Shown here: positions 1-64,000 of the stretch, piece after piece
How the letters are laid out: every line of letters starts with the position of its first letter
How positions within the stretch are numbered: position 1 is the stretch's first letter
Assembly (NCBI RefSeq): GCF_025989145.1
Contig: NZ_JAPDNQ010000001.1
Location: 620,001-684,000 of the forward strand
Source: Microbacterium sp. SSM24
GTDB lineage: Bacteria > Actinomycetota > Actinomycetes > Actinomycetales > Microbacteriaceae
Direction: 5' to 3'
Length of the DNA: 64,000 nt
Notes under the pieces: generated by a model
The model's input: the letters and a program-made list of their open reading frames with translations, nothing else
The model's database searches: none
Told to the model about the DNA's origin: nothing
Made by a program: the position numbers and the translations under genes

Positions 1-2807
<2,807 letters not shown>

Positions 2808-2810
2808 GCC

Positions 2811-3788
2811 ATGGATTGGGGACAGATTCTCAACAACACGGCTTACTGGCTGTTCAGTCCCGAGACGATCGCGTACGCCCTCGCGGCGACCGGTCTCGCG
2901 GTGCACTTCGGCTACGCGGGCCTGCTCAACTTCGGTATGGCCGGCTTCATGGCGCTCGGCGCCTATGGCTACGCGATCTCGATCCTCACGTTCGGGTGGC
3001 CGTGGTGGGTGGGCATCATCGTCGGATGCCTCGCCGCGGTGGTCTTCGCGATCATCCTCGGTATCCCGACACTGCGCCTTCGCGCCGACTATCTCGCCAT
3101 CGTGACCATCGCGGCGGCCGAGATCATCCGCCTGGCGCTGACGACGCAGCTCTTCGACGAGTGGACGAACTCGGCCGACGGACTGGGCGGGTACCACGCC
3201 GGATTCCGAGCCGCCAATCCGTTCCCCGAGGGGACCTATGGATTCGGCCCGTGGACGTGGACGGCCGATCAGCTGTGGGTGCGCGTATTCGGCATCATCC
3301 TGCTGGCGATCGCCGTCTACCTCGTGTGGGCACTGATGCGCAGCCCGTGGGGCCGTGTGCTCAAGGGCATCCGTGAAGACGAGGATGCCGTGCGCTCGCT
3401 CGGCAAGAACGTCTTCGCCTACAAGATGCAGGCGCTGATCATCGGTGGTGTCTTCGGTGCGCTGGGCGGCGTGGTCTTCGCGCTCCCGTCGGCCGTGGTG
3501 CCCGCGACCTACACGACCTCGCTCACGTTCTTCATCTGGACGATTCTGCTGCTCGGCGGTGCGGCGACCGTGTTCGGTCCCGTCGTCGGCTCGGTGATCT
3601 TCTGGGTGATCATGGGCTTCCTCGGGAACGTGCTCCCGGCGCTGGCGAACTCGGGCATCCTGCCCATCTCGTCGGTGCAGGCGGGCACGCTCCGCTTCAT
3701 CCTCGTGGGTGTCGCGCTCATGCTGATCGTGATCTTCCGCCCGCAGGGCATCTTCGGCAACAAGAGGGAGCTGACCTTTGTCAAGTAA
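2811..3788 (+). CDS. livM: Branched-chain amino acid ABC transporter permease (LivM type)
   Basis: Second membrane subunit of the importer, 325 residues, with the LivM/LivH family signature GYAGLLNFGMAGFMALGAYGYA near residues 40-65 and about nine membrane segments. ATG at 2811 follows livH by three bases. The 3' end overlaps the TTG start of livG by 11 bases, so translation of the two is probably coupled. Pairs with LivH to form the channel across the membrane. Confidence 0.95.
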   Translation: MDWGQILNNTAYWLFSPETIAYALAATGLAVHFGYAGLLNFGMAGFMALGAYGYAISILTFGWPWWVGIIVGCLAAVVFAIILGIPTLRLRADYLAIVTIAAAEIIRLALTTQLFDEWTNSADGLGGYHAGFRAANPFPEGTYGFGPWTWTADQLWVRVFGIILLAIAVYLVWALMRSPWGRVLKGIREDEDAVRSLGKNVFAYKMQALIIGGVFGALGGVVFALPSAVVPATYTTSLTFFIWTILLLGGAATVFGPVVGSVIFWVIMGFLGNVLPALANSGILPISSVQAGTLRFILVGVALMLIVIFRPQGIFGNKRELTFVK

Positions 3789-4824
3789 CAGCACTCCCGA
3801 GTCCGCGGCCGGCGGCGTCACGCCGCCGGCGGCCGGCTCGACGCCCACCGGCGCGGTCACGACCGCGACCGGCAGCATCCGTCGCCCCAAGACGACCGGA
3901 CTCGCGAAGGGCGATTCCGTACCCGGTGTCGCCAAGAACGACCCGATCATGGTGATCGACAACGTCACCCGGCGCTTCGGCGGTCTCACGGCCGTCGACG
4001 TGGAGCACCTCGAGATCCCCCGCGGTGCGATCACGGCCCTCATCGGCCCCAACGGCGCGGGGAAGACGACCCTGTTCAACCTGCTGTGCGGCTTCGACAA
4101 GCCGAACTCGGGCACGTGGTCGTTCGACGGGAAGAACCTCTCGGGGATCCCGTCGTTCAAGGTCGCCCGCATGGGCCAGGTCCGCACGTTCCAGCTCACC
4201 AAGGCGCTCTCGCTCCTCACCGTGCTCGAGAACATGAAGCTCGGCGCGACGGCGCAGAAGGGCGAGCGCCTCTGGTCGAGCATCATCCCGGCCGTGTGGC
4301 GCAAGCAGGACGACGCGAACGAAGAGAAGGCCATGGACCTCCTCGCGCGGTTCAAGCTCGACGCGAAGGCCGACGACTATGCCGCTTCGCTCTCGGGTGG
4401 GCAGCGCAAGCTGCTCGAGATGGCCCGCGCTCTCATGAGCGACCCGACGCTCGTCATGCTCGACGAGCCCATGGCCGGTGTGAACCCGGCACTGACCGAG
4501 TCGCTCCTCGACCACATCCTCGATCTGAAGGACCTCGGCATGACCGTGCTCTTCGTCGAGCACGACATGCACATGGTCCGCCACATCGCGGACTGGGTCG
4601 TCGTGATGGCCGAGGGCCGCGTCGTCGCGGAGGGTCCGCCCGAGACGGTGATGCAGGACAAGGCCGTGATCGACGCCTACCTCGGCAGCCACCAGGACGT
4701 CGACCTCGGCGTGGTGACCGGCCGCGTGGCGGGCGAGCTCGACACCGCCGCCGTCGAACTGCTGGAGGAGATCAAAGAGGCCGAAGAGGCTGCGATCGCC
4801 GAAGCCGAGGAGGAGAACAAGTGA
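3778..4824 (+). CDS. livG: Branched-chain amino acid ABC transporter ATP-binding protein LivG
   Basis: Cytoplasmic ATPase of the importer, 348 residues. Walker A GPNGAGKTT, signature SLSGGQRK, Walker B LVMLDEPMAG and switch His in VEHDMHMV are all present, with the LivG-type motif GVNPALTE. The TTG start at 3778 is chosen because GGGAG lies at 3766-3770, seven bases before it. The ATPase core begins only near residue 57: the N-terminal extension is Ala/Pro/Gly/Thr-rich, and the C-terminal 40 residues are acidic. Its stop overlaps the GTG start of livF (GTGA). Confidence 0.94.
   Translation: MSSNSTPESAAGGVTPPAAGSTPTGAVTTATGSIRRPKTTGLAKGDSVPGVAKNDPIMVIDNVTRRFGGLTAVDVEHLEIPRGAITALIGPNGAGKTTLFNLLCGFDKPNSGTWSFDGKNLSGIPSFKVARMGQVRTFQLTKALSLLTVLENMKLGATAQKGERLWSSIIPAVWRKQDDANEEKAMDLLARFKLDAKADDYAASLSGGQRKLLEMARALMSDPTLVMLDEPMAGVNPALTESLLDHILDLKDLGMTVLFVEHDMHMVRHIADWVVVMAEGRVVAEGPPETVMQDKAVIDAYLGSHQDVDLGVVTGRVAGELDTAAVELLEEIKEAEEAAIAEAEEENK
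3808..3830 (+). promoter_or_regulatory. Strong hairpin in the first codons of livG
   Basis: A 10-bp GC-only stem (GCCGGCGGCG and its complement) around a TCA loop, encoding part of the Ala/Gly/Pro leader of LivG. It could lower readthrough or translation of the ATPase genes relative to the permeases, or simply reflect the low-complexity coding sequence. Confidence 0.4.
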
Positions 4825-5669
4825 CCGACGCTTCGAACGCCGCGGCCGTTCCGGCGGACGCGGGTGCGCCTTCGGGCAGCGCCCGCACGCCCGGTTCCGC
4901 CGTTCCCGCCGCCGACGCCGCGCGCGTGGAGGGGATGAGGACCGACGAGGTCGTCGTCGAGGTCAACGACCTCTACGCCGGTTACCTTCCGGGCATCAAC
5001 ATCATCAACGGCGCCAACCTCGTCGCGCACAAGGGTGAGCTGATCGGCATCATCGGGCCCAACGGCGCGGGCAAGTCGACGCTGCTGAAGTCGATCTTCG
5101 GCATGGTCAAGGTGCGCTCCGGCGAGATCAACGTCAACGGCGACAGCGTCATCGGGCTCAAGTCCGACAGGCTCGTCAGCAAGGGCGTCGGGTTCGTTCC
5201 GCAGACGAACAACGTGTTCCCCTCGCTCACCATCGAGGAGAACCTGCAGATGGGCCTGTACCAGGCTCCCAAGCAGTACGCCGAGCGCCTCGACTTCGTG
5301 ACGAGCATCTTCGCCGAGCTGGGCAAGCGCCTCAAGCAGCGCGCGGGCTCGCTCTCGGGCGGCGAGCGCCAGATGGTGGCGATGTCGCGGGCGCTCATGA
5401 TGGACCCGGCCGTGCTGCTCCTCGACGAGCCGTCGGCGGGCCTGTCGCCCGTGCGTCAGGACGACGCGTTCATCCGCGTCTCCGACATCAACAAGGCGGG
5501 CGTCACGACGATCATGGTCGAGCAGAACGCCCGTCGCTGCCTGCAGATCTGCGACCGCGGCTACGTCCTCGATCAGGGCCGCGACGCCTACCACGGCACC
5601 GGCCGCGACCTGCTCAACGATCCGAAGGTCATCGGCCTCTACCTGGGCACCCTCGGCGCCGAGGGCTGA
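4821..5669 (+). CDS. livF: Branched-chain amino acid ABC transporter ATP-binding protein LivF
   Basis: Second ATPase of the importer, 282 residues. Walker A GPNGAGKST, signature SLSGGERQ and Walker B VLLLDEPSAG are intact, followed by the LivF-type MVEQNAR. GTG at 4821 shares bases with the livG stop. A 35-residue Ala/Pro/Gly-rich N-terminal extension precedes the domain, similar in character to that of LivG. Followed directly by a strong terminator. Confidence 0.93.
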   Translation: MTDASNAAAVPADAGAPSGSARTPGSAVPAADAARVEGMRTDEVVVEVNDLYAGYLPGINIINGANLVAHKGELIGIIGPNGAGKSTLLKSIFGMVKVRSGEINVNGDSVIGLKSDRLVSKGVGFVPQTNNVFPSLTIEENLQMGLYQAPKQYAERLDFVTSIFAELGKRLKQRAGSLSGGERQMVAMSRALMMDPAVLLLDEPSAGLSPVRQDDAFIRVSDINKAGVTTIMVEQNARRCLQICDRGYVLDQGRDAYHGTGRDLLNDPKVIGLYLGTLGAEG

Positions 5670-5680
5670 CCCGCACCGGC

Positions 5681-5725
5681 ACGACGAAGGGGGCGGATGC
5701 TGCGGCATCCGCCCCCTTCCGTCGT
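5681..5725 (+). terminator. Terminator of the livHMGF operon
   Basis: Near-perfect hairpin: GAAGGGGGCGGATGC pairs with its complement around a TGCG loop, with an ACGA/TCGT extension. There is no U tract, as is common in actinobacteria. Confidence 0.85.
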
Positions 5726-5789
5726 GCACCGGCTTTCGCCCAGCGCGAACCCCCAGCCGCCGTGGGGCCTGATGGCGCACACTGAAGCC

Positions 5790-6017
5790 ATGTGGAGCTT
5801 CGTGAGGGCAGTCAAGGACCGCGAGCATCGGCTGGCGCCGATGACCTGGATCGCGGGGGCCGCGGCGATCGTCTACGCCGTGGCACCGATCGACCTGATC
5901 CCGGAGCTGTTCTTCGGCCCACTCGGACTCGCCGACGACGTCGGCGTCTGGGGGATCGCCGCCGTCCTCATCGCGCGCGAGCACGCGCGCTGGCGCAGCG
6001 GGCTCACCGCGAAGTAG
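5790..6017 (+). CDS. Small DUF1232 membrane protein
   Basis: A 75-residue protein with two hydrophobic segments and the DUF1232 (YkvA-like) core YAVAPIDLIPELFFGPLGLADD. The function of the family is not established. ATG at 5790 is the most economical start; ATG 5772 in frame would add six residues, and neither has a clear ribosome site. It sits alone between the livF terminator and a hairpin shared with livK, so it must have its own promoter in the short gap. Confidence 0.7.
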   Translation: MWSFVRAVKDREHRLAPMTWIAGAAAIVYAVAPIDLIPELFFGPLGLADDVGVWGIAAVLIAREHARWRSGLTAK

Positions 6018-6038
6018 CCGACCGCGAACGCACACGGA

Positions 6039-6066
6039 AAGGGCCCCGGATCGCTCCGGGGCCCTT
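6039..6066. terminator. Bidirectional terminator between the DUF1232 gene and livK
   Basis: A 12-bp perfect stem (AAGGGCCCCGGA and complement) with a TCGC tetraloop, between two convergent genes. Confidence 0.85.
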
Positions 6067-6080
6067 CCTTGCGAATCGGA

Positions 6081-7367
6081 TCAGCCGATGCGCGTGTTCA
6101 GGTTGTCGGGTCCGTACTGGAAGACACCGATGGTGGCCTCCGTCGGGTCGCCGTTCTCGTCGAACGTGACCGGGCCCGAGTGGCCGTCGTAGTCAGCGAC
6201 GCCGCCACCGAGGATGATCTCGGCGCAGGCCGCGTAGGTGTCGCACTTCTCACCGTCGCCCGAGCCGCCGGAGACTTCCTGCAGCTTGCCGGCCACGTCG
6301 GCCGCGTCGGTCGAGTTGGCCGCGAGCGAAGCGAGCGCGAGCAGGATGACCGCGTCGTAGGACTCGTTGGCGTACGAGAAGTCGGTCAGCTCGGGGTTGC
6401 CCTCGCCGGTCCACCACTCGTTGAGCTCGTCCTGGAAGCCGGCGTCGGCCTCGAGCGGGCCGGCGGGCGTGGTGCCCTTCGCGCCTTCCATGCTCGAACC
6501 GGCGGGCCACTTCTCGTCAGCACCGAAGTTCTTCAGGTTGCCGTCGACGAGGTACAGCTGGTCGGCGGGGTAGCCCGCGGCCAGCAGCGCCGGACCGATC
6601 GTGTAGATCTCGTCGAACGTGATGAGCACGATGGCGTCGGGGTTCGAAGCCATCAGCGCGCTGATCTGCGCGTCGAACGAGGTGTCGCCCGTGTTGTAGG
6701 ACTGCTCCTCGACGATCGTGCCGCCCGCGCCGGTGAAGGTCTCCTGGAAGACCTCGTTCAGGCCGGTGCCGTACGAGTCGTTGAGGTACAGGACCGCGAC
6801 GTTCTCGTGTCCGTCTTCGGCGACCAGGTTGCCGAGGACCTCACCCTGGAGGGTGTCGGACGGAGCGGTGCGCCAGTACAGGCCGTCGTCGTCCCACGAC
6901 GTGAAGTCGAGCGAAGTGTTGGCCGGCGAGAAGACGATGATGCCCGCCGCGACGGCGTCGTCGAGGAACAGCTTCGTCACACCCGACGACGCGGCGCCGA
7001 TGGCAGCCGTGACACCCTCGGAGATGAGGGTCTGGATGGTCGTCGCGTACGCCTTGTTGTCGGTGTCACCCGAGTCGCCCCACACGATGTCGTCGATCGT
7101 GAGGCCCGTGTCGGCTGCCGAGTCGTTGACGTGCTGCGCGGCGAGGCCGACACCGGCCTCCTCGGGCGGTCCGAGGAACGACAGGTTTCCGGTCTGCGGC
7201 AGGATCGTGCCGATCTTGAGGGTGAGGTCGCGCTCCTCGGTGGGAGGGGCGCTGGTCTCGCCGCCCGATCCCCCGCCGGCGCAGCCGGCGAGGACGAGGG
7301 CGCTGGCGCCGGCGAGCGCAACGACGCCTGCGAAGGCGGACTTGCGCGAGCGGGTGAAGACGCTCAT
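6081..7367 (-). CDS. livK: Branched-chain amino acid ABC transporter substrate-binding lipoprotein
   Basis: Extracellular binding protein, 428 residues, type I periplasmic-binding fold of the LivJ/LivK family. A lipoprotein signal at residues 1-29 ends in the lipobox LVLAGC, followed by a Gly/Ser linker. The mature part starts with TLKIGTILPQTGNLSFLGPPEEAGVGLA, typical of this family. It lies convergent to the liv permease and ATPase operon, so it is transcribed separately; the shared context supports it as that transporter's binding protein. The exact ligand among leucine, isoleucine, valine or related compounds cannot be told from sequence. Confidence 0.92.
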   Translation of the reverse strand: MSVFTRSRKSAFAGVVALAGASALVLAGCAGGGSGGETSAPPTEERDLTLKIGTILPQTGNLSFLGPPEEAGVGLAAQHVNDSAADTGLTIDDIVWGDSGDTDNKAYATTIQTLISEGVTAAIGAASSGVTKLFLDDAVAAGIIVFSPANTSLDFTSWDDDGLYWRTAPSDTLQGEVLGNLVAEDGHENVAVLYLNDSYGTGLNEVFQETFTGAGGTIVEEQSYNTGDTSFDAQISALMASNPDAIVLITFDEIYTIGPALLAAGYPADQLYLVDGNLKNFGADEKWPAGSSMEGAKGTTPAGPLEADAGFQDELNEWWTGEGNPELTDFSYANESYDAVILLALASLAANSTDAADVAGKLQEVSGGSGDGEKCDTYAACAEIILGGGVADYDGHSGPVTFDENGDPTEATIGVFQYGPDNLNTRIG

Positions 7368-7539
7368 GTTGCTCCTTGCTGTGATGAAAAGACGGGTGCG
7401 GCGTCGGGAGCCGACCCAGTGTCCCTAACCTAACCATGCGGAGCGCCGCGCAATGTTGCCTTTCGTTAACGATGTGTAACGCGTTGAGCTCGGTTTTCGC
7501 AGGCCCCGAACGGGTGCTCCTGCGCACCTCGGACGGGGA

Positions 7540-7556
7540 ATACCCCAGCCGGGTAT
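7540..7556. promoter_or_regulatory. CsoR-like copper operator, upstream copy
   Basis: Inverted repeat ATACCC-N5-GGGTAT, matching the TACCC/GGGTA pattern of CsoR operators, 62 bases before copZ. CsoR itself is encoded at the end of the operon. Confidence 0.65.
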
Positions 7557-7572
7557 AGGGTTGATCATTGCG

Positions 7573-7587
7573 TACCCCTCGGGGGTA
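7573..7587. promoter_or_regulatory. CsoR-like copper operator, downstream copy
   Basis: Inverted repeat TACCCC-TCG-GGGGTA, 31 bases before copZ. With the copy at 7540-7556 the two centres are about 32 bases (three helical turns) apart, so two CsoR tetramers could sit on the same DNA face and block the promoter. Confidence 0.65.
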
Positions 7588-7617
7588 TCCCTCGACTCTC
7601 CAATGAAAGGCACGACG

Positions 7618-7830
7618 ATGACGCAGACGACCGAATACAAGGTGACGGGCATGAGCTGCGGACACTGCGAGGCCTCCGTCCGCGGCGAGGTCTCCAAGAT
7701 CTCCGGGGTCGACGCGATCACGGTCGATGCGAAGACCGGCTCGCTCATCGTGGGTTCGACGCAGCCGCTCTCCGATGCCGACGTGCTCGCCGCCGTCGAC
7801 GAGGCCGGCTACGAGGCGGTCCGCGTCTGA
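7618..7830 (+). CDS. copZ: Copper chaperone CopZ (HMA domain)
   Basis: A 70-residue heavy-metal-associated domain with the Cu(I) site GMSCGHC at residues 11-17. Carries copper to CopA in the cytoplasm. ATG 7618 is chosen since GAAAGG lies seven bases upstream; ATG 7603 is in frame but lacks a site. It overlaps copA by one base (TGATG) and follows two CsoR-like operators, so it should be induced by copper. Confidence 0.9.
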
Positions 7831-10163
7831 TGGACGCCGCAGCGCTGCCGGGCGGTCGCATCGAACTCGAGATCGGCGGCATGACGTGCGCGTCGTGCGC
7901 GGTGCGGATCGAGAAGCGGCTCAACCGGATCGACGGGGTCGAGGCATCCGTCAACTACGCCACCGAGAAGGCCACGATCACCGCATCCGCGGACGTCGAC
8001 CCGGGCGACCTGATCGCCGAGGTCGAGAAGACGGGATACACGGCGGCGCTCCCCCAGCCTCCGGAGCCGGCGCGCGACGCGCACGATCACGGATCGAGCG
8101 ACAGCGAGCTCACCGGGCTGCGTCAGCGCCTCATCGGCTCGATCGTGCTGTCCGTGCCGGTGATCCTGCTCGCGATGATCCCGGCGCTGCAGTTCACCTA
8201 CTGGCAGTGGGCATCGCTGGCTCTCGCCGCGCCCGTGGTCGTGTGGGGGGCGTGGCCGTTCCACCGCGCCGCATGGATCAATCTGCGGCACGGCGCCGCG
8301 ACCATGGACACGCTCATCTCGCTGGGCGTCTCGGCCGCGTTCCTCTGGTCGCTCTACGCGCTCTTCTTCGGCCACGCCGGCATGCCCGGCATGACCCACG
8401 CCTTCGAGTGGTCCGTGCAGCCGAGCGACGGCGCCGGCGACATCTACCTCGAGGTCGCTGCGGGCGTCACGATGTTCGTGCTCGCCGGGCGCTACTTCGA
8501 GGTGCGGTCCAAGCGTCGTGCGGGCGCCGCGCTGCGCGCGCTCCTCGAGATCGGGGCGAAGGATGCCGCGGTCCTGCGCCCGGGCGCGGACGGCCAGGAC
8601 GTCGAGACCCGCGTGGCGATCGCCGACCTGCGCGCCGGCGACAGGTTCGTCGTGCGGCCGGGTGAGAAGATCGCGACCGACGGGGTCGTCGTGTCGGGCA
8701 CCTCGGCGGTGGACGCGTCGATGGTCACGGGCGAGTCCGTGCCGGTCGAGGTCGGACCCGACGACGCGGTGATCGGTGCGACCGTCAATGCGGGCGGACG
8801 GCTCGTCGTGCGCGCCACGCGCGTGGGCGACGCCACGCAGCTCGCGCAGATGGCTCGGCTCGTCGAGCAGGCGCAGTCCGGCAAGGCCGATGTGCAGCGC
8901 CTCGCGGACCGCATCTCGGGGATCTTCGTGCCGATCGTGCTGCTGATCTCGCTGGGCACGCTGGTCGCATGGCTCGCCCTCGGCTTCGACCCCGCGATGG
9001 CGTTCACGGCCGCCGTCGCCGTGCTGATCATCGCGTGCCCCTGCGCGCTGGGTCTTGCCACCCCGACGGCGCTGCTGGTCGGCACCGGCCGCGGCGCGCA
9101 GCTCGGCATCCTCATCAAGGGTCCCGAGGTGCTCGAGTCCACGCGCACCGTCGACACGGTCGTTCTGGACAAGACCGGGACGGTCACGACCGGGCGCATG
9201 GAGCTCGTCGAGACGAGGGTCGCCCCCGGTACCGATCGTGCGGAGCTGCTGCGTCTCGCGGGCGCCCTGGAGCACGCGTCGGAGCATCCGATCGCCCAGG
9301 CCGTCGCGCGCGGCGCCGCGCGCGAGGTGGGAACGCTTCCCGTGCCCGAGTCCTTCGAGAACCTGCCCGGACGCGGCGTATCGGGCGTGGTCGACGGTCA
9401 TGCCGTCATCGTGGGGCGCGCGTCACTCCTGGCCGATTGGGCTCTGCACCTTCCGACCGACCTGGCGGCTGTGAAGCGTGACGCCGAACGCGCGGGCAGC
9501 ACGGCGGTCCTCGTCGCGTGGGACGGAGAGGTGCGCGGCGTGCTCGTCGTGGCCGATCAGGTCAAGCCGACGAGTGCCGAGGCGATCGCGCAGCTGCGCG
9601 GCCTCGGGCTGCGCACGATCCTGCTCACCGGTGACGCGGAGGCCGTCGCGCGCACCGTCGCCGACGCGGTGGGAATCGACGAGGTCGTCGCCGAGGTGCT
9701 CCCGCAGGACAAGGTGGCCGTGGTCGCCCGCCTGCAGAGCGAGGGGCGCGTCGTGGCGATGGTCGGCGACGGTGTCAACGACGCAGCGGCTCTTGCGCAG
9801 GCCGATCTCGGCCTCGCGATGGGTACGGGAACGGATGCCGCGATCGAGGCATCCGACATCACCCTGGTCCGCGGCGACCTCCGCAGCGCTGCCGACGCGA
9901 TCCGGCTGTCTCGGGCGACGCTCGGCACGATCAAGGTGAACCTCTTCTGGGCCTTCGCCTACAACGTGGCCGCGATCCCGCTCGCCGCTCTGGGTCTGCT
10001 CAATCCGATGATCGCGGGGGCGGCGATGGCGCTGTCGAGTGTCTTCGTGGTGGGAAACAGCCTGCGCCTGCGGTCCTTCCGCGGCCGCTCCGGCGCCGGC
10101 GCGCCGTCCGGCCCCGCACATCGGCCCGCGCCCGTTGCACACAATGAACATGTTTCACGATGA
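7830..10163 (+). CDS. copA: Copper-exporting P1B-type ATPase
   Basis: Pumps Cu(I) out across the membrane, 777 residues. In order: one HMA domain with GMTCASC (Cys20, Cys23); membrane helices; A-domain TGES; CPC metal site at 403-405 in the membrane; phosphorylated Asp447 in DKTGT; HP nucleotide motif in ASEHPIAQ; and the hinge GDGVND near 646. All key residues of a Cu(I) P1B-1 ATPase are there. Translationally coupled to copZ; csoR starts 10 bases downstream. Confidence 0.95.
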
Positions 10164-10173
10164 GGACACGGCA

Positions 10174-10509
10174 ATGAGCGAATCGACCATGACCGCGATG
10201 ACCGACACGGAGCCCTCGGCAGAGCACAGCCACCACGGCTACATCACCGACAAGGACAAGTACCTCAACCGCCTCAAGCGGATCGAGGGGCAGGCACGCG
10301 GCATCCACAAGATGGTCGAGGACGAGAAGTACTGCATCGACATCCTCACCCAGATCAGCGCGCTCACCAGTGCACTCGAGGCCGTGGCCGTGGGGCTCCT
10401 CGACGATCACCTTCGCCACTGCGTGGTGGATGCGGCGCGCCTGGGCGGACCCGAGGCCGACGCGAAGATCAGCGAGGCGACGCGGGCGATCGCACGCCTC
10501 GTGCGCTGA
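10174..10509 (+). CDS. csoR: Copper-sensing repressor CsoR
   Basis: A 111-residue all-helical metal-sensing repressor (DUF156 family). Cys54, His79 and Cys83 keep the C-x24-H-x3-C spacing of the Cu(I) site of CsoR. It is expected to leave the operators at 7540-7587 when copper binds, closing a feedback loop on its own operon. ATG 10174 has GAGGA seven bases upstream; ATG 10144 is in frame but overlaps copA. The His-rich start (HSHH) is not part of the core family. Confidence 0.9.
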   Translation: MSESTMTAMTDTEPSAEHSHHGYITDKDKYLNRLKRIEGQARGIHKMVEDEKYCIDILTQISALTSALEAVAVGLLDDHLRHCVVDAARLGGPEADAKISEATRAIARLVR

Positions 10510-10576
10510 CGCGACCGCTCCGCCGCCGCCCCGCGCGAGCCGCTTCCCTCCGCCCCCCCGGCAGATCCCCAACGCA

Positions 10577-10653
10577 GGAGATCTCCGGAGCACAGGAGGG
10601 TTCACCGAGGAACATCCTGCTTTCGGGAGATCTCCTGCTTTCGGGAGATCTCC
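10577..10653. repeat. Cluster of three GGAGATCTCC palindromes with an 18-bp tandem repeat
   Basis: GGAGATCTCC occurs at 10577-10586, 10626-10635 and 10644-10653. The last two sit in two exact tandem copies of the 18-mer TCCTGCTTTCGGGAGATC at 10615-10632 and 10633-10650. The gap 10510-10732 between convergent csoR and rarD holds no gene. Confidence 0.8.
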
Positions 10654-10732
10654 TGGGCGGACGATGCCTGCCCTGGGGGCCATGCCGGCCCCGGATGCCA
10701 CGGACGCCGGCCCGCGGACGCCGGCCTGTGCC

Positions 10733-11752
10733 TCAGGCCGCGGCGCGCACGCGGCGCGCGTGGACGACGGAGTCGACGGTCAGGATGATGAGCGCCACCC
10801 ACACCAGGCCGAATCCGATCCATCGCTCCAGCGGCATCGGCTCCTGCAGCAGCCACACGCCGATGATGAACTGCAGGACCGGTGCGACGAACTGCAGCAG
10901 ACCGATCACGGTCAGCGACGTGCGGCGCGCGCCGGCGGCGAAGAAGAGGAGCGGGATCGCGGTGACCACGCCGACGAGACTCAGCAGCACGGTGTGCAGG
11001 GTCCCCTCGGCGCCGAAGACGATCCCCGTCGTCGCGTTCACGACGATGAGGATCACGGTGGCGACCGGGACCAGCCACATCGACTCGAGCGTCAGGCCGC
11101 TCACGGCGTCGACGGAGGGGCCGACGCGCTTCTTGACCAGGCCGTAGAGGCTGAAGGTCGCCGCGAGGGTGAGGGCGATCCACGGGACCGAACCGTAGCC
11201 GACGATGATGACGAGCACCGCGAGCGCAGCGATCCCGATCGCGACCCACTGCGTGACGCGCAGGCGCTCGTGCAGCACGAGGACCGCGAGGAGCACCGTC
11301 GCGATCGGGTTGATGAAGTACCCCAGGCTCGTCTCGATCACGTGACCGGTCAGAGCGCCCAGGATGAAGACCTGCCAGTTGATGTAGATGAGCCCGCCGG
11401 CGAGGGCGGTGAGGCCGAGCAGCCGCGGCTGGCGGAAGATCGCGCCGATGCGCGACCACGACCGCGTGACGGCGATCAGCAGGACGCAGAAGACCAGCGA
11501 GAGCAGGATCCGCCACGCGACGAGCTCGAACGGCCCGATCGGCATCAGCAGGAGGAAGTACAGCGGGAGAAAGCCCCACAGCAGGTAGGCCGTGAAGGCG
11601 TAGATGCCGCCGAGCGTGTGCTCGCGAGCCGAATCCTTGCCTTCGGCCGGAGCCCCCGGAACGATGCCGATGCCGGCGGTGGCGGTCGCGCATGCTCCGA
11701 GTTCGGTCAGATCCTCGCTCTGCTCGGACGCGGACGACGCTTCAGGACTCAC
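10733..11752 (-). CDS. rarD: RarD/EamA-family transporter
   Basis: A 339-residue inner membrane protein with ten predicted membrane helices in two EamA halves. Strong RarD signatures: GIYAFTAYLLWGFLPLYF, ELVAWRILLSL, INWQVFILGALTGHVIETSLGYFINP. RarD proteins are annotated as drug/metabolite exporters (chloramphenicol-sensitive), but the true substrate is unknown. The first 45 residues are a hydrophilic extension; an internal start near the first helix is possible. Stands alone between convergent csoR and a terminator. Confidence 0.88.
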   Translation of the reverse strand: MSPEASSASEQSEDLTELGACATATAGIGIVPGAPAEGKDSAREHTLGGIYAFTAYLLWGFLPLYFLLLMPIGPFELVAWRILLSLVFCVLLIAVTRSWSRIGAIFRQPRLLGLTALAGGLIYINWQVFILGALTGHVIETSLGYFINPIATVLLAVLVLHERLRVTQWVAIGIAALAVLVIIVGYGSVPWIALTLAATFSLYGLVKKRVGPSVDAVSGLTLESMWLVPVATVILIVVNATTGIVFGAEGTLHTVLLSLVGVVTAIPLLFFAAGARRTSLTVIGLLQFVAPVLQFIIGVWLLQEPMPLERWIGFGLVWVALIILTVDSVVHARRVRAAA

Positions 11753-11843
11753 CGCTCCAGCCTAGGACCGCTCGCAGGACGCCGGCACGGCGCGACCACC
11801 GCGAACTGCCGTCGAACGTGCGATCCCTGCCACATCGAACGCG

Positions 11844-11877
11844 GAGAGGGCCGGATGCCGAAGCATCCGACCCTCTC
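11844..11877 (-). terminator. Terminator downstream of groES
   Basis: GAGAGGG-C-CGGATGC stem closed by a CGAA loop with its complement GCATCCG-A-CCCTCTC, 22 bases after the groES stop. Confidence 0.8.
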
Positions 11878-11898
11878 GGAACGCGGTGTGCGCGAGAA

Positions 11899-12195
11899 TC
11901 AGCGAACGACGACCGCCAGGACGTCGCGAGCCGACAGCACGAGGAACTCGTCTGCGCCGAACTTCACCTCGGTGCCGCCGTACTTGCTGTAGAGCACGCG
12001 GTCGCCGACGGAGACGTCGAGCGGAACACGGTTGCCGTTGTCGTCGATGCGACCGGGGCCGACCGCCACGACCTCGCCCTCCTGGGGCTTCTCCTTGGCG
12101 GTGTCGGGGATGACCAGGCCACTCGCGGTGGTCTGCTCGGCCTCGACCTGCTTGATGACGATGCGGTCCTCGAGCGGCTTGATGGAAACCGACAC
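11899..12195 (-). CDS. groES: Co-chaperonin GroES (Hsp10)
   Basis: A 98-residue lid of the GroEL folding chamber. Family motifs [10 protein letters not shown], the mobile-loop region [10 protein letters not shown], and [17 protein letters not shown] are seen. It is a single-gene unit: groEL is not next to it, a terminator follows, and the upstream region carries two CIRCE boxes around a good promoter, so HrcA-controlled heat induction is very likely. Confidence 0.97.
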
Positions 12196-12230
12196 GGTCT
12201 ACCTCTTCTTTCCTTGAGACTGAAGACTCG

Positions 12231-12257
12231 TTAGCACTCTGGTGTGGAGAGTGCTGA
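12231..12257. promoter_or_regulatory. CIRCE element (HrcA operator), proximal
   Basis: TTAGCACTC-N9-GAGTGCTGA, one mismatch from the CIRCE consensus, covering the predicted transcription start of groES. Confidence 0.92.
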
Positions 12258-12262
12258 TCACA

Positions 12263-12291
12263 AGTCTAGGGATGCGCTGGCACTCACGCAA
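12263..12291 (-). promoter_or_regulatory. groES promoter
   Basis: On the minus strand, -35 TTGCGT (12286-12291), 17-base spacer, -10 TAGACT (12263-12268). The -35 lies inside the distal CIRCE and the start point falls at the proximal CIRCE. Confidence 0.8.
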
Positions 12292-12303
12292 CGTGAGTGC
12301 CAG
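12277..12303. promoter_or_regulatory. CIRCE element (HrcA operator), distal
   Basis: CTGGCACTC-N9-GAGTGCCAG, a perfect 9-bp inverted repeat in the form frequent in actinobacteria. Centre-to-centre distance to the proximal box is 46 bases. Confidence 0.9.
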
Positions 12304-12327
12304 CCGCGTGACGTCGTGTGGCGGACG

Positions 12328-12333
12328 TAGGCT
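12328..12333 (+). promoter_or_regulatory. -10 box for a leaderless methyltransferase mRNA
   Basis: TAGGCT six bases before the GTG at 12340; no ribosome-binding site follows, so a leaderless transcript is likely. Confidence 0.6.
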
Positions 12334-12339
12334 GGGCCG

Positions 12340-13539
12340 GTGGAGATGGCCGAGCTGACCGCACTGCTGACGCCCGAGGGCCTGCGGCTGCTCGATGCGC
12401 TCCCGGCGATCGATTCGGCCGCCGATGTCGCGCGCACCGTCTCACGGCTGCGCAAGGACGGCCACTCCCCCGATCTCGTTTCGGCGGTCGTCACGCAGTC
12501 GCGGCTGCGCGCGCGTGCCGAGACGAAGTTCGGTCCCTTCGCGCAGCGGATGCTGTTCACCCGGGCGGGTCTGGAGCAGGCGACCCGTCTGGCGATCGCC
12601 GCCCGTCACGCGGGTCGGTTCCGCGACGCGGGGCTCAGCCGGGTCGCCGACCTCGGATGCGGGATCGGCGGCGACGCTCTCGGCCTCGCGGGACTGGGCA
12701 TCGCCGTGACCGCCGTCGACGCCGACGAGGTGACCGCGGCGATCGCGGCGTACAACCTCGCACCGTTCGGCGCCGCGGCCGACGTGCGGCACGGCACGGC
12801 CGAGACGGCTGATCTGACGGACGTCGACGGCGTATGGCTCGATCCCGCTCGCCGCACCGCCGGGCACACCGAGACGACTCGTACACGACCCGAGGACTGG
12901 TCGCCCTCGCTCGACTGGACGTTCGAGCTCGGGCGCCGCCTGCCCGCCGGGATCAAGCTCGGGCCCGGCCTGGACCGCGAACTCATCCCCGACGAGTTCG
13001 AGGCGCAGTGGGTGAGCGCCGACGGCTCGACCGTCGAGCTGGTGCTGTGGTCGGGACCGCTCGCACGGGAGGGTGCGCGGCGGGCGGCACTCGTGATCCG
13101 CGGTGACGAGGCGCACGAGCTCACGGCCCCCGCCGATTCGGCGGATGAACCGGTCCGAGAACTCGGCGCGTACCTCCACGAGCCCGACGGAGCGGTGATC
13201 CGCGCTCGGCTGATCGGCGACGTGGCCCGCTCGCTCGACGCCGGCATGCTCGACGAGCACATCGCCTACCTCACCTCGGATGCAGCGCTCACGAGCCCGT
13301 TCGTGTCGTCGTTCCGTGTGCGCGAGGCGATGCCGGCGAAGGTGCCCGCGATCAACGCGGCGCTGCGCCGTCATGGGATCGGGCGCCTCGAGATCAAGAA
13401 GCGCGGGGTCGACGTCGATCCGGCGCAGTTCCGTCGCAAGCTCCAGCTGCGCGGAGACGCCGAGGCGACGCTCCTGCTCGCGCGCGTCGGCTCGGGCAGG
13501 ATCGCGGTGCTCGCCGACCGGGTCAGCCGCCGGCCGTGA
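12340..13539 (+). CDS. Class I SAM-dependent methyltransferase, THUMP-like
   Basis: A 399-residue protein with an N-terminal helical region (about 1-95) and a Rossmann methyltransferase domain. SAM-binding loop VADLGCGIGGDA lies near residues 103-114, acidic strand end VDAD, and the catalytic-loop-like WLDPARR near 165. A C-terminal THUMP-like part carries RRHGIGRLEIKKRGV. Such proteins are widespread in actinobacteria, and the substrate is not known; RNA is a guess from the THUMP similarity. GTG 12340 is chosen for the leaderless promoter. It overlaps the converging DUF4190 gene by 17 bases. Confidence 0.85.
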   Translation: MEMAELTALLTPEGLRLLDALPAIDSAADVARTVSRLRKDGHSPDLVSAVVTQSRLRARAETKFGPFAQRMLFTRAGLEQATRLAIAARHAGRFRDAGLSRVADLGCGIGGDALGLAGLGIAVTAVDADEVTAAIAAYNLAPFGAAADVRHGTAETADLTDVDGVWLDPARRTAGHTETTRTRPEDWSPSLDWTFELGRRLPAGIKLGPGLDRELIPDEFEAQWVSADGSTVELVLWSGPLAREGARRAALVIRGDEAHELTAPADSADEPVRELGAYLHEPDGAVIRARLIGDVARSLDAGMLDEHIAYLTSDAALTSPFVSSFRVREAMPAKVPAINAALRRHGIGRLEIKKRGVDVDPAQFRRKLQLRGDAEATLLLARVGSGRIAVLADRVSRRP

Positions 13540-14062
13540 TGCGCCCGGCTGCGTAGAGGAGCCACCCGGCGCTGTACAGAATCGAGACGACGCCGATCAC
13601 GAGCGCCCACACGGCGATCGCCCGGCTCTCGAGCGGCCGACGCAGCGCGAGGATGGCGGAGACGACTCCGACCAGGCCGATCGGGAAGCCCCAGCCGACG
13701 AACATCGACACGATCAGCCCGCCGATCGAGAACACGAGCGCCCACGCGGCGAGTCCGCGCTGCGGCGGCTCGGGCTCGGGCAGCGCCCACTGCGCCACGA
13801 CCGGAGGCGCATCCTCTTCGGTGCCGGGCTCGGCGGGCGCGGACTGCTTCGTCACGGCCACGGGTGCGGTCGGCAGGCGCAGGTATCCGCCGCGGTGGGC
13901 GCCGGGGAGTACGGATGCCTCGTCCGCGACGCTGACGTCGGCCGAGGGCGGCTCGACGGCGGGGCGGGAGGGATCGTGCGCGGGAGGCTTGGTCACCGGA
14001 GGCTCCGGCGTCGCCTCGGCTCCCTCGTCGGCGGGGACAGGCATCCGCTCGCCCCCGCTCAT
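13523..14062 (-). CDS. DUF4190 membrane protein
   Basis: A 179-residue protein: a long Pro/Ala-rich cytoplasmic-looking leader (1-100), then a DUF4190-type region with two to three membrane segments around [17 protein letters not shown] and [21 protein letters not shown]. No function known. It overlaps the tsaD stop by four bases (ATGA) and is the last gene of the acpS-to-tsaD operon. Confidence 0.75.
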
Positions 14063-15171
14063 GCGACGTCCTCGGCGACCTGGATCTCGGTGACGGGGAG
14101 CGTCGAGTCGGCGCCGAATCGCAGGGTCGACGGCGGACGCCCCGACATGATGAGCTCGGCGGCGAGCGCCGCGATCATCGCGCCGTTGTCGGTGCAGAGC
14201 GAGAGGGGCGGGATGCGCACGGTCACGCCCTCCGCGGCAGCACGCTCGAGAGCGACCTCGCGCAGCCGTCTGTTCGCGATGACGCCACCGCCGAGGAGCA
14301 GACGCGGCACACCGAAATCACGGCACGCCGCGAGGGCCTTGGTGACGAGAACATCGACGACCGCCTCGCGGAACCCCGCGGCGACGTCCGCGACGGGCAC
14401 CGGCTCGCCCGCAGCCTCGCGCTGCTCGACCCACCGGGCGACGGCCGTCTTCAGCCCCGAGAACGAGAAGTCGTAGCGGTGGGCCGCCATGTCGCTGGCG
14501 CGAGAGAGCCCACGGGGGAACCGGATCGCGTCCGGATCGCCGGATGCCGCGGCCCGGTCGATCTCGGGACCGCCGGGGTACGGCAGTCCGAGCAGACGCG
14601 CCACCTTGTCGAAGGCCTCGCCGGCCGCGTCGTCCATCGTCTCGCCCAGCAGCTCGACGTCGCTCGTGAGGTCGCGGACGAGGAGGAGGGAGGTGTGCCC
14701 GCCCGACACCAGGAGCGCGACGGTCGGGTACTCCAGCGCCCCCGCCGCAGGCGCCGCCGCCGGATCGAGCGCTCGCGCAGCGGGTGAATCGAGATCGAGG
14801 ATGTCGGCCGCGATGTGCCCGACGAGGTGGTTGACGGCGTAGAGGGGCTTCTCGAGCGACACGGCCAGTGCCTTCGCCGCGCCCACTCCGACCATCAGCG
14901 CACCCGCGAGTCCGGGACCGGAGGTCACGGCGACCGCGTCGAGGTCGGCCAGCGCGACGTCGGCCTCGGCGAGTGCTGCGAGGATCGCGGGCTCCAGGGC
15001 CTCGAGGTGGGCGCGGGCGGCGACCTCGGGCACGACGCCGCCGTACCGGGCGTGCTCATCCATCGAGCTCGCGATCGTGTTCGACAGCAGGGTCCGGCCG
15101 CGCACGATGCCGATGCCGGTCTCGTCGCAGCTCGTCTCGATCCCGAGGATCAGCGGCTCGGCGCGGTTCAT
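14059..15171 (-). CDS. tsaD: tRNA N6-adenosine threonylcarbamoyltransferase TsaD
   Basis: Transfers the threonylcarbamoyl group to A37 of ANN-decoding tRNAs (t6A), working with TsaB and TsaE, both encoded here. 370 residues, ASKHA fold: [12 protein letters not shown] at the start, metal motif HLVGH (HxxxH), [12 protein letters not shown]. The ATG at 15171 overlaps the rimI stop by four bases; an upstream in-frame ATG inside rimI is rejected because the family starts at [12 protein letters not shown]. Confidence 0.96.
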
Positions 15172-15665
15172 GTGCACACCCCGGCGTCCTCGGCCGACGG
15201 CGTCTGCGCGACGGACCACGCACGCGCGTCGAGTTTCATCACGACGGCGTCGACATCGTCGGGCTGGTAGTACCTCGGACGCCGCCCGACTTCGAGGAAT
15301 CCCTCGGAGGCGTACAGCGCCTGCGCGACGGGGTTGTCGGCGCGCACCTCGAGGAAGACCTCGTGCACGCCGCGGCGCACCGCCTCGGCGACCAATGCGC
15401 GCAGGAGCGCGCGGCCCCGGCCGCGACCGCGGGAGGCTTCCGCGATCGCGATGGTCTGCACGTCGGCGTCCTTCGCGCCCCGGACCGCCCGGAGTCCCGC
15501 ATACCCCGTGACGCGGCCGGCGACCTCGTCCACGACGTACCAGCCATGGGGCGACATCAGCTCTTCGCGCATCATCGCATCCGACCAGGCGTCGGTGGGA
15601 AACGACGCCCGCTCGAGCGTCATGATGGCCGCGAGGTCCTCGGGCACGGCATCGCGCAGCGTCAT
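15168..15665 (-). CDS. rimI: Ribosomal-protein-alanine N-acetyltransferase RimI
   Basis: A 165-residue GNAT acetyltransferase. [23 protein letters not shown] opens the fold and the acetyl-CoA loop is in [12 protein letters not shown]; the C-terminal part [26 protein letters not shown] is RimI-like. In E. coli RimI acetylates S18; other targets are possible. It is embedded between tsaB and tsaD with ATGA overlaps on both sides, the common order in actinobacteria. Confidence 0.92.
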
Positions 15666-16321
15666 GTGCCGACCTTCTTCGGTCCGGCGGGGAGCGTCAC
15701 GTCGGGCGAGCGCAGGTAGAGCGCGTCGGCGGGACCGATCTCGCGCCCGGCGGCGAGCGCCCGCGTCGCGCACACCGCGAGCAGGGAGGCCTGGATGCGG
15801 TCGGCGTCGCGCCGGAGCGCGCCCGACGCTGCGAGACGCTCATCGAGCTCGTCGCGCGGAACCAGTGCCGGCTCGACCGTGCGACGCGGCAGTCCGTCGT
15901 CGTCGATCCCCCGGTAGACCGTGTACGCGAATTCGCGACGTCGCGCGTCGGTCACGACCGCGAACGTCTCGGCCTCGGATTCCTCGAAGCCGCCCGTGAG
16001 CGTGTCGTGGAGCAGCAGTTCGAGCGCGACGGCATCGTGGCTCGCGACGGGCACGACCGGGATGCCGCGACCCAGCGCGAACGTCCGTGCGGCGGCGATG
16101 CCCACCCGGAGGCCCGTGAAAGGACCGGGGCCCATGCCCGCCGCGACATGCGCGATGTCGGCGGGGCGGACGGATGCTTCGCTCAACGCCTGTGCGATGA
16201 GGATCCCGATCACCTCGGCGTGACCGCGCGGGTCTGCGCTCTCGACCTGTGAGCGGACGACGCCGTCCGGCTCGACGACCGCGACCGTCGATCCGAGCGA
16301 CGTGTCGATGCCGAGGATCAC
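15662..16321 (-). CDS. tsaB: t6A biosynthesis protein TsaB
   Basis: A 219-residue ASKHA-fold partner and scaffold of TsaD. Start [16 protein letters not shown] and the family block [23 protein letters not shown] are seen. It has no catalysis of its own in the known family. GTG start at 16321. It begins 39 bases after the tsaE stop and overlaps rimI by four bases. Confidence 0.94.
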
Positions 16322-16360
16322 CTCTCCAGGGTAGTCGGCACCGCCGCGACGACGCCTCCG

Positions 16361-16876
16361 CTACGGCCGACGCGAGATCGTGACGATGCGGGGAGTGTCG
16401 GCGTCGAGCTCTTCGGTCGCGCGCGAGTACGTGCCGCACGCGGTGTCGACGCCGCGACCATGCCACTCCCGGTCGAGCTCGATCTCCCACCAGTGCTCGC
16501 GCAGGCCGTCGACCATGCCCCGTCCCCACTCGACGATGACGGCGGAGGCGTCGAAGTCGATGTCGAGGTCGTCGAGCTCCGCGGGCGATCCGAGCCGGTA
16601 GGCGTCGACGTGCACGAGGGGGGTGCCGCCGACGAGCGACGGATGGGTCCGGGCGATCACGAAGGTCGGGCTCTGCACCGGGCCGCGCACGCCCAGGCCG
16701 GCGGCGACGCCGCGCGTGAGCGTCGTCTTGCCGGCACCGAGCGGCCCCGTGAGCACGACCAGGTCGCCGGGGCGCAGCATCCGTCCGAGCTGCTCGCCGA
16801 GCGCCTCCATGTCGGCCGGCGACGCGATCTCGCGCGTGCCGACGAGCGCGTCGAGCGCATCCGGTCCCCCGCTCAC
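16361..16876 (-). CDS. tsaE: t6A biosynthesis ATPase TsaE
   Basis: A 171-residue P-loop ATPase that resets the TsaB-TsaD complex. Walker A GPLGAGKTT near residues 44-52, the signature SPTF, HVDAYRL, and IVEWGRGM near the C-terminal half. The GTG start overlaps the alr stop (GTGA). Confidence 0.94.
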   Translation of the reverse strand: MSGGPDALDALVGTREIASPADMEALGEQLGRMLRPGDLVVLTGPLGAGKTTLTRGVAAGLGVRGPVQSPTFVIARTHPSLVGGTPLVHVDAYRLGSPAELDDLDIDFDASAVIVEWGRGMVDGLREHWWEIELDREWHGRGVDTACGTYSRATEELDADTPRIVTISRRP

Positions 16877-17997
16877 GCGGTCACCTGACGGCGGGGCACG
16901 CGCGGACCGACCCGCGTGACGATCTCGTAGTTGATGGTGCCGGCGGCGGCCGCCCAGTCGTCGGCGGCCGGCGCACCCAGGGTCGGATCGCCGAACAGCA
17001 CGACCTCATCACCGACCGATACCGGCGCGTCGCCGACGTCGACGACGAACTGATCCATCGCGATGCGTCCGGCGACAGCGAGGCGGCGACCGCCGATCGC
17101 GACGGGGCCCGCACCCGATGCCTGGCGCGGAACCCCGTCGGCGTACCCGATGGGCACGAGCGCGAGCGTGGTGTCGCGCGGCGCGCGGTAGTCGTAGCCG
17201 TACGACACGCCCTGACCGGCGGGCACCCGGCGGACCGCGGCCACCGCCGCGCGCAGCGTCATCGCCGGGCGGAGGCCGAGATCTGCCGACGAACGTCCGT
17301 CGTAGGGAGAGAGCCCGTACATGCCGATCCCGATGCGGACGCAGCCGAGCCGCGTCTCGGGGAGCGCGATCGCGGCGTTCGTCGCCGCCAGGTGACGCAG
17401 CCGCGGAGCGACACCGAGCGAGGCGGCCAGCGCGACCCCCTCTTCGAAAGCGCGCAGGGCCGTCAGGTCGTCCTCGGCGGACGCATTGGACAGGTGGCTG
17501 AACAGCGCCACGACGCGCAGCTTGCCGATGCGCTCGAGCCGCGCCGCCTCCGCGAACACGACGCGCTGGTCCGACGGAGCGATGCCGTTGCGCGACAGTC
17601 CCGTCTCGAGTTTGAGGTGCACCCCGACCGGGCGGTCGGCGGAGGCCGCGGCCGCGGCCTGCATCAGCTGCTCGAAGCTCGAGATGCCGAGCTCGACGCC
17701 GAGCGAGGCGGCCTCGGCGAACGACGCGCCCGGCGCGTGCAGCCACGCGACGACCGGCGCGTCGATTCCCGCCCGGCGCAGCGCGATCGCCTCGGCGATG
17801 TCGGACACCCCGAGCCGCGTCGCGCCGCCCTTCAGCGCCGCCACGGCTGACCGGACCCCCCCGTGCCCATAGCCGTCGGCCTTCACCACCGCGATGATCT
17901 CGGACTCGGTGAGACGGCGCAGGTGCCGGACGTTGTCCTCGATCGCGCCGACGTCGACGATCGCCTCGCGCAGCACCCCGGCCGGGAGCCGGCTCAC
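16873..17997 (-). CDS. alr: Alanine racemase
   Basis: PLP enzyme making D-alanine for peptidoglycan, 374 residues. PLP-binding Lys39 in VVKADGYGHG; the catalytic Tyr region GVSYGYDYRAP; MDQFVVDVGD in the C-terminal beta domain. GTG 17997 overlaps the acpS stop by four bases, which fixes the start; longer in-frame versions run inside acpS. Confidence 0.95.
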   Translation of the reverse strand: MSRLPAGVLREAIVDVGAIEDNVRHLRRLTESEIIAVVKADGYGHGGVRSAVAALKGGATRLGVSDIAEAIALRRAGIDAPVVAWLHAPGASFAEAASLGVELGISSFEQLMQAAAAASADRPVGVHLKLETGLSRNGIAPSDQRVVFAEAARLERIGKLRVVALFSHLSNASAEDDLTALRAFEEGVALAASLGVAPRLRHLAATNAAIALPETRLGCVRIGIGMYGLSPYDGRSSADLGLRPAMTLRAAVAAVRRVPAGQGVSYGYDYRAPRDTTLALVPIGYADGVPRQASGAGPVAIGGRRLAVAGRIAMDQFVVDVGDAPVSVGDEVVLFGDPTLGAPAADDWAAAAGTINYEIVTRVGPRVPRRQVTA

Positions 17998-18356
17998 CGC
18001 TCGCCCCTGGATTCGGCGATCACGTACGCGGTCGCGAAGCCGGCGTCGTGCGACATCGACAGGTGCAGCGTCGTGATCCCTCGCTCGGCGACCACGGCCG
18101 CGGTGCTCCCGGTGAGAGTGAACCACGGACGACCGGATGCCTCGGGCGTGATCTCGATCTCCGTCCAGTGAACGCCGTCCGAGCCGCCCAATGCCTTGAT
18201 GAGCGCCTCCTTGGCTGCGTATCGCGCGGCGAGCGACCGGGGCTTCAGCTCACGCTCGGCCGCCGAGAACAGTCGCTCGGCGAGCCGCGGAGTCCGCTCC
18301 AGCGTGCGCTCGAAGCGGGAGATGTCGACCAGGTCGACGCCGATCCCGACGATCAC
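17994..18356 (-). CDS. acpS: Holo-[acyl-carrier-protein] synthase
   Basis: Moves 4'-phosphopantetheine from CoA to the serine of ACP, needed for fatty acid synthesis. 120 residues, with Mg ligand Asp8 in GVDLVDISRFE and the second motif RYAAKEALIKALG. GTG start at 18356. It leads the acpS-alr-tsaE-tsaB-rimI-tsaD-DUF4190 operon, 52 bases after glmS. Confidence 0.95.
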   Translation of the reverse strand: MIVGIGVDLVDISRFERTLERTPRLAERLFSAAERELKPRSLAARYAAKEALIKALGGSDGVHWTEIEITPEASGRPWFTLTGSTAAVVAERGITTLHLSMSHDAGFATAYVIAESRGER

Positions 18357-18408
18357 GAAAGCCTCCCGTCACGCCGCGGTCGCGGCATCCGTCAGCCTAT
18401 CCGTGGGT

Positions 18409-20262
18409 CTACTCGACGGTGACCGACTTGGCGAGGTTGCGCGGCTGGTCGACGTCGAGGCCCTTCGCGGTGGCGAGTCCCATCGCGAAGATGTGCAACG
18501 GCACGACAGCCAGGAGCGGCTCGAACAGCGGCCCGGCGAGCGGGATGCGCAGCACTTCGTCCGCCTTGGGCAGGACCGCCACGTCACCCTCTTCGGCGAT
18601 CGCGATGACGCGCGCGCCGCGGGCACGGATCTCCTCGATGCTCGAAACGACCTTCTTGTGCATCTCGCTCGACTTGCGCGGCGACGGCACGATGACGAAG
18701 ACGGGCTGACCGGGCTCGATGAGGGCGATGGGGCCGTGCTTGAGCTCCCCCGCAGCGAAGCCCTCGGCGTGGATGTACGCGAGCTCCTTGAGCTTGAGCG
18801 CACCCTCGAGCGCGATCGGGTAGCCGACGTGGCGACCGAGGAAGAGCACCGAGCGAGTGTCGGCCATCCAGTGCGCGAACTGCTCGATACGCGGCTGCTC
18901 GCGCTCGAGGATCCGCGTGATCTTGGCAGGGATCGCCTCGAGCTCGGCGACGTGCTCCGCCGCTTCGGCGGCGGGGACGGTGCCGCGGATGCGCGCGATG
19001 TGGAGTCCCAGGAGGTAGAGCGCGGTGACCTGGGCGACGAACGCCTTGGTCGATGCGACGGCGACTTCGGGTCCGGCGTGCGTGTAGACGATCGCGTCGG
19101 ACTCGCGCGGGATGGTCGCGCCCTGGGTGTTGCAGACCGACAGCGTGCGCGCACCGCGCTCGCGGGCGTACTTGACCGCCATGAGGGTGTCCATGGTCTC
19201 GCCGGACTGGCTGATCGAGACCACGAGCGTGTCGGGGCCGATCACGGGGTCGCGGTAGCGGAACTCGTGCGCGAGCTCGACGTCGACCGGCACGCGGGCC
19301 CACTGCTCGATCGCGTACTTGCCGACCTGACCGGCGTAGGCGGCGGTGCCGCACGCGATCACGATGATGCGCGAGATGTCGGCGAACAGCTCATCCAGGC
19401 CGTCGAGCTCGGGGATGACGACCTCGCCGTCGCGCAGGCGTCCGCGCAGCGTGTTGGCGACGGCCTCGGGCTCCTCGGAGACTTCCTTGGCCATGAAGGA
19501 CGACCAGCCGCCCTTGTCGGCGGCCGAGGCATCCCACGTCACCTCGAAGGGCTCCACCTCGACGGGGTTGCCCGCGAAGTCGGTGACCTCCACCCCGTCG
19601 GGGGTGATGGCGACGATCTGGTCCTGGCCGATCGCGAGGGCGTTGCGGGTGTGCTCGACGAAGGCCGCCACGTCGGAGCCGAGGAAGTTCTCGCCCTCGC
19701 CCAGGCCGATCACGAGCGGCGAGTTGCGGCGGGCGCCGACGACGAGACCCGGCTGCTCCTCGTGCATCGCGAGCAGCGTGAAGGCACCCTCGAGGCGCGA
19801 GGCGACGTTGCGGAACGCGGCCACCAGATCGCCGTCGGCCGCGCGGTACTCGCGACCGAGCAGGACGGCGGCCACCTCGGTGTCGGTCTGGCTGCGGAAC
19901 GAGTACCCCTGGCCCAGCAGCTCGTCCTTGAGCTCCGAGAAGTTCTCGATGATGCCGTTGTGGATGACGGCGAGCTTGTCGTCGTCGGCGAGGTGGGGGT
20001 GCGCGTTCTCGTCGGTCGGCCCGCCGTGCGTCGCCCAGCGGGTGTGCCCGATGCCGGTGGTCCCGTCTGCGAGCGGCACGGACTTCAGGTCATCGCGAAG
20101 GATGCCGAGCTTGCCCGCGCGCTTGCGCATCCCGAGGTCTCCGTCGGCATCGATCACCGCGATCCCGGCCGAGTCGTATCCCCGGTACTCGAGGCGCGCG
20201 AGACCCGCGAGGAGGATCGCCTGCGACGGGCGCGGTCCGACATATCCGACGATTCCACACAT
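18409..20262 (-). CDS. glmS: Glucosamine-6-phosphate synthase, glutamine-hydrolysing
   Basis: Makes glucosamine-6-phosphate from fructose-6-phosphate and glutamine, the entry to UDP-GlcNAc for the wall; glmM, the next enzyme, lies at 24204. 617 residues: N-terminal glutamine amidotransferase with nucleophile Cys2 in MCGIVGY, then two SIS sugar isomerase domains (VSISQSGETMDT) and the C-terminal NLAKSVTVE typical of the family. No glmS riboswitch-like structure was recognised in the 84 bases upstream. Confidence 0.97.
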   Translation of the reverse strand: MCGIVGYVGPRPSQAILLAGLARLEYRGYDSAGIAVIDADGDLGMRKRAGKLGILRDDLKSVPLADGTTGIGHTRWATHGGPTDENAHPHLADDDKLAVIHNGIIENFSELKDELLGQGYSFRSQTDTEVAAVLLGREYRAADGDLVAAFRNVASRLEGAFTLLAMHEEQPGLVVGARRNSPLVIGLGEGENFLGSDVAAFVEHTRNALAIGQDQIVAITPDGVEVTDFAGNPVEVEPFEVTWDASAADKGGWSSFMAKEVSEEPEAVANTLRGRLRDGEVVIPELDGLDELFADISRIIVIACGTAAYAGQVGKYAIEQWARVPVDVELAHEFRYRDPVIGPDTLVVSISQSGETMDTLMAVKYARERGARTLSVCNTQGATIPRESDAIVYTHAGPEVAVASTKAFVAQVTALYLLGLHIARIRGTVPAAEAAEHVAELEAIPAKITRILEREQPRIEQFAHWMADTRSVLFLGRHVGYPIALEGALKLKELAYIHAEGFAAGELKHGPIALIEPGQPVFVIVPSPRKSSEMHKKVVSSIEEIRARGARVIAIAEEGDVAVLPKADEVLRIPLAGPLFEPLLAVVPLHIFAMGLATAKGLDVDQPRNLAKSVTVE

Positions 20263-20346
20263 GCCCTCAATGGTAGGCGGGGACTTATGCGAGGAGTCTG
20301 AACGAAAGGAGAGGGCGGGTCGGGCCGCCGGATGCCGCGCCGCGCG

Positions 20347-21300
20347 TCAGAGCTTGCGCAGCAGCACTCGCTCGACGGTATGCCCGGCCGACTTCTGCAG
20401 CACGAGGCTCGCACGGTGACGGGTGGGCAGCACGTTCTCGACGAGGTTGGGGAGGTTGATGTCGTTCCAGTAGCCCATTGCCCGCTCGACCGCCTCGTCG
20501 TCGCTCAGCTGCGCGAACACGTTGAAGAACGAGTTCGGATTGCTGAAGGCGGCCCGCCGCAGCGCGAGGAAGCGTTCGACGTACCACTGCGCGATGTGTT
20601 CGGCATCGGCATCCACGAAGATCGAGAAGTCGAACAGCTCGCTGATGGCGACGTCATTGGGCGACGGCGGCGGCTGGAGCACATTGAGCCCCTCGACGAT
20701 GACGATGTCGGGGCGGCGCACCGTGACCACGGCATCGGGAACGATGTCGTAGCGCATGTGCGAGTAGAACGGCGCGCGCACCTCGGGCGCCCCGCTCTTC
20801 ACCTCGGTCAGGAACGACACCAGCGCTCGCCGGTCGTAGGACTCGGGGAACCCCTTGCGCTCCATGAGTCCGCGGCGCTCGAGCTCCGCATTCGGATAGA
20901 GGAAGCCGTCGGTCGTCACCAGTTCGACGCGAGGCGTGCCGGGCCAGCGGCTCGTGAGCTCGCGGAGCAGGCGCGCGATCGTGGACTTTCCGACGGCGAC
21001 CGATCCGGCCACGCCGATGATGAACGGCGTCGTCGTGTCGGTCTCGCCGAGGAAGTCCGCCGTCTCCGCCCCGAGGCGCTTCGTCGACTGCGCGTAGAGC
21101 GAGAGCAGCCGCGACAGCGGCACGTACACCTGCGCGACCTCGGCCATGTCGAGCCTGTCGCCGAGGCCGCGGATCTGCACGATCTCGGTCTCGGACAGCG
21201 GCTGCGTCCGCCCCGAAGCGAGGGTGGCCCAGTCATGGCGGGAGATCTCGCGGTAGAGCGAGTTCGCGGGGGCGACGGTGGTCGCTTCATCAGCGGACAT
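20347..21300 (-). CDS. coaA: Type I pantothenate kinase
   Basis: Phosphorylates pantothenate, the first and controlling step of CoA synthesis. 317 residues, matching the family. P-loop GVAGSVAVGKST, TTDGFLYPN, ERKGFPESYD and EGLNVLQ are present. ATG 21300 gives the family length; further in-frame codons upstream cross a terminator hairpin and are rejected. Confidence 0.95.
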   Translation of the reverse strand: MSADEATTVAPANSLYREISRHDWATLASGRTQPLSETEIVQIRGLGDRLDMAEVAQVYVPLSRLLSLYAQSTKRLGAETADFLGETDTTTPFIIGVAGSVAVGKSTIARLLRELTSRWPGTPRVELVTTDGFLYPNAELERRGLMERKGFPESYDRRALVSFLTEVKSGAPEVRAPFYSHMRYDIVPDAVVTVRRPDIVIVEGLNVLQPPPSPNDVAISELFDFSIFVDADAEHIAQWYVERFLALRRAAFSNPNSFFNVFAQLSDDEAVERAMGYWNDINLPNLVENVLPTRHRASLVLQKSAGHTVERVLLRKL

Positions 21301-21351
21301 CGGAGCAATCGTAGCGGCAGGATCGGATGCCGCGCCCGCCGTGTCGCCGAC

Positions 21352-21391
21352 GGATGCGGGTCCCGCCCCCGAGGGGACGGGACCCGCATCC
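21352..21391 (-). terminator. Terminator downstream of the M28 peptidase
   Basis: A 14-bp perfect stem (GGATGCGGGTCCCG and complement) with a 12-base loop, between the peptidase stop and coaA. Confidence 0.82.
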
Positions 21392-21406
21392 TGCGTTCGT
21401 GCCGTG

Positions 21407-23029
21407 TCAGCCGGCCACGCGGACGCCGTGGTCGGCGTGCAGACCGCCGCCACCGCCCGCCCATGTGCCTTCAGGACCCGCCGGCGTCGGCAGCTTCAGC
21501 CCGCCGGGCACCTTGGCACCCTTCACGCCGTTGACCGACTCCGTCGAGTAGCTGTAGACGAGCACCGCCAGCGCGATGGCGTCGCCGTTGACCTCGAGGG
21601 CCTTCGTGCTGAGGTTCGCCAGGTCGTCGCACGCCTGGTGGTAGCACGGGTCGAGCCACTCGCCCGCCGTGCCGCCCCAGATCGCCGCCTGCTCGGGCGT
21701 CTTCTCCTCCTCGGCGCCGGTGAACAGTCCGCCCGACGGGATGCCGTTCAGGATGAACGCCTCGTAGTCGCTGCGACCACTGAACTCGGCGTCGTCGTAG
21801 GGCTGGCCGACCTTGGTGAAGTAGCTCTCGAAGAGGTCCTCGATCTGCACCGATCCCTCGGGCACGACCACCGGCGCCGGGAACGTCGACTCGTCGCCGT
21901 CGTACACCATGAAGATGTAGTTCGGCGAGGCGATCATGTCGAAGTTCAGGTAGAGCGCGATGCGGTCCTTCTCGCGCTGGCTCAGTCCGTCGACATAGGC
22001 CGCCGACCCGACGAGGCCGACCTCCTCGGCGCCCCACCATGCGAGGCGCACGGTGTTCTGCGGCTTGACCTTCGACATGTTCTGCGCCAGTTCGAGAAGC
22101 GCCGCCGATCCGGAGCCGTTGTCGTTGATTCCGGGGCCCTCCGGCACGGAGTCGAGGTGGGCGCCCGCCATCACGACGTTGTTCCGGTTGCGGCCGGGCA
22201 GCTCGGCGATGACGTTCTTCTGCGGGTGGTTCTCGACGAACATCGAGACCGTCGCGGTCGAGCCGGGCAGTGCCAGGTCGACGCCGCCGTCGAACGAGGT
22301 GTTGACGACCGGGATGTCGAGCGCCGTCGGGTTCGCCCCGATGAGCGTGACGTTCGTGATCACGCCCGAGCGCTCCGGCGTGTTGCCCTGGTTCATGATG
22401 ACCACGGCTTCGGCGCCGGCGTTCTGGGCGTTGCGCGCCTTGACGCCGAACTCGCAGACGCCTCGCTGGATGAGCGCGATGTCGGCGGAGCCCGAGAAGT
22501 CGAGTCCGGCGAAGTCGGCGGCTTCGCAGCCGCTGCTGCTGGTGGCGGGGTCGGCGATCGCAAGGTCCACCGGGATCACCGCACCGGTGACCTCGCCCTC
22601 GGCCGATCCTTCGGAGAAGAAGCCGGCCGGCTGCGCCTCGTTCAGAGGTGTGAGCTGCTGAATCGTGGGAATGGGGACGAGATAGTCGAACTCGTCGATC
22701 GAGACCTTCCAGCCCGCCTTCTTGAGCGTGTGGACGACGTAGTCGACGCTCTTCGCGTATCCGGGGGTGTCCGCTGCCCGGTTGCCTCCGTTGCGGTCCG
22801 CGATCTTCTGGAGCGCCTGGAGGTGCTGCATCGTGCCCTTCGCACTGACGCACTCCAGCAGCTTCGAGACGGTGTTGTTCGTCCTCTTCTCGCACGAGAC
22901 GCCACCGTGTCCTCCTCCACCTCCCGTCGCGTTCGCCGCCGCCACGGGGGCGAGCGACAGGGCCAGCGCCGTGACGGCGGCGGCGATGAGCGCGACGGGC
23001 CGTCGCGCGCTGTTGCGGGATCGATTCAT
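21407..23029 (-). CDS. Secreted M28-family zinc aminopeptidase with PA domain
   Basis: A 540-residue exported peptidase. Signal peptide 1-34 (RRPVALIAAAVTALALSLA, cleavage near ANA). A protease-associated domain sits inside the N-terminal half (ADIALIQRGVCEFGVKARNA). The M28 catalytic domain shows the two-zinc set: His in AGAHLDSV, bridging Asp in NDNGSG, catalytic Glu pair WGAEEVG, Asp in LNFDM, His in CYHQACDD. It resembles Streptomyces aminopeptidase S-type enzymes that free N-terminal hydrophobic residues; the true substrate is unknown. Monocistronic, with its own terminator. Confidence 0.92.
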   Translation of the reverse strand: MNRSRNSARRPVALIAAAVTALALSLAPVAAANATGGGGGHGGVSCEKRTNNTVSKLLECVSAKGTMQHLQALQKIADRNGGNRAADTPGYAKSVDYVVHTLKKAGWKVSIDEFDYLVPIPTIQQLTPLNEAQPAGFFSEGSAEGEVTGAVIPVDLAIADPATSSSGCEAADFAGLDFSGSADIALIQRGVCEFGVKARNAQNAGAEAVVIMNQGNTPERSGVITNVTLIGANPTALDIPVVNTSFDGGVDLALPGSTATVSMFVENHPQKNVIAELPGRNRNNVVMAGAHLDSVPEGPGINDNGSGSAALLELAQNMSKVKPQNTVRLAWWGAEEVGLVGSAAYVDGLSQREKDRIALYLNFDMIASPNYIFMVYDGDESTFPAPVVVPEGSVQIEDLFESYFTKVGQPYDDAEFSGRSDYEAFILNGIPSGGLFTGAEEEKTPEQAAIWGGTAGEWLDPCYHQACDDLANLSTKALEVNGDAIALAVLVYSYSTESVNGVKGAKVPGGLKLPTPAGPEGTWAGGGGGLHADHGVRVAG

Positions 23030-23239
23030 GCTCTCTCCTTCACAAGGGCGTTCGGAGTCGAACGCCGTGCACGCAGACGTGCCCCCAGAACGTCGGCGTG
23101 CAGGGGTGGATGCCGGATCAGCACCTGGCGCCGAGGCTAGACGCGCGTTTCCGCCCGGGAAAGGGGTCCCCGGCAGTTCTCATCGGGCGCTCATCATCGA
23201 CGCTGCGAAATGCGCAGACGGGAGGCATCCGCGGTTCGA

Positions 23240-23245
23240 TACTGT
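23240..23245 (+). promoter_or_regulatory. -10 box for leaderless ppx/gppA mRNA
   Basis: TACTGT six bases before the GTG at 23252, with no ribosome-binding site. Apart from this, the 222-base gap 23030-23251 shows nothing recognisable. Confidence 0.55.
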
Positions 23246-23251
23246 CGAGCC

Positions 23252-24199
23252 GTGCGCCTGGGAGTCCTCGACATCGGTTCGAACACCGTCCACCTGCTGA
23301 TGGCCGACGTCAGGCCGGGCGGTCGGCCTCTCGCCGCGACCAGTCAGCGCACGGTGCTCCGGCTCATGCGCTACCTCGGACCAGATGGCGAGATCAGCGC
23401 GGCGGGTGTGAAGGCGCTCGTCGACGCGGTATCCGAGGCACGCGGGGTCGCGGCATCCGAGAACGTCGACGAACTGCTCGCCACCGCGACGTCCGCGGTT
23501 CGCGAGGCCGCGAACGGACCCGAGGTCATCGCGCTCATCGAGGAGGCGCTCGGCCAGCCGCTCCAGGTGCTCGGCGGTGAGACCGAGGCGCGGTACACCT
23601 TCCTCGCGGTGCGCCGCTGGTTCGGATGGGCCGCGGGGCAGGTGCTGCTGTTCGACATCGGGGGCGGCTCTCTCGAGATCGCGGCCGGAGCGGACGAACT
23701 GCCCGAGGCCGCGGCATCCGTCCCTCTCGGTGCGGGGCGGATGACGGTGCAGTTCCTCCCCGACGATCCGCCCGGCGACGACGCGGTCGAGCGGCTGCGC
23801 GCGCATGCCCGCGCGACGCTCGCGCCCGTCGCAGCCGACTTCGGCGCACTCGCGCGTCCCGACCACGTGGTCGGCTCGTCGAAGGCGATCCGGTCTCTGG
23901 CCAAGCTCGTCGGCTACCCGGTGCCGGGCTGGTCGGGCATCGAGCGGATGCTGCTCCCCCGCGCGTCGCTCGGCTCGTGGATCCCGCGCCTGGCGCGGAT
24001 ACCGGCCAGCGCACGACAGGAGCTGCCCGGCATCACCCCGGACCGCACGTTCCAGATCGTCGCGGGCGCGGTCGTGCTGCACGAGGCCATGCGCGCACTC
24101 GACGTCGACGAGCTCGAGGTGTCGCCGTGGGCACTGCGCGAGGGCGTGCTCCTGCGCTACATCGAGTCGCTCTCGTGGAACAGCTCGACGCCCGCCTGA
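23252..24199 (+). CDS. Ppx/GppA phosphatase family protein
   Basis: A 315-residue exopolyphosphatase/guanosine pentaphosphate phosphatase domain of the short actinobacterial type. ASKHA motifs LDIGSNTVHLL at the start and LLFDIGGGSLEI near 137-148, plus the conserved acidic VDELEVSPWALREG at the end. It may hydrolyse polyphosphate or pppGpp; sequence alone does not decide. GTG 23252 is supported by the leaderless promoter and by the family start RLGVLDIGSNT. It ends four bases from the convergent glmM. Confidence 0.9.
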   Translation: MRLGVLDIGSNTVHLLMADVRPGGRPLAATSQRTVLRLMRYLGPDGEISAAGVKALVDAVSEARGVAASENVDELLATATSAVREAANGPEVIALIEEALGQPLQVLGGETEARYTFLAVRRWFGWAAGQVLLFDIGGGSLEIAAGADELPEAAASVPLGAGRMTVQFLPDDPPGDDAVERLRAHARATLAPVAADFGALARPDHVVGSSKAIRSLAKLVGYPVPGWSGIERMLLPRASLGSWIPRLARIPASARQELPGITPDRTFQIVAGAVVLHEAMRALDVDELEVSPWALREGVLLRYIESLSWNSSTPA

Positions 24200-24203
24200 C
24201 CCG

Positions 24204-25562
24204 CTACAGGGCGAGGCGCTCGCGCACGACCTCGGCGAGAGCCTCGGCGTGACGCCGGGCGTCCTCGGCGGACGCCGCCTCGACCATGACGCGCACGAGC
24301 GCCTCGGTTCCGGACGGACGCAGCAGCACGCGGCCGGAGTCGCCGAGCTCGGCGACCGAAGCGGCGACGGCATCCGACACGCCCTCGTCGGAGTTCGCGC
24401 GCGAGCGGTCGACGTCCTTCACGTTGATGAGCACCTGGGGATATACGGTCATGATCGACGCGAGCTCGGCGAGCGTCTTGCCCTGGCGGGCCATCTCGCC
24501 CACGATGTGCAGGCCTGTGAGGAGTCCGTCTCCGGTGGTGGCGAAGTCGCTCATGATGACGTGGCCGGACTGCTCGCCGCCGAGGGAGAACCCGCCCTCG
24601 TTCATGCGCTCGAGCACGTAGCGGTCGCCGACGGCGGTCTGCTCGACGCGGATGCCGTTCTCAGCCATCGCCCGGTGGAGTCCGAGGTTGCTCATGACGG
24701 TGGCGACCAGCGTGTCGTTCGCGAGGCGTCCGCGGTCCTTCATCGCCACCGCGAGGATGGCCATGATCTTGTCGCCGTCGACGATCGCGCCGTCGGCATC
24801 GACCGCCAGGCAGCGGTCGGCATCGCCGTCGTGCGCGATCCCCACGTCGGCGCCGTGGGCGAGGACGGCCTCGGCGAGCTTGTCGAGATGCGTCGAGCCG
24901 ACGCCGTCGTTGATGTTGAGGCCGTCGGGATCCGCCCCGATGACGGTGACCCGGGCGCCCGCGTCGCGGAACGTCTCCGGTGAGACTCCGGATGCCGCGC
25001 CGTTCGCACAGTCGAGGACGACGTGGAGGCCGTCGAGGCGGTGAGGAAGCGAACCCAGCAGGTGGACGACGTAGCGGTCCTCCGCGTCGGCGAACCGACG
25101 GATGCGTCCGACCTCGGCACCGGTGGGCTGCAGCTTGGGACCGGTCATCGCGTGCTCGATGCGCTCCTCGACGACGTCGGGGAGCTTCACTCCGCCGCGC
25201 GCGAAGATCTTGATGCCGTTGTCAGGCGCCGGGTTGTGCGAAGCCGAGACCATCACGCCGAAGTCGGCGTCCATGTCGGCGATGAGGAACGCGGCCGCGG
25301 GAGTCGGCAGCACGCCGGCGTCGAGCACATCGACGCCCGACGAGGCGAGCCCCGCCTCGACCGCGGCGGACAGGAACTCACCCGAGATGCGCGGGTCGCG
25401 CGCGACGACCGCGGTCAGTCGCTTGCCGGCGGCGCGACGCGCCTCGGCGGAACGGCCCTGGCCCAGGACGACAGCCGTCGCCTGGGCCAGGGACAATGCG
25501 AGATCGGCGGTGAGGGGGCCGTTGGCCAGCCCCCTCACCCCATCCGTGCCAAAGATCGGCAT
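24204..25562 (-). CDS. glmM: Phosphoglucosamine mutase
   Basis: Converts glucosamine-6-phosphate to the 1-phosphate on the way to UDP-GlcNAc. 452 residues; start [11 protein letters not shown], phosphoserine Ser108 in VSASHNP, metal loop DGDADR, sugar loop GGEQSGH and phosphate loop [15 protein letters not shown] 25562 lies 16 bases after the rpsI stop, and rplM-rpsI-glmM is a common actinobacterial order. A strong hairpin overlaps codons 9-18. Confidence 0.96.
25510..25538 (-). terminator. Hairpin inside the 5' end of glmM, possible rplM-rpsI attenuator
   Basis: A 10-bp perfect stem GTGAGGGGGC and complement, with an inner GGCC pairing, lying 41-69 bases after the rpsI stop and inside the glmM coding sequence. 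It could end most ribosomal transcripts and leave low readthrough into glmM. Confidence 0.5.
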
Positions 25563-25578
25563 ACGGAGGGAGAGCCGA

Positions 25579-26052
25579 TCAGCGCTTCGAGTACTGCGGC
25601 GCCTTGCGGGCCTTCTTGAGACCGGCCTTCTTGCGCTCGATGACGCGGGCGTCGCGCGAGAGGAAGCCGGCCTTCTTGAGGGCCGGGCGGTTGTTCTCGA
25701 CGTCGATCTCGTTGAGCGCACGGGCGATGCCGAGGCGCAGCGCACCGGCCTGGCCGGAGGGGCCGCCGCCCTGGATGCGGACGATCACGTCGTACGCGCC
25801 CGTCAGACCGAGCACCGTGAAGGGGTCGGTGATGAGCTGCTGGTGGAGCTTGTTCGGGAAGTAGTCCTCGAACGAGCGGCCGTTGACGGTGATGGTGCCG
25901 GAGCCGGGGATCACGCGCACGCGGGCGATGGCCTGCTTGCGACGGCCGACCGCTGCGCCCGAGACCGAGAGCACGGGGCGCTCGGCCACGACGACGTTCT
26001 CGTCGGCCGGGGTCTCGGTCGAGTAGTTGGTGGATTCTTCGATGTTCGCCAC
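25579..26052 (-). CDS. rpsI: 30S ribosomal protein S9
   Basis: A 157-residue S9. The N-terminal 30 residues are an acidic/Thr-rich extension; the core runs from [15 protein letters not shown] to the decoding-site tail ending in [12 protein letters not shown] start at 26052 with AAGGA just upstream. Cotranscribed with rplM, 26 bases ahead of it. Confidence 0.97.
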
Positions 26053-26078
26053 GAGTATGTCCTTAGTCTGTACGGCGC

Positions 26079-26525
26079 TTACTGGGCGACCTGGTCGAGG
26101 GTGTACGTCTTGGGAAGCTGGGCACCGTGGGGGTGCTCGGCACCGCGGTAGACCTTCAGCTTGCGCAGCTGCGCCGCACCGAGGCTGTTCTTGGGGAGCA
26201 TGCCGCGGATGGCCTTCTCGACCGCGCGCTCCGGGTTCTTGGTGAGGAGCTCGTCGTACGTGACCGACGACAGACCGCCCGGGTAGCCCGAGTGGCGGTA
26301 CGCCTTCTTCTTCTGGAGCTTCTGACCCGTGAGGGCCACCTTCTCGGCGTTGACGATGATGACGAAGTCACCGGTGTCGATGTGGTTCGCGAAGGTCGGC
26401 TTGTGCTTGCCGCGAAGCAGGGCGGCGGCGTGCGAGGCGAGGCGGCCGAGGACGACGTCGGTTGCGTCGATGACCAGCCACTCGCGCTGGGTTTCGCCAG
26501 CCTTGGGGGTGTAAGTGCGCGTCAC
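26079..26525 (-). CDS. rplM: 50S ribosomal protein L13
   Basis: A 148-residue L13 with [29 protein letters not shown] and [13 protein letters not shown] start. First gene of rplM-rpsI, with a clear promoter about 140 bases upstream. Confidence 0.97.
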
Positions 26526-26666
26526 AATAGTGCTGCTTTCTTGATTCGAACGGAGAGGTTCGTGAATCCCGCTCCGGGGTGGTTCTGCGACCGAAGGCCG
26601 CCGAACACGCCAGTGGAGGGCTCACGTTCGTGGTGCCGGGTCAGCTGAGCCGCACACCAAAGAGGA

Positions 26667-26695
26667 AGTCTACGGCATCAGGAAGTCCCGGCCAA
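26667..26695 (-). promoter_or_regulatory. Promoter of rplM-rpsI
   Basis: Minus strand: -35 TTGGCC (26690-26695), 17-base spacer, -10 TAGACT (26667-26672), leaving a leader of about 135 bases. Confidence 0.6.
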
Positions 26696-26732
26696 ACCCG
26701 ACGCCGACGGCGACCGCGTCGGCAGTCCTCGC

Positions 26733-26738
26733 TATCCT
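26733..26738 (+). promoter_or_regulatory. -10 box for leaderless membrane-protein mRNA
   Basis: TATCCT seven bases before the ATG at 26746; no ribosome site. The gap 26526-26745 otherwise holds only the divergent rplM promoter. Confidence 0.55.
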
Positions 26739-26745
26739 CGTCGAC

Positions 26746-27612
26746 ATGCCGCCCGCCGCGCCGTCCACCTCGGTCCAGCGCACCTACCGCTATCTGCGCG
26801 TGGCCATCGCCGGCACCGTCGTGGTCATCTTCGTCTCGGTCGGGCTGGCCGCGGCATCCGTCGGCTGGCTCACCTCGGTGAGCGACTACTTCTACACCCC
26901 CGCGCGAAACGCATTCGTCGGCGCTCTCGTCGCCGCCGCGCTCGCCCTGGTCGCGCTCTCGGGCCGTGGCACCGAGCGCGCCCTGCTCGACGCCGCTGCG
27001 CTCTTCGCACCGCTCATCGCCCTCGTTCCCACGACACTCGCGCCGGGCAGCGTCCCCGGCGTCGTCGTGCCGTGCGCGAACCGATGCTTCCCGCCGGAGT
27101 TCGAAGCGGATGCCGCCAACGGCGTCGCGACGTATCTCGTCGTCGGCCTGCTCACAGTCCTCGTCGGCGTTCTGCTCGCCGCCCTCCGACAGGTCTCGCT
27201 CGGTGCCGTCGGATTCAGCCTGGTCAGCAGCACCGGGGTGCTCGTCGTCATCGGCGCGCTGTGGCTGTTCGCACGCGATTCCTTTCTCGCCCAGGGGCAC
27301 TTCGTCGCGACGATCGCCTTCTTCGGGCTGTTCGCGACCGTGGCGATCATCAACGCGTTCCCGCGGCGCGGCACCCCGCCCTCGCGCGTCTTCCGCGTGC
27401 TGTACGTCGCGATCGCGCTCGGGCTGGTGGCGGTGCTCGTCGTGTACGTGGCGCTGGTGCCCGAGGCGGACGCGGCAGGGCTTCCGGTCGTGCTGCTGGC
27501 CGAGGCTGCGGCGCTGACGCTGTTCTTCGCCTTCTGGATCGTGCAGGGCGTCGAGAAATGGAACGAGGCGGACCCGGGCATCCTGGAACCGCGGGATGCT
27601 TCCGGCACCTGA
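26746..27612 (+). CDS. Polytopic membrane protein of unknown function
   Basis: A 288-residue protein with about eight membrane segments. No family was recognised with confidence. The first loop SVSDYFYTPARNAFVGALVA resembles a motif seen in DUF998-like and other actinobacterial membrane proteins. An outside loop between helices 3 and 4 carries two cysteines (CANRCFPPEFE) that could form a disulfide. Leaderless promoter upstream; transcribed alone, convergent with the EEP gene. Confidence 0.7.
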   Translation: MPPAAPSTSVQRTYRYLRVAIAGTVVVIFVSVGLAAASVGWLTSVSDYFYTPARNAFVGALVAAALALVALSGRGTERALLDAAALFAPLIALVPTTLAPGSVPGVVVPCANRCFPPEFEADAANGVATYLVVGLLTVLVGVLLAALRQVSLGAVGFSLVSSTGVLVVIGALWLFARDSFLAQGHFVATIAFFGLFATVAIINAFPRRGTPPSRVFRVLYVAIALGLVAVLVVYVALVPEADAAGLPVVLLAEAAALTLFFAFWIVQGVEKWNEADPGILEPRDASGT

Positions 27613-27648
27613 GCCGCCGTCGGAGGCTCGCCGTCAGCCGGCGTGGCG

Positions 27649-28362
27649 TCAGGATGCCTCGGCGCGGGGCACCTGATCCGTGCGGCCCACCCCTGCCACG
27701 GGTCGCGCCGTGACGAGGATCGGGAGGTGGTCGCTGAGGCCCTGGGGCAGCGTGCGGACGCGGTCGATCTCGAACCCGACGGAGGTCGCGAAGTCGTAGT
27801 GCCCACGGAAGAAGCGGTAGCGGGTGTAGGTGCGCGAGTCGCTGAGGTTGAGCTCGTATCCCTGCTCGCGCACCTTCTGGCCGAGATGCTCCTTGAACAC
27901 GGGGTAGTTGTAGTCGCCGACCATCAGCGCCGGGATCCCCTCCCCGAGGCTCTGCAGTTCGTCGAGAGCGGTGCGGATCTGGTGACGGCGCAGCGAGTTC
28001 AGCGCGGTGAGCGGAGCAGCGTGGAAGGAGGCCACGATCAGCTCCCGTCCCTCATCGATGTCGTGCAGGCGCACGCCGAGAAGGCGCTCCTCGGCCGGCT
28101 TGAGCACGCGGTCGTGCAGCGACTTCTTCAGGGCGAGCGCCCGAACGTCCACGGCGCGATAGGTGTTCTCGCGGTAGTACACCGCGAGACCGAGGCGATT
28201 GCGCTGCGTCGCGTCCGCGAGCCGCAGGCCCTCGATCTCCTCGGGGAGGTCGCTCGTGTCCGCCTCCTGAAGACACAGCACGTCGGCGGCGTGGCCCGCG
28301 ACGAGTTGGGCGAGCTCGCCCGCCGCGCGATGCTTGCGCAGGTTGTACGAGATGACCTTCAT
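27649..28362 (-). CDS. Endonuclease/exonuclease/phosphatase (EEP) family protein
   Basis: A 237-residue metal-dependent phosphoesterase fold: VISYNLRKH, CLQEAD with the metal Glu, SFHAA, MVGDYNYP with catalytic Asp/Asn, and the closing SDHLPI. No secretion signal, so intracellular; DNA, lipid or other phosphodiester substrates are all possible. ATG 28362 is preferred over GTG 28371, because TAGGCT ends immediately before the GTG and lies nine bases before the ATG. Confidence 0.85.
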   Translation of the reverse strand: MKVISYNLRKHRAAGELAQLVAGHAADVLCLQEADTSDLPEEIEGLRLADATQRNRLGLAVYYRENTYRAVDVRALALKKSLHDRVLKPAEERLLGVRLHDIDEGRELIVASFHAAPLTALNSLRRHQIRTALDELQSLGEGIPALMVGDYNYPVFKEHLGQKVREQGYELNLSDSRTYTRYRFFRGHYDFATSVGFEIDRVRTLPQGLSDHLPILVTARPVAGVGRTDQVPRAEAS

Positions 28363-28601
28363 GACGAGCACAGCCTAGGCCCGCAATCTGACCAGCGGTT
28401 GGCCATCACGTGGATCCTCCGCGCACTCACAGAGTCCGGTTCACGCACTGAGCCAGTGCTGAGCGAATCCTCGCGTAGGACCCGACATCGGTACAGGGGC
28501 GCACGGTACCATCGGAGCACCTCGCCATCGCGCGCGGAACGTCGCACTGGGGTCGACGCCCGCCGCAGGTGAAAACGCAGCACGAGAGAGACGCCGGATC
28601 A

Positions 28602-29465
28602 ATGAGCACCCCAGTAGACGAGCTGAAGACAGCGGTCATCATCGAGGACGACGCCGAGATCCGCCACATCCTGTCTGAAGTGCTCGAGTCGGCCGGGTTC
28701 TCCACCGTCTCCGTGGGCAACGGCATCGACGGGGTCCGCGCTGTCCTGACCTACCAGCCGCTGCTCGCGACGGTCGACGTCAACATGCCCGGCATCGACG
28801 GATTCGAGGCCGCTCGCCGCATCCGCGCGGCGCAGTCCGACACGTACATCATCATGCTCACCGGACTCAACGACGAGGCCGACGTCGTGGCGGGCCTCGG
28901 CGCCGGCGCCGACGACTACCTGCTCAAGCCCTTCCGGCCGCGCGAGCTTCGGGCGCGGGTCGAAGCGCTCCTGCGTCGTACGTCCGCACCGTCACACGCC
29001 CACGCGGGCGCGTCGTTCCCCTCCCAGCGACCTGCGGTCGCCCCGGCGCCGGTCGCCGCCGCCGAGGACGCTCACGTCTCGCTGCCTGCGGCGGCATCCG
29101 CGACGGCCACGACCGATGACGCAACCGCCGCAGACGGCTGGATGGCGCATCGCGATCTGCTCCTTCACGCGGAGAACCGCCTGGTGACTCTCGGCGGGGA
29201 GGACCTCGATCTCACCCGCACCGAGTTCGACCTGCTCGCGACGCTCCTCGAGTCGAAGCGGCGCGTGCGCAGCAAGGCCGACCTCACGCTGGTGCTGCGC
29301 GGCGAGTCGTACGTCACGAGCTACTTCGTGGGCGACGCGGACAAGCGCGCGGTCGAGGCGCACATGACGAACCTCCGTCGCAAGCTCGGCGACAGCCCGA
29401 CGAACCCGGTGTACATCGAGACCGTGCGCGGCGTGGGGTACCGCCTGACATCGGAGCTGGCCTGA
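28602..29465 (+). CDS. OmpR/PhoB-family response regulator
   Basis: A 287-residue DNA-binding regulator. Receiver domain at 10-125 with acidic pocket EDD, phospho-acceptor Asp59 in TVDVNMPG, and switch Thr and Lys in TGLND and KPF. A long Ala/Pro/Thr linker follows (130-185), then a winged-helix effector domain ending in VRGVGYRLTSELA. ATG 28602 is preferred; a GTG 33 bases upstream is in frame. The likely kinase partner is the histidine kinase at 30423 on the same strand, with a divergent glycosyltransferase between them; this pairing is inference. Confidence 0.92.
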   Translation: MSTPVDELKTAVIIEDDAEIRHILSEVLESAGFSTVSVGNGIDGVRAVLTYQPLLATVDVNMPGIDGFEAARRIRAAQSDTYIIMLTGLNDEADVVAGLGAGADDYLLKPFRPRELRARVEALLRRTSAPSHAHAGASFPSQRPAVAPAPVAAAEDAHVSLPAAASATATTDDATAADGWMAHRDLLLHAENRLVTLGGEDLDLTRTEFDLLATLLESKRRVRSKADLTLVLRGESYVTSYFVGDADKRAVEAHMTNLRRKLGDSPTNPVYIETVRGVGYRLTSELA

Positions 29466-29536
29466 ACGCCACGATGATGAACGGATGCCCCACCGCGTCG
29501 GCGAGGCATCCCCGTCCTGAACGCGTCGAGTCCGCG

Positions 29537-30253
29537 TCAGACCTTGCGTCCGTGCGGGCGGCCGACGACCGAGATGCGCCGCCACCGCGACAGTGCGGCG
29601 ATCGAGAGCGCACCGGCGACCAGCGCGATGGACGTCACCCGCACGAAGCGGGCGAACGGGGTGATCCCCGTGCGACGGTCGGCGCCGATCTGCAGCGACA
29701 GCAGGGAGTCCTCGACGTCGGAGTCCTTGACCCACGGGGTGGATCGGTGGTTGCGCGCCATGATGTCGCGCAGAGCCTGCGTCGAGAAGATCGAGAATCG
29801 GCCGCCCGTGATCGAGCGGTCGATCGAGTAGATCGCCGAGATGCCGCCGATGCGGGTGTCCGAGACGGCTTCGAACTCGAGTCGCTCGACCGCCTTCGCT
29901 CCGGCGACCGCGTCGGCGTCGACACCCAGCAGGTAGTCGCACCCCTCCACCAGCATGTAGCCGTAGTTGAGCGCGTCGACCTTCTTCTGGGAGTTCCTGC
30001 CGATGTCGTGGACGAAGACCTCGGTGAACTGCTCGCCCAGCTCGGTGACGAGTTCGTGCCGACCGGCGTACTTCGAGGCGATCTCGACGGTGGCGTCGGA
30101 GGTGTTCCGCACGACGACGTGGATGACGTCGGGAACACGCGTCTGCGACAGCAGCGATTCGATCACCTCGGCGATCGACGACTGCTCGTTGGACGCCGGG
30201 ATCACACAGCCGATCGTCGAACGATGCAGCGGCGCAGCAGCCAGGTCGGTCAC
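29537..30253 (-). CDS. Family 2 glycosyltransferase, short form
   Basis: A 238-residue GT-A domain: IGCVIPASNEQSSIAEVIESLLSQ at the start, DXD-like GVDADAV near 115, and acceptor-side KDSDVEDSLLSL near 185. One C-terminal hydrophobic helix (SIALVAGALSIAALS) with Arg-rich end would anchor it to the membrane. GTG 30253 has AAAGGGA before it; longer in-frame extensions upstream are rejected. It is shorter than many GT2 enzymes but shows no visible frameshift. Encoded between a response regulator and a kinase; sugar and acceptor are unknown. Confidence 0.82.
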   Translation of the reverse strand: MTDLAAAPLHRSTIGCVIPASNEQSSIAEVIESLLSQTRVPDVIHVVVRNTSDATVEIASKYAGRHELVTELGEQFTEVFVHDIGRNSQKKVDALNYGYMLVEGCDYLLGVDADAVAGAKAVERLEFEAVSDTRIGGISAIYSIDRSITGGRFSIFSTQALRDIMARNHRSTPWVKDSDVEDSLLSLQIGADRRTGITPFARFVRVTSIALVAGALSIAALSRWRRISVVGRPHGRKV

Positions 30254-30422
30254 TGTCGTCCCTTTCGTTCGATGCGGCCAGCGGGAGGCGCCGTCCGGGT
30301 GCCTCTCACCAGCTTGAGCGAACCACCGCAACGGGATCGGCGCTCTCCCCTCGGCTTGCCTCAACGTTCCCGCAAGATTTCCGCAACGACGGCTCGCGCC
30401 GAGGTCCCGGGAAGGAGCGGTC

Positions 30423-32102
30423 ATGGCCCCTAAAATTCCTGACATGGCTCCCGGCGAGCGTTCGTCAGCGGCGTTCACCACGCCGGGAACGCGCACGCGC
30501 TCGATCTGGCTGACGCAGCTCGTGCTCGCCGCGAGCCTGGTCATGATGTGCGTGCTCGTGCTCGCCCTGCAGCCCGATCTGTTCGCACTGTGGACGTTCG
30601 CGGTCGGGATGCTGACCCTCATCGTGCTCACCCTCGCGACGCTCGCGCTCCCTTGGTCCCGCCTGCCGCGGACCGCCGTGCTGGCCGTGCCCTTTCTCGA
30701 CGCTCTTGCGATCGGCCTGCTGGCCGCCAGCAACACGCAGCTGCGGTTCGGGTTCCTGTGGGTGTTCCCGGTCATGTGGGTCGCGCTGCACTTCCGCGTC
30801 GTCTACCTCGGCGCCATGCTCGCGCTCATCGGGGGGATCCTGCTGCTCCACTCGGCGACGGAGCCCTCGAGCGCGTCGGCGCTGCGCGTCTTCACGGTCC
30901 TGCTCTCCCTGACCTTCCTCGGTATCACGGCGCACCTCGCGATGCGTCAGACCCATGCCCTGCGCCGTCTCCTCAGCCGCCAGGCCGGAAGACTCACCGT
31001 CGCGCTCGAGCGCACCTCGGCACAGGAGCGCCGCACGAACGAGATCCTCAACGGCGTCGACACCGGCGTGGCGCGCCTGTCGCCGTCGGGTGAGGTCCTC
31101 GCCGTCAACGACGCCTACGCGCGCCTCTACGGGCTCGACCCGCTCGACCCGAGCCTGCCCGCACGCTCGGTCGAGTACACCGAGCTGCGCGGCATGCCGG
31201 TTCCCCCCTCCGGACGGCCGTTCGCCCGCGCGGCACGCGGCGAGCTGTTCGCCGACGCGCGCGTGTGGCTGTTCACTCCCTCGGGGGAATGGCGCGTGCT
31301 GTCGGTCACCGCGAAGCCCCTCGCGGCATCCGACGGCGAGGATGCCAGCATCCTGCTCGTCGTCCACGACGTCACCGCCATCACGCACGCCCAGCGGGAA
31401 CGCGAACGGCTGTCCGCGATGGCCTCGCACGAGCTGAAGCATCCGCTGACGGTCATGATCGGCAACGCCGAGCTCGCGCTCGAGACGGAGAACCTGACCC
31501 CGAAGATGCGTCAGCGCCTCGAGGCGATCGTGGGGGCGAGCGAGCGGATGCTGGAGATGACGAACACCATGCTCCAGACCTCGCGCACGGCCTTCTCGGC
31601 GCGCGAAGCCTACGACGACCTCGACCTGCGACAGATCGTGGCGGACTCGGTCGACTCGTTCCGCGCCACGGCGAACGCCCACGAAGTCGACATCGCGCTC
31701 GATCTCGACGAGCGACTGCCGGTGACCGCCGACGGATTCCGGGTGCGACAGGTCATCGACAATCTCGTGAGCAACGCGATCAAGTACACCGCGCGCGAGG
31801 GCCGCGTGCGCATCGTCGGCGAACTCGACGGCAGAGACGTCTCGCTCGTGGTCTCCGACACCGGGATCGGCATCGCCGCGAGCGATCTGCCCAACATCCT
31901 CACGCCCTACTTCCGCACCGCGAAGGCCAAGGAGACCGCGAGCGGCACGGGACTCGGTCTCGGCATCACGCGCGAGATCATCGCCGCGCACGGCGGCACG
32001 CTCGCGATCGACAGCGAACCGGGCGTGGGCACGACGGTGTCGGTGCGCCTGCCGCGCAGTGTGGACACCGTCGCCGCCACCGGGATGGGGACCCGCGCAT
32101 GA
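30423..32102 (+). CDS. Membrane sensor histidine kinase with PAS domain
   Basis: A 559-residue kinase. N-terminal membrane region (about 20-175) with six helices and no large outside loop, suggesting membrane or intramembrane sensing. A short coiled linker leads to a PAS domain (about 195-310), then HisKA with His336 in SHELKHPLTV and a HATPase domain with DNLVSNAIKYT, DTGIGI and GTGLGLGI. ATG 30423 has GGAG five bases upstream. Its ATGA stop overlaps the next gene, so the kinase and the GGDEF-like protein are translationally coupled. Confidence 0.92.
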   Translation: MAPKIPDMAPGERSSAAFTTPGTRTRSIWLTQLVLAASLVMMCVLVLALQPDLFALWTFAVGMLTLIVLTLATLALPWSRLPRTAVLAVPFLDALAIGLLAASNTQLRFGFLWVFPVMWVALHFRVVYLGAMLALIGGILLLHSATEPSSASALRVFTVLLSLTFLGITAHLAMRQTHALRRLLSRQAGRLTVALERTSAQERRTNEILNGVDTGVARLSPSGEVLAVNDAYARLYGLDPLDPSLPARSVEYTELRGMPVPPSGRPFARAARGELFADARVWLFTPSGEWRVLSVTAKPLAASDGEDASILLVVHDVTAITHAQRERERLSAMASHELKHPLTVMIGNAELALETENLTPKMRQRLEAIVGASERMLEMTNTMLQTSRTAFSAREAYDDLDLRQIVADSVDSFRATANAHEVDIALDLDERLPVTADGFRVRQVIDNLVSNAIKYTAREGRVRIVGELDGRDVSLVVSDTGIGIAASDLPNILTPYFRTAKAKETASGTGLGLGITREIIAAHGGTLAIDSEPGVGTTVSVRLPRSVDTVAATGMGTRA

Positions 32103-33274
32103 ACGACCTCGCGGGCCTCGCCGGATTGAGTCTCGGCATCGCGCAGGCGGCGATCACGACGCTCGCCACGATGCTCACGATCGGCATCGGGTTTCTGAGC
32201 AAGCCCAGCACGGCGACGCTGTACTGGTCGTACGCCTTCGCTCTGGCGATGGTGGCGACGTTCGGCGTCGTTGCAGGCGACCTCAACGACGCCGAGACAC
32301 TGCGCCGCGCATCGCTCGGACTGCTGCTGGGCGCCCCCGCACTGCTCTGGTCGGGCTTCCGCGCCTCTTGGGGACGTCGCGCCTACCCGTGGGCAGGACC
32401 TGCGCTCGGCATCGTGGCGGGTGCGGTGTTCGTGGCGGCCGTCGACCTCGCCACGTTCACGGTCGCCTATCGCACGGCGTTCTTCGCGGCATCCCTGTTC
32501 GCGGGGCTGTTCTTCATCGACTGGGTGCGAGTGCCGGCGCGGCGTCACGACAAGGTCGTGCTGCCGATGGCGATCCTTTCGGGGGCGTTCTTCGTCGTCG
32601 CGCTCGGCACTTTCGTCGCGGGACTCGCCTACCCACCGACGGGCGGGGACGACTTCGTGCTGCTGCGCGCCGTCTCGTCCGTCGGGATGCTCCTCTACGT
32701 GGGCAGCGTTCTGGTGGCGGTGATCGGCGTCGCGACGCGCGACACTGTTTTCGCGCGCACGCCCGCGTCCACCTCGGACTGGCAGCGCTTCGAGCGCACG
32801 GCGATCGATCGGCTGCTGCGCGCGCAGCGCACCTCGGAGTCGTGGTCCGTGGTGTACCTCCAGCTCGACGATGCCGCCGACATCCGTCAGACGGCAGGTT
32901 CGCCGGCCTTCGCGTCGATCTCGGCGCGGCTCGAGGAAGCAGCCCGCGCCGTCTTCCCCTCCGAGACGGACGTGGGCAGCCCCTCACCGGGTGCGACGGT
33001 GCTTCTCGTACCGCGCGCGGATGCGGTCGTGCGCGACTGTCTGCGCGACGTGCTCAAACGGGTCCCGCAGCTCGACGTCGACGGACGGCTCGCGATCCGG
33101 CCGACGGCCAGCGCAGGGTGGGCACCGGCATCCGTCCTCGGCTACGACCTCGACGCCCTCGTCTACACGGCACGCGAGGCGGCGGGCGTCGCGGCGCAGA
33201 AGGGCGGCGACCGGTGGGAGCGGGTCAGCGCGGCTCTCGTCGAGGGCCTGCTCAGCCGGGCAGAGCAGCTGTAG
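32099..33274 (+). CDS. Membrane protein with degenerate GGDEF-like C-terminal domain
   Basis: A 391-residue protein. Seven predicted membrane helices (about 1-215) are followed by a cytoplasmic domain of about 165 residues. That domain follows the order of a diguanylate cyclase (VVYLQLDDAADIRQTAG at the start, YTAREAAGVAAQKGGDRW near the end) but has no GGDEF motif at the expected place, where GSPSPGATVLLVP is found. It is therefore probably not a cyclase; it may be a binding or signal-relay module. Coupled to the kinase upstream by an ATGA overlap. Confidence 0.7.
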   Translation: MNDLAGLAGLSLGIAQAAITTLATMLTIGIGFLSKPSTATLYWSYAFALAMVATFGVVAGDLNDAETLRRASLGLLLGAPALLWSGFRASWGRRAYPWAGPALGIVAGAVFVAAVDLATFTVAYRTAFFAASLFAGLFFIDWVRVPARRHDKVVLPMAILSGAFFVVALGTFVAGLAYPPTGGDDFVLLRAVSSVGMLLYVGSVLVAVIGVATRDTVFARTPASTSDWQRFERTAIDRLLRAQRTSESWSVVYLQLDDAADIRQTAGSPAFASISARLEEAARAVFPSETDVGSPSPGATVLLVPRADAVVRDCLRDVLKRVPQLDVDGRLAIRPTASAGWAPASVLGYDLDALVYTAREAAGVAAQKGGDRWERVSAALVEGLLSRAEQL

Positions 33275-33325
33275 CGCGACGAACCCGCTCGGGAGGATCC
33301 GTGCCGGATGCCGCGTCCCCGGCCG

Positions 33326-34180
33326 TCACGGCAGAGCGCGACGGGCTCGAGTCTGCTCGGCGCGCTGGTCGAGCAGGTCATCGGCCGGGTAGCCGACCTC
33401 GGTGAGCGTCAGCCCGCGCGCGGCGAGGACCTTGACCTCCGGGACGCGCTCCCGGGCGTCCCGGATCTCGACGATGTCCTCGAGGTCGAGGCGGCCCTCC
33501 CCGACCGCGACGCACGCGCCGACGAGGGCGCGCACCATGCTGTGGCAGAACGCGTCCGCCTTGACGTTCGCGACCAGGACGCCGTGGGCGTCGCGGTGCC
33601 AGTCGAACTCCAGGAGGGTGCGGATCGTGGTGGCCTCCTCGCGCGGCTTGCAGTAGGCCGCGAAGTCGTGGAGTCCGATGAGGGAGCGGGCCGCGGCATC
33701 CATCGTCGCGGCATCGAGCCGCGCACGCACCGACGTGGTGCGGTGGCGCTCGAGCGGATCGTAGCCGGCGACCGAGTCGGCGATGCGGTACTCGTAGCGA
33801 CGCCAGACGGCGGAGAAGCGGGCGTCGAACCCGGGTGCCGCCGCGGCCGATCGCGTGACGACGACGTCGGAGTAGGCACCCACGACGCCGGTGAGGCGGG
33901 CGGCGAGCGCCGCGACGGGGTCCGCTGCCTCTCCGGCCGTTCCCCGCGAGCGGCCTGCCAGGAGGCGTGCGCGCTGCGCGTCGTCGAGATCGACGTGGGC
34001 GACCTGACCGGTCGCGTGCACGCCGGCATCGGTCCGGCCCGCCACGACGAGACGCGTCTCACCGCCGAGCACGCGGCCGATGGCGGCTTCCAGCGTCTCC
34101 TGCACGGTGCGCAGTCCCGGCTGCCGTGCCCAGCCGCGGAAGTGAGTGCCGTCGTAGGCGATGTCGAGGCGGATGCGCAC
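33326..34180 (-). CDS. truA: tRNA pseudouridine synthase A
   Basis: Makes pseudouridine at positions 38-40 of tRNA anticodon arms. 284 residues; start RIRLDIAYDGTHFRGWARQPG, catalytic Asp in GRTDAGVHA, and FCHSMVRALVGACVAVGEG near the C terminus. GTG 34180 fits a leaderless promoter. In many actinobacteria truA sits after rplQ; here it is about 8 kb away from rplQ. Confidence 0.95.
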   Translation of the reverse strand: MRIRLDIAYDGTHFRGWARQPGLRTVQETLEAAIGRVLGGETRLVVAGRTDAGVHATGQVAHVDLDDAQRARLLAGRSRGTAGEAADPVAALAARLTGVVGAYSDVVVTRSAAAAPGFDARFSAVWRRYEYRIADSVAGYDPLERHRTTSVRARLDAATMDAAARSLIGLHDFAAYCKPREEATTIRTLLEFDWHRDAHGVLVANVKADAFCHSMVRALVGACVAVGEGRLDLEDIVEIRDARERVPEVKVLAARGLTLTEVGYPADDLLDQRAEQTRARRALP

Positions 34181-34186
34181 CTGCCC

Positions 34187-34192
34187 AGCCTA
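34187..34192 (-). promoter_or_regulatory. -10 box for leaderless truA mRNA
   Basis: TAGGCT on the minus strand six bases before the GTG at 34180; no ribosome-binding site lies between. Confidence 0.6.
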
Positions 34193-34216
34193 GTTCTGCC
34201 GCCTCACGCGAACGCG

Positions 34217-35650
34217 TCAGCCGAGGACGCTGGGCACGTGCAGAATCTGACCGCCTGCCGCCTGCAGGGCCATGCGCGCGAGCCTCGTGCGGTTCTCGCT
34301 CTCGCGCACGATCTCGCGCGCGACGACGGGGTGCACCCGCACGATGTCGTCGAGCACCGCGACGGGGAGCACGACCACATCGACCTCGCCGAGGGCCACC
34401 GCCCGCGAGATCGTCTGCGTGCGCGAGAGCGCGGTGAGACCGATGGCGTCGTCGCGCCCCAGCACGGCCACCTGGACGAAGCCGTCCTCGTCGGTGGGGA
34501 TGCCGAGCATGACACTGCCGGCGAGGATGAAGCGCGTCTCGGTCGGCACCGCACCGGGCCGCAGGATCGATTCCCCCGCGCAGTAGCGCTCGAGGCGCGC
34601 GTGCGCTGCCAGCGCATCGGCCTCCCCCGCCTTGAGGCTCAGCGTGGGCGCGATCTGGCGGAGTGCGTCCTGGAGCCGCGCAGGCGTGCGCCAGTCGTCG
34701 GTCAGGTCGCCGTCGAGGTGCAGCTCCGCGCGACGCGCGGCGTACCAGACCCGCGTCGCGAACGTGTCGAGGACCGCGTCACGGTCGCCGGGGTTGCGCA
34801 GCGGGACCGCGACGGAGTACTTCCCTCCGGAGAGGGTCGCGGCTGCGGGCTCACGGTCCGGTGCGATGAGCGGGATGTCGCGGGCGACGGCGACGAGCAG
34901 CTCCCGAACCCGTCCGGGCGGGTCGTCGCTGCCGAACTCGACCTCGAGCACCGCCGCGTGCGGGTCGGGACTGCGGGAGAGGTTCACGAACGAGCCGTCG
35001 GCGAGCTCGGATGTCGGCATCACGATGATGCCGTTCCCGGTGTCGAGATGGACGGCTCGCCAGTTCACCTCGACGATCTGCCCGCGGGCTCCGCCGGTCT
35101 CGATCCAGTCGCCGAGCTCGAACGGCGCCTCGAACACGAGGAACAGCCCCGACACGATCGAGCCGACCGCGTTCTGCAGGGCCAGGCCGACGACGATCGA
35201 GGTGATGCCGAGCGCGGCGAAGACGCCGGCGACGTCGGCATCCCACACCCACCAGAAGACCGCCGCGATGCCGAGCACGATGAAGACGAAGCGGATGAGG
35301 TCGCTGAAGATCGTGGGGAACCGGTCTCGCCACGAGCCCTTCTCGGCGCGGTGGAAGACGAGGTGGTTCACGGCGTTGATCGTCACGACGATCACCAGCA
35401 GTCCGAAGATCGTCCAGATCACTCTCGGCCAGGTGCCCTCGCCCTGCCACGCGCCGGGCTGGCTGATGAGCACGAGGATCCCGGCGACGGGGACGAGGTA
35501 GTTGCGCACGAGCAGGACGATCGGCGCGGCACGGCTCCCCCGCCGTGCCAGCGCGTTGTGGAACTCCGTCAGGCCGATGAGCGCGAGGGGCAGTCCCACC
35601 GAGACGATGACGGCGGGCCAGAACCACGGCTGCGAGACGATGTCGGCCAC
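34217..35650 (-). CDS. MscS-type channel with C-terminal cyclic-nucleotide-binding domain
   Basis: A 477-residue membrane protein: five or so helices in the first 165 residues, and the pore-lining MscS block GITSIVVGLALQNAVGSIVSGLFLVFEAPFELGDWIE, then the beta domain (GIIVMPTSELADGSFVNLSRS) and a C-terminal cNMP-binding domain (about 335-450: YCAGESILRPGAVPTETRFILAGSVMLG). This is the architecture of bacterial cyclic-nucleotide-gated MscS-like channels (bCNG). GTG 35650 lies seven bases after a cyclase-like receptor gene, so the ligand may come from that protein. Confidence 0.9.
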   Translation of the reverse strand: MADIVSQPWFWPAVIVSVGLPLALIGLTEFHNALARRGSRAAPIVLLVRNYLVPVAGILVLISQPGAWQGEGTWPRVIWTIFGLLVIVVTINAVNHLVFHRAEKGSWRDRFPTIFSDLIRFVFIVLGIAAVFWWVWDADVAGVFAALGITSIVVGLALQNAVGSIVSGLFLVFEAPFELGDWIETGGARGQIVEVNWRAVHLDTGNGIIVMPTSELADGSFVNLSRSPDPHAAVLEVEFGSDDPPGRVRELLVAVARDIPLIAPDREPAAATLSGGKYSVAVPLRNPGDRDAVLDTFATRVWYAARRAELHLDGDLTDDWRTPARLQDALRQIAPTLSLKAGEADALAAHARLERYCAGESILRPGAVPTETRFILAGSVMLGIPTDEDGFVQVAVLGRDDAIGLTALSRTQTISRAVALGEVDVVVLPVAVLDDIVRVHPVVAREIVRESENRTRLARMALQAAGGQILHVPSVLG

Positions 35651-35657
35651 GGATGCC

Positions 35658-37835
35658 TCACCCCTCCACGACGATCGCGGGGGCCTCGACCCTCCACACG
35701 CGCTGCGTGCCGCTCTGCGTCTCGACGTCGCCCGCGGGGAGCACCGCGATGGAGTCGGGCAGGCGATCGGCGACCCGCTGCGTGACGTAGATGCCCGGCT
35801 CGTCGGAGTCGCCCTGTACGCGGAACGCCAGGTTCACGGCACCCCCCCACATGTCGTACACGACGCGCGCGCGACCGATGAGCCCGCTGGTGACCTTGCC
35901 GGAGTCGAGCCCGGCGCGCAGGTCCAGCTTCACGCCCTGCTGGGTCGAGTAGCGCTCGAGGATGACGTCGAGCTCGAGAGCGAACTCGACGGCGCGGCGC
36001 GCGTTGTCCACGCGCGGCGTGGCGAGACCGCAGCTGGCCAGGTAGCTCTGACGCGTCGTGCGCACGCGCTCGACGCCGTGCCGCTCGGCCGCCTCGTCGA
36101 AGGAGCGGATCAGGTCGTTGAGACGTGCGATCGCCTCTTCCGACGACATCGCGAGGGCGAGCTCCTCGAATCCGACGATGTCGGCGAACACGACGGTGAC
36201 GTCGTCGCTGTCCTGGGTGATCGCGTCGTCGCCGTGCTTGTAGCGGTTGGCCATGCCCTCCGGCATGAACGACAGGATGAGCTGCTCCTGCGCCTTCTCC
36301 TGCTGGTCGATGAGGTGGGACTTGACCTCGAGGCTGCGGCTCATGTCGTTGAAGGCGTTCGCCACATCGGCGAGCTCGTCGCTCGATCCGGCATCCACCT
36401 GCACGCCCTCGTCGCCGGCGGCGATCCGCTGGGCGGCCGACTTCAGCCGTCGCAGCGGCCGGACGAAGATCTGCGCGAGCACCAGCGAGAGCAAGCACAC
36501 GAAGATGATCATCCCCGCCGTGGACAGGATGAGGTTGCGCGTGAAGTCCTCGACCGGCACGAGGGCCTCGGCCGAGGTTTCCTGCGCGACGATCGCCCAG
36601 TTCAGTCCGTCGACGCTCAGCGGCGCATAGGCGACGAGGCTGTCGCGGCCGAGGTAGTCGCGTTCGAGCAGCGTGCCGTCGTCGCCCGAGAGCGCTCGCG
36701 TCACCGCCTCGCTCGAGATGCTCTGCTGCATCAGGGTGTCGCCGTTCTGCACGCTGAGCGCCGCCGCGGCCGGCGGGAGGCCCGCGGCGACCGCCGCCGT
36801 CTCGTACTCGGCGGGGTCGTCGACGAGCTGGCGTGAGATCGACCGCATGAGCAGGTCGCGGCCCACCAGGTAGGTCTCGCCCGTGGCGCCGAGCCCGTTC
36901 ATGTTCCACTCGCCGCCGACGGTCATCACCTCGTTGATGCGATCGATCGGCAGCTCGATCGCGAGGGCGCCGATGACCTCGCCGTCGTCGGCGATCGGCG
37001 TGACCGCCCATCCGGCGGGGTTGCCCAAGCTCGGGCTGTACGGCGCGAAGTCCGCGATGACGACGCCGTCCACGATGTTGCGGTCCATCGCCTCCCGGTA
37101 CGCCACGGCCAGGTTCGACAGCCGATAGGGCCCCTCGAACAGATTCGTCCCGAGGTCGACGCCCTTGAACGCCGAATAGACGACGTTGCCCTCGGTGTCG
37201 ATCATGAGCACGTCTTCGAAGTCCTGCAGCTCGGTCATCGCGCGGTAGTACGGATGGAACCGCGCGTGCGCGGCCGACCACGCGCTCCCGTCCCCTGCGT
37301 CACTGGTGAGGATCGCGTCCTCCCAGCTCTCGAACGGGATGACGTAGTTGTCCTGCAGGTAGGTCTGGGCGGCATCCCGCGGGGCGAACGCGGAGCCGTC
37401 GACCGTCTCGCCGGTCGCCTCCGACAGGTCGGCGGCGAAGGTGTCACGGTAGTACGAGTCCACGCGATCGGATGCCGCGGCATCCTTCTGCCCCTGCTGG
37501 AGGTCCGCGAACCCCTCGGCGAACGCCCTCGCCGCCTGCTTGCTGGTGTCGTTCATGGCGCTCAGCCGCACGGCGTTCTCGATCGACGTGAACAGCTGCG
37601 TCACCTCGCGGCTGCGGTTCTCGCGGATCTCGACGAGCTTCTCGTAGGCGATGGCGCGCAGCGCCTCGGTGCCGTTGACGTAGCCGATGACCCCGACGAC
37701 GATGCTCGAGAGCACGCTCACCGAGAGCAGCATGATGAGCAGGATCGAGTAGATCGACAGCCCGGCGCGTCGACGAGGGCGCGGTGTGCCCACCCACTGG
37801 GTGGGTGCCGCCGTCGGCATGACCTGCTCGGACAC
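35658..37835 (-). CDS. Receptor-type class III nucleotide cyclase (dCache-HAMP-CYCc) with altered metal site
   Basis: A 725-residue transmembrane protein. Helix 1 near 30-50, an outside Cache-like sensor of about 380 residues, helix 2 (STAGMIIFVCLLSLVLAQIFV), HAMP, short coiled coil, then a class III cyclase domain from about 545. First metal ligand Asp552 (VFADIVGF) is present. The second, expected 44 residues on, is Gln596 in RTTRQSYLA where the family has GD. Substrate-side YDMWGGAVNLAFR keeps Asp, Asn and Arg. Activity is therefore uncertain. GTG 37835 has AAGGAG five bases upstream. Seven bases ahead of the channel gene. Confidence 0.88.
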   Translation of the reverse strand: MSEQVMPTAAPTQWVGTPRPRRRAGLSIYSILLIMLLSVSVLSSIVVGVIGYVNGTEALRAIAYEKLVEIRENRSREVTQLFTSIENAVRLSAMNDTSKQAARAFAEGFADLQQGQKDAAASDRVDSYYRDTFAADLSEATGETVDGSAFAPRDAAQTYLQDNYVIPFESWEDAILTSDAGDGSAWSAAHARFHPYYRAMTELQDFEDVLMIDTEGNVVYSAFKGVDLGTNLFEGPYRLSNLAVAYREAMDRNIVDGVVIADFAPYSPSLGNPAGWAVTPIADDGEVIGALAIELPIDRINEVMTVGGEWNMNGLGATGETYLVGRDLLMRSISRQLVDDPAEYETAAVAAGLPPAAAALSVQNGDTLMQQSISSEAVTRALSGDDGTLLERDYLGRDSLVAYAPLSVDGLNWAIVAQETSAEALVPVEDFTRNLILSTAGMIIFVCLLSLVLAQIFVRPLRRLKSAAQRIAAGDEGVQVDAGSSDELADVANAFNDMSRSLEVKSHLIDQQEKAQEQLILSFMPEGMANRYKHGDDAITQDSDDVTVVFADIVGFEELALAMSSEEAIARLNDLIRSFDEAAERHGVERVRTTRQSYLASCGLATPRVDNARRAVEFALELDVILERYSTQQGVKLDLRAGLDSGKVTSGLIGRARVVYDMWGGAVNLAFRVQGDSDEPGIYVTQRVADRLPDSIAVLPAGDVETQSGTQRVWRVEAPAIVVEG

Positions 37836-37880
37836 GTCGTCTCCTTCGTGCGCCTCTCCCGGGCGCAGGAAGCTTCCCCA

Positions 37881-37900
37881 AACCTCGGCGTGCCGAGGTT
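37881..37900. promoter_or_regulatory. Perfect inverted repeat at the cyclase promoter, probable operator
   Basis: AACCTCGGC-GT-GCCGAGGTT, 9-bp arms, located just downstream of a TAGTCT -10 box and 45 bases before the cyclase start. The position suits a repressor site over the transcription start. Confidence 0.55.
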
Positions 37901-37906
37901 GCGCCA

Positions 37907-37912
37907 AGACTA
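37907..37912 (-). promoter_or_regulatory. -10 box of the cyclase-channel operon
   Basis: TAGTCT on the minus strand, directly upstream of the inverted repeat at 37881-37900. No clear -35 is visible. Confidence 0.45.
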
Positions 37913-37990
37913 GCGCCCGGGCTCGCTCACGGGGTAGAGCGCGTTCCGGCAGCCGGTGATACGGCCTGCGGCATACGTGCGCACGCGTCG

Positions 37991-37996
37991 TAGAAT
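37991..37996 (+). promoter_or_regulatory. -10 box of the acyltransferase gene
   Basis: TAGAAT, 26 bases before the ATG at 38023; the -35 is not obvious. Confidence 0.45.
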
Positions 37997-38022
37997 GGCT
38001 GCTCCCCCACACACTGAAACTC

Positions 38023-40083
38023 ATGACGTCGACCGCGCGCTCCCTTCCCTCGTCCCGCTACGCCGGGCTCGACGGCCTGCGCGCGATCGCGGTGGCGCTG
38101 GTGGTCGTGTACCACCTCTTCCCGCCGGCGCTCCTGCCGGGCGGCTTCGTGGGCGTGGACGTGTTCTTCGTCATCAGCGGGTTCCTCATCACGTCCCTGC
38201 TGCTCCGCGAGCACGACGCCACCGGGCGCATCCGGCTCGGCGCCTTCTGGATCCGGCGCCTCCGCCGGCTGGTGCCCGCGCTCGTCCTCGTGGTGGCGGT
38301 CTGCTCGACCCTCGCCTGGCTGGTCGGCGGAGACGTGCTGATGCGGCTCGGCGCCCAGGTCATGGGGGCCGCGACGTTCAGCTACAACTGGCTCTCGATC
38401 GCCGCTGACACCGGCTACTTCGGCGGCGCGACCCCCGAGCTCTTCCGCAACTTCTGGTCGCTGTCGGTCGAGGAGCAGTTCTACGTCGTCTGGCCCCTCG
38501 TCCTGCCGCTGTTCCTGCTGCTGCCGCGAGGCGCGGCACGCGCTGCCGCCGCGCTCGCTCTCGCCGCCGCGTCCGCCGTGTGGATGGGGTCGGTCGTCTC
38601 CGGCGGCGGCGATCTCACGCGCGCGTACTTCGGCACCGACACGCACTCGTTCGGAATCCTGCTCGGAGTCTCGCTGGCATTCCTCCTCGTCCCGGTCCTC
38701 ACCCGACCGTCCCGCGAGGAGAGTCCGGCCGCTCACCCCAGCGTCACCCTCCCACCCGGCTGGACCCTCGTACTCCCGGCATCCGCTCAGCCGGCCGTTC
38801 GCGCGCCGTGGATCGATCGCGCCGCCACGCGCACGATCATCGGATGCCTCGGCATCGCCGCCCTCATCGGCATCGCCGTCGTCGCCGCCACCGCGCCGAC
38901 GAGCAGTGCGGTGACCTTCCCCGGCACCCTCTTGGCCGCGAGCATCTGCACCGCGATCGCGATCGCGGCGGGGGTCTGGCCGCGGTCCTGGTTCGGTCCC
39001 GCGCTCGACGTGCAGCCGCTGCGGTGGATCGGCGACCGCTCCTACGGCATCTACCTGTGGCACTGGCCGCTGCTCGTGCTCGCGATGGCGATCGTCCCCG
39101 GCGCCGAGGTTCCCGTGTGGATGGGACTGGGCGTGCTGGCGCTCACCGTCGTCGCCGCCGAACTGTCGTACCGCTTCGTCGAGACGCCTGTGCGCCGTCG
39201 GGGATTCCGCGCGTGCCTGCGCGGCCTGGCGGGTCAGGCGATCGGAGGACCGCGCGGACGGATGCGCCTGGGTGCCGTCGCCACGGTGGCCGTGGTCGTG
39301 CTCGGAGGCACGTCCGCAGCGATCGCCGCGGCACCGGTCGCGTCGACCGGCGAAGCAGTCGTCGAGGCCGGACAGGCCGCTCTCGACCAGGCGACCGCCA
39401 GCCCCGCGCCGTCGTCGACGCCGACCCCTTCGACGACGGCCGCGCCCGAACCTGCTCCCGTGGCGACGACGCAGCCGAACGGACCGCTGACGATGAAGCC
39501 CTCGCCCACACCCAGCCCGACGGCGGTGACCGGCAATCAGATCACGGCGGTGGGCGACTCCGTGATGCTCGCCTCCGCACCTGCGCTGCTCGAGAAGCTG
39601 CCGGGGATCCAGGTCGATGCGGCGGTGTCGCGCTCCGCGTGGGCAGGTCCGGGAATCCTCGAGCAGCTGAAGGCCTCGGGCGCGCTGCGACCCTATGTCG
39701 TGATCGCGCTCGGCACCAACGGACCCGTCGATCCCGGGTCGCTCGAGCGCATGGCCGAGATCGCGGGGCCGGACCGGCACGTGGTCCTCGTGAACGCCTT
39801 CGCGCCGCGCGACTGGATCCCCGGCGTCAACCACGACCTCGCCGAGTTCGCCAAGCGCCATCCGCGTGTCGTCGTCGCCGACTGGTCGGCGGCGATCAGC
39901 ACCCGCACCGACCTGCTGGCGGGCGACTCGATCCACCCGGGGGCCACGGGCGGGAAGGTGTTCGCCGAGACGATCGCCCGCACCATCGACAACGTCGAGC
40001 GCGAGCGGGCGCGCCGCCAGTACCAGGACGAGCTGCGCCTGTACGACCGCCTCTCGGACCGCCCGCTGCCGGTCGCCGAGTAG
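38023..40083 (+). CDS. OafA/YrhL-type acyltransferase with C-terminal SGNH domain
   Basis: A 686-residue membrane O-acyltransferase. Acyltransferase 3 domain with ten helices: GLDGLRAIAVALVVVYHLFP (catalytic His), GGFVGVDVFFVISGFLI, FWSLSVEEQFYVVWP, YGIYLWHWPLL. A Pro/Thr/Ser linker (about 455-505) leads to an extracellular SGNH esterase-like domain: GDSVML with the Ser, GTNGP with the Asn, and DSIHP with Asp/His. It probably acetylates a wall or surface polysaccharide; the acceptor is unknown. Stop at 40081-40083, followed by a gene-free repeat region. Confidence 0.93.
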   Translation: MTSTARSLPSSRYAGLDGLRAIAVALVVVYHLFPPALLPGGFVGVDVFFVISGFLITSLLLREHDATGRIRLGAFWIRRLRRLVPALVLVVAVCSTLAWLVGGDVLMRLGAQVMGAATFSYNWLSIAADTGYFGGATPELFRNFWSLSVEEQFYVVWPLVLPLFLLLPRGAARAAAALALAAASAVWMGSVVSGGGDLTRAYFGTDTHSFGILLGVSLAFLLVPVLTRPSREESPAAHPSVTLPPGWTLVLPASAQPAVRAPWIDRAATRTIIGCLGIAALIGIAVVAATAPTSSAVTFPGTLLAASICTAIAIAAGVWPRSWFGPALDVQPLRWIGDRSYGIYLWHWPLLVLAMAIVPGAEVPVWMGLGVLALTVVAAELSYRFVETPVRRRGFRACLRGLAGQAIGGPRGRMRLGAVATVAVVVLGGTSAAIAAAPVASTGEAVVEAGQAALDQATASPAPSSTPTPSTTAAPEPAPVATTQPNGPLTMKPSPTPSPTAVTGNQITAVGDSVMLASAPALLEKLPGIQVDAAVSRSAWAGPGILEQLKASGALRPYVVIALGTNGPVDPGSLERMAEIAGPDRHVVLVNAFAPRDWIPGVNHDLAEFAKRHPRVVVADWSAAISTRTDLLAGDSIHPGATGGKVFAETIARTIDNVERERARRQYQDELRLYDRLSDRPLPVAE

Positions 40084-40130
40084 CGGATCGCGCTCCCCCG
40101 CGGCATCCGGTCGCCTGCGCGCGCGGGCCG

Positions 40131-40162
40131 GCGCACGGCGCGCCGCGCTCCCCCGCCCGCAG
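40131..40162 (+). repeat. Left direct repeat flanking the DUF559 module
   Basis: A 32-base block starting GCGCACGGCGCGCCGCGCT and ending GCCCGCAG. It matches 41456-41488 in the same orientation, with one inserted base and one substitution. Confidence 0.75.
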
Positions 40163-40196
40163 GGGATCCGCTCGTGCCGCGTCCCGCCCGGCCCGC

Positions 40197-40298
40197 CGGC
40201 GCATAACTCCTGCACTTCGCATGCGATTCGCGCAGCGCGACGCGACTTTCGGCGGTCCGGCGCCGGCCGGCCCGGCAAGGTGCAGGAGTTATGCGCCG
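40197..40298. repeat. 102-bp hairpin element, left copy
   Basis: Arms CGGCGCATAACTCCTGCAC (40197-40215) and its exact complement (40280-40298), with 64 GC-rich bases between. The same arms at the same spacing recur at 41310-41411. It lies 34 bases after the stop side of the nuclease-like gene, in the gene-free stretch 40084-40332. Confidence 0.9.
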
Positions 40299-40332
40299 AA
40301 CTAGGCAGGCCCCGGCTTCCCCGACCGTCCGC

Positions 40333-41193
40333 TTACCTCAGCAGACCGGAGCGCGCGACATCCGCCAGCAGGGCCTCGACTGCCTCTGGGTGGAAGATGA
40401 TGTCCTCGGCGAGCAGCCGAATCGTCGCGAAGCCGCGGCGCGCGGCTCCCTGGTCGCGCCGGATGTCCCTGCGGCGCTGACTCCAATCACTGTGATGGGC
40501 TCTGCTGTCGCACTCGATGATGAGCTTTCCAGCGATGAGGAAGTCGACCCGGCCCACTCCGCTGAGCTCGACCTGGACCTCGAAAGGGATGCCGAGCCGG
40601 CGCAGCATGAGCCGAACGAAGCTCTCGGTCCCCGACTCCGCACGACCGTCGACAAGTCGTAGCAGCACACCGTACTTGGCAGGAAGCGCGCGGAACAGCG
40701 TGCGCATCTCCGATTCGGACATCAGTCCGAGGTGGAGCACGCTGTCCAGGGTCGCGATCACCTCCCGTGGGGGTCGGCATGTCACCAGCGTGCGGATCGC
40801 GTCCTCGAGGCCAACGGCTTCACGGGTCGCGGGTGCGGTGAGATCTCCCCAGTGCACGCGAGCCACTGCTCCATGCACGTCTCTGCGCCAGCGCTCCCGT
40901 CGAGGTCCGGGACCGCGCAGGCGAGACATCTCTCGCCCCACATGGACATGCGCCCGCGCATCGTCGATCGTGAAGGCGCCGGCAGCGGCCAACGCTGAGA
41001 CGCACGTCATCCGGCCGCCGATGCGGACCGCGATATCGGCCGCCGGACTCGCGGTGCGAACGTAGTGGTCCCTCCTCAACCGGGTAAGCGCCCCGGAACG
41101 CACAGCGCGCGTGATGCCCTTCGGCGTGAATCCGGCCTCGAGCAGCTCAGCGCGAGTGACCACGCGCTCGCCGTCACCGGTGAAGTTCGACAC
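40333..41193 (-). CDS. AbiEi-type N-terminal domain protein with DUF559 (Vsr-like) nuclease domain
   Basis: A 286-residue protein. Residues 10-50 (VTRAELLEAGFTPKGITRAVRSGALTRLRRDHYV) match the winged helix of AbiEi-type antitoxins. The C-terminal 100 residues are a DUF559 PD-(D/E)xK-like nuclease domain: GRVDFLIAGKLIIECDSRAHH then RRRDIRRDQGAARRGFATIRL. DNA cleavage is plausible but unproven. No toxin partner is adjacent. GC is low: 113 of 180 hand-counted bases, against 127 of 180 in the acyltransferase gene, a sign of transfer. GTG start at 41193. Hairpin elements lie on both sides. Confidence 0.82.
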   Translation of the reverse strand: MSNFTGDGERVVTRAELLEAGFTPKGITRAVRSGALTRLRRDHYVRTASPAADIAVRIGGRMTCVSALAAAGAFTIDDARAHVHVGREMSRLRGPGPRRERWRRDVHGAVARVHWGDLTAPATREAVGLEDAIRTLVTCRPPREVIATLDSVLHLGLMSESEMRTLFRALPAKYGVLLRLVDGRAESGTESFVRLMLRRLGIPFEVQVELSGVGRVDFLIAGKLIIECDSRAHHSDWSQRRRDIRRDQGAARRGFATIRLLAEDIIFHPEAVEALLADVARSGLLR

Positions 41194-41239
41194 GTCCGAA
41201 CGCTCGCATCGCGGCCGAGGGCGAAATGATCGTCAGCCC

Positions 41240-41307
41240 TCGACGGTGCACAACCGCTCACGCGCGACGCTTGTGGAGAAGGCGACACCGCCATGGTGCA
41301 CCGTCGA
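41240..41307. repeat. Inverted repeat upstream of the DUF559 gene
   Basis: TCGACGGTGCAC (41240-41251) and its exact complement (41296-41307), 12-bp arms 44 bases apart, ending two bases before the right hairpin element. It may contain or control the promoter of the gene at 41193. Confidence 0.7.
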
Positions 41308-41309
41308 TC

Positions 41310-41411
41310 CGGCGCATAACTCCTGCACCTTGCGTCGTACCCCGCACACGCGTGCCGGGATCACGCGGATCGGATGCCGCGCGCACACGAATGTGCAGGA
41401 GTTATGCGCCG
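41310..41411. repeat. 102-bp hairpin element, right copy
   Basis: Same 19-bp arms as 40197-40298 (41310-41328 and 41393-41411) and the same 64-base interior length, but the interior sequence has diverged. The interiors share only short ends (CAAG next to one arm) when one copy is inverted. It lies 117 bases upstream of the DUF559 gene start. Confidence 0.9.
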
Positions 41412-41415
41412 CGGT

Positions 41416-41471
41416 GACCGGCGCCCCGCGACCGGCGCCCCGCGCACGGCGCCCCGCGCACGGCGCGCCGC
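41416..41471 (+). repeat. Four tandem 14-bp units
   Basis: GACCGGCGCCCCGC twice, then GCACGGCGCCCCGC and GCACGGCGCGCCGC. The last unit is the start of the right direct repeat and also occurs once at 40133-40146. Confidence 0.8.
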
Positions 41472-41488
41472 GCTTCCCCTGCCCGCAG
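41456..41488 (+). repeat. Right direct repeat flanking the DUF559 module
   Basis: Near-identical partner of 40131-40162; together they bound a segment of about 1.3 kb holding both hairpin elements and the nuclease-like gene. Confidence 0.75.
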
Positions 41489-41493
41489 ACGCA

Positions 41494-41529
41494 GCGAGAC
41501 CCGCGGGCCCGAAGGCCCGCGGGTCTCGC
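41494..41529 (-). terminator. Terminator of rpoA-rplQ
   Basis: A 16-bp perfect stem (GCGAGACCCGCGGGCC and complement) closed by a CGAA tetraloop, 52 bases after the rplQ stop. Confidence 0.88.
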
Positions 41530-41581
41530 GGTGCAAGGTGGTCGCCGGAGCGACCTGCCGGGCGCGGGGCCCGGACGCCGA

Positions 41582-42163
41582 TTACTCGGACTTCTCCTCG
41601 GCGGGGGCCTCGACGGCCTCCTCGGCGGCGGCCTCGGCGGCAGCGCCCTCCTCCTGCGACTCGGCGCCGGCCTCGGCGGCCTCGTCGACGGCGGGGGTCT
41701 CCTCGGCGGCATCCTCGACCGGAGCCTCCTCGGCGACCGGAGCAGCCTCGGCGGCCGGAGCAGCCTTCGCAGCCGACTTCTTGGCCGACTTCGCCTTCGG
41801 GGTCACGGGCTCGAGGACGAGCTCGATGACAGCCATGGGGGCGTTGTCGCCCTTGCGGTTGCCGACCTTGGTGATGCGCGTGTAGCCGCCCTCGCGGTCG
41901 GCCACCAGCGGCGCGATCTCGGTGAACAGGACGTGCACGACTTCCTTGTCACCGATGACCGACAGCACCCGGCGACGGGCGTGCAGGTCTCCGCGCTTGG
42001 CGAAGGTGATCAGGCGCTCGGCGAGCGGACGAAGGCGCTTGGCCTTGGTCTCGGTCGTCTTGATCGACTTGTGCGTGAAGAGAGCCGCGGCGAGATTCGC
42101 AAGCAGCAGGCGCTCGTGTGCGGGGCCGCCTCCGAGGCGGGGACCCTTAGTGGGCTTAGGCAT
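41582..42163 (-). CDS. rplQ: 50S ribosomal protein L17 with long acidic tail
   Basis: A 193-residue L17. Core at 1-118 ([25 protein letters not shown]) is normal. After about residue 120 comes a Lys/Ala stretch, then a roughly 65-residue Ala/Glu-rich acidic tail absent from E. coli L17. The tail is low complexity and probably disordered. Last gene after rpoA, 35 bases downstream of it. Confidence 0.96.
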
Positions 42164-42198
42164 TCTTGATTACTCCAGTGTGAAAGTCGATCGCGGGA

Positions 42199-43188
42199 TC
42201 AGACGGTCTCGTCGTCGTATCCGCCGTAGAAGTGCGCACCGTCGAACCCGGGGACCGAGTCCTTCAGCGACAGGCCGAGCGAGACGAGCTTGTCGCGCAC
42301 CTCGTCGACCGACTTCTGACCGAAGTTGCGGATGTTCATGAGCTGCGTCTCGGAAAGGGCGACGAGCTCCGACACCGTGTTGATGCCCTCGCGCTTGAGG
42401 CAGTTGTACGAGCGGACCGACAGATCGAGGTCCTCGATCGGCATCGACAGCTCGTTCGACAGGACCGTCTCGACCGGCGCGGGGCCGATCTCGATGCCCT
42501 CGGCCTCGACGTTGAGCTCGCGGGCCAGGCCGAAGAGCTCGGTCAGCGTGCGACCGGCCGAAGCCACCGCGTCGCGCGGAGCGATCGAGGACTTGGTCTC
42601 GACATCCAGCACGAGCTTGTCGAAGTCGGTGCGCTCCCCGGCACGCGTCGCGTCGACGCGGTACGAGACCTTGAGGACCGGCGAGTAGATCGAGTCGATC
42701 GGGATCTGACCGGCCTCGGCGTACTCGTTGCGGTTCTGGGTGGCCGACACGTAGCCGCGGCCGCGCTCGATGGTGAGCTCGAGCTCGAACTTGGCGGTGT
42801 CGTTGAGCGTCGCGATGACGAGCTCGGGGTTGTGCACCTCGACACCGGCGGGAGCCGAGATGTCGGCGGCGGTGACCTCACCGGAGCCGGTCTTGCGCAG
42901 GTAGGCCGTGATGGGCTCGTCGCGCTCGCTGGAGACGACCAGCTGCTTGATGTTCAGGATGATCTCGGTGACATCCTCCTTGACACCGGGAATGGTGCTG
43001 AACTCGTGGAGGACGCCGTCGATGCGGATCGACGTCACGGCTGCGCCGGGGATCGACGACAGGAGGCTGCGACGCAGCGCGTTGCCGATCGTGTAGCCGA
43101 AGCCAGGCTCCAGCGGCTCGATGACGAAGCGGCTGCGGAACTCCCCGACCTTCTCCTCGGTCAGAGTGGGACGCTGTGCGATGAGCAC
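42199..43188 (-). CDS. rpoA: RNA polymerase alpha subunit
   Basis: A 329-residue alpha subunit. The N-terminal domain ([28 protein letters not shown]) dimerises for core assembly; the C-terminal domain with [32 protein letters not shown] binds UP elements and activators. GTG start at 43188, with AAAGGA just upstream. A strong hairpin separates it from rpsK, so it may have its own promoter in 43189-43299. Confidence 0.98.
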
Positions 43189-43299
43189 TATGTGTTCCTT
43201 TCGATCACGTGCCCGCTATTTGACACGTGCGGTGGGTGAGGTGTTGAGTTTTTCTCAGGGCAGCCGCTGATCGAACTGCGGATGCCGGAAGCGTGCGGT

Positions 43300-43328
43300 A
43301 GCCGGGGCACCGTGAGGGTGCCCCGGCT
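43300..43328 (-). terminator. Hairpin between rpsK and rpoA
   Basis: A 12-bp perfect stem (AGCCGGGGCACC and complement) with a GTGAG loop, nine bases after the rpsK stop. Confidence 0.75.
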
Positions 43329-43336
43329 CCGGGAAG

Positions 43337-43735
43337 TCAGACGCGGCGGCGCTTGGGCGGACGGCAGCCGTTGTGTGCCTGCGGCGTCACGTCCTGGATC
43401 GAACCGACCTCGAGGCCGGCGGCCTGCAGCGAGCGGATCGCGGTCTCGCGGCCCGAGCCCGGGCCCTTGACGAAGACGTCGACCTTCTTGACGCCGTGCT
43501 CCTGCGCCTGGCGGGCAGCCGACTCTGCGGCCATGCCTGCGGCGTAGGGGGTCGACTTGCGCGAGCCCTTGAAGCCCACACCACCCGACGACGCCCAGCT
43601 GATGACGGCGCCCGACGGGTCGGTGATCGAGACGATCGTGTTGTTGAACGTCGACTTGATGTGGGCCTGGCCCAGCGCGATGTTCTTCTTCTCCTTGCGG
43701 CGCGGCTTGCGCGCGGCAGTCTTGGCCTGTGCCAT
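43337..43735 (-). CDS. rpsK: 30S ribosomal protein S11
   Basis: A 132-residue S11 with the basic start ([18 protein letters not shown]), [17 protein letters not shown], and the closing [18 protein letters not shown] that lines the mRNA exit site. Follows rpsM by 33 bases. Confidence 0.98.
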
Positions 43736-43768
43736 GTTGCGTTCTCCCTAAATCCTGGGGGCCGCGCC

Positions 43769-44143
43769 TTAGCGCGCCTTCTTCTTGCCGGCGACGGTGC
43801 GCTTGGGGCCCTTGCGGGTACGCGCGTTCGTCTTGGTGCGCTGACCGCGCACGGGGAGGCCGCGGCGGTGGCGCAGGCCCTCGTAGGAACCGATCTCGAC
43901 CTTGCGGCGGATGTCGGCGGCGACCTCGCGGCGCAGGTCACCCTCCACCTTGAAGTTGCCTTCGATGTAGTCGCGGAGGGCGATGAGCTGGTCGTCGCTG
44001 AGGTCCTTGACGCGGATGTTCTCGTCGATCTCCGTCGCGGTGAGGATCTCGTTCGAGCGGGTACGGCCGACACCGTAGATGTAGGTGAGGGCGATCACCA
44101 CGCGCTTGTCGCGCGGGATGTCAACGCCGGCAAGACGTGCCAT
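43769..44143 (-). CDS. rpsM: 30S ribosomal protein S13
   Basis: A 124-residue S13 with [24 protein letters not shown], the subunit-bridge region, and the tail [18 protein letters not shown] that reaches the decoding-site tRNAs. Separated from rpmJ by a 214-base gap with a repeat hairpin. Confidence 0.98.
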
Positions 44144-44267
44144 GCGGTTTCTCCTAGGAGTGAGTGGAGGTGTGGAGCAGGATCGGTGCCCGGGCCTCCG
44201 CCCGAGGTGTCCCCCGCGAACGGGTTCTGATCCTGCCTGTGTCGTGTTCAGTTGTGGGATTCGGATG

Positions 44268-44306
44268 GGTTTCGATACGCGTCGCCTTCGGCGGCGCTAC
44301 TCAACC
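44268..44306. repeat. Palindromic intergenic repeat between rpmJ and rpsM
   Basis: A 39-base imperfect palindrome starting GGTTTCGATACGCGTCGCC and ending GCTACTCAACC, with GGTT/AACC ends and an inner GCGTCGCC/GGCGGCGC stem. This looks like the dispersed GGTTTCGATACGC...CTACTCAACC repeat that I recall from Microbacteriaceae genomes; recall only. A second weaker stem follows at about 44311-44350. Confidence 0.6.
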
Positions 44307-44357
44307 TTGACCTGGATCGCATCAACGCGGGCTTCGCTCGCATTGATCCGACCCACG

Positions 44358-44474
44358 TCAGCCCTGGCGCTGCTTGTGGCGCGGGTTGGACTTGCAGATC
44401 ACCATGACGCGGCCGTGGCGGCGGATGACCTTGCAGTGGTCGCAGATGGGCTTGACGGAGGGGTTGACCTTCAT
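44358..44474 (-). CDS. rpmJ: 50S ribosomal protein L36, zinc-binding form
   Basis: A 38-residue L36: [20 protein letters not shown] followed by [18 protein letters not shown]. Cys11, Cys14, Cys27 and His32 make the zinc ribbon, so this is the C+ form. ATG at 44474; follows infA by 82 bases. Confidence 0.95.
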
Positions 44475-44556
44475 GATTTCTTCTCTTCGCTGTCTTCGCC
44501 GGGCGCACGTCGCTCGCTGAGCGTGCCGACGTGCGGGGCGTTACTTCTCGACCGGT

Positions 44557-44778
44557 CTAGCGGTAGCGGTAGACGATGCGTCCGCGGGTGAGGTCGTACG
44601 GGCTGAGCTCGACGACCACGCGGTCCTCGGGGATGATGCGGATGTAGTTCTGCCGCATCTTTCCCGAGATCGTGGCGAGCACCTTGTGTCCGTTGGTCAG
44701 CTCAACGCGGAACATCGCGTTGGGCAGGGCCTCGGACACGACGCCCTCGATCTCGATGACACCGTCTTTCTTCGCCAT
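44557..44778 (-). CDS. infA: Translation initiation factor IF-1
   Basis: A 73-residue OB-fold factor that occupies the ribosomal A site during initiation. [27 protein letters not shown] to GRIVYRYR is almost invariant in the family. ATG 44778 is the conserved start; upstream in-frame codons belong to the leader. Transcribed from a well-defined promoter at 44877-44905. Confidence 0.97.
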
Positions 44779-44876
44779 ACGCTCGCTATCACTGCTTCTG
44801 CAGACCGGTCGGTCTGCGTTGGATGGGGATTGTGGTGCTCGGACACGCCGATGAAGGCGCAACGCACCAAAGATCA

Positions 44877-44905
44877 AGCATAGGTGATATCGGATGCCTC
44901 GGCAA
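44877..44905 (-). promoter_or_regulatory. infA promoter
   Basis: Minus strand: -35 TTGCCG (44900-44905), 17-base spacer, -10 TATGCT (44877-44882), giving a leader of about 90 bases. It lies between the surface-protein stop and infA. Confidence 0.7.
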
Positions 44906-44928
44906 ACCGACTCAGGCGCTGCACAGGC

Positions 44929-47229
44929 TCAGGGGCGTCGGCGGCGCACCACCGTCAGCGTCACCGCGATCGCGCCGCCGATGAGCAGCGCGGCGCCGAC
45001 GCCGATCGCCCACCACGAGACGGTTCCGCCCGTCGCGGGAAGGTCGGGAGAGTCGGGAGACACTGCGCCCCCACCGCCGTCCGTCCCGGCGACGAACTCA
45101 TTGACCACCTCGATGGTCAGCGGCGTCTGCGCCGACTCCGCCGTGATCACGATCGACGACGGGAGGATGGTCACCGCCTGCCAGCTGCCGTCGGCCGGGT
45201 CGGCGGGCGTGGTCTCGTCGACCGTGCACGTCGCGCCCACCGGTGCGACGAAGGGATCGCTGACCTCATCCGCCGTCAGCTGCCACGTTCCCTCGGCGAC
45301 GACCGTGCCGGCCGGAAGCTCGCACCGCCACGTGCCCGCGAACTCCACCGCCGGCGCACCCGCGCCCTCGACCGTCTTGGTCACGCGGAACGCCCCGTAC
45401 AGTCGCTCGATCGCGTTGGTGACGGTCACCGCGATCGGAGTGGTGGCCGACCCCGCCGTGATCTGCACGGGAGCCCCCGTGATCACGGGGAGCGACCACG
45501 AGCCGCCCGGCGGATCCGTCGGTTCCGCCTCGGCCACGGTGCACCACGCACCGACCGGCGCCTCGATGGGCGCGGAGGTCTCGCCCGCAGCGAGGGTCCA
45601 CGTGCCCGAGGCGAGGACGTCCGGGCCGCCCTGGGTGGCGGTGCACTCCCAGGTCCCGGAGAACCCGTCGGCGAACGCCACGTCGTCCGGATTCTCCACG
45701 ACCTTCTCGATCGTGAAGGCGCCCACGGCGAGCGCGTTCGTGACGACGAAGGCGAACTGCGTCTCGTCTCCCGGCGCGGGCACGACGAAGTCGACCGGCG
45801 TCGCGACATCCTCGCCGTTGAGCGTCCACGTCGGGTCCTGCCACGCGGCCAGGCTCGTCGGGTCGAAGCTCCGGCCCGGCGCCAGCAGCCGGGCGCGATA
45901 GTTGAGGCCGACAGTCTCGGTGATCACGCACGGCGCCCCGACCGGCAGCCCCTCTACCGTGGTCGTGTCGCCGGGCTCCACCTCCCACTCCACGATGAGC
46001 TGGCCGCCGTCCTCGAGCGAGCACTCCACCACTCCGGGAAATGTCGTGCCGGGGGGAAGCAGGCCGGCGACCTCGGGCGGGAGCACCTTCGTCACGGTGA
46101 TCGATCCGACCTCGGCGGGCGCGATGATCGGGATGCACTCGAACGGCTGATCCACCCACGGGTAGTTGTGGTGCTCGTTTCCCACGCCGTCCATCAGGAT
46201 GGTGCCGTTCGTGTACAGCCGGCCGTTGGTGCTCGCCGTGACCCGCAGCGTCGGCTGCGCGGCATCCGGATTCGCGTTCGGCACGAGGATCGAGCCGAGC
46301 ACCTGCGACGATCCGGCGACGTGCACCGACGTGGCGTCGGCGAAGTTCCACATGGTGCGCGCCGCGAGCACGCCGAACAGCGACGACGCGGGATCGTCGG
46401 CCCGGACCCCGTCCTCGGCGAAGTAGTTGGGCGCCCACGTCACGGGTCCGCCGGCGACGTTGACGATCACCGCGGCACCGTCGGGGACGTTCACGAATCC
46501 GATCCCCGGGTTCGCGGCGAGGGTCGCGGCGCTCACGTCGAACACCTGGGTCGCGGAGGTCCCGTCGCCCGTGAAGGTCAGGAGGGCGCCGATCGTCACG
46601 GTCCCGGTGGGGGCGAGGGCGGCGAAGTCCGCGGACTCGTCTGAGATCTCGGCCCCCCACGTCGACCACGGCGCGATCGCGGCCGGGCCCATGCCCTGCG
46701 TGAGCGTGCCGTTGTTGAGCTCGTAGTTGGCGCCCGTCGTCTCGTAGTCCGGGATCGACATGCCGCCGATGTGCACGTCGCCGCCGAGGAGCTGGCCCCC
46801 GTCGAAGGCGTTGGCGCCCACGTCGAGCACGGTCGTCGCCCCGACGCTGACGTCCCCGCCCGCCGCGAGCATCGTCGATCCGGGCAGCGGCACCACCGCG
46901 GAGCCGACGCCGACCCAGCCGACGTTGAACCGACCGCCCGCGCTCTTGTCGAACGAGGCGTCACCGACGACGACGACGAGGCCCTCCGCCTCGGCCGCGG
47001 CCTGGCGCACCTGGAAGTCGCTGCCGGCATAGATCGCGACGTTCTGGTCGGTCCACACCGGGTTGTCGTTGCCGGGCCCCGGGATCGTGCCATCCGGGCA
47101 CTCCCCGATCGCCGCCGCAGCGCGATCCGGCGCAGGTCCGATGGCGACCAGCGCAGCTCCCGCCACCAGGCCGAGCGCGACGAGGAGCGCGGCATCACGC
47201 CGCCGACGTGCAACCCACCGGGATCCCAT
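44929..47229 (-). CDS. LPXTG-anchored surface protein: choice-of-anchor A domain plus DUF5979 repeats
   Basis: A 766-residue wall protein. Signal peptide 1-40; a choice-of-anchor A beta domain to about residue 375 (NVAIYAGSDFQVRQAAAEAEGLVVVVGDASF). Three DUF5979-type Ig-like repeats follow, each opening with TVTKV, TIEKV or VTKTV and carrying paired cysteines. The end has sortase motif LPATG, a helix and RRRRP. Expected to be covalently fixed to peptidoglycan; the role (adhesion, surface layer) is inference. No sortase gene is adjacent. Confidence 0.88.
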   Translation of the reverse strand: MGSRWVARRRRDAALLVALGLVAGAALVAIGPAPDRAAAAIGECPDGTIPGPGNDNPVWTDQNVAIYAGSDFQVRQAAAEAEGLVVVVGDASFDKSAGGRFNVGWVGVGSAVVPLPGSTMLAAGGDVSVGATTVLDVGANAFDGGQLLGGDVHIGGMSIPDYETTGANYELNNGTLTQGMGPAAIAPWSTWGAEISDESADFAALAPTGTVTIGALLTFTGDGTSATQVFDVSAATLAANPGIGFVNVPDGAAVIVNVAGGPVTWAPNYFAEDGVRADDPASSLFGVLAARTMWNFADATSVHVAGSSQVLGSILVPNANPDAAQPTLRVTASTNGRLYTNGTILMDGVGNEHHNYPWVDQPFECIPIIAPAEVGSITVTKVLPPEVAGLLPPGTTFPGVVECSLEDGGQLIVEWEVEPGDTTTVEGLPVGAPCVITETVGLNYRARLLAPGRSFDPTSLAAWQDPTWTLNGEDVATPVDFVVPAPGDETQFAFVVTNALAVGAFTIEKVVENPDDVAFADGFSGTWECTATQGGPDVLASGTWTLAAGETSAPIEAPVGAWCTVAEAEPTDPPGGSWSLPVITGAPVQITAGSATTPIAVTVTNAIERLYGAFRVTKTVEGAGAPAVEFAGTWRCELPAGTVVAEGTWQLTADEVSDPFVAPVGATCTVDETTPADPADGSWQAVTILPSSIVITAESAQTPLTIEVVNEFVAGTDGGGGAVSPDSPDLPATGGTVSWWAIGVGAALLIGGAIAVTLTVVRRRRP

Positions 47230-47334
47230 GAGTCTCCTGCCCGCTGAGCCGAAGCATATCGCGGGGCGGGGCCTGCGCCCAGGGCCGATCCCGCACCCAG
47301 AGCCGCGATCCGGCGCTCAGGCCGGCGCTCAGAC

Positions 47335-48024
47335 TCAGTCGAACAGCGTGGCCAGTTCGCCCTGCGGGGGCAGCTGCGAGTTCGAGATGACCTCGCCGTT
47401 GACCGTCACCGTCGGAGTGCCGACGCCGCCCGCGCCGGGCTGCACGGGGGTGTCCTTGGTCATCGCCGTCACGTAGTCGGCGTAGATCCCGTCGTTCACG
47501 CACGAATCGATGCCCGTGACGCCGGCGACCTCCGCGATCTGCAGGATCTCCTCGTCGGTGAGTCCCGACGTGCCCTCCTGCGGCTGGTTCGCGAACATCG
47601 CGTTCATGAACGGAAGCGCAGCATCGGCGTCGGCCACGGCGACGCAGTACATGGCGTTGGCCGCGCGCGTCGAGTACTCGGTGCCTTGCGATCGGTTGTC
47701 GAGGATCGAGATCGGGTGGATCGCGAGAGTGATGGTGCCGTCGTCGACGAGCCCTTCGATCTCCTCGCCGTACACCTGCTCGAACTGGTTGCACACGGGG
47801 CACATGAAGTCGATGTAGGTGCCCAGATCGTTCTCGCCGTCCCCCACCAGGATCGCGCCGGTGTCGGCGTCGATGTTCGAGGCGGACGGCGTCTGACCCG
47901 GCTCAGGGTTGACTGCCTGGTTGTTGAGGCTCACGACGAAGATCGCGACCGCGATGAGCACGACCACGACGCCGGCGCTCACCCAGATGGCGAACCAGTT
48001 GATCTTGCGAGGACCCTCAGCCAT
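47335..48024 (-). CDS. Membrane-anchored DsbA-like thiol oxidoreductase
   Basis: A 229-residue protein with one N-terminal membrane helix (about 10-32) and an outside thioredoxin-fold domain (thioredoxin_4/DsbA family). Active site CPVC in DFMCPVCNQF, and the cis-Pro segment GTPTVTVNG. It likely forms disulfides in exported proteins; the neighbouring surface protein is rich in paired cysteines, a plausible client. Starts nine bases after the map stop. Confidence 0.88.
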   Translation of the reverse strand: MAEGPRKINWFAIWVSAGVVVVLIAVAIFVVSLNNQAVNPEPGQTPSASNIDADTGAILVGDGENDLGTYIDFMCPVCNQFEQVYGEEIEGLVDDGTITLAIHPISILDNRSQGTEYSTRAANAMYCVAVADADAALPFMNAMFANQPQEGTSGLTDEEILQIAEVAGVTGIDSCVNDGIYADYVTAMTKDTPVQPGAGGVGTPTVTVNGEVISNSQLPPQGELATLFD

Positions 48025-48033
48025 GACGCACTC

Positions 48034-48873
48034 CTATGCGATCTCGGTCGGCGTCACGCCGAAGGGTGCGAGACCCGCCGCGCCGCCGTCGGGCGCGGTA
48101 AGCACCCAGATTCCACCATCGTGCACCGCGACGCTATGTTCCCAATGGGAGCCGGCGGTGCCGTCGAGCGTCGAGACGGTCCAGCCGTCGTTCTCGACGA
48201 AGGTCGCCTGGTCGCCGATCACCACCATCGGCTCGATCGCGAGGACGAGCCCCGGACGCACCTCGGGTCCAGGATCGGACACGCGATAGTTGAAGACCGA
48301 GGGCGACTCATGCATCTTGCGCCCGATGCCGTGTCCGACGTACTCGCGCAGGATGCCGTAACCCGGCGCGGGTGCGTTCGCCTCGATGTGCTCCTGGACG
48401 GCCGCACCGATCTCGCCGAGGTGGCGGGCGGAGGCGAGCTTCGCGATGCCGGCCCACAGCGAGCCCTCGGTCACGTCGGACAGCCGCTGCCGCTCCGCGA
48501 CCACATCGGGACGGTCGGGGTCATCGAGTACGACGGTGAACGCCGAGTCGCCGTTCCAGCCCTGGTACTCGGCGCCCGCATCGATCGACAGGATGTCACC
48601 GGCGACGAGAGGCCGCGAACTCGGGATGCCGTGCACCACCTGCTCGTTGACCGACGCGCAGATGGTGTGGCGGTAGCCGCGGACCATCTGGAAGTTCGAC
48701 TTCGCGCCGCGTGCGGTGAGGACAGCGGATGCCGCGGCATCCAGCTCCTCGGTCGTCACGCCCGGAGCGATGAGATCTCTGATCGCGTCGAGCGCCGCGG
48801 CGGTGATGAGCCCCGGCTCCACCATCGCCCGCAGCTGAGCGGGCGACTTGTAGATCGAACGGCGCAGCGACAC
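48034..48873 (-). CDS. map: Type I methionine aminopeptidase
   Basis: Removes the initiator methionine from nascent proteins. 279 residues; metal ligands in SIDAGAEYQGWNGDSAF, GHGIGRKMHESP, and IEPMVV. GTG 48873 is three bases after the adk stop. secY-adk-map is the classical order. Confidence 0.96.
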   Translation of the reverse strand: MSLRRSIYKSPAQLRAMVEPGLITAAALDAIRDLIAPGVTTEELDAAASAVLTARGAKSNFQMVRGYRHTICASVNEQVVHGIPSSRPLVAGDILSIDAGAEYQGWNGDSAFTVVLDDPDRPDVVAERQRLSDVTEGSLWAGIAKLASARHLGEIGAAVQEHIEANAPAPGYGILREYVGHGIGRKMHESPSVFNYRVSDPGPEVRPGLVLAIEPMVVIGDQATFVENDGWTVSTLDGTAGSHWEHSVAVHDGGIWVLTAPDGGAAGLAPFGVTPTEIA

Positions 48874-48876
48874 GGC

Positions 48877-49500
48877 TCAGGCCGCAGCAGGGCGGATGAG
48901 CCCGCGCGCCTCGAGCGCCGCCACGATGCGGGCGGTGATCTCGTCGAGCGTGCCGACGCCGTCGATCTCGTCGACGACGCCGCGAGCGTGGTAGACGCCG
49001 AGGATCGGCGCCGTCTCGCGCTCGTAGATCGCGAGACGGTTGGCGATGACCTCTTCGGTGTCGTCGGTGCGGCCCTGCTCCCGTGCGCGCAGCGACAGCC
49101 GCGCGATGCTCTCGTCGCGGGGAACGCTCAGCTCGATGACCGCGTCGAGGGTCTCGCCACGACCCTCGAGGAACTCGTCGAGGTGGGCCACCTGGCTCAC
49201 GTTGCGCGGGTATCCGTCGAGCAGGAACCCGCCCTCGGCGTCCGCCTGCGAGAGGCGATCGCGGACGACCGCGCTGGTCAGCTCGTCGGATACCAGGTCG
49301 CCGGCCTCGATGACCGACTTGACCTGAAGACCGAGGTCGGAGCCATCGGCGACGGCGGCGCGGAAGACGTCGCCGGTCGAGACGGCCGGGATGCCGAACG
49401 CCTGCGCGATGCGGACGCCCTGCGTGCCCTTGCCCGAACCCTGCGGGCCGACGATCAGCAGTCGCGTCGCCGCGCCGTCGTGAGTCTGCCCGAGGGTCAT
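48877..49500 (-). CDS. adk: Adenylate kinase
   Basis: Balances AMP, ADP and ATP. 207 residues. P-loop GPQGSGKGTQ begins near residue 18 after a hydrophilic leader; NMP-binding STGDVFRAA and DGYPRN motifs are present. It is the short-lid form without a zinc finger (RAREQGRTDDTEEVIANRL). Overlaps the secY stop by four bases. Confidence 0.96.
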   Translation of the reverse strand: MTLGQTHDGAATRLLIVGPQGSGKGTQGVRIAQAFGIPAVSTGDVFRAAVADGSDLGLQVKSVIEAGDLVSDELTSAVVRDRLSQADAEGGFLLDGYPRNVSQVAHLDEFLEGRGETLDAVIELSVPRDESIARLSLRAREQGRTDDTEEVIANRLAIYERETAPILGVYHARGVVDEIDGVGTLDEITARIVAALEARGLIRPAAA

Positions 49501-50822
49501 CGAAGGAGCCCCTCGTAGTGCCGCTGCTGCAGCTGCGCGTCGATCTGCTTCACGGTCTCGAGACCCACACCCACGATGATGAGGATGGAGGCACCGCCGA
49601 ACGGGAAGTTCTGGTTCGCGCCGACCGTCGCCAGGGCGATGAGCGGAAGCAGGGCGATGCAGCCGAGGTACAGCGAGCCGGGCAGCGTGATGCGTGTGAG
49701 CACGTAGTCGAGGTACTCGGCCGTGGGACGACCGGCACGGATGCCGGGGATGAAGCCGCCGTACTTCTTCATGTTGTCGGCGACCTCGACCGGGTTGAAC
49801 GTGATCGCGACGTAGAAGTACGTGAAGCCGACGATGAGGAGGAAGTACACGACCATGTAGATCGGGTGGTCGCCGTTGGTGAAGTACTGCTGGATCCACG
49901 AGACCCACGGCGGGATCTCGTTCTCGGCGTTCGGCTGCATGTTGAACTGCGCGATGAGCGCGGGGATGTACAGCAGCGAGGACGCGAAGATGACGGGCAC
50001 GACGCCGGCCATGTTGACCTTGATCGGGATGTACGTGTTCGTGCCGCCGTAGGTGCGACGACCGACCATCCGCTTGGCGTACTGCACCGGGATGCGTCGC
50101 TGCGATTGCTCGACGAACACCACCAGCGCGACCACAACGATTCCGACGGCGAGCACGAGGAGGAACACCTCGAAGCCGCGCGACTGCCAGATGGCCCACA
50201 TCGACGCGGGGAAGGCCGCCGCGATCGAGGTGAAGATGAGGAGGGACATGCCGTTGCCGATGCCGCGCTCGGTGACGAGCTCGGCGAACCACATGATGAG
50301 GCCGGTGCCGGCAGTCATCGTGATGATCATGAGGAGCTGCGCCCACCACGCGTCGTTGGTGAGAAGCTGCTCGCACTCCGGGATGCCCGTCGCGCCGAAG
50401 AGCTGACCGCTGCGGGCCACCGTCACGAGGGTGGTCGACTGCAGCAGTGCCAGCGCGATCGTGAGGTAGCGGGTGTACTGCGTCAGCCGCGCCTGGCCCG
50501 CCTGACCCTCCTTGTAGAGGGTCTCGAAGTGCGGGATGACCACGCGCAGCAGCTGCACGATGATCGTCGCGGTGATGTACGGCATGACGCCCAGCGCGAA
50601 GATCGACAGCTGCAGCAGCGCGCCGCCCGAGAACAGGTTGACGAGCGAGAGCAGGCCCTGGGTTCCCGCCGACTGTCGCAGACATTCCTGCACGTTCGGG
50701 AAGTCGACGAACGGCGCGGGGATGTGCGCGCCGAAGCGGTACAGGGCGATGATCGCCAGGGTGAATGCGATCTTCCGCCGCAGATCGGGAGTGCGGAAGA
50801 CCCGCGCGATGGCGCTGAACAA
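49497..50822 (-). CDS. secY: Protein translocase channel subunit SecY
   Basis: Central pore of the Sec export machinery, 441 residues, ten membrane helices; FRTPDLRRKIAFTLAIIALYRFG at the start and FALGVMPYITATIIVQLL. TTG 50822 is the start: GGAGG (50830-50834) sits seven bases upstream, and the family begins at this residue. The open frame extends further upstream but that part is untranslated leader. A hairpin separates it from rplO. Confidence 0.96.
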   Translation of the reverse strand: MFSAIARVFRTPDLRRKIAFTLAIIALYRFGAHIPAPFVDFPNVQECLRQSAGTQGLLSLVNLFSGGALLQLSIFALGVMPYITATIIVQLLRVVIPHFETLYKEGQAGQARLTQYTRYLTIALALLQSTTLVTVARSGQLFGATGIPECEQLLTNDAWWAQLLMIITMTAGTGLIMWFAELVTERGIGNGMSLLIFTSIAAAFPASMWAIWQSRGFEVFLLVLAVGIVVVALVVFVEQSQRRIPVQYAKRMVGRRTYGGTNTYIPIKVNMAGVVPVIFASSLLYIPALIAQFNMQPNAENEIPPWVSWIQQYFTNGDHPIYMVVYFLLIVGFTYFYVAITFNPVEVADNMKKYGGFIPGIRAGRPTAEYLDYVLTRITLPGSLYLGCIALLPLIALATVGANQNFPFGGASILIIVGVGLETVKQIDAQLQQRHYEGLLR

Positions 50823-50883
50823 GAGGATGCCTCCAGTAGGGATGCCGGCCCGCACAGCGACGTGCCGACGTCCAGGGTAACCC

Positions 50884-50915
50884 AGTGGGGGCCGGAGCAA
50901 GCTCCGGCCCCCACT
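50884..50915 (-). terminator. Terminator between rplO and secY
   Basis: A 14-bp perfect stem (AGTGGGGGCCGGAG and complement) with a CAAG loop, seven bases after the rplO stop. It splits the spc operon, so secY-adk-map probably has its own promoter; TACCCT at 50874-50879 on minus is a candidate -10. Confidence 0.85.
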
Positions 50916-50922
50916 GTGCGTG

Positions 50923-51636
50923 CTACTTGACGGTGCCGCCCGCGGCGACGATCTTCTGCTCGGCGGAACCCGAGACCTTGTCGACCGACACGTTGAGCTT
51001 CACCGAGATGTCGCCGGTGCCGAGCACCTTGACCTTCTCGTTCTTGCGGACCGCGCCCTTGGCGACGAGGTCGCCGATGGTGACATCGCCACCGGACGGG
51101 TACAGCTCCGCCAGCTTGTCCAGGTTCACGACCTGGTACTCGACGCGGAACGGGTTCTTGAACCCGCGCAGCTTCGGGGTGCGCATGTGCAGCGGCATCT
51201 GACCGCCCTCGAAGCCGACCTTGACCTGGTAGCGGGCCTTCTGGCCCTTGGTGCCACGGCCTGCGGTCTTACCCTTCGAGCCCTCACCGCGACCCACGCG
51301 GGTCTTGGCGGTGCGGGCGCCGGGAACCGGACGCAGGTGGTGCACCTTGAGGACGCCGGGACGCGATGCCGGAGCATCGGCCTTCGGAGCAGCCTTCTTC
51401 GCGGGAGCCTTCTTGGCGGCGGGGGCCTTCTCGGCCTTGTCCGCAGCGTCGGCCTTGGCGGCCTTCGGTGCGGCAGCCTTGGCAGGCGCCTTCTTCTCGG
51501 CGGCCGGCTTCGCAGCGGCAGCCTTGGGAGCAGCAGCCTTGTCGGCTGCCTTCTTGGGCGCGGCCGCCTTCTTAGCCGGGGCCTTCTTCGGGGCCTCGGC
51601 CGCGACGGCCTCGTTCTTCTCGGCCTTCTCAGCCAT
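50923..51636 (-). CDS. rplO: 50S ribosomal protein L15 with long basic N-terminal extension
   Basis: A 237-residue protein, against about 145 for typical L15. The L15 core starts near residue 92 ([37 protein letters not shown]). The first 90 residues are almost only Ala, Lys and Pro, resembling histone H1 tails. The ATG shares one base with the rpmD stop, so the extension is genuinely translated from the coupled start. Function of the tail is unknown. Confidence 0.95.
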
Positions 51637-51821
51637 CAGTCGATCTCCTCAACCTTCACGAGGTGGGCGACGGTCTTGACGTAGCCGCGCGTCTGCGCGT
51701 CGTCGGGACGGACGACCGAGTCGCCGATCCGCTTGAGACCCAGCGAACGCAGCGTGTCCCGCTGGTTCTGCTTCTCACTCACCTTGGACTTGACCTGGGT
51801 AACCTTCAGGCGCGCGGCCAT
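51636..51821 (-). CDS. rpmD: 50S ribosomal protein L30
   Basis: A 61-residue L30: [29 protein letters not shown], then [10 protein letters not shown]. Overlaps rpsE by one base and rplO by one base, a tightly coupled stretch. Confidence 0.97.
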
Positions 51822-52513
51822 CAGACACCTGCCTTCGCAGCAGCCGCGGCCTCGGCCTCGGCACGGACGAGACGGGCGGGGGCGACCTGATCGAAGTCGA
51901 GGCCACGACGCGCGGCGACCGCACGAGGCTCCTCGAGCTGCTTCAGCGCCGCGACCGTCGCGTGGACGATGTTGATCGTGTTCGAGGAACCGAGCGACTT
52001 CGACAGCACGTCGTGGATGCCGGCGCACTCGAGCACGGCACGCACCGGGCCACCGGCGATGACACCGGTACCGGCAGCGGCCGGACGAAGGAGCACGACA
52101 CCAGCGGCGGCCTCACCCTGCACCGGGTGCGGGATGGTCGAGCCGACACGGGGGACGCGGAAGAAGTTGCGCTTGGCCTCTTCGACACCCTTCGAGATCG
52201 CCAGGGGGACCTCGCGGGCCTTGCCGTATCCGACGCCCACGACGCCGTTGCCGTCACCGACGACCACGAGCGCGGTGAAGCTGAACCGGCGACCACCCTT
52301 GACGACCTTCGACACACGGTTGATCGTGACGACGCGCTCCAGGAACTGGCTCTTGTCGGCATCGCGCGAACCGCGGTCACGCTGGTTGGCGTTGCGCTCG
52401 CGTCCGCCGCGACGCGGCTCGCGCTCACGCTCGGCGGGCGCCTCAGTCGTGGCGGCGGCAGCAGCCTGCTCGGTCACTTCGGTCTCCACGTTGTTGTTGG
52501 TTGTTTCGCTCAC
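51821..52513 (-). CDS. rpsE: 30S ribosomal protein S5
   Basis: A 230-residue S5. The first 50 residues are a charged Glu/Arg/Ala/Asn extension; the core ([32 protein letters not shown]) and the loop [16 protein letters not shown] are normal. GTG start at 52513 overlaps rplR by four bases. Confidence 0.97.
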
Positions 52514-52869
52514 AGGTTCAGACCTCCTTCGCGAGCGCCGTCGGCGATCGCCGCGACACGGCCCGCGTAGCGGTTGCCACCGCGGTCGAACACGACGTCC
52601 GAGACGCCGGCGGCCTTCGCACGCTCAGCGACGAGCTCGCCGACCTTGCGGGCCTTGGCGGTCTTGTCACCGTCGAACGCACGCAGGTCGGTCTCGAGGG
52701 TCGAGGCCGAGGCCACGGTGCGGCCCTTGCTGTCGTCCACGACCTGCACGAAGACGTGGCGGGCCGAACGGGTGACGACGAGGCGCGGACGCTGCTCGGT
52801 GCCGACGACCTTCTTGCGAAGGCGGGCGTGACGACGCGCGCGCGCGTCGGTCTTCGACTTCACAGCCAT
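52510..52869 (-). CDS. rplR: 50S ribosomal protein L18
   Basis: A 119-residue 5S-rRNA-binding L18: [35 protein letters not shown], ending [15 protein letters not shown]. Starts two bases after the rplF stop. Confidence 0.97.
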
Positions 52870-52871
52870 GG

Positions 52872-53408
52872 TTACTTACCAGCCTTTCCGGCCTTGCGCC
52901 GCACGACCTCGCCGGCGTAGCGCACACCCTTGCCCTTGTAGGGCTCGGGCTTGCGGATCTTGCGGATGTTGGCAGCCGCCTCGCCGACGGCCTGCTTGTC
53001 GATGCCGCTCACGGTGAGCTTGTTGTTACCCTCGACCGTGAAGGTGATGCCCGCGGGCGGGTCGACCAGAACGGGGTGCGAGAAGCCGAGGGCGAACTCG
53101 ACCGAGCTGCCCTTCTGCGCCACGCGGTAACCCGTGCCGACGACCTCGAGGCCCTTGGTGTAGCCCTGGGTGACACCGATGATGTTGTTGTTGATGAGGG
53201 TGCGGGTCAGGCCGTGGAGCGAGCGCGAGGAGCGCTCGTCGTCGGGACGGGTCACGACGACCTGGCCCTCTTCGACCTTGACCTCGATGGGGCGCGCCAC
53301 GGTGAGCGAGAGCTCACCCTTGGGGCCCTTGACCGCGACATCCTGACCGTCGACCGCAATGGTCACGCCGGCGGGGATGTCGATCGGGAGACGTCCGATA
53401 CGCGACAT
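52872..53408 (-). CDS. rplF: 50S ribosomal protein L6
   Basis: A 178-residue L6 with two related halves: [20 protein letters not shown] and the conserved [22 protein letters not shown] end that contacts 23S rRNA near the factor site. Starts six bases after rpsH. Confidence 0.97.
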
Positions 53409-53414
53409 GTCAGA

Positions 53415-53813
53415 TCACCACACGTAGGCGAGGACTTCCCCACCCACGCCCTTCTGCTCGGCCTGACGGTCGGTGAGAAGACCGGAGGAGGTGGAGAGGA
53501 TGGCGACACCGAGCCCGCCGAGGACGCGGGGGATCTCGGTCGACTTCGCGTAGACGCGGAGGCCGGGCTTCGAGACGCGCTTGATGCCGGCGATCGACCG
53601 CTCGCGGTTCGGGCCGTACTTCAGCGTCAGGGTCAGCGTCTGGCCGACGCGGGCGTCCGAGACCTCCCAGGAGGAGATGTAGCCCTCCTGCTTGAGGATG
53701 TCGGCGATGTGGGTCTTGAGCTTGGAGCTCGGCAGCGACACAGAGTCGTGGTGCGCCGAGTTCGCGTTGCGCAGACGGGTCAGCATGTCTGCGACCGGGT
53801 CTGTCATTGTCAT
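53415..53813 (-). CDS. rpsH: 30S ribosomal protein S8
   Basis: A 132-residue S8: [22 protein letters not shown] and the C-terminal RNA-binding [28 protein letters not shown]. In E. coli S8 represses the spc operon; whether that holds here is unknown. The 100 bases before it, where rpsN often lies, hold no gene. Confidence 0.97.
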
Positions 53814-53913
53814 TTCAGATTTCCTTTGTTCATGAGGTTTCGACTGCCGTTACACGACAGACGACCTTCTATGAGTTCCCCGGGAGCCGGGTGGCTCCCA
53901 GGGAGATCTCGGC

Positions 53914-54504
53914 TCAGGCCTGAGCGTCCTCGGTGCGGAAGGGGAAGCCCAGGTGGCGCAGCAGCGCACGGCCTTCGGCATCCGTCTTCGCCGTCGTCAC
54001 GACGGTGATGTCGAAGCCGCGGACACGGTCGATCTTGTCCTGGTTGATCTCGTGGAACACGGACTGCTCCTGGAGACCGAACGTGTAGTTGCCGTGGCCG
54101 TCGAACTGCGTGGCCGACAGGCCGCGGAAGTCGCGGATGCGGGGCAGAGCGAGGTTGACCAGGCGGTCCACGAACTCCCACGCGCGGTCACCGCGGAGGG
54201 TGACGTGCGCGCCGATGGCCTGACCCTCGCGCAGCTTGAACTGCGCGATGGACTTGCGGGCCTTCGTGACGACCGGCTTCTGGCCGGTGATCTTGGTGAG
54301 GTCGTCGACCGCACCATCGATCACCTTGCTGTCGCGAGCTGCCTCGCCGACACCGGTGTTCACTACGACCTTGACGAGACCGGGGATCTGCATGACGTTC
54401 GGGTAGCCGAACTCGTCCTGCAGAAGCTGCTTGATCTCGTTGTTGTACTTCTGCTTCAGGCGGGGCTGGATCTTGCCAGCCTCCACGGCAGCGGCGGTGC
54501 TCAT
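53914..54504 (-). CDS. rplE: 50S ribosomal protein L5
   Basis: A 196-residue 5S-rRNA-binding L5: [60 protein letters not shown], and [24 protein letters not shown] two bases after the rplX stop. Confidence 0.97.
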
Positions 54505-54506
54505 AT

Positions 54507-54866
54507 TCAGAGGTCCTTGCCTGACTTCTTCGCGTAACGCACGCGGACGGTGCGCTTCACGCCGTCCTTCGTCTGCTCCTCGACACGGTGACCGACACGG
54601 GTCGGCTTCTTGGTCGAGGGGTCGACGACAGCGACGTTGGAGATGTGGATCGGGGCTTCCATCGTCTCGATGCCGCCCGTCTTGGTGCCGCGCTGGCTCT
54701 GGCCGACGCGGTTGTGCTTGGTGACGAAGTTCACGCCCTCGACGATGACGCGGTTCTGCTCGACGAGGACCTCGAGGACCTTGCCCTGCTTACCGCGGTC
54801 GCCGCCGTTGGCCTGCTTCTTGCCAGTGAGGACCTGAACCAGGTCCCCCTTCTTGATCTTGGCCAT
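54507..54866 (-). CDS. rplX: 50S ribosomal protein L24
   Basis: A 119-residue assembly-initiator L24 with the KOW motif [29 protein letters not shown] and [15 protein letters not shown]. Four bases after rplN. Confidence 0.97.
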
Positions 54867-54870
54867 GTGG

Positions 54871-55239
54871 TCAGATCACCTCCGGTGCGAGCGAGACGAT
54901 CTTCATGAACTTCTTGTCACGGAGTTCACGACCGACGGGTCCGAAGATGCGGGTGCCACGGGGCTCCCCGTCGCTCTTCAGGATCACGGCGGCGTTCTCG
55001 TCGAACTTGATGTACGAACCGTCGGGACGACGGGTCTGCTTCTTGGTGCGGACGACGACGGCCTTGACCACGTCGCCCTTCTTGACGTTGCCGCCCGGGA
55101 TCGCATCCTTGACCGTTGCCACGATGATGTCGCCCAGACCGGCGTACCGGCGGTGCGAGCCACCGAGCACGCGGATCGTGAGCAGCTCCTTGGCGCCGGT
55201 GTTGTCGGCGACCTTCAGACGGGATTCCTGCTGAATCAC
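54871..55239 (-). CDS. rplN: 50S ribosomal protein L14
   Basis: A 122-residue L14: [27 protein letters not shown] and [25 protein letters not shown] start at 55239; 34 bases after rpsQ. Confidence 0.97.
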
Positions 55240-55273
55240 TTGTTACTCCTTGGGTTCCAAGCAAGCCGAGGGC

Positions 55274-55672
55274 TTACTTGGCCTTCTCGAGGATCTCGAC
55301 CAGGCGCCAGCGCTTGGTGGCGCTCAGCGGACGGGTCTCGTTGATGAGGACGAGGTCGCCGATGCCGGCGGTGTTGCCCTCGTCGTGGGCCTTGACCTTC
55401 GACGTGCGACGGATGACCTTGCCGTAGAGGGGGTGCTTCACGCGGTCCTCGACCTCGACGACGATCGTCTTGTCCATCTTGTCGCTCACGACGTAGCCGC
55501 GGCGCGACTTGCGGTAGCCACGGGCGTTCTCGTCGCGCACGTCGTGCGCGGCGGACTCGTGACCGCTGACCTGGTCCTTGACCTCGGCCTTGGGGGCCGC
55601 AGCCTTGGCGGCCGTGGCCTTGGGAGCCGCAGCCTTCTTGGCGGGAGCCTTCTTCTCAGTGGTCTCAGCCAT
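55274..55672 (-). CDS. rpsQ: 30S ribosomal protein S17 with basic N-terminal extension
   Basis: A 132-residue S17, about 45 longer than usual. The core starts near residue 52 ([48 protein letters not shown]). The N-terminal 45 residues are Ala/Lys/Glu-rich, like those of L15. Shares one base with the rpmC stop. Confidence 0.96.
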
Positions 55673-55986
55673 TACTCGGCCTCTTCCTTCACGGCCTCGT
55701 CAGCGGCATCCGCCTTCTTGGCCTTCGTCTTCTTCGCCTTCGTCGCGGTCTCCAGCGGCGCGGGGGTGGCACGGATGCCGAGCTCGCGCTCACGGATCAC
55801 GGTGTAGAGCCGCGCGATGTCGCGCTTGACCGCACGGATGCGGCCGTGGCTCTCGAGCTGGCCGGTGGCCGACTGGAAGCGCAGGTTGAACAGCTCTTCC
55901 TTGGCCTTGCGCAGCTCCTCGACCAGGCGCTGGTCTTCGAACGTGTCGAGCTCGCTCGGGGCGAGCGTCTTGGTGCCGATCGCCAT
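55672..55986 (-). CDS. rpmC: 50S ribosomal protein L29 with charged tail
   Basis: A 104-residue L29. The two-helix core [48 protein letters not shown] is normal; the last 30 residues are a Lys/Ala/Glu tail. ATG 55986 shares one base with the rplP stop and is the family start; longer in-frame codons upstream overlap rplP and are rejected. Confidence 0.96.
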
Positions 55987-56405
55987 TACGCGTCGCCCTC
56001 CTCGCGCTTGATGATGCGTGCCTTGAGAGGCAGCTTGTGAATGGCACGGGTCAGGGCCTCGCGAGCGAGCTCCTCGTTGACACCGGCGACCTCGAAGAGG
56101 ACGCGACCCGGCTTGACGTTTGCGACCCACCACTCGGGGGAACCCTTACCGGAACCCATGCGGGTCTCGGCCGGCTTCTTCGTGAGCGGACGGTCGGGGT
56201 AGATGTTGATCCACACCTTTCCGCCACGCTTGATGTGACGGGTCATCGCGATACGAGCGGACTCGATCTGACGGTTCGTCACGTAAGCGGGCGTGAGGGC
56301 CTGGATGCCGAACTCACCGAACGACACCTTGGTGCCACCGGTGGCCTGGCCCGAGCGGCCCGGGTGGTGCTGCTTGCGGTACTTGACCTTGCGGGGGATA
56401 AGCAT
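55986..56405 (-). CDS. rplP: 50S ribosomal protein L16
   Basis: A 139-residue L16 near the peptidyl transferase centre: [58 protein letters not shown]. Shares one base with the rpsC stop. Confidence 0.98.
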
Positions 56406-57169
56406 TACGCCGATGCTCCTTCTGCGACGGGGGCCTCGTTGCGAGGGCCACGACGACCACGGTCGCCGCCACGGTCGTCACGACCGCGCGACTGCTTCGG
56501 CGCGTTCGCCTGCTCGCGCGCCAGTTCCTTGTTGGTGAGGTCGCCCTTGTAGATCCAGACCTTCACGCCGATGCGGCCGAAGGTGGTCTTCGCCTCGTAG
56601 AAGCCGTAGTCGATGTTCGCGCGCAGCGTGTGCAGCGGCACACGACCCTCGCGGTAGAACTCCGAGCGGCTCATCTCGGCGCCGCCGAGGCGGCCGGAGA
56701 CCTGGATGCGGACGCCCTTGGCGCCGGCGCGCTGCGCGCCCTGCAGGCCCTTGCGCATCGCGCGGCGGAATGCCACGCGAGCGCTGAGCTGCTCGGCGAT
56801 GCCCTGCGCGACGAGCTGAGCATCGGCCTCGGGGTTCTTGACCTCGAGGATGTTCAGCTGGATCTGCTTGCCGGTGAGCTTCTCGAGGTCGGCGCGGATG
56901 CGCTCGGCCTCGGCGCCACGACGACCGATCACGATGCCCGGGCGGGCGGTGTGGATGTCGACGCGGACGCGGTCACGGGTGCGCTCGATCTCGATGTTGC
57001 TGACGCCCGCGCGGTCGAGCGAGGTCGTCAGCAGACGACGGATCTTGATGTCCTCGGCCACGTAGTCGGCGTAGCGCTGTCCGGGCTTCGTCGAGTCCGA
57101 GAACCAACGCGACACGTGGTCCGTGGTGATGCCGAGGCGGAAGCCGTACGGGTTGACCTTCTGGCCCAT
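56405..57169 (-). CDS. rpsC: 30S ribosomal protein S3
   Basis: A 254-residue S3 with the KH domain ([30 protein letters not shown]) and the C-terminal domain ([34 protein letters not shown]). The last 35 residues are a charged Arg/Asp/Gly tail. Overlaps rplV by one base. Confidence 0.98.
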
Positions 57170-57567
57170 TACTTGCTCGCCTTCTTCGTCTTGGCAGCCG
57201 GTGCCGCCTCAGCGACCTCGGGCGTAGAGAGCACGACCGTGATGTGGCTCGTGCGCTTCTTGATCTGGAACGCGCGACCCTGAGCGCGGGGCTGGAAACG
57301 CTTGAGCGTCGTGCCCTCGTCGACGTACGCGTTGGCCACGTACAGGTCCTGCTCGTCCAGGTACTCGCCGTCCTTATCGGCCTTCACGCGAGCGTTCGCG
57401 ATCGCCGAGGCGACGAGCTTGTAGATCGGCTCGCTCGCACCCTGCGGCGCGAACTTGAGGATGGCCAGGGCCTCCTCAGCCTGCTTGCCCTTGATGAGGG
57501 CGACGACACGACGAGCCTTCTGAGGGGTCACGCGGATGTGTCGCACACGTGCGATGGACTCCACCAT
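57169..57567 (-). CDS. rplV: 50S ribosomal protein L22
   Basis: A 132-residue L22 whose beta-hairpin lines the exit tunnel: [22 protein letters not shown] and [22 protein letters not shown]. Short Ala/Lys tail. 24 bases after rpsS. Confidence 0.97.
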
Positions 57568-57591
57568 TTCTCTCTCCTCTTTCGTCGCCGC

Positions 57592-57873
57592 TTAGCGGCG
57601 ACGGCCCTTCTTGTCGTCCTTCACGTGGCCGCGGAAGGTGCGGGTGGGCGCGAACTCGCCCAGCTTGTGGCCGACCATGGTCTCGGACACGAACACGGGG
57701 ATGTGCTTGCGTCCGTCGTGCACGGCGATCGTGTGCCCGAGCATTGCGGGGACGATCATCGAGCGACGCGACCAGGTCTTGATGACGTTCTTGGTACCGG
57801 CTTCGTTCTGGACGACGACCTTGCGGAGCAGGTGCTCGTCGACGAAGGGGCCCTTCTTGAGACTGCGTGGCAT
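57592..57873 (-). CDS. rpsS: 30S ribosomal protein S19
   Basis: A 93-residue S19: [69 protein letters not shown] in two conserved blocks. 12 bases after rplB. Confidence 0.98.
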
Positions 57874-57885
57874 CTTCCTCTACTC

Positions 57886-58725
57886 CTACTTGCGCTTCTT
57901 GCCGGCGTTGCGACGGCGAACGATGTACTTGTCGCTTTCCTTGTTCGCGTGACGGGTGCGGCCCTCGGCCTTGCCCCACGGCGAAACAGGGTGACGACCA
58001 CCGGAGGTCTTGCCCTCGCCACCACCGTGCGGGTGGTCGACGGGGTTCATCGCGACACCACGGACGGTCGGGCGGACGCCGAGCCAGCGCTTGCGGCCGG
58101 CCTTGCCCCAGTTGATGTTCGACTGCTCGGCGTTGCCGACCTCGCCGATCGTCGCGCGGCAGCGCGCATCGACGTTGCGGATCTCGCCCGAGGGCAGACG
58201 CAGCTGGGCGTAGGGGCCGTCCTTCGCGACGAGACGAACCGACACACCGGCCGAACGCGCGATCTTCGCGCCGCCGCCGGGGCGGAGCTCGATCGCGTGG
58301 ATCACGGTACCGGTGGGGATGTTCTTCAGCGGCAGGTTGTTGCCCGGCTTGATGTCAGCCGAGGCGCCCGACTCGATGATGTCGCCCTGCTGCAGCTTGT
58401 TCGGGGCGAGGATGTAGCGCTTCTCGCCGTCGAAGTAGTGCAGGAGCGCGATGCGCGCGGTGCGGTTGGGGTCGTACTCGATGTGAGCGACCTTGGCGTT
58501 GACGCCGTCCTTGTCATTGCGACGGAAGTCGATGACGCGGTACTGGCGCTTGTGGCCACCGCCGATGTGGCGGGTGGTGATGCGGCCCTGGTTGTTGCGT
58601 CCACCGGTCTTGCTCAGCGGGCGGAGGAGCGACTTCTCCGGCGTCGATCGGGTGATCTCGGCGAAGTCGGCCACCGACGAGCCGCGGCGACCCGGGGTCG
58701 TGGGCTTGTACTTGCGAATAGCCAT
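57886..58725 (-). CDS. rplB: 50S ribosomal protein L2
   Basis: A 279-residue L2 needed for peptidyl transferase assembly: [21 protein letters not shown] and the conserved His loop [16 protein letters not shown] near 220-235. 24 bases after rplW. Confidence 0.98.
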
Positions 58726-58749
58726 ATCTCTAGTCCTCTATCCCGACCG

Positions 58750-59049
58750 TCAGCCGACTGCCGTGAAGATGTCGATGGTGCCCGACTTCAGGGTCACGAT
58801 GGCGCGCTTGGTGTCCTTGCGCTTCCCCGTGCCGAAGCGGGTGCGGCGGGCCTTGCCGACGCGGTTGATCGTGTTGACCGCAGCCACCTTGACGCCGAAG
58901 ATCTTCTCGATGGCGAGCTTGATCTCGGTCTTCGTGGCACGCGGGTCCACGAGGAACGTGTACTTGCCCTCGTCGATGAGCCCGTAGCTCTTCTCGGAGA
59001 CGACCGGCTTCAGGATGATGTCGCGCGGGTCCTTGTTCACGGCGGTCAT
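58750..59049 (-). CDS. rplW: 50S ribosomal protein L23
   Basis: A 99-residue L23 at the tunnel exit, docking site of trigger factor and [49 protein letters not shown]. Overlaps rplD by four bases. Confidence 0.97.
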
Positions 59050-59708
59050 GCCGAGACCTCCTCGGTGGAGCCGGCCTTCGACGCGACGAACGCGTCGTAG
59101 GCGGCCTTGGTGAAGACGATGTCGTCCGAGACGAGCACGTCGTATGCGTTGAGCTGGTCGGAGAACAGCACGTGGACGTACGCGAGGTTGCGCACGCTCA
59201 GGATGCTGAGCTCGTCGTCACGCGTGATGACGACCAGCACGTTCTTGGTCGGGGCGAGCGCCGCGAGGACCGCAGCGGCGGCCTTCGTCGAAGGAGCACC
59301 CTCGATGCCGAACGAGTCGACGATGTGCAGGCGGTCGCCGCGAGCGCGATCGCTGAGCGCGCCCAGGAGGGCTGCGGCGATCATCTTCTTGGGCGTGCGC
59401 TGCGCGTAGTCGCGCGGCTTCGGGCCGTGGACGATGCCACCACCGGTCATGTGCGGCGCGCGGATCGAACCCTGACGGGCGTTACCGGTGCCCTTCTGCT
59501 TGAAGGGCTTGCGGCCGGCGCCCGAGACCTCACCGCGACGCTTGGTCGAGTGGGTGCCCTGGCGAGCCGCGGCGCGCTGCGCCACGACGACCTGGTGGAT
59601 CAGGGGGATGTTCGTCTTGACGTCGAACAGAGCGGCGGGCAGCTCAACCGAGCCGGCCTTCTTGCCGTCTGCCTTCACGACGTCGAGCGCGAGAGTCGAG
59701 TCAGCCAT
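59046..59708 (-). CDS. rplD: 50S ribosomal protein L4
   Basis: A 220-residue L4: [45 protein letters not shown] block forms the tunnel loop. ATG 59708 (MADSTLAL) is preferred over a codon 12 bases upstream. Five bases after the rplC stop region. Autogenous control as in E. coli is possible but not shown. Confidence 0.97.
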
Positions 59709-59712
59709 GTCT

Positions 59713-60372
59713 TCAGGCACCCTTCACTGCGTTGCGGACGTAGACGATGCGGCCGCGCGCGCCGGGGACGGCGCCCTTGACGAGCAGCAGACCCTTCTCA
59801 GCGTCGACGGCGTGCACCTTGAGGTTGAGGACGGTCACGCGCTCGCCACCCATACGGCCGGCCATGCGCATGCCCTTGAAGACGCGGCTCGGGGTCGACG
59901 AGGCGCCGATCGAACCGGGCTTGCGGTGGTTGCGGTGCGAACCGTGCGAAGCGGAGACGCCCTTGAAGTTGTGGCGCTTCATGACGCCCGCGAAGCCCTT
60001 GCCCTTGCTCGTGCCGACGACGTCGACGAGCTGGCCGGCTTCGAAGGTGCCGTCCACCGTGAGCTCCTGACCGAGTGAGTAGTCAGCGGCATCCGCGGTG
60101 CGGACCTCGGTGAGGTGACGACGCGGCGTCACACCGGCGGCCTCGAAGTGGGCCGTCTGCGGCTTGTTCACCTTGCGGGGGTCGATCTGACCGTAGGCGA
60201 TCTGAACGGCCTTGTAGCCGTCCTTCTCAGGGGTGCGAACCTGGGTGACCACGTTCGGCGCGACCTCGATGACGGTGACGGGAACGAGCTTGCCGTTCTC
60301 GTCCCACACCTGGGTCATGCCGAGCTTGGTTCCGAGGAGGCCCTTGGAAATCTTGTTGTTGATGTCAGCCAC
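59713..60372 (-). CDS. rplC: 50S ribosomal protein L3
   Basis: A 219-residue L3: [29 protein letters not shown], and the central loop [41 protein letters not shown] 60372 has TGAGG six bases upstream and matches the family start; the frame is open further upstream across rpsJ, which is rejected. Confidence 0.97.
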
Positions 60373-60380
60373 GTCGAACC

Positions 60381-60689
60381 TCAGAGCTTGATCTCGATGT
60401 TGACGTCGGCAGGCAGGTCGAGACGCATCAGCGAGTCGACGGCCTTGGGCGTCGGGTCGATGATGTCGATCAGACGCTTGTGGGTGCGCATCTCGAAGTG
60501 CTCGCGGCTGTCCTTGTACTTGTGGGGCGACCGGATGACGCACACGACGTTCTTCTCGGTCGGCAGGGGCACGGGGCCCACCACGGTAGCGCCGGCACGG
60601 GTCACGGTGTCGACGATCTTGCGCGCGGAGCTGTCGAGCCCGGCGTGATCGTACGACTTCAGGCGAATGCGGATCTTCTGTCCCGCCAT
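60381..60689 (-). CDS. rpsJ: 30S ribosomal protein S10
   Basis: A 102-residue S10 ([29 protein letters not shown]), also the NusE partner in antitermination. First gene of the S10 operon, with a long leader of about 330 bases and a promoter at 61028-61056. Confidence 0.98.
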
Positions 60690-60780
60690 TGTCTGCTCAC
60701 TCTCTTTCTCGCGTCTTACCGTTCCGGGTTTCCCGGAGGCATTGGACGCACGGTGGCGCTCGCGCGCCATGGCACTTCTG

Positions 60781-60795
60781 CACTGCTCTGCAGTG
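60781..60795. promoter_or_regulatory. Inverted repeat in the S10 leader, proximal
   Basis: CACTGC-TCT-GCAGTG inside the untranslated leader 60690-61020, which holds no supported gene. A CCGGG-TTT-CCCGG stem is at 60724-60736. A related repeat lies at 60968-60983. Confidence 0.45.
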
Positions 60796-60967
60796 CGTTG
60801 CTGCACCGCTGTTCTGATGTCAATCCGGATTCCGCGCCGAAGCGCCGCTCCCGGCATCCGCTCCCCGCCCGCACGCGAGAGACACGCTCTCGTGATGGAG
60901 GGGGTTTGAGATGTGGTGGTTCTTTGCTGCCCGCGGCCTAGGACCCTGCGCTTTCGCGCCGCCTATG

Positions 60968-60983
60968 CACTGCCCTGGCAGTG
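60968..60983. promoter_or_regulatory. Inverted repeat in the S10 leader, distal
   Basis: CACTGCC-CT-GGCAGTG, sharing the CACTGC/GCAGTG arms of the copy at 60781-60795; about 40 bases downstream of the predicted start point. Confidence 0.45.
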
Positions 60984-61027
60984 ATCCTGTGCACGCCGAA
61001 AGACGCGCCGGAATGTGGAACCTCACT

Positions 61028-61056
61028 AGTCTACGTGTCGCCCGGGCGTGTCGCAA
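61028..61056 (-). promoter_or_regulatory. Promoter of the S10 operon
   Basis: Minus strand: -35 TTGCGA (61051-61056), 17-base spacer, -10 TAGACT (61028-61033). The same -10 hexamer is used at groES and rplM. Confidence 0.75.
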
Positions 61057-61121
61057 ACTCGGGCGTGTCGTGAGGTGGGTATCCTCGGCTGCTTCCCAGG
61101 GGGACGGATGCCGCGCACGAA

Positions 61122-61153
61122 GAAGCGGCCCGGGTGGACACCCGGGCCGCTTC
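61122..61153 (-). terminator. Terminator of the small antitoxin-like gene
   Basis: A 14-bp perfect stem (GAAGCGGCCCGGGT and complement) around GGAC, 17 bases after the stop. Confidence 0.88.
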
Positions 61154-61170
61154 GCTGTCGAGAGGACGGA

Positions 61171-61386
61171 CTACTCGTTGCCGACCGACTTGTCGATGCT
61201 GTCGCGCACGCCGTCGACGTGCTGGTCGATCCCGTCGGGCGCGACCTTCTTGACGAAGTCGGCCGCGGCGTCGAGGACGTTGTCGCTCACGTCCTCGGCC
61301 TGGTCGGACTTGATCGCATCGTCGATCTTGTCCTTGTTCTGCTCGAGGAAGTCCTTGCCCTGACTGACCAGGTCGTCGATACCCAT
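61171..61386 (-). CDS. MT0933-like small antitoxin-family protein
   Basis: A 71-residue acidic, helical protein (MGIDDLVSQGKDFLEQNKDK, then DDAIKSDQAEDVSDNVLDAAADFVKKV). It resembles the MT0933/Rv0909-type antitoxin family of actinobacteria, where many members have no nearby toxin; none is seen here either. It may serve as a general small protein instead. ATG 61386 has AAGGAG seven bases upstream. Own terminator; sits between tuf and the S10 promoter. Confidence 0.78.
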   Translation of the reverse strand: MGIDDLVSQGKDFLEQNKDKIDDAIKSDQAEDVSDNVLDAAADFVKKVAPDGIDQHVDGVRDSIDKSVGNE

Positions 61387-61502
61387 CGCATTTCTCCTTC
61401 GCGCCCCCCGTGGGCGTACCCGGCCATTCTGTCGGGCTGCCCTCGACGGCGGAAGAGGGCATCGATAACGGATTCTTCAACCCGCGTCCCGCGCGAACGA
61501 CG

Positions 61503-61560
61503 AAGGGGCCGGGCCCGAAGGCCCGACCCCTTGTCGGTGACGGATGCCGCAGCATCCGTC
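61503..61560 (-). terminator. Double hairpin terminator after tuf
   Basis: First stem GACGGATGC/GCATCCGTC (61539-61560), then AAGGGG-C-CGGGCC with CGAA loop (61503-61532). Transcription from tuf meets both within 80 bases of its stop. Confidence 0.85.
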
Positions 61561-61578
61561 ATGCAGATCTGTCGAAGA

Positions 61579-62772
61579 TTACTTCAGGATCTTCGTGACC
61601 GTGCCGGCGCCGACGGTGCGGCCACCCTCACGGATGGCGTAGCCGAGGCCCTCCTCCATGGCGATCGGCTGGATCAGCTCGACCGTCATGTCGGTGGTGT
61701 CGCCGGGCATGACCATCTCGGTGCCCTCGGGCAGCGTGATGACGCCGGTGACGTCGGTGGTGCGGAAGTAGAACTGCGGGCGGTAGTTCGTGAAGAACGG
61801 GTTGTGGCGTCCGCCCTCCTCCTTGGACAGGATGTACGCCGTGCCCTCGAAGTTGGTGTGCGGGGTGACCGAACCGGGCTTCACGACGACCTGGCCGCGC
61901 TCCACGTCGTCACGCTTGGTGCCGCGGAGGAGCAGACCACAGTTCTCGCCGGCCCATGCCTCGTCGAGCTGCTTGTGGAACATCTCGATACCGGTGACGA
62001 TCGTCTTCTGCGTCGGGCGCAGACCCACGATCTCGACCTCGGAGTTGATGCCGAGGGTGCCGCGCTCGGCGCGACCCGTGACGACCGTGCCACGACCAGT
62101 GATGGTGAAGACGTCCTCGATGGGCATGAGGAACGGCTTGTCCTTGTCACGCACCGGGTCGGGGATCGAAGCGTCGACGGCCTCCATGAGCTCGACGATC
62201 TTCTCGGTCCACTCGGAGTCGCCCTCGAGAGCCTTGAGGCCCGAGACGCGGACGACCGGAGCGTTGTCACCGTCGAAGTCCTGCGACGACAGCAGCTCGC
62301 GGACCTCGAGCTCGACGAGCTCAAGGATCTCCTCGTCGTCGACCATGTCGCTCTTGTTCAGCGCGACGAGCAGGTAGGGCACGCCGACCTGCTTGGCGAG
62401 CAGGACGTGCTCGCGGGTCTGAGCCATCGGGCCGTCGGTGGCGGCGACCACGAGGATCGCGCCGTCCATCTGAGCCGCACCGGTGATCATGTTCTTGATG
62501 TAGTCGGCGTGACCGGGGGCGTCGACGTGAGCGTAGTGACGCTTGGGCGTCTCGTACTCGACGTGCGAGATGTTGATCGTGATGCCGCGCTGGCGCTCCT
62601 CGGGAGCGGAGTCGATCGACGCGAAGTCGCGCTGCACGTTGGTGGCCGACGGGTACTTGTCGGCGAGCACCTTCGAGATCGCTGCGGTGAGCGTGGTCTT
62701 GCCGTGGTCGACGTGACCGATCGTTCCGATGTTCACGTGCGGCTTGGTGCGCTCGAACTTGGCCTTAGCCAC
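61579..62772 (-). CDS. tuf: Elongation factor Tu
   Basis: Delivers aminoacyl-tRNA to the ribosome. 397 residues; G1 [10 protein letters not shown]3 DAPGHADY, G4 NKSD, then the two beta barrels ending in [13 protein letters not shown] 62772 has AGGAGG seven bases upstream. Preceded by a hairpin after fusA, so it can be transcribed alone. Confidence 0.99.
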
Positions 62773-62888
62773 TGGGTCCTCCTCAGGACGTTCGTGTAGA
62801 AGCGCCGGGCGCTGGTTTGCGACCGAGTCTCTACGGGGATATCTCCAGCTTAGTGGAGACGGTTCTGGTGATTCTGTGTGAAGTTGTG

Positions 62889-62918
62889 CCGGGGCCCCGC
62901 GTCACCGAGGGGCCCCGG
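62889..62918 (-). terminator. Hairpin after fusA
   Basis: A 10-bp all-GC stem CCGGGGCCCC/GGGGCCCCGG with a 10-base loop, immediately after the fusA stop. A TAAGCT box at 62847-62852 on minus could be the -10 of a tuf promoter. Confidence 0.75.
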
Positions 62919-62924
62919 AAAGGG

Positions 62925-64000
62925 CTACTCGCCCTTGGTCTTCTGGACGATCTCGTCCATGACGTTGCGCGGGACCTCGGCGTAGCTGTCGAACTCCATG
63001 GAGTAGACGGCGCGGCCGGAGGTCTTGGAGCGCAGGTCGCCGATGTAGCCGAACATCTCGGACAGCGGAACGTTCGCACGAACCACCTTGACGCCGGCGG
63101 CGTCCTCCATCGACTGGATCTGGCCACGACGCGAGTTCAGGTCGCCGATGACGTCACCCATGTACTCCTCGGGCGTACGCACCTCGACGGCCATGATCGG
63201 CTCGAGGATGACCGGGTTCGCGCGGCGGATGGCCTCCTTGAAGCCCATCGAACCGGCGATCTTGAACGCCATCTCGGACGAGTCGACGTCGTGCGAAGCG
63301 CCGTCGAGCAGGATCGCCTTGACGCCCACCATGGGGTAGCCGGCGAGCACGCCGACGTTCATGGCGTCCTGGAAGCCCTGGTCGGTGGGGCCGATGTACT
63401 CGCGCGGGATGCGGCCACCGGTGACCTTGTTCTCGAACTCGTACGTCTTGTCGGCCGTGACCTCGAGAGGCTCGATCGTGAACTGGATCTTGGCGAACTG
63501 ACCCGAGCCACCGGTCTGCTTCTTGTGCGTGTAGTCGTGCTTCTCGACCGACTTGCGGATCGTCTCGCGGTAGGCCACCTGGGGCTTTCCGACGTTCGCC
63601 TCGACCTTGAACTCGCGCTTCATGCGGTCGACCAGGATGTCGAGGTGCAGCTCGCCCATGCCCTTGATGACGGTCTGACCGGTCTCGGAGTTCTGCTCGA
63701 CGCGGAACGTCGGGTCCTCCTCGGCGAGCTTCTGGATCGCGAGACCCAGCTTCTCCTGGTCGGCCTTCGTCTTGGGCTCGATCGCGACCTCGATGACCGG
63801 CTCCGGGAACGTCATCGACTCGAGGACGACCTGGTTCGCGCTGTCGGACAGCGTGTCACCGGTGGTGGTGTCCTTGAGGCCGATGACGGCGTAGATGTGA
63901 CCGGCGGTGACCGAGTCGACCGGCATCTCCTTGTTGGCGTGCATCTGGAAGATCTTCCCGATGCGCTCCTTCTTGCCCTTGGTCGCGTTGACGACCTGGG
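62925..64000 (-). CDS. fusA: Elongation factor G (5' part outside window)
   Basis: Translocase GTPase; 357 C-terminal residues are in the window, the G domain lies beyond the right edge. Seen: domain II end [28 protein letters not shown], domain [21 protein letters not shown], domain [15 protein letters not shown] and [32 protein letters not shown], domain [24 protein letters not shown]. The frame is open to the last base of the window. Confidence 0.98.

Follow-up and report, generated by a model that had tools for sequence, protein, structure and literature searches.

Bacteria of the family Microbacteriaceae appear to carry a two-part genomic system, to which we assign a probability of roughly 0.78, consisting of a gene for an AbiEi-type/EDxHD nuclease and a population of scattered inverted-arm DNA elements. 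The first part would be a protein whose N-terminal half is of AbiEi type and whose nuclease domain is EDxHD (Vsr/I-Bth0305I-like). The second would be a set of about 3 to 40 elements per genome, mostly intergenic, in each of which two inverted arms of about 13-20 bp are held at a fixed, helically phased spacing.

A nuclease gene between two arm doublets

The window, the whole stretch of 64,000 nucleotides of Microbacterium sp. SSM24 that was analysed, contains the following features.

40197..40298, no strand: element 1, an arm doublet of the long class (core-arm spacing 82), 34 bp past the stop codon of the nuclease gene
40197..40215, + strand: left arm of element 1, with the 16-bp core GCGCATAACTCCTGCA at 40199-40214
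40280..40298, - strand: right arm of element 1, the exact reverse complement of the left arm
40239..40256, no strand: dyad centre of element 1, where the weak motif central to long-class elements falls; putative cutting region
40333..41193, - strand: predicted nuclease gene, AbiEi-like in its N-terminal half and EDxHD/Vsr-like (MTES_1575/DUF559), 286 aa
41310..41411, no strand: element 2, also a long-class arm doublet (spacing 82), lying upstream of the nuclease gene at 116 bp from its start codon
41310..41328, + strand: left arm of element 2
41393..41411, - strand: right arm of element 2
41352..41369, no strand: dyad centre of element 2, gtgccgggatcacgcgga
40131-40162 and 41456-41488: near-identical GC-rich direct repeats of 32 and 33 bp

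An earlier note on this DNA had described two 102-bp structures with identical 19-bp ends on either side of an AbiEi and DUF559 gene, and we confirm both the structures and the gene. The arm CGGCGCATAACTCCTGCAC is present in four exact copies in the window, at 40197(+), 40280(-), 41310(+) and 41393(-), and has no additional match there even when up to three mismatches are allowed. Dinucleotide shuffles of the window hold 0.02 copies on average, and none of 100 shuffles reaches four. Each doublet spans 102 bp, and the two interiors are seemingly unrelated to each other. Folded as single strands, the doublets give z scores of -6.9 and -5.6, each beating all 200 of its own shuffles, because their arms are complementary.

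The product of 40333-41193(-) matches the Pfam families MTES_1575 (5e-9, slightly below the curated cut-off), AbiEi_4 (3e-5, slightly below the cut-off) and DUF559 (5e-5, above the cut-off). An AbiEi-like fold is present in its N-terminal half, and its nuclease domain has the Vsr/I-Bth0305I fold with the EDxHD active-site residues in place; E190, D217, H234 and D243 are invariant in 40 of 40 aligned homologues. The immediate neighbours of the gene are an acyltransferase (Acyl_transf_3) and rplQ (Ribosomal_L17). The low GC content once ascribed to the gene did not bear up, as its 67.6% compares with 68.9% for the window and 72.6% for the adjoining acyltransferase, and 113 of 316 windows of the same size have a GC content equal to or below that of the gene.

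The flanking direct repeats are real: the two copies are one substitution and one insertion apart, and they are the sole two occurrences in the window at up to four edits. Their proposed role as borders of the module fell away, since no counterpart is found in the 2 kb around the orthologous block of Microbacterium sp. Root180 (L089) at up to six edits, and they therefore probably do not belong to the module. Elsewhere in the window, another inverted repeat lies at 10571-10657. Its arm, AACGCAGGAGATCTCCGGA, resembles the CAGGAG part of several other arms, and it is possibly a remnant or a separate family.

A family of scattered doublets

Across the 3.40-Mb SSM24 genome, the 19-mer has 63 matches at up to three mismatches, against 0 and 1 for the reversed-pattern control. 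The arms form 30 doublets (retrieved allowing up to four mismatches per core), including one degenerate pair within a predicted gene, with core-arm spacings of 70-71 in 11 doublets and 81-82 in 19. The pattern of conserved ends, free interiors and fixed length, first noted at the two window copies, is thus that of a genome-wide element.

Among SSM24 arms with at most one mismatch, 59 of 61 have a second arm within 130 bp, and the other two both have a degenerate partner. In Root180, 2 of 42 arms are unpaired at up to two mismatches, and for these two genomes the inverted doublet is firmly established as the unit. At the same threshold, unpaired arms make up about a seventh to a third of the total in G239 (6/30), G078 (6/40), G191 (13/45) and G076 (11/33). 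Same-orientation arms are clustered about 200 bp apart at G191:C65 93053-93472 and similar places, with no partner at up to two mismatches, which suggests local tandem amplification or decayed partners.

Exact doublets were found in 56 stretches of GTDB species genomes, from Cryobacterium, Microbacterium, a Rhodoglobus MAG and a Microbacteriaceae MAG. With one mismatch allowed, the window arm is present in 26 of 299 Microbacteriaceae genomes, many with one match only. Doublets are nearly all intergenic. As judged with a simple codon-usage gene caller, those of SSM24 lie between tandem (11), convergent (9) or divergent (8) genes, with one intragenic and one unassignable, and those of other genomes between tandem (30), convergent (19) or divergent (8) genes, with four unassignable. 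The intragenic case (G000:C1 1722861-1722947 in SSM24) is a doublet-like pair with a degenerate left arm within a predicted gene, and Root180 aligns across this region without arms at up to two mismatches.

The SSM24 elements (C1 426573-2461031) extend from -0.95 to +1.09 Mb from dnaA (C1:1373985), and the remaining 1.36 Mb or so is empty. Among the matches listed for G091 (C1 88946-1988295), the distribution around dnaA is similar. We rejected origin-centred chromosome sites as a general rule, as the matches listed for G048 and G009, where dnaA is unplaced, show no obvious fit. The sole Rfam match above cut-off across 13 loci is a guanidine-III riboswitch outside the elements (53 bits, L036 912-977, SSM24 C1 about 2349611-2349676). 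About 0.6 kb further on comes a group of short-class elements, and the Root180 sequence lacks the interval that holds them.

Probable phased half-sites rather than hairpins

Pooling 84 non-redundant elements revealed a 16-bp arm core, then a T-rich/A-rich step, then about 20 free positions; most of these elements were retrieved by the exact 16-bp core, which in part guarantees an invariant core among them. In other genomes the outermost two core bases are variable. At the dyad of the long class, a weak symmetric motif of approximately CCCGCGGAATyNCGCGGG can be made out by eye in the pooled elements.

We collected 108 spacings from seven genomes, a set that excludes unpaired arms and includes some local duplicates. 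These fall at 68-71 (24), 79-84 (81), 90-91 (2) and 104 (1), leave 72-78 and 85-89 empty, and are best fitted by a period of 11.0 bp. One SSM24 element of 86 bp measures 98 bp in its Root180 orthologue. Column pairs in four length classes revealed no consistent covarying helix in the interiors (best z 1.9, taken without a shuffled null). The combination of helically phased spacing with no consistent covarying helix favours a dimer on double-stranded DNA over the folded hairpin that had earlier been envisaged as the recognised form. Two half-sites facing the same side of a duplex would produce such phasing, for which a folded single strand offers no evident reason. On the evidence of these sequences, the elements are likely recognised as double-stranded, dimeric, phased half-sites.

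The centres of short-class elements often read CGACACG, with GACAC in 6 of 16 centres and 0 of 16 in the remaining interior. By eye, a similar string is also found inside G164 elements, whose arms are unrelated. Such centres recurring despite unrelated arms hint that the element centre may be read by the conserved nuclease domain.

Elements accompany the nuclease gene

Among the proteins encoded near doublets, nine clusters span three group labels, with the window DUF559 protein among them. The DUF559 gene has doublets on both sides in SSM24, in Root180 (L089, NZ_LMHS01000001.1) and in Cryobacterium Y11 (L084, NZ_PJJO01000055.1). In SSM24 and Root180 the module occupies the acyltransferase-rplQ locus; in Cryobacterium Y11 it has a class I tRNA synthetase gene on one side and an FGGY kinase gene on the other. 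The Root180 homologue (L089 4170-5024), 86% identical over 258 residues, changes frame close to its active site, beyond residue 231 or so, which reflects either a lesion or a sequencing error.

When 299 genomes of the family were searched with an alignment of these three homologues, the five best-scoring homologues all came from arm-carrying genomes. A homologue of at least 276 bits is present in 8 of 10 genomes with at least five arms and in 8 of 289 others (p 4e-10), both cut-offs having been set after the data were seen. The exceptions are G193 and G008, which have arms and no high-scoring homologue, and G063, which has a homologue (312 bits) and no arms. Two outcomes that the earlier note had named as counting against a link, an arm that is local or one equally common without the gene, are largely contradicted by these counts.

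Most homologues without the window arm are flanked by doublets of different arms. We inspected 50 homologue loci, 30 top matches and 20 of the next from 207 genomes with a match, a selection that barely covers weaker homologues. An inverted repeat lies within 450 bp of the gene at 39 of them. Altogether 69 repeats lie near genes (a few of which appear unrelated, for example two in L171), a single one in the more distant flanks, which amount to about 2 kb per locus, and 0 within genes; shuffles give about 2. Under relaxed rules, 43 of 53 family loci have a flanking doublet, 35 of them on both sides, and 10 have none detected. Three further family loci yielded a 12-bp repeat in one (L258) and none in two, and none of the three Pfam-level paralogues L101-L103 is flanked.

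The association is that of one bacterial family. In a phylum-wide sample, 33 of 198 genomes, SSM24 counted, have homologues. Outside Microbacteriaceae, 3 of 29 loci are flanked, and at the other 26 the whole of the retrieved sequence is free of inverted repeats; several of these matches cover the nuclease end alone, so gene borders there are approximate. Since 43/53 was obtained under relaxed rules and 3/29 under stricter ones applied by eye, the comparison under the same rules is 39/50 with 3/29.

Arms read beside a gene recur in the genome of that gene. The arm beside the G164 gene has 76 copies in G164 and two single one-mismatch matches in the 298 other genomes. An arm common to G048 and G190 has 39 exact copies in G048, 6 in G190, 17 in G009, 7 in G130 and 1-2 in nine others, and the G009 homologue, which was not used in defining this arm, lies between two such elements (at most one mismatch per arm). 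A single genome can house two separate arm families: the second homologue in SSM24 (C1:2150990-2151802) lies between doublets with the arm TACCG[AT]ACTCAGGA, which has 20 copies in that genome at up to two mismatches, against 0 and 1 for the reversed control. Nine elements with this arm have spacings of 69-71 or 81-83.

Arm similarity correlates with protein identity across 41 loci (Mantel r 0.435), and also across the 34 that remain once window-arm loci are set aside (r 0.333), with 0 of 2000 permutations reaching the value in either case. Common descent alone could be sufficient for such a correlation. Overall, the pairing of protein and element is strongly supported, and the tie between element and DUF559 gene suspected from the window is upheld by cognate arms at the flanks of homologues and by second arm families.

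Mobile elements or binding sites

We compared the 30 SSM24 elements with the corresponding intervals of Root180. Fourteen have a counterpart in the same interval, 11 face an interval without an arm at up to two mismatches (two of these intervals are one-sided), two, which share a site, stand opposite a degenerate pair whose arms are of another kind, and three lie outside all of these classes. Over the 14 shared elements, identity is 442/447 in arms, 651/813 in interiors and 1222/1469 in the 60-bp flanks. Arms differ from interiors (p 6e-27), a contrast somewhat favoured by case selection because the counterparts were located via arms at up to two mismatches, and between interiors and flanks there is no significant difference (p 0.07). 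Arms are conserved, that is, while interiors drift like flanks. The positions of orthologous elements are also kept between Cryobacterium pairs.

Distant interiors in the SSM24 and G048 samples are no more similar than column-shuffled controls. In G164, two elements separated by 106 kb reach 68% interior identity, a level matched by the best of 200 shuffled sets, and near-identical interiors (84-100%) are found in local duplicates only. The interval alignments of SSM24 and Root180 are too diverged for target-site duplications or an insertion signature to be read. Spread, which the earlier note had suggested, is thus not borne out in the form of recent copying, the one borderline G164 pair aside.

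These data bear on what the population is. It could be a REPIN/RAYT-like or MITE-like mobile population, whose doublets the nuclease, by now domesticated, mobilises slowly in trans; we regard this as a real possibility, short of an even chance. Such mobility would fit a gene that adjoins its own doublets with one family per gene, a doublet that is the unit in SSM24 (2 of 61 arms isolated), a patchy distribution with presence/absence differences between two close genomes, module loci that differ among genera, and the G164 pair 106 kb apart with its 68% identity. It is harder to square with distant interiors that otherwise look like column-shuffled sequences, with near-identity confined to local duplicates, and with target-site duplications that are unreadable in the diverged Root180 intervals.

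Slightly less probable is that nothing moves and that binding itself is selected, the elements being operators or chromosome-organising sites of a domesticated DNA-binding regulator or nucleoid factor that retains its nuclease for some other purpose. Arms kept while interiors drift, helical phasing and the lack of clear distant copied interiors all agree with this, as do the positions kept in Cryobacterium pairs and for 14 of the 30 SSM24 elements in Root180, and the placement of all SSM24 sites within about 1.1 Mb of dnaA. However, SSM24 sites lie in every intergenic context (11 tandem, 9 convergent, 8 divergent), which argues against a simple promoter regulon. Invariant nuclease residues and the 11 SSM24 elements whose Root180 interval has no arm at up to two mismatches also speak against it, and among the G048 and G009 arms listed the origin-centred pattern is not obviously repeated.

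The earlier suggestion of a self/non-self tag of a defence system is now very unlikely. The protein does join an AbiEi-like domain to a nuclease domain, but its PADLOC matches are weak (best AbiEi, 1.4e-4), the genes flanking the SSM24 module are an acyltransferase and rplQ, and viral contigs hold no exact doublet. Phage or plasmid origin was likewise rejected, with 0 exact doublets in viral contigs and, for the protein, four weak plasmid records, one phage record and none in PHROGs.

That the elements are RNA hairpins or transcription terminators close to the ends of genes is, if anything, slightly less credible still. The elements are mostly intergenic, both window elements fold stably, and convergent placements outnumber divergent ones by 28 to 16 in the two sets taken together; yet the interiors have no consistent covarying helix, spacing is quantised, elements also lie between divergent genes, Rfam has no match to the element in 13 loci, and arms differ according to the neighbouring gene. 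A structured RNA was rejected on the same grounds, with no consistent covariation in four length classes and no Rfam match to the element at the 13 loci. That an unrelated repeat family stands beside the gene by chance might be read from the 2 of 30 SSM24 doublets that adjoin it, but is scarcely conceivable given 39 of 50 loci flanked, arms that vary by clade and two predictive tests passed.

Comparison with known systems

The classic example of a single-copy nuclease with a chromosomal repeat population of its own is REPIN/RAYT; RAYTs are Y1/HUH enzymes, kin of IS200/IS605, that go with single-strand hairpins. As set out in sections of two papers, a single-copy gene there lies beside its own inverted doublets, each gene has a separate doublet group, and the doublets are the unit, intergenic and long-persisting (PMC3116915, PMC8049555). 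The system described here shares with these accounts a gene beside its own group, a different group per gene, the doublet unit, intergenic placement and long persistence, so the comparison with REP and RAYT first made from the window is apt at the genome level. REP palindromes are typically tagged GTAG or CGTC, according to part of one account (PMC3733652), whereas the arm CGGCGCATAACTCCTGCAC, inspected by eye, lacks both tags in either orientation and holds no long palindrome. Also unlike REPIN/RAYT, the protein is EDxHD/Vsr-like and not Y1/HUH, the interiors lack consistent covariation, and the spacings advance in steps of a helical turn. Because enzyme family, arm type and likely DNA form all differ, the system is not a member of REPIN/RAYT. 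A RAYT was itself discarded as a candidate, the SSM24 genome having no Y1_Tnp (PF01797) match at E <= 0.001.

Unlike EDxHD homing endonucleases (I-Bth0305I), the protein here does not lie in an intron or phage, has an AbiEi-like N-terminal half, and coexists with about 30 intact sites that persist in the host genome. It also differs from AbiE type IV toxin-antitoxin systems, in that there is no adjacent AbiEii-like gene and the AbiEi-like half is fused to a nuclease. Vsr serves mismatch repair linked to cytosine methylation. For the Vsr-like DUF559 nuclease VsrA of Caulobacter, the sections considered of its report mention no repeat family (PMC12907096). The MTES_1575 (PF18741) REase, to which the window protein has a profile match of 5e-9, was named from a HEPN fusion protein of more than 2100 residues in Microbacterium testaceum, and the portion of the source that describes it draws no link to repeats (PMC3710099). 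In contrast to MITEs, interior sequence is shared here in local duplicates alone, the one distant G164 pair equalling the null maximum.

In the open-access literature, a scope outside which preprints and most subscription papers fall, we found no combination of DUF559 with 'inverted repeat', none of 'interspersed repeat' with 'Microbacteriaceae', and no description of this pairing of nuclease and element. Since REPIN/RAYT is alike in genome-level logic but not the same, we rate the kind as new and its genome-level logic as known. This looks like an undescribed partnership of a nuclease and a scattered DNA element.

A model for recognition and maintenance

EDxHD homing endonucleases have been reported as dimers on one unusually long site. 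By analogy, we infer dimer binding and cutting at the centre of the element. A protein dimer would sit on a single face of the double-stranded DNA and contact both arms of an element through its N-terminal and middle domains, bringing two nuclease domains to the dyad centre, where the weak motif is conserved. Elements adjacent to the gene may serve self-regulation of the protein or mark the boundaries of the unit. More speculatively, cutting or nicking at the elements might maintain them or slowly spread them in trans, in the manner of RAYT/REPIN.

Tentatively, and at slightly less than even odds, we propose that the AbiEi-EDxHD nucleases of Microbacteriaceae, each of which would dimerise on its own long-spaced, phased doublets and, by cutting them at the dyad, propagate or preserve them, make up an undescribed class, either selfish or domesticated. 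If true, the REPIN/RAYT lifestyle would have been invented a second time, independently and on double-stranded DNA; several families could share a genome, and recognition would evolve fast enough for a specificity code to be read.

A second, unrelated case would show that such pairing arises repeatedly. The DUF559/MTES_1575 proteins of these bacteria gain a testable target, the 41 arm-bearing homologue loci provide a data set for how an AbiEi-type domain reads DNA, and the presence of two families within one genome makes a clean orthogonality comparison possible. The partnership would also account for the patchy inverted repeats in Microbacterium and Cryobacterium genomes.
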